A stretch of DNA of 32,500 bases, from contig CALVJP010000002.1 of NCBI GenBank assembly GCA_944332215.1, forward strand, positions 1 to 32,500. Reading direction: 5' to 3'. Source of the DNA: an uncultured Bacilli bacterium. GTDB lineage: Bacteria > Bacillota_I > Bacilli_A > RF39 > UBA660. The position numbers and the translations under genes were made by a program. The notes beneath the pieces are model-generated. The model was not told the DNA's origin and searched no databases. It saw nothing but the letters and a program-made list of their open reading frames with translations. This document shows, one piece after another, positions 1-32,500 of this stretch; the first letter of the stretch is position 1; every line of letters starts with the position of its first letter.

Positions 1-2
1 CT

Positions 3-126
3 ATGGTTAGAAATCAGTTAGATGCCCACCCTAGATTTCAGGATAGGTTTCGTAAATATTGTAATTAGTTCTTTGACAATTTTATATATGTCTTATAGAC
101 AACTTACACACTTTTCTTGACACACC
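3..126 (+). mobile_element. Possible 3' remnant of an insertion sequence (transposase C-terminus plus IS end)
   Basis: A plus-strand reading frame open from the window start ends at the TAG at 66-68, reading ...NQLDAHPRFQDRFRKYCN. It is the only plus-strand frame in the window that looks like a protein end. About 50 bases further on lies a stretch reading ACTTACACACTTTTCTTGACACACCC, which resembles the terminal repeats of IS256-type (Mutator) elements. The frame is cut by the window edge, so no catalytic residue can be seen. Family assignment is a guess from general resemblance; it could equally be the end of an unrelated gene. Confidence 0.35.
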
Positions 127-153
127 CTAAATATTGTAATTAGATCTTTGACA
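53..153. repeat. Direct repeat pair, 26 bp with one mismatch
   Basis: The sequence TAAATATTGTAATTAG followed by (T/A)TCTTTGACA occurs at 53-78 and again at 128-153, exactly 75 bp apart. The first copy covers the last codons and stop of the possible transposase frame; the second lies just beyond the putative IS end. This could be a partial second copy of the same 3' end, left by nested or tandem insertion. Each copy holds a TTGACA hexamer, but no well-spaced -10 box follows. Confidence 0.7.
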
Positions 154-191
154 GATTTTTATTACAATCTCTATCTAGTCTTTTATATTAT

Positions 192-689
192 CTATAATAT
201 TATTTCATATCTACTACTCTTACCATAATTAAATAATAATTTCCCACCATTTTTTTCTATCACTCTTTTAGAAGCAATATTATTATCATTACAATTCAAA
301 CAAACAGTTTTCATACCTAATTTTTTACATTCAGCAAGTGCAAATTCCAACATTTTTGTACCATAGCCCTTATTTCTCATACTTTTTCTAATTTTGTAAA
401 AAATTTGACTACCCTGTTCTAACCAAAAATTATTCAATGTTGTTCTAATCCCAATTTCACCAATAGGTTCGCCATCAACATAAAAAACATATCTATTAGT
501 TGTCGAATTTATTTCCTTATTAATTTCAATTTCTTCATTCTTATATTTTTTTAATATATTTTTAAATTCTTCAAAAGACTTGCCGTGAATGATATTACTT
601 GAGCCTACTTCCTCCTTAGGTATATCTTGATACATCTCAAATTCTTTTTTACCCATTTTTGCATTAATTTTTTTTAGTTCATAATTCAT
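192..689 (-). CDS. GNAT-family N-acetyltransferase
   Basis: This 165-residue protein has the GCN5-related acetyltransferase fold, which moves an acetyl group from acetyl-CoA to an amine. Motif A (R-x-x-G-Y-G, within RKSMRNKGYGTKML) binds the CoA pyrophosphate. The later NIASKRVIEKNGG segment is the usual motif B of N-terminal or small-molecule acetyltransferases. The substrate cannot be told; resemblance to RimJ/RimL and antibiotic acetyltransferases is only general. A Shine-Dalgarno (SD) sequence, GAGAGG, sits 7 bases before the ATG. It lies 16 bases after the stop of the Cys-rich gene upstream, so the two are probably co-transcribed. A decayed copy of its 3' end lies at 1396-1475. The surroundings look acquired. 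Confidence 0.85.
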   Translation of the reverse strand: MNYELKKINAKMGKKEFEMYQDIPKEEVGSSNIIHGKSFEEFKNILKKYKNEEIEINKEINSTTNRYVFYVDGEPIGEIGIRTTLNNFWLEQGSQIFYKIRKSMRNKGYGTKMLEFALAECKKLGMKTVCLNCNDNNIASKRVIEKNGGKLLFNYGKSSRYEIIL

Positions 690-705
690 AAAATTTACCT
701 CTCTA

Positions 706-1041
706 TCAATTTAATAGAATATCATCATCTTTTAAATTAACATCAATACTATCAATTTTTATTCCATTTCTAATTTTAGTTTCTAAAATATCATTTATTT
801 CATGAATCGAATGATTACACATATAATCTATATAACCAAAGTATCCACCACGATAGCCACCTTGACATATTGGTAAAAACTTACATTTATCACAAAATAA
901 TTCTTTATTTTTAAATTTAGAAATAACTTTCGAATTAGAGTTTTTAGTAGAACATAAATCAGATAAATTTTCTAATATATAATTTTTAAACTCAATAAGA
1001 GAAACTGGATCTAAATTTTTAATTAATTCTTCAATATTCAT
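706..1041 (-). CDS. Small cysteine-rich protein with a SPASM-like cluster motif
   Basis: This 111-residue protein is of unassigned function. Residues about 50-75 carry C-x2-C-K-F-L-P-I-C-x-G-G, followed about 12 residues later by another Cys. That spacing matches the auxiliary Fe-S cluster (SPASM) tail of radical SAM maturases. However, the CxxxCxxC radical SAM core is absent, and the Cys normally following the GG is a Tyr. It may be a stand-alone or truncated tail. The first 45 residues are polar and helical, rich in Asn and Lys. No strong ribosome binding site precedes the ATG. The leader in front contains interleaved inverted repeats and an extended -10 promoter. It precedes the GNAT gene, probably in one transcript. 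Confidence 0.55.
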   Translation of the reverse strand: MNIEELIKNLDPVSLIEFKNYILENLSDLCSTKNSNSKVISKFKNKELFCDKCKFLPICQGGYRGGYFGYIDYMCNHSIHEINDILETKIRNGIKIDSIDVNLKDDDILLN

Positions 1042-1057
1042 ACTACATAAAATATCT

Positions 1058-1153
1058 TTAATCAGTTAGTCTCGATCATTCTCAATCGCCAAATCAAAAC
1101 TGTAGAGAGACTAACTGATTAAGGATACTTCCTTTCTACATTTTTGATTTGGC
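1058..1153 (-). promoter_or_regulatory. Leader with two interleaved inverted repeats (mutually exclusive hairpins)
   Basis: A perfect 16-bp inverted repeat (1058-1073 with 1107-1122, arm GAGACTAACTGATTAA) interlocks with a perfect 12-bp one (1088-1099 with 1142-1153, arm GCCAAATCAAAA) in the order A-B-A'-B'. The two stems cannot both form as simple hairpins; they are alternatives or a pseudoknot. In the minus-strand transcript the predicted 5' end falls at the start of the outer 12-mer, and the leader ends 17 bases before the ATG at 1041. This is the architecture of attenuators such as erm leaders, but no leader peptide with a good start was found and no U-run follows. Confidence 0.6.
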
Positions 1154-1160
1154 TATGCTA

Positions 1161-1182
1161 ATTATATCACACTTTCTCATTT
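1161..1182 (-). promoter_or_regulatory. Promoter for the 1041-192 gene pair (extended -10)
   Basis: On the minus strand TGATATAAT is a perfect extended -10 (TATAAT at 1161-1166). CTGACA lies 15 bases upstream as a weak and close -35. Transcription would start near 1153, at the first base of the interleaved repeat leader. The promoter overlaps the end of the small ORF 1177-1341. Confidence 0.6.
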
Positions 1183-1341
1183 GTCAGTCATAAAGTTGAA
1201 CACAACTTTTGCAATAAATAATGGATGTTTCATAATTGTAATTATTCTTTCTTTAATTTTTTTATTTTCTAATTCATTACAACCTTTTTCTATAATTTCA
1301 TATTTCACTTTTACTTTCTCTATACTTTTTACAATTTCCAT
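1177..1341 (-). CDS. Possible small protein, unrecognised (54 aa)
   Basis: This ATG-initiated frame encodes 54 residues rich in Lys, Glu and Ile. It begins MEIVKSIEKV and ends ...FNFMTDK, with codon use typical of a coding AT-rich gene. There is no convincing Shine-Dalgarno. The same frame stays open 10 codons further upstream to a TAG, and beyond that stop it reads GKTLVLE. It may therefore be the tail of a longer gene broken by a stop. It sits between the decayed acetyltransferase fragment and the promoter at 1161, in a stretch that looks like remnants. No family recognised. The opposite-strand hydrophobic frame starting from TTG at 1181 is less likely. Confidence 0.35.
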   Translation of the reverse strand: MEIVKSIEKVKVKYEIIEKGCNELENKKIKERIITIMKHPLFIAKVVFNFMTDK

Positions 1342-1395
1342 TTTTTTAATAGTTGATTCATATGTTCTTATCTATTCTAACACCAGTGTTTTCCC

Positions 1396-1475
1396 ATAAT
1401 ATTATTTCCTCTCTACTACTCTTACTACATTGAAATAATAATCTCTCTCATTTTTCTATTACGCTTTAAAATGTA
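1396..1475 (-). pseudogene. Decayed duplicate of the 3' end of the GNAT gene
   Basis: Read on the minus strand this stretch aligns by eye with the last 26 or so codons of the intact acetyltransferase gene at 192-275. Shared blocks include GTAAGAGTAGTAGA and GAAATAATATTAT, each with small differences. Small indels and TAG/TAA stops break the frame, so no protein is made. It is a remnant of a second, diverged copy rather than a recent duplication. Confidence 0.6.
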
Positions 1476-1492
1476 TTTACTTCGTATAAACA

Positions 1493-1516
1493 AAAAACAT
1501 CCATTATGATGTTTTT
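1493..1516 (-). terminator. Rho-independent terminator after the sortase gene
   Basis: A 9-bp perfect stem (AAAAACATC / GATGTTTTT) with a 6-base loop is followed by a T-rich stretch on the minus strand. The loop contains the sortase TAA stop, so the terminator overlaps the last codons. Confidence 0.75.
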
Positions 1517-2010
1517 GCAGTTAATATCAAATAACTAATTAGCACGATTTGTTTGTTAGTTCCTTTTTTACAGGTAATTAAAGTTAATGTCGTTTTACTT
1601 TGTTTCCGTTTTATTTTTACATACCCTGTTTTCTCCACTTCGTAAATATCAGCAATCACATATTTATAGCTTTTGTCTTGATAATAAACATATATCGAAT
1701 CATTTATTTTTAATTTATCAAGCTCTTTAAAATAGGCAATGTTACTATTTCCACTATGCGCAGCTAAAATAAGATTACTGGCCTTAACCGTAGGCAGTTT
1801 AGAACCCTCAAGCATTGCAATATTTTTATCTACATGATTTTGCTTTGGATCGTTAGGATAAAATTCTTGATTTAAATTAATTTTTGAAATCACTAAAACA
1901 GGATTATGATAATAAAGCTGGCCTTGATAATATTCCGCACTAGCCAAATTTAAACTTAAAACAGGCATCACCAATAAAGTCCCCACTTTTTTAATTAAAG
2001 ACTTGAACAT
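1504..2010 (-). CDS. Sortase, membrane-anchored cysteine transpeptidase
   Basis: Sortases cut surface proteins at an LPxTG-like signal and join them to the cell wall or to another protein. This 168-residue protein has an N-terminal hydrophobic anchor (about 4-25) followed by a sortase barrel. It carries the catalytic His (H85 in LAAHSGN) and the TLxTC signature (TLITC, C147). No Arg follows C147; the usual catalytic Arg position reads K153/Q154. The frame extends to an upstream ATG at 2034, but neither start has a strong SD, and 2010 gives a normal N-in anchor. The gene overlaps the end of the thioester protein gene by 20 bases (44 if the longer start is used), suggesting translational coupling and a dedicated enzyme-substrate pair. 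A class D- or E-like assignment is only a guess. Confidence 0.85.
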   Translation of the reverse strand: MFKSLIKKVGTLLVMPVLSLNLASAEYYQGQLYYHNPVLVISKINLNQEFYPNDPKQNHVDKNIAMLEGSKLPTVKASNLILAAHSGNSNIAYFKELDKLKINDSIYVYYQDKSYKYVIADIYEVEKTGYVKIKRKQSKTTLTLITCKKGTNKQIVLISYLILTAKTS

Positions 2011-2881
2011 AAGTAGGAATCGTCCAGGTAACATTAAAATGCTTTACATTTTGAAACGCTGTGTTAGGGACTTTAACAATCTCTGGGATATCTTCTTCAG
2101 GAATAAAATTTTGAATAGTCAATTTCAAAGGTTCATCATAACTAAGCCTTAAAGCCCCTAGCATTTGCGAAGATGCTTTTTGATAAATTAGTAGCATTTG
2201 CGCATCATAATTTTTTCGTTTTAAAATTAAAGACTCAGCTGGCACTTCAGTATCAGCAAAAGTAACGGACAAAGAATTTTCTATAATTTCTAGCTGATGC
2301 TTAGAAGTCGAAACTATCTCAAAGTTTTCAAGGACTTTGTTATCATCTTGAAAAACTTTAGTGGATCCGGCCTCTCCAATAATTGTTTCATCCATAAATG
2401 AAGGCTTTAAATCATGTTGCTCCACCAACTTAAGAATATCATTTTTTTCTTTACTAATATCAATAATATCCCCGCCACCGTTTATCTGAGTACTCCAATA
2501 AATATCGACATTATCAAACGCTTTCCAAATTAATTCTTGCGTCGCAATATAATATTTAGGTGTTTGATGTCCAGGATATTCATAACCATAATAGCCAATT
2601 TTCTCTAAATATTTTTGAGTCTCAAACGATAAACCAGTATGCTGCCAGCTAGTAAAACTGTCGTATTCTTTAACAGTAATGTCTTGACCAGGCTCTAAAC
2701 AATAAGCTAAACGGTCATCCAAAAAAAACTGAGTTACATGGTTTGATGTCCTACTTCCCCCGACATTAAGATTAAAATAAATATTATCAAGCCGCTTATA
2801 AGTAATCGTCTCAGCACGACCTTCTGGCAAAAAAGCAACAAACAAACTACCAAATAAAATTAACAACCATATTTTTTTCAT
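1991..2881 (-). CDS. Secreted thioester-domain (TQXA/TED) surface protein
   Basis: This 296-residue protein has a signal peptide (about 1-23, ending GRA-E). It then has a thioester domain with C61 (YCLEPG) and Q115 in TQELIW, the Cys-Gln pair that forms an internal thioester in Gram-positive adhesins and captures host amines covalently. A second beta-rich domain follows (about 160-265). At 271-275 VPNTA resembles a sortase signal (LPxTG-like). The 21 residues after it contain no long hydrophobic segment and no basic tail, so the membrane-stop part of the sorting signal is missing. The coding end overlaps the sortase start. The SD AAAGGAG is 5 bases before the ATG. Either anchoring is lost, making the protein secreted, or a deletion trimmed this end. 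Confidence 0.85.
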   Translation of the reverse strand: MKKIWLLILFGSLFVAFLPEGRAETITYKRLDNIYFNLNVGGSRTSNHVTQFFLDDRLAYCLEPGQDITVKEYDSFTSWQHTGLSFETQKYLEKIGYYGYEYPGHQTPKYYIATQELIWKAFDNVDIYWSTQINGGGDIIDISKEKNDILKLVEQHDLKPSFMDETIIGEAGSTKVFQDDNKVLENFEIVSTSKHQLEIIENSLSVTFADTEVPAESLILKRKNYDAQMLLIYQKASSQMLGALRLSYDEPLKLTIQNFIPEEDIPEIVKVPNTAFQNVKHFNVTWTIPTYVQVFN

Positions 2882-2954
2882 GGTGCTCCTTTCTAGCCCC
2901 TTATTATTATCATACGAGATGGTTAAGCTATTTCCTTTTAATAATCTAATAAAA

Positions 2955-2984
2955 AGAAAAAAAGTATTTTATAAGATACTTTTT
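2955..2984 (-). terminator. Rho-independent terminator after the YfhO-like gene
   Basis: A 9-bp stem AAAAAGTAT / ATACTTTTT with an 8-base loop is followed by further T residues on the minus strand. It lies about 40 bases past the TAG at 3025. It separates the big membrane protein gene from the thioester protein gene. Confidence 0.75.
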
Positions 2985-3024
2985 GATTATTTTATAAGGG
3001 AACAAATGCCACTTTTATATACGG

Positions 3025-5568
3025 CTATTTTACTTTTTTGGGTCTATAAGCCACATCACGAATAAGCACAATAAGCAGGATGACAAGTCCACCTAAACTA
3101 ACTTTTTTACCTAAAGCTAAATATGGTGCTTCATAATCTAAGGTAATTTGATGATACCCTTGACTAATGGGAAAACCAATAAAAGCTCCACTAACTTTTT
3201 CATACGTCGTATCTTGGCCGTCAACTTTAATGGTAAAACCTGAATCGTATGGAATAGTCAACATAAAATAACCAGATTTTTTAACATTAATGTCCCCCTC
3301 TAGGTGACTACCTCGGCTTTTTTCATAGTCGATATTATATGAATCAACCTTAGTTGGAAGCTGACTAATCAAGTTAAAATCTAAAGCAAAAATTTGTATA
3401 TCATTGATAGTATAATTTCCCTTAGAAAAAACAAGCTTCAAGTTTTTAAGGTTATCAAGACTTGATAAAGTGTAATCGAAAGTTTGATTATGATTATAAT
3501 ATTTCCACTCACGGCATGTTAATTTGTTTTTAATTCCATTAATAGTGATGCTCGTATCGCCTTGCTTACATGACTGCGGGTTAGACACATGAATTCTCAC
3601 CAATAGTAATTGATCTTGGAAAGCTTGATTTAAATCTAAAATGAGCTCACCTTTTTGACTATCAATCGTGGTAATTTGATAGCTATGGTCAATTTTTTGA
3701 ATTTTTAGATTTTGACTCTTAGCTTTAGTCAAATCAATTTCAACAGGCTGCATATGGGAAGTTAAAGCTTTATTTGGAGCATTATCAACAATGATATTGT
3801 TCATGAGTCCTTCTAGCTTATAAGGAAATTTCAAAGCCTTATACTGCGTTTTATTTAAAAGCTGAGAATTGGCATAACCAACAGGCATAAAATTATGATT
3901 AATATATAATGTATATGTTCCAGAATTTTTAACTTTAGTATAACCACGTGGCGCGGCTTTATCTGTAATTAGATACTTGACGCCCATGTATGTTTCAAAC
4001 ATGACATTCTTATTTTGATGGGTAATCACCGAATTACGATAAGCAATATTATTATTAAAAGTGTGGTAAAAAAACTTGTTATAATCTTTGTTATAGGTCG
4101 ATGAATACAAAGTAAGGCTATTTTGTCTAATATCTAAAATGCGATTAACATGTTGAGCTGCGCCCTTAACATCAGTATAAATGCGATAATAAGATTGGTC
4201 GTGCTTAGTGATATAGTGCACCAAATCAGCTATTTCTGGACTGTTTTGCTTTTGATGATCAGCCTTAGTTTCTAGCTCATCTCCAAAATTAACACCTATA
4301 CAAATAATATAAATAAAGATAATAAAGGTTATAATTAATTTATTTGGCTTTTGATGCTTATAATAAAAGGAAATAAGGAAAACGGTTAATAGACCATCTA
4401 AAGCATAAAGGGCTGTAAATTGGGGCTTGGAAAAAATTAAAGCAATAATGAGGGTTAAAGCAAACATAAATAAAATATTATATAAAGCAATTTCCTTTTG
4501 AAAAAGGCGTTTAAAAAACAAAGCAATGGCTAGAACATATAAAGGCAAAAGCGGAATTAAAGCCTTACCATCTAAATATAAAGTTCCATTTAAAATATAG
4601 ACAAAGAAATTAGCCGTAATAATTGTAATTAAAGCAATATTTAAGAAGAGATTATCTCTTTTTTTGATAATTAAATTGGTAAACAAAGCCAAGATAACTA
4701 TAGCTGTAAGGCCAACAGAATAAGGACTATAAAGCAAATATTCCAGTCCAAAATGGGGAATAACAAGTTCAGTAATATTAAGGGGGACATCCCCATGAAT
4801 GCGGCCATTTAAAAGAGCATTAGCCACGGGCAATAATAAAATAGCCGCTAAAAGAATGGCCGTAATAAGTGGAAAACTAAATTTTAAAGCTTCTTTCAAA
4901 AAATTTTTAAGTGTCGGCGTACGATTTTCTCTTAAATAAACATAAATTCCATAAATCACAATTGCTAAAATAGCTCCCACGCTATAAAAATAGCTAGTCA
5001 TGATGATTAAGAAAGTAGTAACAATTAACGGTGATATTTTCTTTCGTTCAAAGTACAGATCCACACTCATTAAAGCCATAATGAGAAATGGCATATAGTT
5101 AATAAACATCACATGGCGGTGAGTTTGGAAAATTAAGGGACTGGCACATAAAAAAATTGCCGTGGCTAAAAGACAAATATTGGTTTGAAAACCACTTTTT
5201 TTTAACCATTTATAAAAAAGAATAATACTTAATAATCCAAGTAAAATACTACTAAGACTAATATAATCATTCATCTGAATGTGTGGGAAAAGGTAAGATA
5301 GTAAAATAATAGGACTTAAAAAACCATAATAAGCAAAATAGAAAATATTTTGACCCGCGCCTAAATTTGGGGCAAAAGAGGGAATTAATTCTTTGGTGTC
5401 GTAAAATAAGGAGCGGAAATACTCGGGAATAGCCCAGTGTTGAATACTCCAATCAGTGGTTGAGCCATATATAAAAGTACCATGTGTAATGATCAAAGTT
5501 ACAAAAAGGTACATTAATATTAAAATAGTTAGATTACGATAATCTTTTTTATTAAACTTCTTTGTCAT
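3025..5568 (-). CDS. YfhO-family integral membrane protein (GT-C-like)
   Basis: This 847-residue protein has about a dozen hydrophobic segments in its first 420 residues. A large extracellular domain of about 390 residues follows, and a single C-terminal membrane span (about 823-841) ends in a basic tail. The opening, with short loops and PSFAPNLGAGQN near residue 65, matches the YfhO family. In Bacillus that family is tied to glycosylation of teichoic acids, using lipid-linked sugars outside the membrane. Function here is inferred from family and topology, not from identified catalytic residues. SD AAAGG precedes the ATG. It lies 118 bases downstream of the PIG-L gene; a deacetylase beside a glycosyltransferase-like protein suggests cell-envelope glycan work. 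Confidence 0.8.
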   Translation of the reverse strand: MTKKFNKKDYRNLTILILMYLFVTLIITHGTFIYGSTTDWSIQHWAIPEYFRSLFYDTKELIPSFAPNLGAGQNIFYFAYYGFLSPIILLSYLFPHIQMNDYISLSSILLGLLSIILFYKWLKKSGFQTNICLLATAIFLCASPLIFQTHRHVMFINYMPFLIMALMSVDLYFERKKISPLIVTTFLIIMTSYFYSVGAILAIVIYGIYVYLRENRTPTLKNFLKEALKFSFPLITAILLAAILLLPVANALLNGRIHGDVPLNITELVIPHFGLEYLLYSPYSVGLTAIVILALFTNLIIKKRDNLFLNIALITIITANFFVYILNGTLYLDGKALIPLLPLYVLAIALFFKRLFQKEIALYNILFMFALTLIIALIFSKPQFTALYALDGLLTVFLISFYYKHQKPNKLIITFIIFIYIICIGVNFGDELETKADHQKQNSPEIADLVHYITKHDQSYYRIYTDVKGAAQHVNRILDIRQNSLTLYSSTYNKDYNKFFYHTFNNNIAYRNSVITHQNKNVMFETYMGVKYLITDKAAPRGYTKVKNSGTYTLYINHNFMPVGYANSQLLNKTQYKALKFPYKLEGLMNNIIVDNAPNKALTSHMQPVEIDLTKAKSQNLKIQKIDHSYQITTIDSQKGELILDLNQAFQDQLLLVRIHVSNPQSCKQGDTSITINGIKNKLTCREWKYYNHNQTFDYTLSSLDNLKNLKLVFSKGNYTINDIQIFALDFNLISQLPTKVDSYNIDYEKSRGSHLEGDINVKKSGYFMLTIPYDSGFTIKVDGQDTTYEKVSGAFIGFPISQGYHQITLDYEAPYLALGKKVSLGGLVILLIVLIRDVAYRPKKVK

Positions 5569-5640
5569 AGCATAACCTTTCTATTAAATAGTTTTGTATC
5601 ATTTGTGATAGCACAATTAAATGGTAACTTATTTTTTAAG

Positions 5641-5685
5641 AATTGTCAATTATCAACGGCTAAAGTTTAACTTAATTTGACAATT
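5641..5685 (-). repeat. Inverted repeat just after the PIG-L stop
   Basis: A perfect 9-bp inverted repeat (AATTGTCAA at 5641-5649, TTGACAATT at 5677-5685) with a 27-base spacer starts 1 base after the deacetylase TAA. No T-run follows on the minus strand, so it is a poor intrinsic terminator. It may slow transcription, stabilise the mRNA 3' end, or bind a protein. Confidence 0.5.
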
Positions 5686-5686
5686 A

Positions 5687-6370
5687 TTACCACTCAGTGC
5701 TTTTTACCCATGTTTCAAAAGGATACATATGACCAAATTTTTCATCAATAAAACTTTGGCTTTGATAGATTGGGAGCATGTCTTTCGTTTTTCTTTGGAG
5801 TGTTTTACTATCAATAGTGGTTTCTTGGTCTAACCTAGCTAAGGCTTTTTTTGTATAATATTTTCCAAAATAGTATAGATTATCCTGCTTTCCATAAATA
5901 TCCGTGACAATTTGACTAGTCATAATATGATGTTGGTGCCCATATTCTCCTTCAGGATTATGTGTTACAACTAAATCCCAATGTTTGTATTCTAAAATGG
6001 CTCGAAGATCTTTTTTTATTTGTTTTTTTTCTGACTTCCAGTTACTACGTTTACCCCAAATTTTATCAGGATAATCTAACATGATTAATTGATCACTACT
6101 GTAATTTAAGGCTTTTTGAATTTCTTTAACTCTAACTTTATTATTTCCACAAGTGATGCAGACAACTAAGTAATTGCTTTCTAAAAGATGGGCGCCACCC
6201 CAAATAGTCTCATCATCCGGATGAGCAACAATCATCACTTTATTAATGTTTTCAAGATTGAGTTGCTTTAATTGTTGTTTAACCGGTATTTTATTACTAG
6301 AATGAGCAAAGATAAAAACAATTAAAATAGCTAATAAAAGTGTTCCAAATACATATAAACTTTTTTTCAT
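5687..6370 (-). CDS. Membrane-anchored PIG-L family deacetylase
   Basis: This 227-residue protein has an N-terminal hydrophobic anchor (about 4-23) and a LmbE/PIG-L zinc hydrolase domain. AHPDDE (49-54) supplies the His-Asp-Asp metal ligands and base. The later HNPEGEYGHQHH segment (137-148) supplies the remaining zinc His. Such enzymes remove the acetyl group from N-acetylglucosamine-type sugars. The anchor places the catalytic domain outside the membrane, so the target is probably a surface glycan or glycolipid. It has its own consensus promoter and an SD (GGAGG) before the ATG, and heads a unit with the YfhO-like gene. The exact substrate is unknown. Confidence 0.85.
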   Translation of the reverse strand: MKKSLYVFGTLLLAILIVFIFAHSSNKIPVKQQLKQLNLENINKVMIVAHPDDETIWGGAHLLESNYLVVCITCGNNKVRVKEIQKALNYSSDQLIMLDYPDKIWGKRSNWKSEKKQIKKDLRAILEYKHWDLVVTHNPEGEYGHQHHIMTSQIVTDIYGKQDNLYYFGKYYTKKALARLDQETTIDSKTLQRKTKDMLPIYQSQSFIDEKFGHMYPFETWVKSTEW

Positions 6371-6392
6371 AGGTTCCTCCTTTGCTTAATTT

Positions 6393-6421
6393 AGTATATT
6401 ACAGCTACCTTGTTATGTCAA
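6393..6421 (-). promoter_or_regulatory. Sigma-A promoter for the PIG-L / YfhO-like unit
   Basis: On the minus strand TTGACA (6416-6421) and TATACT (6393-6398) are separated by exactly 17 bases, close to consensus. The start would be about 20 bases before the deacetylase ATG. Confidence 0.85.
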
Positions 6422-6438
6422 GTAGTTAGCATAGTATA

Positions 6439-6465
6439 CTAAAAAAAGTAGAAATTGTCTACTTT
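6439..6465 (-). terminator. Rho-independent terminator after the pseudouridine synthase gene
   Basis: An 8-bp stem AAAGTAGA / TCTACTTT with a 5-base loop runs into TTTTTTT on the minus strand. The upstream arm contains the TAG stop of the gene. Confidence 0.85.
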
Positions 6466-7124
6466 TGAAGGCCATTTGAGTTAAAAAGATTAAAGGGATA
6501 ACGCTTTGGCATTGGTAATTTAAAAACTAATGTTTCTTTACTTATAGGATGAATAAATTCAAGTTGATTGGCAAAAAGGGCGATTTGATCTTTGGGGGTA
6601 TGAGAATTATATTTTTGATCGCCATATAAAGGGGCTTTTCTGGAGGAAAATTGAATTCTTATTTGATGAGAACGCCCAGTTTTTAAAGCAATTTGTACTA
6701 GAGAAAATTCACCTTTAGTAGCTAGACATTGGTAGCTTAACTCGGCGCTTTTACCTTTGTCATTAATGGTTACTTGGTTAGTTTTCGGATCTTTAAGTAT
6801 TTTATCGATAAAAGTATCTACTGGTTTTAGTGGTCCTTGGACGACGGCTAGGTAAGTTTTTTGAAATTGATGATTTCGAATTTGTTCACTTAAACGAGAA
6901 GCGGCTTTACTTGTTTTAGCTAGCACCATAAGTCCGCCAACTGGTCTATCAAGGCGATGAATCAAGCCTAAATAAACATTACCCGGTTTATGGTATTTTT
7001 GCTTAAGATATGTTTTTAAAAGGGTTAGTAGATCTTTATCATGGCTACTATCTGCTTGAACGGGCATATTGACTGGTTTTTCGACAACTAGTAAGTGATT
7101 ATCTTCATAAACAATATTAATCAT
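6459..7124 (-). CDS. RluA-family RNA pseudouridine synthase
   Basis: This enzyme converts specific uridines in rRNA or tRNA to pseudouridine. The 221-residue protein has the RluA signature HRLDRPVGG (56-64) with catalytic D59, and the downstream GRSHQIRIQF motif. There is no N-terminal S4 domain, so it is a minimal RluA/RluC-type enzyme; the target site cannot be told. I chose the ATG at 7124 (MINIVYEDNH): GGGAAAG lies just upstream and the family begins this way. A longer frame from 7142 lacks an SD. The start overlaps the end of the methyltransferase gene by 8 bases, indicating translational coupling of two RNA-modifying enzymes. Confidence 0.88.
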   Translation of the reverse strand: MINIVYEDNHLLVVEKPVNMPVQADSSHDKDLLTLLKTYLKQKYHKPGNVYLGLIHRLDRPVGGLMVLAKTSKAASRLSEQIRNHQFQKTYLAVVQGPLKPVDTFIDKILKDPKTNQVTINDKGKSAELSYQCLATKGEFSLVQIALKTGRSHQIRIQFSSRKAPLYGDQKYNSHTPKDQIALFANQLEFIHPISKETLVFKLPMPKRYPFNLFNSNGLQK

Positions 7125-7986
7125 AGCTTTCCCATCTACCATATATACCGCACGGTAAGATAAGATTATTCTTCGTTATTTGTAAGCCAACTTCTCCTGT
7201 TTCTATTTTGCCACGAGGATACCGTGGTAAAAGGGCGGTTTTTAACATATTGCCAAGAACGATATTGGAAACACCGGTTGTATAGGAATTAATTAATAAG
7301 AACAAGGGTTTGTCACTCAAAATTTTGATGCAAGCGTTTAAAAGAATAGCGATGTTTTTTTCAAATTTCCAAACTTCTTTATTTGGACCACGACCATAGC
7401 TTGGAGGATCCATAATAATACCATCATATTTATGGCCTCGGCGATATTCTCGTTCCACAAATTTTAAACAATCATCAACGATAAAGCGAATTTTTTGATT
7501 TTCTAAATGACATAAACGCATATTTTCTTTAGCCCATTCAGTCATGCCTTTTGAAGCATCGACTTGGACCACTTCCGCCCCGGCTTTGGCGCAGGCCATC
7601 GTGGCTGCTCCCGTGTAAGCAAAAAGATTAAGGACTTTAATAGGACGGTTAGCTTTTTGGATTTTTTGTCTAACAAAATCCCAATTTGTGGCTTGCTCTG
7701 GAAATAAACCTGTATGTTTGAAGTTAGTGGGCGTTACTTTAAAGGTAAGATCTTTATATTTGATTGTCCACTGCTGTGGTAATTTGTTTTTAAATTCCCA
7801 GTAACCACCGCCTTTATTAGAACGATGATAATAAGCATCAACTTGGGTCCAAGCTTTATCAAATTCAATGGACCACATGGCCTGGGGATCAGGCCTTCGA
7901 AGAATAATATTTCCCCATTTTTCTAATTTTTCGCCATTTCCAGCATCTAGGCATTCATAATCTTGCCATTTATCACTTATCTTCAT
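7117..7986 (-). CDS. Class I SAM-dependent RNA methyltransferase (RlmI/RlmK-like)
   Basis: This 289-residue protein has a Rossmann methyltransferase domain. The SAM-binding motif FAYTGAAT lies at 122-129, an acidic ribose-binding segment (VDASKG) follows, and the catalytic-type motif DPPSYGRG is at 193-200. DPPSY-type motifs are found in rRNA methyltransferases of the RlmI/RlmL group, which modify cytosine or guanine bases. The N-terminal 100 residues are family-specific. The frame has an upstream ATG at 8004, but AAGGTGAG lies 5 bases before the ATG at 7986, so I start there. It sits 28 bases after the MFS-CBS gene and overlaps the pseudouridine synthase, forming a three-gene unit. Confidence 0.85.
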   Translation of the reverse strand: MKISDKWQDYECLDAGNGEKLEKWGNIILRRPDPQAMWSIEFDKAWTQVDAYYHRSNKGGGYWEFKNKLPQQWTIKYKDLTFKVTPTNFKHTGLFPEQATNWDFVRQKIQKANRPIKVLNLFAYTGAATMACAKAGAEVVQVDASKGMTEWAKENMRLCHLENQKIRFIVDDCLKFVEREYRRGHKYDGIIMDPPSYGRGPNKEVWKFEKNIAILLNACIKILSDKPLFLLINSYTTGVSNIVLGNMLKTALLPRYPRGKIETGEVGLQITKNNLILPCGIYGRWESYD

Positions 7987-8014
7987 TGCACTCACCTTAT
8001 TCATTATAACAAGG

Positions 8015-9823
8015 TTATTTAATAGAAGTCAAATATTCATTCATCGCATATTTTGTAATATCGCTACGGTTAATAATACCAACCATTTTGCCATTTTTCA
8101 TAACTGGAGCTTTTTTCAAATGCTTATCAACTAAAATACGGCAAACTTCTTCTAAACCTGTATTAATATCAATTGTAACTATTTTCTTTTTCGCTACATC
8201 AATAACTTTAGACTGCATTAAATCATTTAATTTTTCATCAAAACCATCTGTTAAGCTAAAGAAATAAGCATTGGTGAAAAGTGGGTGGGCTTTAGCTAAA
8301 TAACGCATAATATCACCGTCACTAATAAAACCAACTAATTTATCCTTATCCATAACTGGAACACCACTAACTCGTTTATCTGTAATATATTTCATAACAT
8401 CTGTTAAACTATCAGTATATTCCACTTTATAAATATCCTTTTTCATAATTGATTCCAATTTCTCATGTTTTACACTAACTTCAGTTTCACATTTTCTAAC
8501 TTTCAAAGAAATAACAAAACCAACTAAAGCAATTAAAACTGCAACCAACAAAGTTATAAATAAAGCTGTGGATAAATCAGAAAAACTCATTACCAAAGCA
8601 TAAACTCCGGTAAATAAGGAAGAACCTACACACCCAGCAATTTGAAAACCAGTACTAACCATTGTAACTCCATGGGGGTTTAAATTAGTTGGTAAATGTG
8701 ACAAGGCAAAACTTTGAACCGGACCAATTACCAAAGCCGAGCCACAAATAACTGGAATATATAAAAGGGTAATTAAAACTAAAGCATTCACCTCACGTGT
8801 TAAACCTAATAACAAAATAAACACAAACATTAATATAAAACCAACTGGCAGAATAGTTTTCGCCCCGTATTTATCATAAAGTCTCCCCGCAATTGGTGCG
8901 ACTAAACATGAACAAATAATTGCTGGAAACAAAGTAAGTGAAGCTGTAAAGGCTGATACATGTAATGCTCCTTGAATAAATAGTGGCATAATAATATTCA
9001 TTGAAAATACTATCATCAGTGCTAACATATTCAAAATAATACCAATTCTAAATGGTTTAATACTAAGTGGTTTTAAATTGATAAATGGATTTTCTAATTT
9101 ATTTTGTCTTTTGACAAAGATAACCAAAGTAATTAAACCAATCACAATCGCCAAAATAGCTATTAAAATATTACCAGAAAATAAGGTGGAAACTCCATAT
9201 AATATGCCAATTAAAGTTAAGCTAATTAATATTACCGATAAAATATCTAATTTGAGATTCATTTTTGGAGATGTTTTACCCAAAATAATTGATCCTAAAA
9301 TAAATAAAACACTAGTTAAAAAGGCAAACATCCAAAAAAGTAAATGCCATGAGCCTAAACTAAGTAAAGCACCTGCACTAATAATACTAAGTGAAGGCCC
9401 TAACGTCGTCATTGCGCCCATAACTCCCATATAAGTTCCTATTTTCTCTTTAGGTACAACACTTAACGTAATATTCATGCCAATAGGAATAAGCATCCCG
9501 GTCCCTAAAGATTGCACAATACGTCCCGAAAGTAATGTAGCAAAATTAGGTGCCAAAGCACAAATAACACTGCCTATTATAAGTAAACTAACTGTAAACG
9601 AAAATAATGGCTTTGTTTTAAACTTTTGATACAAAAAAGAAGATACTGGCACCATAATAGCCGCCCCTAGCATATAAGCTGTGATTAGCCATTGTACGGT
9701 TGATACCGAAACACCAAAATCTTTCATAATTGGTGTAAAAGCAATATTTAAAAAAGTTTCATTAAACGTTGCTAAAAAAGAGGCGAAAGCCATAACAGCT
9801 AAAATCAAAATTGGTTTTTTCAT
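8015..9823 (-). CDS. MFS drug-efflux-type transporter fused to a C-terminal CBS pair
   Basis: The first 450 or so residues are a major facilitator transporter of the DHA2 (drug:H+ antiporter) type. They include NETFLNIAFTPI, QWLITAYMLG and the motif-C-like GPSLS segment. Residues 460-602 are a tandem CBS domain (VSGVPVMDKDKLVGFISDGDI, then KKAPVMKNGKMVGIINRSDI), a module that binds adenine nucleotides such as ATP, AMP or c-di-AMP and gates enzymes and channels. The fusion implies cytoplasmic ligand control of export; ligand and cargo are unknown. The gene has its own extended -10 promoter and an attenuator-like leader. The first two RNA-modification genes downstream follow closely. An SD (AAAGGATG) precedes the ATG. 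Confidence 0.88.
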   Translation of the reverse strand: MKKPILILAVMAFASFLATFNETFLNIAFTPIMKDFGVSVSTVQWLITAYMLGAAIMVPVSSFLYQKFKTKPLFSFTVSLLIIGSVICALAPNFATLLSGRIVQSLGTGMLIPIGMNITLSVVPKEKIGTYMGVMGAMTTLGPSLSIISAGALLSLGSWHLLFWMFAFLTSVLFILGSIILGKTSPKMNLKLDILSVILISLTLIGILYGVSTLFSGNILIAILAIVIGLITLVIFVKRQNKLENPFINLKPLSIKPFRIGIILNMLALMIVFSMNIIMPLFIQGALHVSAFTASLTLFPAIICSCLVAPIAGRLYDKYGAKTILPVGFILMFVFILLLGLTREVNALVLITLLYIPVICGSALVIGPVQSFALSHLPTNLNPHGVTMVSTGFQIAGCVGSSLFTGVYALVMSFSDLSTALFITLLVAVLIALVGFVISLKVRKCETEVSVKHEKLESIMKKDIYKVEYTDSLTDVMKYITDKRVSGVPVMDKDKLVGFISDGDIMRYLAKAHPLFTNAYFFSLTDGFDEKLNDLMQSKVIDVAKKKIVTIDINTGLEEVCRILVDKHLKKAPVMKNGKMVGIINRSDITKYAMNEYLTSIK

Positions 9824-9838
9824 ATAAAATCATCCTTT

Positions 9839-9919
9839 CTAAAGGCAAAAAAAACACACATAGTGCGTGCCCTCTGTAATCAGATTTACGTGCATTGCAC
9901 TACATGTGTCTTGGACCAT
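9839..9919 (-). CDS. Possible leader peptide of the MFS-CBS gene (26 aa)
   Basis: A 26-codon ATG frame spans the entire leader hairpin and stops 15 bases before the transporter ATG. Its first codons read M-V-Q-D-T-C-S-A-M-H and it ends ...VCFFCL. The predicted transcription start is within a few bases of this ATG, so it would be translated leaderless or not at all. It matters because ribosome position on such a frame could switch the overlapping terminator. It could be chance: the structured RNA alone may be functional. Confidence 0.35.
   Translation of the reverse strand: MVQDTCSAMHVNLITEGTHYVCFFCL
9847..9909 (-). promoter_or_regulatory. Transcription attenuator (leader terminator with alternative hairpins)
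   Basis: On the minus strand ACACATGTAGTGC (9897-9909) pairs with GCACTATGTGT (9856-9866), 11 bp with a 2-base bulge. Eight or more U residues follow (9847-9854): an intrinsic terminator inside the 5' leader. The loop holds GTGC-AAT-GCAC and GTAA-N6-TTAC, which can form small hairpins that compete for the GTGC/GCAC arms. This is the layout of regulated antibiotic-efflux leaders or small riboswitches. It does not match any riboswitch consensus I know. Confidence 0.7.
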
Positions 9920-9922
9920 ATA

Positions 9923-9951
9923 ATTATATCACAATTTTCAAAAAAAGGAAG
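9923..9951 (-). promoter_or_regulatory. Extended -10 promoter of the MFS-CBS gene
   Basis: TGATATAAT (TATAAT at 9923-9928) is a perfect extended -10 on the minus strand. At 17 bases upstream the -35 position reads CTTCCT, which is poor. The start falls near 9916. The 12 bases GTGATATAATTA are shared exactly with the promoter at 1161. Confidence 0.65.
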
Positions 9952-10312
9952 GTCTATTACTTGAATTAGCGCATAAACCAGCCCTTTAGTGACCTACCTT
10001 ATACTCTAAGTATATGTAATAATCTTCTAAATTACAACATTAAAACTTCAAAAACATAAAACTTTACATCAAATTTGACAATGCAATTCGTAATTAAAAA
10101 CAAACTTTTTTAATTATCTAGCACGTTCTTGATTATTTTCGATTGGTAATTCTTCCTTTTTTATCACTTTCACTTGATGTATGCATTACTCTTTCTGAAG
10201 TATGTAAATTCCTATATAACTTGGCTATAATATCTATCCACGTATTTCTCTCATTCACTTGTATCACCCAACTATATTATAAATTATTTAAAATATATTA
10301 TCAACCTCTAAA
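9952..10312. other. Gene-poor spacer of about 360 bases
   Basis: This stretch lies between the MFS promoter and the rpsI terminator. It is AT-rich and holds no long reading frame. The one item of note is a 41-codon minus-strand frame (10133-10258), described separately. No tRNA, riboswitch or repeat was recognised. Confidence 0.6.
10133..10258 (-). pseudogene. Possible gene fragment (about 41 aa), unrecognised
   Basis: A minus-strand frame reads VNERNTWIDIIAKLYRNLH followed by TSERVMHTSSESDKKGRITNRK and then TAA. Amino acid composition looks protein-like rather than random. There is no SD; a GTG at 10258 is the only nearby start, and the frame continues a few codons upstream before a TAA. 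It is probably a remnant of a lost gene, or chance. No family recognised. Confidence 0.25.
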
Positions 10313-10345
10313 ATAAAAACATTGGAACCAAATCCAATGCTTTTT
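10313..10345 (-). terminator. Rho-independent terminator after rpsI
   Basis: On the minus strand GCATTGGA / TCCAATG-type arms (CATTGG and CCAATG) flank a short loop, and TTTTTATTTT follows. It lies about a dozen bases beyond the rpsI stop and ends the rplM-rpsI operon. Confidence 0.8.
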
Positions 10346-10357
10346 TGATAAACCAAA

Positions 10358-10774
10358 TTAACGTTTTGAAAATTGTGGGGCACGGCGAGCGCCTTTAAGT
10401 CCAGGTTTTTTACGTTCTTTAACTCGAGCATCACGAGTGACAAATCCTGCTCTTTTTAAAATCTTGCGGTAACTATCTTCGTTTTCTTCGTTATCTTTAT
10501 CGTATTCAAGTAAAGCTCTAGTAATCCCTAAACGAATAGCACCTGTTTGGCCAGTAGATCCACCACCAGATACTTTAACAGTAATATCAAATGTATTTTC
10601 ATTATTTGTTGCAACTAGTGGTTGCATTAAATCCATAACGTTTGTTTCATATGGTAAGAAATCTCTAACATCTCTGCCGTTAATCGTAATGTTCCCTTTA
10701 CCAGGTACCATTGTAACACGAGCCACAGATGCTTTTCTTCTACCAGTTCCAGTAAATTTTCTTGTTTCTGACAT
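10358..10774 (-). CDS. rpsI: 30S ribosomal protein S9
   Basis: S9 binds the 3' major domain of 16S rRNA in the head, and its C-terminal tail reaches the P-site tRNA. The 138-residue protein has the family opening ([11 protein letters not shown]), the central [16 protein letters not shown] block, and the basic tail ending QFSKR, with the terminal Lys-Arg that touches the anticodon loop. It is a few residues longer than usual at the N-terminus. It follows rplM by 10 bases and closes the two-gene operon. Confidence 0.97.
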
Positions 10775-10784
10775 TTAAACCCTC

Positions 10785-11216
10785 CTAATCCATCTTAAGT
10801 GCTGTTGGTTTTTGGGCACTATGTGGATGGTCTCCTTCTGCATATACAAATAATTTTTTATACATTTGTCTACCTAATCTTCCTTTTGGAAGCATACCTT
10901 TGACAGCTCTTTCGATCATTTCAACAGGATATTTTTCTTGCATTTCTTTAGCTGTTCTTTCTCTTAAGCCACCAGTATATCTACTATGATTATAATAGAT
11001 TTTATCGTTTAATTTGTTTCCTGTTAAATTAACTTTGCCGGCATTAACCACAATAACGTAATCGCCTCCATCAATATGTGGAGTGTAAGTTGGTTTGTGT
11101 TTACCTCTTAAAATAGAAGCAACTTTTGTAGCTAAACGTCCTAAGGTTTCACCCTCAGCATCAATAACATACCACTGTCTAACTACATCTTCTTTTCTTT
11201 GCATGTATGTTTTCAT
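10785..11216 (-). CDS. rplM: 50S ribosomal protein L13
   Basis: L13 is an early-assembly 23S rRNA-binding protein. The 143-residue protein has the [16 protein letters not shown] opening, the [10 protein letters not shown] core and the [15 protein letters not shown] signature, at standard length. It has its own near-perfect promoter and a leader hairpin of the L13 type. In Bacillota such leaders let free L13 repress its own operon; repression here is inferred. Confidence 0.97.
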
Positions 11217-11234
11217 ATTTTGTTTCCTTTCTCC

Positions 11235-11276
11235 TTAACATTAGTAAGTTTTCCCAGGACTTACTTATGTGGGATA
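11235..11276 (-). promoter_or_regulatory. L13-type ribosomal protein leader
   Basis: On the minus strand AGTAAGT (11259-11265) pairs with ACTTACT (11243-11249) around the 9-base loop CCTGGGAAA. An outer ACAT/ATGT pairing extends the stem, and AAGGAG lies just after it. Position and form match the Firmicutes L13 leader, a binding site for autogenous control. I did not align it to a covariance model. Confidence 0.65.
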
Positions 11277-11296
11277 AAATAAATGTACCAGTAACA

Positions 11297-11325
11297 ATTA
11301 TATTAAAAAAAACTATAAAAGTCAA
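11297..11325 (-). promoter_or_regulatory. Sigma-A promoter of rplM-rpsI
   Basis: TTGACT (11320-11325) and TATAAT (11297-11302) are spaced by exactly 17 bases on the minus strand. The spacer has a T8 run. Confidence 0.9.
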
Positions 11326-11404
11326 TAAACTTATATGTTTTTTAACGACTTTTATGCTCGTTTTATGAATATTTATCTTTCCTTATTTTTATTAAAACAA
11401 AAGA

Positions 11405-11456
11405 AACAAAAAAAAAAAAAAAAAAACAAGGTAATTTTTTCCTTGAATAATTACTT
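11405..11456 (-). terminator. Rho-independent terminator with a 19-base T-run
   Basis: On the minus strand AACAAG..GTAATT pairs with AATTAC..CTTGTT, and CAAGG/CCTTG forms an alternative inner stem. A run of 19 T follows (A-run at 11408-11426 on the plus strand). It ends the ecfA1-to-11481 unit. The homopolymer length itself may be a sequencing or phase-variable uncertainty. Confidence 0.85.
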
Positions 11457-11480
11457 GCTTGTTTTTGAAGTTATTATAAC

Positions 11481-11951
11481 CTAGTCTAAATAATAATGAT
11501 AATGCTTACTAAAAGTCTTGGGTTTTTCAGTAGCATGTTTTAAATTTACTTCAGCTAAAAATTCTTCTATTTCTAGCCGAGAAAATGACCATGAATTATC
11601 GAAATTTGACTTATTTTTAAAATACGACGCTAAATTCTGTAATTCTGTAAGATAGCGGTACTGAGTATAACGACTAATTGAGGCTAAACCTAAAGGATCA
11701 GTATCAAAAGCTGTAATATCAAAATATAATTTATTAGTAACTAGGTTTTTATAACAATGTTCGGTAGTTGAAGCCATTAAAGCAAAATCTTCTACAATAA
11801 TACGTTTAGGTGTTATAGTTTCAAAAGTTATTGTTTGATCAAGATAACGCTTAGGTGCTAATTGGCCATTGATACTCTTGATCTTTAAAGGCGTGCCTAA
11901 CCACAAATTTTCAATGCTTATTTTGTCAGTACTACTTTGAATATTTTCCAT
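11481..11951 (-). CDS. Conserved-position hypothetical protein (156 aa)
   Basis: I do not recognise this protein. It has no signal peptide, membrane span or cysteine motif, and looks like a soluble mixed alpha/beta protein with several Tyr, ending KHYHYYLD. The middle (about 60-110) contains LYFDITAFDTDPLGL and a helical stretch. It has a good SD (AAAGGAG) 6 bases before the ATG and lies 18 bases after truA, so it is co-transcribed with the ECF/truA genes. It is an insertion into the normally contiguous ecfT-truA-rplM-rpsI order, which may make it lineage-specific. Confidence 0.75.
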   Translation of the reverse strand: MENIQSSTDKISIENLWLGTPLKIKSINGQLAPKRYLDQTITFETITPKRIIVEDFALMASTTEHCYKNLVTNKLYFDITAFDTDPLGLASISRYTQYRYLTELQNLASYFKNKSNFDNSWSFSRLEIEEFLAEVNLKHATEKPKTFSKHYHYYLD

Positions 11952-11969
11952 AAAAAATCTCCTTTATTT

Positions 11970-12713
11970 TTAATATAGTACATCCTTTAAATACAAACCC
12001 TCAGGGGCCGCAGTCTTGCCAGCTTTTCGGCGGTCCTCTTGTTTTAAAATATCAATAATATCTTCGCTTTTACGTTTGCCCTCACCAATTTCAATTAGGG
12101 TACCTATCATATTCCGGACTTGATATCTTAAAAAACCAGTACCCAAAAACGATAATGTTATTTTATTAACATTTTTCATATCTCTAATTAAATTGGTTTG
12201 AACAATAGTTCTAGTGTAATCTTCTTTTTCTTCGTCGGCTTTAGTAAATGACTTAAAATTATGCGTGCCCTCTAAATATTTTAAAGCGCGCTCCATTTCA
12301 ACGACATCAAGTTTTTTATTGTATTGATAAATATAATCTTTTTCAATTGGATTATATTCTCCCATATTAATCTGATAGATATATTCTTTAGCTTTCACAT
12401 TATAACGGGCATGAAAATCATCAGCCACTATTTCCATATTTTTAATATATATATCTTTAGGTAATAAACTATTCAAACCATCTTTCAATTTCTCTGGAGT
12501 GATATGTTTCATTTCCAAATCAAAATGGGCTTTTTGATTATACGCATGGACCCCAGCATCAGTACGGCCAGAAGCATGAATATCAACCTTTTTATTACCG
12601 TTGATTGTTTTTAAAGCTTTCTCAATTTCACCTTGAACAGTTTTTTGTTTAGGCTGTTTTTGATAGCCTTTATACCTAGAGCCATCATAGGCAAAGGTCA
12701 TAAAATATCTCAC
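11970..12713 (-). CDS. truA: tRNA pseudouridine(38-40) synthase
   Basis: TruA makes pseudouridine at positions 38, 39 or 40 in the anticodon arm of many tRNAs. The 247-residue protein has the catalytic signature GRTDAGVHA with nucleophile D52, the opening MRYFMTFAYDGSRYKGY and the C-terminal GTGFLRYQVRNMIGTLIEIG block. The start is GTG at 12713: AGAGGAG lies 7 bases upstream and the frame overlaps the ecfT stop as GTGA. Position after ecfT is the normal Bacillota arrangement. Confidence 0.96.
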   Translation of the reverse strand: MRYFMTFAYDGSRYKGYQKQPKQKTVQGEIEKALKTINGNKKVDIHASGRTDAGVHAYNQKAHFDLEMKHITPEKLKDGLNSLLPKDIYIKNMEIVADDFHARYNVKAKEYIYQINMGEYNPIEKDYIYQYNKKLDVVEMERALKYLEGTHNFKSFTKADEEKEDYTRTIVQTNLIRDMKNVNKITLSFLGTGFLRYQVRNMIGTLIEIGEGKRKSEDIIDILKQEDRRKAGKTAAPEGLYLKDVLY

Positions 12714-13462
12714 ATTATTACTCCTCTCATAATGACAACTATTAAAATAAAAAGATGAATTATTAACAAATAGTTATCAAACAACCCCCATTTATTAATA
12801 CAATAATTAGTCCGAGGGGTATTTATACCATATAGTCTTAAAGACATTGAAACTTTTAAAGCTTTAATATCTCTTAATGTTAAGGGGATAAGATTAATAA
12901 TTAGGCCTTTAGTTACAATTAACCACTCGCCTAAAGACATTTTTAAATCAAGTCCCCGACTAGTTTGAGCCATTAAAATTCTATCACTTTGATCCAATAA
13001 ATTAGGAATAAATTTATAAATCAAGGTTAAATTTAAAGCAATTTTATTTACTTTAATTGACAAACAATTTAACGGAAAAAGCAGTTTTTCAAAGCCATAG
13101 ATTATTTCCGCTATAGATGTTGTTAAATTTAAAATAGCTAAATAAATAACAATAGTAAGAGTATTTATAAAACTTAAAAGGGTAATCTCTAAACTAAAAG
13201 TTAAAAGCAATGTCACTAATAAAACTACTAATAATAGATAACGCATTTTTTTAATAATGCGCCAATAAACATATATAGGAATGTTGGTATGCATTATCAT
13301 AATCATCACTAACAGGGATAAAATAGCTGCTATCATAGGATCGGCGGAAAAAAGAGCCAGAAAAACAAACAAAACAGCACAGATGATTTTGGCTAAAGGA
13401 TTCATGTGATGAATATTAGAATGAGTTTGATAATAAGAACCAATATTAACATTATTTAACAT
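12710..13462 (-). CDS. ecfT: ECF transporter transmembrane coupling protein EcfT
   Basis: EcfT is the membrane scaffold of energy-coupling-factor vitamin transporters. It links the two ATPases to exchangeable substrate-binding (S) proteins. The 250-residue protein has about five to six membrane spans and two cytoplasmic coupling helices. The first has AQTSRGLDL, the usual xRG motif. The second reads SMSLRLYG, where the usual sequence is close to A-x-x-A-R-G, so it is diverged. It overlaps ecfA2 by 11 bases and truA by 4. No S component is in the window, consistent with a shared group II ECF module. Confidence 0.92.
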   Translation of the reverse strand: MLNNVNIGSYYQTHSNIHHMNPLAKIICAVLFVFLALFSADPMIAAILSLLVMIMIMHTNIPIYVYWRIIKKMRYLLLVVLLVTLLLTFSLEITLLSFINTLTIVIYLAILNLTTSIAEIIYGFEKLLFPLNCLSIKVNKIALNLTLIYKFIPNLLDQSDRILMAQTSRGLDLKMSLGEWLIVTKGLIINLIPLTLRDIKALKVSMSLRLYGINTPRTNYCINKWGLFDNYLLIIHLFILIVVIMRGVIM

Positions 13463-14303
13463 GGCGATATATATCTTTTATAAGGTCATTGACATCATCC
13501 CTGTAACCAATATTAAGGCCCTTTTTATCTTTGACCAAATTAGAAAACTCAATAATTTTCGGGATTCTAAGCTGGTATTTATTTAAAGTAGCCGTATCTT
13601 TGAAAATGGTATATTTATCACCACTTTGCACAATTTTTCCATTATTTATAATATAAATATCATCAGCTAGAGCATGGAGCATATCAGTATCAGTGGTCAT
13701 TATAATAATGGTTTTATGATAACGTAACTTCATCATTTTAATGAGTTTGATCAAATGATGTCTACTAGGTGCATCAAGATCTCTGGTGGGCTCATCTAAA
13801 ATAATCACTTTAGGATTATAGGCTAAAACAGTGGCAATAGCTACTTTTCTTTGTTCGCCTTGACTTAATTCAAAAGGATCTCTCTTTAAATAAGTATCAT
13901 TTAAACCGACCATTTTAAGGGAATCACTAATACGTTTATCTTTTTCAGATAGTTTAAAACTAAAATTTTTTAAGGCAAATTCAATTTCTTTTTGCACTGT
14001 TTTGCAAAAAAATTGAGTTTCTGGATTTTGAAAAACAAAACCAACCGTTAATCTTAACTCATTTAAATTATCAGGATAATGTTGGCCGGATAGCTGGACT
14101 TGACCAACAGTCACCCTACCTTCAGTTGGCAGCATGAGCCCATCAATTAACTGAGCAATGGTAGTTTTCCCAGAGCCACTAGGGCCAATGAAACCTGTAA
14201 TAGTATTATCCTTAAGTTTAAAAGATAAGTTTTCTAAAATCGGTTTGGCCTTGGCCGTTTGAGCGTTATAAATGTAACTGACATTGTCAAACTCTATGGC
14301 CAT
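13452..14303 (-). CDS. ecfA2: ECF transporter ATPase EcfA2
   Basis: This 283-residue ABC ATPase forms the second half of the ECF ATPase heterodimer. Walker A is GPSGSGKTT (40-48), the Q-loop FQNP has Q92, the signature is LSQGEQ (146-151) and Walker B with catalytic Glu is VIILDEP (D170, E171). The switch His normally in VTHD is replaced by Thr (MTTD, T204). It overlaps ecfA1 by 10 bases and ecfT by 11. Assignment as A2 rests on its position as the second ATPase. See the finding on degenerate ATPase motifs. Confidence 0.93.
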   Translation of the reverse strand: MAIEFDNVSYIYNAQTAKAKPILENLSFKLKDNTITGFIGPSGSGKTTIAQLIDGLMLPTEGRVTVGQVQLSGQHYPDNLNELRLTVGFVFQNPETQFFCKTVQKEIEFALKNFSFKLSEKDKRISDSLKMVGLNDTYLKRDPFELSQGEQRKVAIATVLAYNPKVIILDEPTRDLDAPSRHHLIKLIKMMKLRYHKTIIIMTTDTDMLHALADDIYIINNGKIVQSGDKYTIFKDTATLNKYQLRIPKIIEFSNLVKDKKGLNIGYRDDVNDLIKDIYRHVK

Positions 14304-15103
14304 AAATCTTCCACCAACTTTCCTTCATCTAAATAAGTCTCTTCAATCAAATTATAAAATTTTAGTTTATTGGAAAGAGCCACAATAAAAGGTAAATCTA
14401 ACTTGGCTTGCTCAAAGATTTCCGGATGATTTAAAACCGTTTTCGTAGTCCCCGCAACCATTAGTTTGTGCTTACCAAGAATGATGAGATGATTTCCATA
14501 AAGGCATTCTTCAACGTCATCCGTAATATTGATAATCGTCAAATGATCATTTTTATTTAAATCCGCTAAAATTTTTAAAATTTGATCGCGCATTTTCGGG
14601 CTTAAATGGGTAAAGCCTTCATCAATTACTAATAATTTAGGGGCCGTAATTAAAGCTCTCGCTAAGGATACAAGCTGTTTATCTTCATGATTTAAATTAT
14701 GTGGCTCTTGCTTTAAAATATCATTAAGACCAAGTAAATTCGCCATTTTGATTACTCGCTCATTAATAACATCAGGCGAATATTTTAAATTTTCTAAGGG
14801 CAAACCTATTTCCTCTTTAACTGTTTTGGCTAGAAAAGTTTTATCTGGATTTTCAAAAATAACACTAATATATTGATGAATTTCATTTGAGTTTTTTTCT
14901 GTAATTGGTATAGCTTCAAAATGAATAGGTTGATTTCCAAACACTAGTCCCGCGATTAATTTAGCTAAAGTACTTTTACCACTGGCATTTTGGCCTAAAA
15001 TGGTTGTAAAAGTGCCAGCTTTAATATTTAAGTTTAAATTATCAAAAACTAACAAATCACCATATTGAAAAGTTAAGTTATTAATCGTGATAATGTTATC
15101 CAT
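14294..15103 (-). CDS. ecfA1: ECF transporter ATPase EcfA1
   Basis: This 269-residue ABC ATPase is the first gene of the ECF module. Walker A is GQNASGKST (37-45) and Walker B is LLVIDEG (D161, E162). Three normally invariant sites differ: the Q-loop Gln is Glu (FENP, E84), the LSGGQ signature reads LNHED (137-141), and the switch His is Asp (ITDD, D195). A longer frame opens at 15166, but GGTGGTGAG lies just before the ATG at 15103 and the family begins near here. The gene has its own promoter with two upstream direct repeats. Confidence 0.92.
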   Translation of the reverse strand: MDNIITINNLTFQYGDLLVFDNLNLNIKAGTFTTILGQNASGKSTLAKLIAGLVFGNQPIHFEAIPITEKNSNEIHQYISVIFENPDKTFLAKTVKEEIGLPLENLKYSPDVINERVIKMANLLGLNDILKQEPHNLNHEDKQLVSLARALITAPKLLVIDEGFTHLSPKMRDQILKILADLNKNDHLTIINITDDVEECLYGNHLIILGKHKLMVAGTTKTVLNHPEIFEQAKLDLPFIVALSNKLKFYNLIEETYLDEGKLVEDLWP

Positions 15104-15124
15104 TTTCTCACCACCATATTCATT

Positions 15125-15153
15125 ATTATAATATAAAATAAGGTTATTGACAA
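15125..15153 (-). promoter_or_regulatory. Sigma-A promoter of the ecfA1-ecfA2-ecfT-truA unit
   Basis: TTGTCA (15148-15153) and TATAAT (15125-15130) are separated by 17 bases on the minus strand. The -10 lies about 21 bases before the ecfA1 ATG, so the leader is very short. Confidence 0.85.
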
Positions 15154-15157
15154 CTGG

Positions 15158-15209
15158 TCTAAACAATACCTGTGATTATCAAGCGAAAATTTTCTTTCTA
15201 AACAATACC
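15158..15209. repeat. Two 13-bp direct repeats upstream of the ecfA1 promoter
   Basis: TCTAAACAATACC occurs at 15158-15170 and 15197-15209, 39 bp apart, both perfect. The inner copy ends 4 bases before the -35 box. This geometry suits an activator or repressor that binds twice, but no regulator is known. It could also be a small duplication. Confidence 0.6.
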
Positions 15210-15221
15210 AAGAAAAAAACG

Positions 15222-16178
15222 CTACCGCGGCACATTGGAATTTTTTTTACTTTTTACATGAGCATATATTTTATTGGCATTACCATGCATTATCTTTTGA
15301 ATATCTTCGGGCTTAAAATGGAAACTTAGTAATTTATTTATTTCATCTACTTGAACATTATATGAAAACAAAGGGGAAGCACTAGTATCGGTTTCATCAA
15401 AAGATTTTAGCCATTCCATATTATCACTTGCCAAAAAAATATGATCCACGCCAAATAGATTGGCGGCATAAATAATATGATCTATATAAGCTTTTTTAAG
15501 ACTATTTACACTAGTTTGATTTGTTAAAAATGGGGGATAGGCCACTAAGCCTAAATAGCCTCCAACACTTTTCAATAATTTTAACTGCTCATCGTTTAAA
15601 TTGCGTGGATGATCATATAAAGAGCGAATGTTAGAATGGGAAGCATAACAAATAACGTCTTTATGCTGCCTTTGGGCCTTAGCAATTTCATCAATTATAC
15701 CTTTAAAAGTCGCTTCATTGGCATGGGAAAGATCGATAGCTAAACCAAGGTCTATAGCTTTTTGGATAAAAGTGCGACCTAAAGCTGTAAGTCCTTGGGT
15801 ACTACGATTTCCAGAGCCATATTTATTTGGCGTATTCCACGTTAAAATGATGGCATCTAAACCTGCTTGATATAAAGCTTCAAGTTCGCGTTCGTCTTGA
15901 ATATAGTCACAGCCTTCAATACTATAAAGCAAATTTATTTTAAAATTAAAGCTTTCAAGTGTATGAACGGCTTCTTTAAACATCAAAAGAACATTAATAT
16001 TGGACGGATACTTTAATTTATGCCCCATCTCATCAGGGCTCATGAAATACAAATTGGCACCAATTCCAAACACTTTGCCCCAAGTAATATTATCAAGCAT
16101 TTTTTGTAACTCTGGATACTTATTTTGTCTTTTAGCCATATAAGCTAAAGTTAATAAGTCTAAATGCATATCAAACAT
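15222..16178 (-). CDS. Membrane dipeptidase-type metallopeptidase (M19)
   Basis: This is a renal-dipeptidase-like zinc hydrolase that cleaves dipeptides, in bacteria often with broad specificity including D-amino acids. The 318-residue protein has the HxD zinc pair right at the N-terminus (H5, D7), a Glu in SIEGCD, the LSHAN and SHSNIRS histidine segments, and a C-terminal ASDNMEW Asp. There is no signal peptide, so it acts in the cytoplasm. The frame extends to a GTG at 16187, but AAGGTGA lies 5 bases before the ATG at 16178, which I chose. It follows the SDR gene by 14 bases. Confidence 0.88.
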   Translation of the reverse strand: MFDMHLDLLTLAYMAKRQNKYPELQKMLDNITWGKVFGIGANLYFMSPDEMGHKLKYPSNINVLLMFKEAVHTLESFNFKINLLYSIEGCDYIQDERELEALYQAGLDAIILTWNTPNKYGSGNRSTQGLTALGRTFIQKAIDLGLAIDLSHANEATFKGIIDEIAKAQRQHKDVICYASHSNIRSLYDHPRNLNDEQLKLLKSVGGYLGLVAYPPFLTNQTSVNSLKKAYIDHIIYAANLFGVDHIFLASDNMEWLKSFDETDTSASPLFSYNVQVDEINKLLSFHFKPEDIQKIMHGNANKIYAHVKSKKNSNVPR

Positions 16179-16192
16179 CTTTATCACCTTGC

Positions 16193-16945
16193 TTAGCTTT
16201 TTTTATTTTTTTGAATTTTATAAACAATTTTAAGCAATAATTTCCGTGGGACAAACCTCGTGATAAAAACCGCTAATTTCATTTTAACACCAGGAATGAT
16301 AATAAGTTTTTCATTAAACATTTGTTTAATAGCGTACTTTGCCACATCCATACTATTCTGTGGTTTCAAGCTAAAACTGACATTAGCCACCCGATTAAAT
16401 TCCGTTTCCACTGGGCCTGGGCAAAGAGTGCTTATAGAAACATTACTACCGTCTTTTTTTAATTCTTCATAAAGAGCTTCAGTTAGTCTTAAAACATAAC
16501 TTTTGGTCGCATAATACGTGGCCATTAAGGGGCCTGGCATAAAGGCCGCCGATGAGGCTACATTTAAAATATATCCCTGGTCTTTCTTTTTAAAATCGTT
16601 TAAAAAAAGTTTGGTTAAAGTATGCACCCCTTTGATATTTAAATCAATCATATCAAGATCTTTATCTAGTTTAGTTTGATTAAAATTACCACATAGGCCA
16701 AAACCAGCATTGTTAATTAGTATATCTATGTTTTCTTTTTTGACTTTATTATATAATTCCATACAATTAAAGGTGCTGGAAACATCCATGATAATAATTT
16801 TAGCTTTATCGCCTAATTCTTTGGCTAATTTTTCTAATTTAGTCTTTCTTCGCGCGACTAAAATTACTTCGTACCCTTCAGCCACCAAAACTCTAGCCAT
16901 ATCAGCTCCAAGACCAGAGCTAGCTCCTGTTATTAATGCTTTCAT
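16193..16945 (-). CDS. Short-chain dehydrogenase/reductase (SDR)
   Basis: This 250-residue classical SDR is probably NADP-dependent; ARRKTK after the second strand fits binding of the 2' phosphate. It has the TGASSGLG nucleotide loop (6-13), NNAG (78-81), and the catalytic S131 with Y144-x3-K148. The C-terminus is basic and hydrophobic (about 220-250), as in SDRs that sit at membranes. The substrate is unknown; the family includes DltE- and YqjQ-like enzymes. I chose the ATG at 16945 (MKALITG, preceded by GGGTGG) over 16957, which has no SD. It heads the two-gene unit with the dipeptidase. Confidence 0.88.
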   Translation of the reverse strand: MKALITGASSGLGADMARVLVAEGYEVILVARRKTKLEKLAKELGDKAKIIIMDVSSTFNCMELYNKVKKENIDILINNAGFGLCGNFNQTKLDKDLDMIDLNIKGVHTLTKLFLNDFKKKDQGYILNVASSAAFMPGPLMATYYATKSYVLRLTEALYEELKKDGSNVSISTLCPGPVETEFNRVANVSFSLKPQNSMDVAKYAIKQMFNEKLIIIPGVKMKLAVFITRFVPRKLLLKIVYKIQKNKKS

Positions 16946-17079
16946 TATACCACCCATTTCTATCTTTTTATTATATAGCAGGAGGTCTTATTTGTAAACA
17001 CTTAGCATAAATATTTTGGGCGAAACAGTATCTGATATTTCCTTTCATCTAAGTATATTCAGTTATAAATTAATTAACC

Positions 17080-17102
17080 AAAAAAGATGCTTATTTGGCA
17101 TC
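17080..17102 (-). terminator. Rho-independent terminator closing the ribosomal cluster
   Basis: GATGC / GCATC (17098-17102 with 17086-17090) with a 7-base loop is followed by TTTTTT on the minus strand. The rplQ stop lies in the loop. Confidence 0.75.
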
Positions 17103-17447
17103 TCCTTCTACAAGTTCAATTTGAACCAATAAGGCATCATCGCCTCTACGTTCATCTAATTTTAAAATTCTAGTGTAGCCACCATTTCTGGTTGCATATC
17201 TAACTGCTAAATCATCAAAAACCTTTTTCACCGTGGCTTTATCATTTTGTAAAAATGCTAATGCTTTTCTTCGCGCCACAAGTGAACCATCTTTACCATA
17301 TGAAATCATTTTATCAACAAATTTACGTGCTTCTTTAGCTCTAGTTTCTGTTGTTACAATTTTTTCATTATTAATAATGTCTCTAGTTAGATTTGCAAGC
17401 ATACTTCTTCGATGTTTGTTGTCACGTCCTAGTTTTCTATAAGCCAT
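17091..17447 (-). CDS. rplQ: 50S ribosomal protein L17
   Basis: L17 lies near the polypeptide exit of the large subunit. The 118-residue protein has the [21 protein letters not shown] opening and the [20 protein letters not shown] signature, and is of ordinary bacterial length. It follows rpoA by 17 bases and is the last gene of the cluster. Confidence 0.97.
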
Positions 17448-17464
17448 AATATTCCTCCTAACTA

Positions 17465-18412
17465 TTAATCTTCATCGCGGAATTTAAGTCCCATATCTTT
17501 AATTTTATCCATTACTTCTTTTAAAGATTTCTTACCTAAATTACGTATTTTCATCATTTCTAATTCTGATTTTTCCGTTAAGTCACCTAAAGTATTAATG
17601 TTAGCTCGTTTTAAACAGTTATATGCTCTAACTGAAAAGTCTAAATCATCGATAGAAGTTTCTAGTTTTTTAAGCTTACTATCTTCTTGTTTAGCATTCA
17701 TAATACCAGTAATATCAGCGATTTCACTTAAATTAGTTACTATTTTTAAGTGTTCGATTAAGATTTTTGCACCTAAAGCCATTGCTTCTTCTGGTCTAAT
17801 TGAGCCATTGGTTTCAACTTCCATAGTCAATTTGTCATATGAAGCATCTTGACCAACACGGGCATTATCAACGTAGAAATTAATTCTTTCGATTGGTGAA
17901 TATAAAGCATCAATCGGAATATAACCAATTTTGTCGCCCTCAATATATTTTTTATTGTCAGGAGCTAAAACTGCACCACGACCGTTAGCAATGATAATTT
18001 CCATATCTAATTTGCCACCCTTAGCTAGATGAGCAATAACTTGGTCTTTATTAATGATTTCAATATCGGCATCACATTCAATATCAGCAGCCGTAACTGT
18101 TCCTTCTTCGTGAGCTGATAAGTGAGCTACTTTAACATCTTCAGAATGATTTTTAATAACAATGCTCTTTAAATTTAAGATAATTGCTGTTACATCTTCG
18201 ACAATGCCTTCAATAGTTTGGAATTCATGCATAACACCGTCGATTTTGACAGCGACAATGGCACTACCAGGCATGCTTGAAAGCATAACTCTTCTTAAAG
18301 AGTTTCCTAAAGTTCTTCCAAAACCTCTTTCTAAAGGCTCTAATTCGAATTTTCCATAATTATTATTTTCTACATATTCTGTTATTTTGTATTCTGGTTT
18401 TTCAAAGTTCAT
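17465..18412 (-). CDS. rpoA: RNA polymerase alpha subunit
   Basis: Alpha dimerises to begin RNA polymerase assembly, and its C-terminal domain contacts UP elements and activators. The 315-residue protein has the dimerisation domain ([18 protein letters not shown]) and a C-terminal domain with [17 protein letters not shown] and the LGKKSLKEV helix. The frame extends to 18499 within rpsK, but [10 protein letters not shown] at 18412 is preceded by AAGGGAG and matches the family start, so I use it. Confidence 0.97.
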
Positions 18413-18428
18413 ATAAGACTCCCTTCTT

Positions 18429-18812
18429 TTATCCGCGTGGTCGTTTTGGTGGACGACATCCATTATGTGGGATCGGTGTGGTATCAGAAATTGAAGCAAT
18501 TTCTAGCCCAGCTGTTTGTAATGAACGAATGGCTGTTTCACGTCCAGAGCCTAATCCTTTCGCGAATACTTCAACTTTACGCATTCCCATTTCGTAAGCG
18601 GCTCTACCAGCGGCTTCAGCGGCTTGACCAGCTGCGAATGGAGTTGATTTCTTACTTCCCTTAATACCTAACGTTCCAGCTGAGGCCCAGCTTATGGCAT
18701 TACCCTCTTTATCTGTAAGGGTAACAATGGTATTATTAAAAGTTGAATGAATAAAAGCTTTACCTTCAGGAACGTTTTTCTTAACTTTTCGTTTTCTTGC
18801 TTTATAAGCCAT
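18429..18812 (-). CDS. rpsK: 30S ribosomal protein S11
   Basis: S11 sits on the platform near the mRNA exit. The 127-residue protein has the [15 protein letters not shown] segment, the [18 protein letters not shown] block and the C-terminal [18 protein letters not shown]. It lies 24 bases after rpsM. Confidence 0.98.
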
Positions 18813-18836
18813 GTATAATAACCTCCTTCTCGTTTA

Positions 18837-19202
18837 CTATTTCTTTTTATTAGCGATTGTTACCGCTTTACCTTTACGAGTACGAGCATTTCTGCTTGTT
18901 CTTTGTCCTCTTACTGGTAAACCTTTTTTATGACGGGTTCCTTCGTAAGAATTAATTTCCATCTTCGTCTTGATGTTCATGTTTATTTCACGACGTAAGT
19001 CACCTTCAGTTAAGTATTTGTTTACTTCGTCACGAATAGCAACAAGTTCTTCATTGGATAAATCTCCAGCTTTTTTGTTAATGTTTACTTTAGCATCTTT
19101 TAAGATTTGGTTTGATAAACTACGACCAATTCCATAAATGTATGTTAAAGCAATTTCAATTCTTTTATTATTAGGTACATCTACACCTTTAATACGTGCC
19201 AC
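18837..19202 (-). CDS. rpsM: 30S ribosomal protein S13
   Basis: S13 forms bridges between the 30S head and the 50S subunit. The 121-residue protein has the [20 protein letters not shown] opening, a helix-hairpin-helix (TYIYGIGRS) and the basic [19 protein letters not shown] tail. Its start lies 14 bases after the rpmJ stop. Confidence 0.98.
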
Positions 19203-19216
19203 TCTAACACCTCCTA

Positions 19217-19330
19217 TTAACCTTGTCTTTGTTTATGTTTAGGGTTCTCGCAAATAACGAAAACTTTTCCATGTCTTTTAATTATTTTACATTTGTCGCA
19301 TATTTTTTTGACTGATGGTCTTACTTTCAT
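19217..19330 (-). CDS. rpmJ: 50S ribosomal protein L36
   Basis: This 37-residue protein binds zinc with the C-x2-C ... C ... H pattern (C11, C14, C27, H32) and opens [15 protein letters not shown]. It is the smallest large-subunit protein. The zinc-binding (C+) form is the only L36 here. It lies between infA (13 bases) and rpsM (14 bases). Confidence 0.97.
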
Positions 19331-19343
19331 AATATCCCTCCTA

Positions 19344-19559
19344 TTATTTTCGATAGGTTATACGCCCGCGTGTTAAATCATAAGGTGATAATTCTACCGT
19401 TACTCTGTCACCTTTTAAAATGCGGATATGGTTGAAACGCATTTTACCAGAAACGCGAGCTTTGATAACGTGTTTATTTTCAAGCGTTATTAAAAATTCT
19501 CCACCAGGTAAAACTTCATCTACCAAGCCTTCAACTTCAATAACATCTTGTTTGGCCAT
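19344..19559 (-). CDS. infA: Translation initiation factor IF-1
   Basis: IF-1 occupies the 30S A site during initiation. The 71-residue protein is an OB-fold with the [16 protein letters not shown] opening and the [21 protein letters not shown] signature. It is 4 bases after map, so the two are tightly linked. Confidence 0.98.
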
Positions 19560-19563
19560 TTTA

Positions 19564-20319
19564 TCACCTCCCGGTCCTTTTTGTTAATATTTCATAACCA
19601 TCTTTGGTAATGAGGACAGTGTGTTCAAAATGAGCCGATGGACGTTCATCCGCGGTCACAATTGTCCAGTCATCATCCAAGATATAAATTTCTCTAGTGC
19701 CTAAATTAAGCATGGGCTCAACAGCAATAACCATCCCCTCTTTTAACATAGGTCCAGTATGCTCTTTGCCATAGTTAGGAACATCGGGCTCTTCATGAAC
19801 ATGCGCACCAACACCATGGCCGACTAGTTCTCTAACAACACTTAAATTATGAACTTCGGCGTATTCACTTACGGCATGGCCAATATCACCAACTCTGATA
19901 CCGTCTTTAATGACCTCTAAGCCTTGAAATAAAGAGGCTTCAGTGTGTTTAAGTAAATACTGTTTTTCTTCCGATATGTTCCCAACAGGGTAAGTCCAAG
20001 CGGAATCACCATGGTAGCCTTTATAACAGGCTCCAATATCAATGGAAATAATATCGCCTTCTTTTAGTTTGCGGTTACTAGGGATGCCATGGACAACTTC
20101 TTCGTTAATGGATGTACAAATTGTCCCTGGAAAGCCATCGTAACCTTTGAAAGAAGGGGTAGCTCCTCTTTTGATAATATAATCATAAGCTAATTTATCT
20201 AACTCTTTGGTAGTAATCCCTGGCTTAATAAAAGGTTTTAAATATAAATGGGTACTACCCGTTATTTCCCCGGCTATTTTTAATAGCTCAATTTCTCTTG
20301 GAGTCTTAATGCTGATCAT
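19564..20319 (-). CDS. map: Type I methionine aminopeptidase
   Basis: Map removes the initiator Met from nascent proteins. The 251-residue protein has the family metal ligands in order: HGIPS His, two Asp in [28 protein letters not shown] His, and the Glu of VIAVEPML and the C-terminal FEHT segment. No N-terminal zinc finger is present. Its start overlaps the end of adk by 14 bases. No KOW-domain gene separates map from infA, unlike some Bacillus species. Confidence 0.97.
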
Positions 20320-20950
20320 AAAGTCCTCCTATTATTTTTTGAATTTGATCGAAAGTATAAGTAGCATTGATACCACTGTTAACATGATAAGCTATCTTTT
20401 TATCTTCGTAATATTTAATTAGTGGGGCAGTTTGGTTTTCATAGATTTGATACCTTTTCTCAAAGGTCTGCTCATTATCATCATTTCTTTTAATCAGTTG
20501 GTGCTGACAATTATCACAGATGCCTTTGACTTTAGCTTTGGGATCTAATAATTCGTTAAAAACAGCTCCACAATTTGGGCATATTTCGCGGCCAACGATG
20601 CGCTGCTTAGCAATTTCTTTATCTAAATCTAAGATAATTACAATGCCCATTGGTTTATTTAACTTTTTTAACAACTTTTCATAAATTTTAGCTTGCCCAA
20701 GATTTCGAGGATAGCCGTCTAGGACATAGCCTTTATCACAATCTTTTTGTTGCAATCTAACTTCAAGTAAATTTGTGACTAATTCATCACTGGCAAAATT
20801 GCCTTGATTTAAACTTTGTTTTAAGTTTTCATCTTGAATATTGCGTAGTAAATCCCCAGTGGAAATATGAGGAATACCATATTTCTTACTTACTTTAGCT
20901 GATTGTGTCCCCTTACCGGCGGCCGGCGGAGCTATGAATGTTATGTTCAT
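20306..20950 (-). CDS. adk: Adenylate kinase, zinc-lid type
   Basis: Adk interconverts ATP, AMP and ADP. The 214-residue protein has the long lid with four Cys (C124, C127, C145, C148), which bind zinc as in Gram-positive enzymes, the AMP-binding STGDLLR and the DGYPRN motif. The P-loop is unusual: APPAAGKGT (7-15) in place of GxPGxGKGT, so both early glycines (7, 10) are Ala, while GKGT is intact. The start overlaps the secY stop as TAATG. Confidence 0.95.
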
Positions 20951-22215
20951 TAGCGAGCCTTTCTACGAGATTTGTAACTACGGCTAATTAAGTTACTCTC
21001 TAATTGTTTATAGGCTTCTAAGATAACGCCGACAACGATGATAAGTCCAGTACCTCCAATCGAAACGGTTGTTGGTAAAGTTGAAATGGCTCCAAAAATA
21101 TATGGAAGTCCCGCAATAACGGCTAAGAATATTGAGCCGACAACGGTAATGCGGATAAGGACTTTACTAACATATTTTTCAGTTTCTACGCCTGGTCTAA
21201 CTCCAGGTATATATCCTCCATTTTTTTGCAAGTTTTCTGATAATTCTTTTGGTTTAATGGTTATAAACGTATAGAAATATGAGAAAGCGACAATAAATAG
21301 AATGAATAAGATAAAGCCGGTAACTGAAGATAGGCTAAGCCATTTATTGACAAAGGCCATCCAGCTATCATTTTTCGCAAATTGGGCGATTAAAGCCGGC
21401 ACTGAAATTAGAGCTGAAGCGAAGATTACTGGAATAACACCTGCTGAATTTAATTTAAATGGCATGTAAGTTTGATTACCACCATAACTACTAGTTGTTT
21501 TATTGGCATATTGAACAGGTATTCTTCTTTCAGCTAATTGAACGTATAAAACGCCTAAGATGACGGCAACATAAACAAGCACAAAGACAGCAAAGGAAAC
21601 AACGCCTAAAAATGTACTTTGAGTTGTTGCTGTATCTACTAAACTACCCCAAGCCTCAGTAAACATATATGGGGTGCTAGCTAAAATACCAGCCATAATA
21701 ATCATAGAAATACCATTACCTAAACCTTTCATGGTAATTTGATCACCAATCCAAAGGAGTAATGATGTCCCGGCAGTTAAAACCAAAGATACTTCTAAAT
21801 AATCCATAACTTCTCCGTTTGGCATAAAAGCAAACGAGAACATGTAACCTTGAATAAAGGCTAAAATTATTCCTAAAATTCTGGTAATCTGATTAATCTT
21901 ATTGCGTCCGGTCTGGCCTTGTTTGGCAAGTTCTGTGAAATAAGGAATAATATCCATTTGTAATAATTGCATAACAATTGAGGCCGTAATGTATGGCATC
22001 ACCCCTAAAGCAAAAATTGAAAAGTTTTGCATGGCGCCGCCACCCATCATATCTAGTAGTTTTAAAAATCCAACATCTAAATTTTCGTTATCGACACCGG
22101 GTACAACAACGGCTGTACCTAGTTTAAATATGAATAGACAAGCTAAGGTAAACCATATTTTTTTTCTTAAGTCTTTATTAGCTGGGCTAAAAATTTGTTT
22201 AATGACTTTAAACAA
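20950..22215 (-). CDS. secY: Protein translocase subunit SecY
   Basis: SecY is the pore of the Sec export channel. The 421-residue protein has ten expected membrane spans and the family segments (GTAVVVPGVD, plug-region GGGAMQNFSIFALGVMPYI, and cytoplasmic TGRNKINQITR loop). The start is TTG at 22215: an excellent SD (AGAGGTGAT) ends 4 bases before it, and the preceding rplO stop abuts it with no gap. Translation is therefore likely coupled to rplO. Confidence 0.96.
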   Translation of the reverse strand: MFKVIKQIFSPANKDLRKKIWFTLACLFIFKLGTAVVVPGVDNENLDVGFLKLLDMMGGGAMQNFSIFALGVMPYITASIVMQLLQMDIIPYFTELAKQGQTGRNKINQITRILGIILAFIQGYMFSFAFMPNGEVMDYLEVSLVLTAGTSLLLWIGDQITMKGLGNGISMIIMAGILASTPYMFTEAWGSLVDTATTQSTFLGVVSFAVFVLVYVAVILGVLYVQLAERRIPVQYANKTTSSYGGNQTYMPFKLNSAGVIPVIFASALISVPALIAQFAKNDSWMAFVNKWLSLSSVTGFILFILFIVAFSYFYTFITIKPKELSENLQKNGGYIPGVRPGVETEKYVSKVLIRITVVGSIFLAVIAGLPYIFGAISTLPTTVSIGGTGLIIVVGVILEAYKQLESNLISRSYKSRRKAR

Positions 22216-22659
22216 TTAGATCACCTCTGCTTTTCCACCTGTTTTTTCTATTGCTTCTTTGGCAGTTTGAGAAAATTTATTAGCTTTAACAGTTAATTTT
22301 TTTTCTAACTTGCCATTTCCTAACACTTTAATTCCATCTAATGTGTTTTTTACTAATCCCATATCTTTTAAGATTTCTGGAGATACTTCAGCTCCATCTT
22401 CAAATTTATTTAGATCATCTAAGTTAATAACAGCATATACTTTTTTAAAACGGGCATTGGTGAAACCTCTTTTTGGAAGCCTTCTGAATAATGGGGTTTG
22501 CCCACCTTCAAAACCAATTCTAACACCGCCACCGCTTCTTGAGTTTTGTCCATTTTCCCCACGGCCAGCTGTTTTACCAGTGCCGCTTCCAGGGCCACGA
22601 CCAACTCTTTTACGAGCTTTGGTTGCTTCAGGATTGGGTTTTACAGTATGTAATTTCAT
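22216..22659 (-). CDS. rplO: 50S ribosomal protein L15
   Basis: L15 is a late-assembly 23S rRNA-binding protein. The 147-residue protein has the basic Gly-rich opening ([19 protein letters not shown]) and the [15 protein letters not shown] block. The ATG overlaps the rpsE stop by one base (TAATG); the usual rpmD gene between them is absent. Confidence 0.97.
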
Positions 22660-23165
22660 TATAAAATCTCCTCCACTTGTTTGCCACGTAGTTTAGCTAC
22701 TTGACTAGCTGTTTTTTGTTGTTTTAAAGCATCTAAAGTCGCATATGCCATATTAACTTTGGTATTTGATCCTAATGATTTTGATAAAATATCTTTAACG
22801 CCGGCGAGCTCTAAGACTGCTCTGACAGGGCCGCCAGCTTTAACTCCTGTACCTTTTGAGGCTGGTTTAAGCATTACTTTACTTGCCCCTCTAGTACCAA
22901 TAGCTTCATGTGGGATAGTATGTTCATCAACTAAGGCTACTTTAGTGATGTTTTTGGTGGCAGCAGCCACGGCTTTTTTAATAGCATCTGGGACTTCAGC
23001 TGCTTTTCCAGAGCCGATTCCAACTTTGCCTTTTCTGTCACCAACAACGACAGTAGCAGCGAAACGTAATTGACGACCACCTTTGGTTACTTTGGTAACA
23101 CGTCCAATATTAATAACTTCTTCATCATATAATTTTGGACGGGGTTCTCTTCTTCTAGTTTCCAC
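22659..23165 (-). CDS. rpsE: 30S ribosomal protein S5
   Basis: S5 helps decode mRNA and unwinds it at the 30S entry. The 168-residue protein has the S5 double-stranded-RNA-binding N-domain ([21 protein letters not shown]) and the C-terminal [19 protein letters not shown]. It follows rplR by 13 bases and directly overlaps rplO. Confidence 0.97.
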
Positions 23166-23178
23166 TTCTTTCCCTCCT

Positions 23179-23541
23179 TTAGAATTCTAATCCATTGGCG
23201 CGAGCAGCATCTGCTAATGCTTTAACACGGCCATGATACAAGTATCCGCCTCTATCGAATACTACATTTGTAATTTTTGCTTCTTTTGCTCTTTTAGCAA
23301 TTAATTCCCCGACTTTGGTAGCTGCTTCTACATTTCCACCATTAGCTAGTTTCAATTCTTTGTCAATTGAAGAAGCACTTACTAAAGTTTTACCCTCACT
23401 ATCATCAATGATTTGAGCGAAGATATTGCTATTAGATCTAAACACGTTTAATCTAGGGGTTTTAGGAGTTCCAGATACTTTAGCTCTGACTCTGTCGTGT
23501 CTAGCAAGACGTACTTTATTACGATTTTCTTTTTTTATCAT
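23179..23541 (-). CDS. rplR: 50S ribosomal protein L18
   Basis: L18 binds 5S rRNA. The 120-residue protein has a basic N-terminus and the conserved [19 protein letters not shown] and [19 protein letters not shown] blocks. It lies 25 bases after rplF. Confidence 0.97.
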
Positions 23542-23566
23542 AATATCTTCTCCTTTACTTTTTTAA

Positions 23567-24097
23567 TTAAGCAGCTTTTTTACCAACTTTACGGATAATG
23601 TGTTCATCATTATAACGAATACCTTTTCCTTTATATGGTTCTGGTTTTCTAATTTTTCTAACGTTAGCGGCGAATTCACCAACTAATTGTTTGTCAATAC
23701 CTTTAATGGTTAATTCTGTGTTGCTTGGGCTTTCTAAGGTAATACCTTCTGGTATTTCAATATTTACAGGATGTGAATAACCTGCGGTGACAACTAGTTC
23801 TTTGCCTTTGATAGCAAAACGGTATCCAACACCAACTGATTCTAATTTCTTTTCAAAACCTTCGGTTACACCAATAATCATATTTTGAATATTGGCATTA
23901 GCTGTTCCGTGGAAGTTTTTGTATTCGTCGCTTTTTCTTTCAACGATTACTTCATTTCCTTCTACTTTAACGGTAATATTTTTGTTAATTTCCGTAGAAA
24001 GTTCTCCCTTGGGACCTTTAACTGTCACGATGGTGCCATCAGTAGTTAAAGTAACATTTTCAGGTAATGAAAGTACTCTGTTTCCGATTCGACTCAT
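23567..24097 (-). CDS. rplF: 50S ribosomal protein L6
   Basis: L6 sits near the sarcin-ricin loop and GTPase centre. The 176-residue protein opens MSRIGNRVLSLPENVTL and ends with the PEPYKGKGIRY signature. An upstream in-frame start at 24121 overlaps rpsH, but a GAGGAAAGG SD precedes the ATG at 24097, and the family starts there. Confidence 0.97.
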   Translation of the reverse strand: MSRIGNRVLSLPENVTLTTDGTIVTVKGPKGELSTEINKNITVKVEGNEVIVERKSDEYKNFHGTANANIQNMIIGVTEGFEKKLESVGVGYRFAIKGKELVVTAGYSHPVNIEIPEGITLESPSNTELTIKGIDKQLVGEFAANVRKIRKPEPYKGKGIRYNDEHIIRKVGKKAA

Positions 24098-24114
24098 TTT
24101 CCTTTCCTCACTTT

Positions 24115-24510
24115 CTACCAAACGTATGCTAGGACTTCGCCACCTAGTGATTTTGCTTTTGCATCTTTACCAGTCATTACACCTTGTGATGTAGAGACGA
24201 TAGCGATGCCAAGGCCGTTTAAAACTTGTGGCATTTCCCCAGCTTTTGCATAAACACGTAAACCTGGTTTTGAGATTCTCTTAAGTCCAGTAATAACGCG
24301 TTCTTTTTTATCTCCATATTTTAGAGTTAAAATTATTTTATTTTGGACTTTATCTTCTACTATTTTGTAGTTAGCGATATAGCCTTCTTCTTTTAAAATT
24401 CTTGCGATTTCTTCTTTGATATTTGAAGCGGGCACTTCAACTTCAGTGTATCGCATTTGGTTAGCATTACGAATTCTCGTAAGCATATCCGCGATTGGAT
24501 CTGATACCAT
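24115..24510 (-). CDS. rpsH: 30S ribosomal protein S8
   Basis: S8 is a primary 16S rRNA-binding protein. The 131-residue protein opens [15 protein letters not shown] and ends with the [26 protein letters not shown] signature (split here as STSQGVMT and GGEVLAYVW). In other bacteria S8 represses the spc operon; whether it does so here is unknown. Confidence 0.97.
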
Positions 24511-24539
24511 CTATATCCTCCCTTCATATTGCCAAGTGA

Positions 24540-24725
24540 TTACCAACTTGATTTAGTAACTCCTGGTATTTGTCCCTTGTAAGCTAAATTTCTAAAACAG
24601 ATACGGCAAATGCCATATTTTTTAAGTACTGAATGTGGTCTGCCACAAATTTGGCAACGTGTGTAAGCACGTACTTTGTACTTTGGCGTTTTATTAGCTT
24701 TTACAATCATACTTTTTCTAGCCAT
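24540..24725 (-). CDS. rpsZ: 30S ribosomal protein S14, zinc-binding type
   Basis: The 61-residue protein is the short, zinc-containing S14 with C-x2-C (CQICG) and C-x2-C (CRICF). It begins [20 protein letters not shown] and ends GVTKSSW. No zinc-independent paralogue is visible in the window. Confidence 0.97.
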
Positions 24726-24742
24726 AATTTCCTCCTAATTTG

Positions 24743-25282
24743 TTATTTTTTAAATGGCATACCGAAACCTTTTAGTAAGTCTAATGCTTCTTCATTAGTT
24801 TTAGCTGTTGTAACGAATACAATATCCATACCACGTACTTTTACAACATTATCATACTCGATTTCTGAGAAAATTAATTGTTCGTTAAGACCTAAAGTAT
24901 AGTTGCCTCGACCGTCAAATGATTTTGGACTAATCCCTCTAAAGTCTCTAACACGTGGTAATGTAATACTGATTAATTTGTCTAAGAAGTTGTACATGCT
25001 TTCGCCTCTTAAAGTTACTTTGCATCCGATTGGCTGTCCGGCACGGACTTTGAAACCAGCAATAGCTTTTTTGGCTTTAGTGACGATTGGTTGTTGACCA
25101 GTAATAGCTTTTAAATCGGCAACTGCCGCATCTAATAATTTTGAATTACCAGTAGCATCACCCACCCCCATGTTGACAACAATCTTATCTAATTTAGGTA
25201 ATTGCATTACACTCGCGTAATTATATTTTTCTCTTAAATTTGGTACGATTTCTTTACTATATTTTTCTTGTAGGCGGTTCAT
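24743..25282 (-). CDS. rplE: 50S ribosomal protein L5
   Basis: L5 binds 5S rRNA and helps form the central protuberance. The 179-residue protein has [14 protein letters not shown], the [22 protein letters not shown] block and the C-terminal [22 protein letters not shown]. It follows rplX by 20 bases. Confidence 0.97.
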
Positions 25283-25302
25283 TTAATACCCTCCTTTCAG
25301 GT

Positions 25303-25611
25303 TTAGTCAAGTTTCTCATTTGAGCTTCTTGACACTCTAATTTTCTTACCTTCTTTATTTGTAGTGTGTCCGATTCTTGTGCCTTTTTTGGTTTTTGGGT
25401 CAACTATCATGACGTTAGACACGTGAATAGGTCTTTCGATTTCGATAATTTCTCCATTTTGTCCACCGTTTGGTTTAACATGCTTATGGGCGATATTAAC
25501 ACCTTCAACGATGACTTTATCATCGGCTTTAAGGGTTTTAATTATTTTGCCTTCTTTGCCTTTGTCTTTACCAGCAATGACAACTACTTTATCTCCTTGT
25601 TTTAATTTCAT
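25303..25611 (-). CDS. rplX: 50S ribosomal protein L24
   Basis: L24 starts 50S assembly. The 102-residue protein opens with a KOW motif (KQGDKVVVIAGKDKGKEGKI) and has the conserved GVNIAHKHVKPN and RIGHTTNKEGKKIRVSR segments. Confidence 0.97.
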   Translation of the reverse strand: MKLKQGDKVVVIAGKDKGKEGKIIKTLKADDKVIVEGVNIAHKHVKPNGGQNGEIIEIERPIHVSNVMIVDPKTKKGTRIGHTTNKEGKKIRVSRSSNEKLD

Positions 25612-25628
25612 ATTATTCCTCCAAACGA

Positions 25629-25997
25629 TTATAGTACTTCTTTAGCAAGCGATACTATTTTCATAAAATCTTTTTCACGTAATTCACGTGCAATTGGTCC
25701 GAATACACGAGTTCCAACAGGTGATTTATCATCCTTGATAATAATGCAGGCATTGTCATCAAATTTAATATAAGACCCGTCTTTTCTTCTTAGACCTTGT
25801 TTTGTTCTAACGATTACAGCTTTAACAACTTTACCTTTGCCTACTGTACCGTTTGGTGTTGCCTTTTTTACAGTTCCGACAACGATATCTCCAATATTCC
25901 CAGTTTTAACTTTGCTGCCGCCTAGTACTCCAATGACTAATAATTCGCGAGCACCAGAATTGTCAGCTACTTTTAAACGGGTTTCTTGTGCTATCAT
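25629..25997 (-). CDS. rplN: 50S ribosomal protein L14
   Basis: L14 contacts 16S rRNA at an intersubunit bridge. The 122-residue protein has [22 protein letters not shown] and the C-terminal [27 protein letters not shown], here in the usual length for the family (blocks cited in pieces: [19 protein letters not shown]). Confidence 0.97.
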
Positions 25998-26020
25998 AAT
26001 TAATCCTCCTTCGTTATGAG

Positions 26021-26275
26021 TTATAAAATAACTGCTTTTTCGATGACTTCAACTAGGCGATAATGCTTAGTTTTAGATAATGGTCTAGTCTCAGCGATTT
26101 TGACAGTGTCGCCAACGGCAGCTTCGTTTTTCTCATCATGAGCGGCGTATTTTTTTGAATATTTGGCTCTTTTGCCATATAATTTTGCTTTGGTGTAAGT
26201 TTCCACTAAAACTGTAATAGTTTTGTTGTTTGATGCGCTTACTACTTTACCGATTAATTCATGTTTTCTTTCCAT
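26021..26275 (-). CDS. rpsQ: 30S ribosomal protein S17
   Basis: S17 binds helix 11 of 16S rRNA. The 84-residue OB-fold protein has [20 protein letters not shown] and the [20 protein letters not shown] signature. It lies 9 bases after rpmC. Confidence 0.97.
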
Positions 26276-26284
26276 AATAACCTC

Positions 26285-26479
26285 CTAGTCTTGTAACTCA
26301 CGTTCACGTAAAATTGTTTTCATACGTGCAACAGCCTTTCTAAGTTCATTGATTCTAGCTGGTTTTTCAAGACTACCAGTAGCTTGGCTGAAACGTAAAT
26401 TAAATAATTCTTCTTTGCACTCAGCGATTTTGGTTTTTAATTCTTCGTCGCTTAGTTCTCTAAGTTCTTTACTTTTCAC
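26285..26479 (-). CDS. rpmC: 50S ribosomal protein L29
   Basis: L29 is a small helical protein at the polypeptide exit site. It is 64 residues long from the GTG at 26479, reading (M)[14 protein letters not shown], as in the family. An upstream GTG at 26491 would give 68 residues. GGTGAGG lies close upstream of 26479. The start overlaps the rplP end by 11 bases, so translation is probably coupled. Confidence 0.93.
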
Positions 26480-26900
26480 TGGCCTCACCACTTTCTTTTT
26501 TTACAAACTTACACTTAATTGGTAGCTTATGCATTGCAAGTCTTAGCGCTTCTCTTGCTACTTCTTCACTTACGCCGGCTATTTCAAACATAACTTTGCC
26601 TTCTTTAACGACCGCTACCCATTCTTCTGGAGCACCTTTACCTTTACCTTGACGGGTTTCTAAAGGCTTTTTAGTTAATGATAAATGTGGGAAAATATTA
26701 ATCCATACTTTTCCGCCACGTTTCATATAACGGGTCATGGCTACACGAGCAGCTTCGATTTGGCGTTGCGTAATCCACGCCCCTTCTAAAGCTTGTAAGC
26801 CATATTCACCAAAGTGTACTTCGGTATTTCCTTTGGCCTTTCCATCATATCTTAGACGATGGGGACGACGATATTTAGTTCTTTTTGGAATGACTGCCAC
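26469..26900 (-). CDS. rplP: 50S ribosomal protein L16
   Basis: L16 helps position tRNA in the A site. I start it at the GTG at 26900, giving 143 residues, because GGGAGG lies 8 bases upstream and the reading [12 protein letters not shown] then follows at once, as in the family. The frame opens 9 bases earlier at 26909. Conserved segments include [21 protein letters not shown] and [14 protein letters not shown]-type [13 protein letters not shown]. The start overlaps the rpsC end by 26 bases. Confidence 0.95.
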
Positions 26901-27555
26901 CTTCGTCACCTCCCTTGTTTTTCTTCTCAGGAAGGATTTCTCCTTTGTAAATCCATACTTTTACGCCGATTTTACCATAAGTTGTATTGGCTTCTTTGTG
27001 CGCATAATCGACATCAGCTCTTAAAGTATGTAATGGAATTGTTCCTTCAGTATAACCTTCACTTCTGGCAATTTCGGCCCCATTTAAACGGCCTGATACT
27101 AAAGTTTTAATTCCTTTTGCTCCTGATTTCATTACATTTCTAATTGCTTTCTTTTGCGCAACTCTAAATGATACACGATTTTCGATTTGATGAGCAATAT
27201 TTTCAGCGACTAAGGCCGCTACCATATTAGGGTTTTTGATTTCCTTGATTGAAATATGAATATCTTCATTAACAACTTTGGATAAGGCTTTTCTTATTTT
27301 TTCAATTTCATCGCCACCATGACCAATTACAACACCAGGCTTAGCCGTATTAATGATAATTTCAGTCTTGCCAGCGCTTCTTTCAATAAGAATATTTGAA
27401 ACTGCTGCATCTTTTAATTTTTTTTCTAAATATTTACTGATTTGGTAATCATTATTTAAGTATTTGGCAAAGTCTTTACCTTCAGCATACCATTTTGATT
27501 CCCAATCTTTGTTGATTCCGATTCTAAGTCCGACTGGACTAACTTTTTGGCCCAT
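26875..27555 (-). CDS. rpsC: 30S ribosomal protein S3
   Basis: S3 lines the mRNA entry channel. The 226-residue protein opens [20 protein letters not shown]. It has a KH domain ([20 protein letters not shown]) and the basic C-terminal [20 protein letters not shown] Gly/Ser/Lys-rich tail ([13 protein letters not shown]) ends it. Confidence 0.97.
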
Positions 27556-27573
27556 AGTATTATCCTCCTTTGC

Positions 27574-27909
27574 TTAATTTTTCTCACTTACCACTACTGT
27601 AATGTGGCTACTTCTTTTAAGAATAGGGTCTGGTCTACCTTTGGCACCAGCTCTACCTCTTTTTAATGTTCTACCTTCATTTATATAAGCTTCTTTGACG
27701 TAAAGATTATCTTTATCTAATTCTAAATTGTTTTCGGCATTAGCAACAGCTGAGATTAAGACTTTACGAATTAATCTTGAAGCTTCTTTATTAAGGTTTG
27801 CTAAAATTTTGTCGGCTTCAGCGACGTCTTTGCCACGAATTAAATCGATAACTAAACGAGCTTTTCTTGGGGCAATTCTTACGCCCTTGGCAATTGCTTT
27901 AGCTTCCAT
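27574..27909 (-). CDS. rplV: 50S ribosomal protein L22
   Basis: L22 lines the exit tunnel with a beta-hairpin. The 111-residue protein has [17 protein letters not shown], the hairpin loop segment [18 protein letters not shown], and the [10 protein letters not shown] end. Confidence 0.97.
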
Positions 27910-27926
27910 AATATCATCCTTTCCGG

Positions 27927-28205
27927 TTATTTTTTACCTTTTTTCTTGTCGTCGCCATGTCCACCAAATGTACGTGTTAATGCGAATTCACCTAATTTAT
28001 GGCCAACCATATCTTCAGTTACATAAACCGGAATATGGGTTTTTCCGTTGTGAACGCCAAAGGTGTGTCCGATAAATTCAGGAAGAATTGTAGAACGGCG
28101 AGACCAGGTTTTAATTACTTCTTTTTTTCCAGATTCATTGACTGCTTTGACTTTTTTGATTAAGTTTTCAGCAACATATGGTCCTTTTTTTATACTTCTA
28201 GCCAT
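27927..28205 (-). CDS. rpsS: 30S ribosomal protein S19
   Basis: S19 pairs with S13 in the 30S head. The 92-residue protein has the [20 protein letters not shown] and [21 protein letters not shown] segments, and a basic KKKGKK tail. Confidence 0.97.
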
Positions 28206-28221
28206 TTAAAATCATCCTTTC

Positions 28222-29052
28222 TTATTTTTTACGACGACGAACAATTAATTTGTTTGAAGCTTTCTTCATGTCGCGTGTCTTATATCCAAGTGCTGGTTTA
28301 CCCCATGGAGTCATTGGGCCTTTGCGTCCGATAGGTGCGCGACCTTCACCACCACCATGTGGATGGTCATTCGGATTCATAACTGAACCACGGACAGTTG
28401 GTCTAATACCCATGTGTCTTTTTCTTCCAGCTTTTCCGATATTTACTAATTCATAGTCGGCATTTCCGACTTCACCAATAGTGGCGCGGCAAATGCTTAA
28501 AACTTTTCTAACTTCGCCACTAGTTAAACGTAATAAGGTATAATCACCTTCACGTCCTAAGATTTGTACGCTGGCACCGGCACTTCTAGCCATTTGGCCG
28601 CCTTTACCAGGTTTCATTTCAATGTTGTGAACTAATGTTCCTTCAGGAATGTTTCCAAGTGGTAAAGTGTTACCAACTTTAATATCAGCGTTTTCACCAC
28701 TTTCAATTTTCATTCCTACTTTTAAGCCTTTAGGAGCTAAGATATATCTTTTTTCTCCATCGGCATAATTAATTAAAGCAATGTTAGCACTTCTGTTTGG
28801 GTCGTATTCGATAGAGGCTACTTTGCCAATAACGCCATCTTTGTTTCGTTTGAAATCAATGATACGATATTTTCTTTTCGCGCCGCCACCATGATGTCTA
28901 ACCGTGATTTTACCTTGGTTATTACGACCACCTGATTTTTTAATTGTCTTGACTAATGATTTTTCAGGAGTGGTTTTAGTAATTTCTTCGTTGGCCAAAG
29001 TGGTCATTCCACGTCTACCATTAGTCATTGGTTTATATGATTTGATCGCCAT
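28222..29052 (-). CDS. rplB: 50S ribosomal protein L2
   Basis: L2 is close to the peptidyl transferase centre. The 276-residue protein opens [20 protein letters not shown]. It carries the [19 protein letters not shown] block and the C-terminal [17 protein letters not shown]-type [19 protein letters not shown], with the conserved His of peptidyl-transfer relevance. Confidence 0.98.
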
Positions 29053-29070
29053 ATATATCCTCCCTTAAGT

Positions 29071-29346
29071 CTAGTTAAGCTCGATTGAACTTCCTTCTTG
29101 TAATTTAACAATTGCTTTTTTTACTTTGTTGGTTTTACCAGCATAACGTCCAACTCTTTTTTTCTTTGGTTTGACATTAATGGTATTTACGCTTTCAACT
29201 TTGACATTCCAAATGTGTTCTACAGCTTGTTTGATTTGTGTTTTATTGGCTTTTATGTCTACGCTAAAAACGATGGTGTTATTGTTTGCTAAATCGGAAG
29301 TCTTTTCAGTAATGATTGGAGCTTTTATAACGTCTCTATAATCCAT
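29071..29346 (-). CDS. rplW: 50S ribosomal protein L23
   Basis: L23 is at the exit site and docks SRP and trigger factor. The 91-residue protein has the [15 protein letters not shown] opening, the [23 protein letters not shown] block and the [14 protein letters not shown] loop. Its ATG overlaps the rplD stop by one base. Confidence 0.97.
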
Positions 29347-29969
29347 TATGCAAGCACCTCCTCTATAACTTTAACCGCATCTTCGGTAATTACTAAGCAA
29401 TCAGCTGCAATAATATCTAAAGTGTTGATTTCATCAGCTTGTAATAAAACAACGTTTGGAATATTACGGGTGCTTAAAATTACGTTATCTGTAAGTTCTT
29501 TTACTACGATTAAAATGTTTTTACTTGCTTTGATTGCTTCTAATATAGTAAGCATATCTTTGGTTTTATTGGTTTCGATATTCAAATTGTCTAAAACGAT
29601 AATTTCTTTATCTTGATATTTATAAGATAATGCAGATTTAAGAGCTAAAACTCTTTCTTTTTTGTTCATTTTTTTATTATAAGTCCTTGGTTTTGGACCG
29701 AAAACGATCCCTCCACCTGGCCATTGTGGAGCCCTAGTTGAGCCTTGTCTAGCATGACCGGTGCCTTTTTGTCTCCAAGGTTTTCTACCGCCACCACGTA
29801 CTTCACTACGGGTTTTGGTACTATGAGTACCTTGTCTCATAGCATTTCTTGCTAAGGTAATAGCATCATATAAAACAGCATCGTTTGGTGTGATACCCCA
29901 AACATTTTCATTTAAAGTGATATCTTTTACTTTTTCACCCTTAATATTTAATACAGAATTTTTTTTCAT
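29346..29969 (-). CDS. rplD: 50S ribosomal protein L4
   Basis: L4 lines the exit tunnel and in some bacteria represses the S10 operon. The 207-residue protein has the loop [31 protein letters not shown] (conserved pieces [17 protein letters not shown] and [11 protein letters not shown]) and a Rossmann-like C-half. Confidence 0.97.
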
Positions 29970-29980
29970 GTTCTATCCTC

Positions 29981-30751
29981 CTACTTTTCTTCCTCAGTAG
30001 TTTGAGCAGAGACTTCCGTGTTTTCTAAAGGTGTTTCTGTAGCTTCGGTTGTTTCTTCGGCATTTTGAGTTTGTTTATTTTCTTCTGTTACCCAGGAAAC
30101 TAGAGCTGGTCTTTCGTTAATTTTATTAGGGTTTTTAACAGCACTTTTAATGATTACCAAGCCTTTTTTAGGACCTGGAATATTACCTTTAACTAAGATT
30201 ACGTTGTTTTCAGTGTCAACCATAACTACTTCTAAGTTTTGAATGGTTACGGTTTGCATTCCCATATGACCTGGTAATTTTTTACCTTTGAATACACGCA
30301 TTGGTCTCATTGTTCCCATTGAGCCTGGTCTTCTGTGATAATGTGAGCCATGTCCCATAGGGCCTCTATGTTGACCGTGTCTTTTAATAACACCTTGGAA
30401 CCCCTTACCTTTGGTTGTTCCTGTTACGTCGATTACCTCGCCTCTAGTAAAGATATCAGCTGTAATTTCTTGGCCTAGAGTGTAATCTTCAACGTTAACT
30501 CCTCTGATTTCTTTAAAGAAGCGCTTAGGTGTAGTGTTTGCTTTATTGGTGTGTCCAATAGAAGCTTTTGTCGCTAACTTTTCTTTTTTAGTATCAAAAC
30601 CAAGTTGAATAGCGTCATAACCATCGTTAGCTTTTGTTTTAATTTGAGTAACTACGTTGGGAGTTACTTCAACAACTGTAACGGGAGTTAATTTGCCATC
30701 TTGGTCAAATACTTCTGTCATTCCAATTTTACGACCTAAGATTCCTTTCAT
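29981..30751 (-). CDS. rplC: 50S ribosomal protein L3 with acidic C-terminal tail
   Basis: L3 is an early-assembly protein near the peptidyl transferase centre. The body has [19 protein letters not shown], the [13 protein letters not shown] glycine-rich loop with the methylation-prone Gln region ([12 protein letters not shown]), and ends near residue 215. A further tail of about 40 residues rich in Thr and Glu ([15 protein letters not shown]...) is unusual; typical L3 is about 205-215 residues, here 256. Confidence 0.97.
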
Positions 30752-30763
30752 TTTTCATTCCTC

Positions 30764-31072
30764 CTATAATTTGATTTGAATATCAACGCCACTAGGAATA
30801 TCTAAATGCGATAAAGCATCGATAGTCTCCTTACTTGGGTTATTGATATCAATAAGTCTTTTGTGTGTTCTCTTTTCGAATTGTTCACGTGAATCTTTGT
30901 ATTTATGAACAGCTCTTAAGATGGTAATTTTTTCAACTTCGGTTGGTAATGGAATTGGTCCACTTACTTCTCCACCTGTTCTTTTAACAGTCTCAATGAT
31001 TTTAGCACAAGCTTTATCTAAATTTTTGTGTTCAAATGATTTGAGTCTGATACGAACTTTCGTCTTAGACAT
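30764..31072 (-). CDS. rpsJ: 30S ribosomal protein S10
   Basis: S10 is in the 30S head and, with NusB, in antitermination. The 102-residue protein has [20 protein letters not shown], the [19 protein letters not shown] block and [20 protein letters not shown]. It is the first gene of the cluster. The SD is AAAGGAGG. Confidence 0.98.
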
Positions 31073-31200
31073 ATTGTATCCTCCTTTCGCCTATATCTTC
31101 AGTATAGACTGCTCCGTGTAAAAACCCGAGTATGCTATTATAATTGTTCACAACTTAGCCTAGCGTCTCGGCAACCTCACACATCATCGCACGCCACACA
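31073..31200 (-). promoter_or_regulatory. Leader of the S10 operon, structured
   Basis: About 125 bases lie between the predicted start and the rpsJ ATG. The leader is notably GC-richer than other spacers. CCGAG near its middle can pair with CTCGG about 35 bases on, and GCATACTCGGGTTTTTACAC then leads to the SD AAAGGAGG. Such leaders often bind a ribosomal protein for autogenous control, but the ligand cannot be told. No intrinsic terminator was seen inside. Confidence 0.45.
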
Positions 31201-31206
31201 TTCAAC

Positions 31207-31235
31207 AGTATACATGAATATTCTATGAAAATCAA
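31207..31235 (-). promoter_or_regulatory. Sigma-A promoter of the S10-spc-alpha cluster
   Basis: TTGATT (31230-31235) and TATACT (31207-31212) are spaced by 17 bases on the minus strand, and TG two bases ahead of the -10 region adds strength. Confidence 0.85.
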
Positions 31236-31280
31236 GGTTTTTTTAGAATTTTTTTGTCATTTTTTTTACATTATAATACA

Positions 31281-31319
31281 TAAAAAGTTATCAACTGTTT
31301 TATATAAAAGTTGATAACT
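31281..31319 (-). terminator. Rho-independent terminator of the surface protein gene
   Basis: A perfect 11-bp stem AGTTATCAACT / AGTTGATAACT (31286-31296 with 31309-31319) with a 12-base AT loop is followed by TTTTT on the minus strand. Confidence 0.85.
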
Positions 31320-31352
31320 AATATTTTAAATGGCTTGGTTTTTCAAATTATT

Positions 31353-32500
31353 TTAACTTAGCTCCAAGATAAATGGATCAGATGAAGTCCCCACTCCGTC
31401 TATAATTTGCGTTTCTGATGTTAGATAAAGGACTGGGCGCACGCCAAGCGCACCGACGTTGACTTTAAGGCTGTAGATGACATAGCCCGCACTGCCCACC
31501 AAGACCGCATAGTTGCCACTACTGGCACCGGGGGCCTGTGTCCATTGAGTTTTACTACTATTATACAAATAATCATTATTCTTACAATCACTAACACTTG
31601 AGACATCCCACCTATATAATAGTGCTGTTGTTAAACAGACTTCTTTACTGGTTGTACTTCCTCCTCCTGTCGCATATCCATAATCACTTGGATACATTAA
31701 ACCTATTTTTTGAACTGTACTTGTTGGATTTCTACTAGATACACTTTCACTTCGTTCAACATCATAATATCCACTTACTGTTAATGTCTTATAGTTACTA
31801 TCCGTCGGCCCACCTAGATAAAATGTACTTTCTTCTATCATAGCTTGTGAGGCTTGGTCTATACTGTTATAGTATGTTCCATTTAAATATGTTTGTAAGG
31901 TACTTCCTTCCCAGTTATTATAATTCCCAAATTGCCATACTGTGTTCCAATAAAATCCTTCACTCGTGCCTATGGTTACTCCCTTATCGGTTTCTACGGG
32001 TGTTAATAATTCATTTCTGGCTATTTTTACCTTACCATCAACTATTCCTATTATTCTCCATAACTCGTTATTGAATGTTACATAGTTATTTGGATCAGCT
32101 CCATAATATCGGATATTTCCTTTATCATCTGTATATATTTCTTCGGGATTACTTTCTACTAATTCGCTTATTTTAGCTAAAGCTGTATTCCCTCCACTTG
32201 GGGTACTACTACTTGCTTGACTATAATCTAAAGTGACAGTTAATTCACCTACTTTATTTACAGGATCACTACTTACATTAATATCATAACTGACTTTAAC
32301 ATTTAAAGTCGTATTACTTCCAGCATTTAAAATATCACCCTCAGTTAAACCTGAGGTTTCAAACTTTATAGCTGGATTATTTGTATCACTTAAAGTTATC
32401 TTATCTAACTTAGCATTTAATGTTCCCTCATTACTTACAGTTATTTCATAAGTAATACTATCTCCAGGACTTACTAAGTTTGTATTAAAGGTAGCTGTTA
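31353..32500 (-). CDS. Large surface protein, 3' part (5' end beyond window)
   Basis: The minus-strand frame stays open from the window edge to the TAA at 31353, about 382 codons. An apparent ATG at 31841 is internal. The visible N-part is a beta-sandwich, DUF11-like extracellular domain (SPGDSITYEITVSNEG...). A Ser/Thr/Gly linker follows, and then the C-terminal domain beginning ADPNNYVTFNNELWRIIGIV and ending GVRPVLYLTSETQIIDG, which recurs in Bacillota surface proteins. I see no LPxTG signal or membrane anchor at the C-terminus; any anchor would be upstream. The stretch coded by 31431-31540 is about 62% GC by hand count, against about 27% in the 80 bases just upstream in the gene. Likely surface-exposed; partner unknown. 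Confidence 0.75.
   Translation of the reverse strand, partial: TATFNTNLVSPGDSITYEITVSNEGTLNAKLDKITLSDTNNPAIKFETSGLTEGDILNAGSNTTLNVKVSYDINVSSDPVNKVGELTVTLDYSQASSSTPSGGNTALAKISELVESNPEEIYTDDKGNIRYYGADPNNYVTFNNELWRIIGIVDGKVKIARNELLTPVETDKGVTIGTSEGFYWNTVWQFGNYNNWEGSTLQTYLNGTYYNSIDQASQAMIEESTFYLGGPTDSNYKTLTVSGYYDVERSESVSSRNPTSTVQKIGLMYPSDYGYATGGGSTTSKEVCLTTALLYRWDVSSVSDCKNNDYLYNSSKTQWTQAPGASSGNYAVLVGSAGYVIYSLKVNVGALGVRPVLYLTSETQIIDGVGTSSDPFILELS
31431..31545 (-). other. GC-rich cassette within the surface protein gene (candidate variable region)
   Basis: This 115-base block encodes roughly QAPGASSGNYAVLVG... up to GVRPVL. About three quarters of its codons end in C or T, unlike the flanking codons, which favour A/T-ending forms. 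Its edges are sharp. It is a candidate variable region of a diversity-generating retroelement or a gene-conversion cassette; neither a template repeat nor a reverse transcriptase is in the window. Confidence 0.4.

Follow-up and report, generated by a model that had tools for sequence, protein, structure and literature searches.

A GC-rich block at the end of a surface-protein gene in an uncultured gut Bacilli bacterium is a probable variable repeat of a trans-acting diversity-generating retroelement

Why should a gene of an AT-rich genome end in a short, sharply bounded stretch of GC-rich DNA? The question is raised by the window, a stretch of 32,500 nucleotides from an uncultured Bacilli bacterium, in which positions 31431-31540 belong to the 3' end of a minus-strand gene for a DUF6273 surface protein. 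The GC content of this block is 61.8% and that of the adjoining 80 bases 27.5%, in agreement with the approximate figures (62% and 27%) of the original prediction, which had been made from the letters alone. The remainder of the gene has a GC content of 0.327 and the 32.5-kb window, counted in 110-bp windows, a mean of 0.333 (s.d. 0.063); the block, about 4.5 s.d. above this mean, is the maximum among all such windows. It is translated as WTQAPGASSGNYAVLVGSAGYVIYSLKVNVGALGVRPVLYL. The dominance of NNC/NNT codons that had been noticed in it is real, with C or T at the third position of 24 of the 33 codons (C in 15), while third positions in the same gene upstream of the block are 83% A/T and just 9% C. 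The block stops 80 bp short of the open reading frame (ORF) terminus, at GGCGTGCGCCCAG, where its 3' boundary is GC-rich. Its edges, described earlier as sharp, both match the edges of identity between template and variable repeat (VR) in other genomes of the genus: GGC.CC on the 5' side and CCCAG on the 3' side map to window positions 31536 and 31433, respectively, and the CCCAG limit is identical to that of the congener VRs.

We read the block as the VR of a diversity-generating retroelement (DGR), with a probability of about 0.92, roughly a quarter of whose weight allows for present inactivity. As judged from sequence comparison, it would be written in trans, by a DGR that is encoded at another site of the genome and serves a large surface-gene family. 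A DGR had been the leading guess of the original prediction, and this guess has gained support from a reverse transcriptase (RT), an Avd protein, templates and adenine-biased VRs in the same genome, from congener targets that lie beside templates with nearly adenine-only differences, and from the signature in codon positions and adenine columns described below. Both a related repeat and an RT, whose absence from the genome the prediction had named as counting against it, were found, the former as three homologues of the block and the latter on contig C13. A DUF6273 domain with a VR at its C-terminus is, moreover, a documented DGR target (PMC11792537; PMC10743442). The features discussed are collected in Table 1.

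Table 1. Positions of the target gene and its parts in the window, and of DGR repeats on other contigs of the same genome (G000)
Feature	Position	Strand	Basis or remark
Target gene (surface protein)	31353..32500 (ORF 31353-32498)	-	ORF; 5' part lost at window/contig end
Ig-like / DUF11-CARDB-like region upstream of DUF6273	32301..32477	-	Weak matches, under Pfam cut-offs
DUF6273 domain (PF19789), terminating in the variable repeat	31419..31925	-	Pfam E 4.2e-07, 30.4 bits, cut-off 23.5
Probable DGR variable repeat (GC-rich block), hypervariable C-terminal segment	31433..31536	-	GC 0.618, hypervariability at codon positions 1/2, congener template adenines, homology limits; limits approximate (GGCCCCC...CGCCCAG), set by homology to bona fide variable repeats
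Constant 3' tail after the variable repeat (PVLYLTSETQI...GTSSDPFIL)	31353..31432	-	Kept in paralogues and congeners
Two tandem template repeats, L005 (G000:C13)	2474-2606 and 2641-2776		
Variable repeat, L005 (G000:C13)	2918-3031		
Remote variable repeat	G000:C48:23274-23380		

The target gene adjoins the S10 ribosomal operon, and its ORF runs off the end of the window, which is also the end of contig C2. The window protein may fairly be read as a surface protein because its paralogue on contig C20, which is complete (446 aa), has an N-terminal hydrophobic membrane anchor or signal, an Ig-like region after it and a DUF6273 domain like that of the window protein. The product would be a cell-surface binder. 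The structure model of the target domain is of high confidence (pLDDT 90, pTM 0.90). Foldseek matched it in the PDB solely to the Thomasclavelia IgA peptidase (9qa6) and otherwise to viral DUF6273 proteins; a classical C-type lectin was absent from these matches, and no solved structure was matched when the domain was searched as a profile. The published resemblance of DUF6273 to C-type lectins (PMC10743442) has no counterpart in our Foldseek search. Elsewhere in the window, at 1504-2881 on the minus strand, a sortase gene adjoins that of a thioester-domain (TED) protein, a pair typical of Gram-positive surface adhesins.

The block occurs in four genes of the genome, namely the window gene and paralogues at C71:941-1078, C15:11767-11883 and C20:1391-1525. 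Contig C15 terminates within its VR; assemblies tend to break at repeated VR and template sequence. In the codon alignment of the four paralogues, pairwise differences at codon positions 1/2/3 number 92/69/27 of 192 within the block and 261/222/408 of 1765 outside it. Variable columns are distributed accordingly (Fisher p 1.7e-4): they number 20/18/8 among 28 codons of the block and 49/41/83 among 236 flanking codons. The variability of positions 1 and 2 together reaches 0.68 in the block against a maximum of 0.43 in flank windows. Hypervariability at the first two codon positions, the signature of AAC/AAT template codons, is therefore present. On the evidence of these alignments, the pattern is one that adenine mutagenesis of such codons would give and that ordinary divergence or gene conversion would not. 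The lengths of the four VRs are unequal, with differences of one to a few codons; their first 19 codons, which form a gap-free alignment, were compared with congener templates. Of the 17 columns that hold an A in those templates, 15 are variable among the four VRs, as are 14 of the 40 other columns (Fisher p 3.4e-4). The latter fraction exceeds the 2-5% of true template/VR pairs in congeners and is a genuine reservation: this genome's template for the family may be unlike those of the congeners, more than one template may be used (C13 has two), or the VRs may have drifted in part. Adjoining the C71 paralogue, an ORF that weakly matches a DDE transposase (L006, G000:C71, 1354-2529) marks a possible route for the dispersal of target genes.

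The DGR machinery of this genome was found on contig C13 (3,796 bp), which carries, in a single orientation, an RT, a bAvd protein, a protein with MutS domain I, two template repeats and a VR-bearing target gene. The RT (RVT_1, E 1.7e-12) is truncated by the contig edge, and the bAvd (PF22296, E 4e-15) lies in one cassette with the RT and the MutS_I protein. MSL proteins with a MutS_I-type Pfam domain have already been listed as DGR accessories (PMC10053308). The C13 VR corresponds to one template (TRa) in its 5' part and to the other (TRb) in its 3' part, with 0 non-A and 11 A differences, while a single template leaves 5-6 non-A differences. In the remote VR on contig C48 the order is the opposite, TRb first and TRa after it, with 2 non-A and 10 A differences, as against 8-9 non-A differences from a single template. 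Because both the C13 cassette and the C48 VR fit adenine-mutated templates, the genome possesses a DGR, and its targets extend beyond its own contig. The reciprocal mosaics suggest, from their sequences, successive partial retrohoming from two templates; a non-exhaustive check of the literature found no description of such reciprocal mosaicism between two tandem templates. The C13 element serves a target family other than that of the window, and its templates were ruled out as direct donors of the block, since they encode a different sequence (NFNNWGNANEFNVTSTGEL...).

Targets of the window's own type were found beside DGR cassettes in related genomes. An RT homologous to that of C13 is present in 32 of the 44 genomes of the genus (this genome counted), and DUF6273 relatives of the window protein occur in 37 of them, with up to 45 per genome. 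Four congeners (G015, G031, G020 and G030) have genes with 57-63% identity to the window protein that directly adjoin a template and RT cassette, arranged in G015, G031 and G030 as target, small ORF, template, ORF, Avd and RT. Across the cores of the local repeats in these four genomes, VR and template differ at 59 of 124 A, 2 of 106 C, 4 of 90 G and 4 of 87 T positions. A remote VR of the window type in G020 (L098) differs from the cassette template at 15 positions, all 15 of them adenines, and a genus-wide RT search gave no RT match on its contig (C34). Since the differences of this remote repeat fall at adenines alone, action in trans on a window-type gene is seen in a congener. The comparison for L111 was left out of the totals for remote repeats, as it aligned outside a VR. 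The RT beside these window-type targets belongs to a different lineage, 47% identical to the C13 RT. Among solved structures, the congener RT, a homologue of the C13 RT, comes closest to the 8ub7 reverse transcriptase series (E 1.2e-19), which we take to be the DGR RT of phage BPP-1. The Avd of the G015 cassette matches NCBIfam DivGenRetAVD (E 4e-10, under its cut-off) and the PHROG family 'Avd protein of DGR' (E 3e-13).

The template of the window block itself was sought in several ways. The original prediction had expected a near-identical template with A-only differences in the same genome, and none was found in the 86%-complete assembly. BLAST of the whole assembly with the inferred template returned just the four VR copies, and so did a pattern of the constant VR bases with 3 mismatches allowed. 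The same pattern found nothing in public genome and viral contigs. The C13 RT was the only RT found in the assembly, without one of the second type, and the extra ORF of second-type cassettes had no match there. The assembly consists of 74 contigs and breaks at VR and RT sequence, so the absence of a template is uninformative until the genome is closed. We infer that the genome carries, or recently carried, a second template for the window's family, either in an unassembled second cassette or as a further template for the C13 RT, and that the DGR of this family is probably active at present.

The proposed mechanism follows that of known DGRs. The RT and its Avd partner would copy the RNA of a template repeat into cDNA, with misincorporation at template adenines, and the cDNA would replace the homologous 3' segment of a surface-protein gene (mutagenic retrohoming). 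Template codons rich in AAC/AAT would become NNC/NNT codons in the VR, so that residues of the receptor-like DUF6273 domain change and GC content rises. With a remote target, the retroelement would act in trans on the window gene and its three paralogues from an unassembled cassette.

Could the block have arisen without a retroelement? Gene conversion or other recombination among DUF6273 paralogues, which the original prediction named as the main alternative, might have produced a mosaic GC-rich cassette, and the family does recombine or duplicate: the block is common to four paralogues, and the C2 and C71 genes hardly differ in their N-terminal parts. Gene conversion, however, homogenises sequences and leaves ordinary rates at the three codon positions, the inverse of what the block displays; nor would it predict hypervariability of positions 1 and 2 at template adenines, or homologues in congeners that adjoin templates with nearly adenine-only differences. 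The codon-position test led us to reject it as the main cause, and we now regard it as very improbable. A chance fluctuation in composition, or a GC-rich constant segment kept for protein function, could draw on nothing beyond a possible local codon bias. The block, which no other 110-bp stretch of the window exceeds in GC content, is hypervariable between paralogues, a comparison that refutes this explanation, and a GC-rich 3' block recurs in 40 of 80 homologous genes of other genomes; its probability is negligible.

Two further alternatives, one on activity and one on the RT involved, are sub-cases of the VR reading, and confidences in them and in that reading do not sum to one. The family may have been diversified by a second-type DGR that this strain has since lost, leaving a block that now merely drifts. 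Neither a template nor a second RT is present in the assembly, 14 of the 40 columns that are non-A in congener templates vary as well, and Treponema denticola strains with target genes and no core DGR have been reported (PMC4891356). A comparable remnant exists in G016, where a target, a template and a MutS-like gene persist with neither RT nor Avd at a site that holds a full cassette in relatives. Still, third positions in the block remain less variable than the others (8 against 20 and 18 of 28 codons), as if drift had not yet overwritten the DGR signature, and the assembly is incomplete and broken at just such sequence; we therefore hold retirement of the repeat to be unlikely. It is also conceivable, if doubtful, that the C13 RT diversifies the window gene in trans by means of a further, unassembled template, one RT thus serving several. 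This RT is the sole one found in the genome, already has two tandem templates and serves the remote C48 target, but window-type targets in congeners adjoin the other RT lineage, and the C13 templates and the window VR belong to different sequence families.

A DGR-written VR in the window gene would have close parallels in known systems. Descriptions of DUF6273 targets, of remote targets and of multiple templates all exist in the literature (PMC11792537, PMC10743442, PMC4891356, PMC10907252, PMC6642488). RT-driven adenine mutagenesis is shared with the DGRs of Faecalibacterium prophages and of tentaclin-encoding gut phages (PMC11792537, PMC10743442), and the prophage proteins of the former study likewise have a DUF6273 target domain with the VR at its C-terminus. 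Those targets are phage proteins, partly receptor-binding or tail proteins, whereas the targets described here are chromosomal surface genes with housekeeping neighbours, the S10 ribosomal operon in the window and rpsF-ssb in some congeners. Chromosomal DGRs with several targets, some far from the RT, are known from Treponema denticola (PMC4891356) and Thiohalocapsa PB-PSB1 (PMC10907252), which belong to other phyla and diversify other proteins; the family described here is much larger, with tens of DUF6273 relatives per genome of ~1.0-1.4 Mb, a count of relatives and not of active VRs. With the DGR of Bordetella phage BPP-1 (bRT, Avd, template repeat and Mtd), the system shares RT and Avd homologues, the logic of template and VR, and the adenine bias. 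The BPP-1 element, however, is a phage cassette acting in cis on one target, whereas targets here are often in trans, and the C13 cassette additionally has the MutS-domain-I (MSL) protein. The kind of system is thus already known, and what is new is the lineage, the size of the family and the reciprocal-mosaic VRs that two tandem templates have left on C13 and C48. We put forward only tentatively, at somewhat less than even odds, that DGRs in this small-genome gut Bacilli lineage form a genome-wide, multi-template trans system, in which related templates in tandem feed numerous dispersed surface genes and mosaic VRs, left by partial retrohoming from one template after another, combine several templates with adenine mutagenesis.

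When public species genomes were scanned with the target alignment, the matches came from uncultured Bacilli metagenome-assembled genomes, the named ones including Candidatus Ventrenecus and Candidatus Onthousia. In 40 of 80 sampled DUF6273 loci, a gene of ~32% GC contains, close to its 3' end, 100 bp of >=50% GC. An RT lies within the 6-kb flank in 7 of the 80 (some flanks are cut by contig ends), and most of these 7 have an adenine-biased template. From these sequences, remote DGR targets look common, and the main global DGR survey has noted that RT-proximal searches miss them (PMC8144416). The window target, beside a ribosomal-protein operon, was found from sequence composition alone; in AT-rich genomes, a GC step where a gene ends may therefore serve as an inexpensive marker of trans-acting DGR targets. 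A system of this kind would supply uncultured gut Bacilli of ~1 Mb with a large hypervariable surface repertoire.

Several smaller observations were made on the congener loci. In G016, a target on contig C1 (L019, minus strand, ~7208-7650 and downstream) is followed within ~200 bp by an unmutated template-like copy with a 3' gene tail and then by a MutS-like gene; RT and Avd are missing, and the locus lies next to rpsF-ssb, where relatives hold the full cassette. At L017 (G016:C4, 7757-8169), a target is likewise followed within ~200 bp by such a copy and tail. These template-like copies were dropped as additional support for the window, as they are unmutated 3' gene tails or cassette remnants. 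Just upstream of second-type templates, a conserved ORF of ~100-135 aa (SAYNR(Y/F)VFLKKLHKRDLIIIK...) was seen at L087 (G015:C107, 2146-2550), with equivalents in L089-L091, L093 and L095; the L087 copy matched no Pfam, NCBIfam or PHROG family at E 0.01, and the ORF is possibly an unlisted DGR accessory. The local VR of L090 (G020:C21) and the VR of L114 (G020:C14), although on different contigs, are identical, every mutated adenine included, which reflects either recent copying between targets or an assembly artefact. At L018 (G016:C2, 7139-7801), a template beside an RT lies at the 3' end of an ORF whose product resembles a truncated protein of transposon type (TnpB/OrfB-like by eye), so a mobile element may have carried templates or taken them up.
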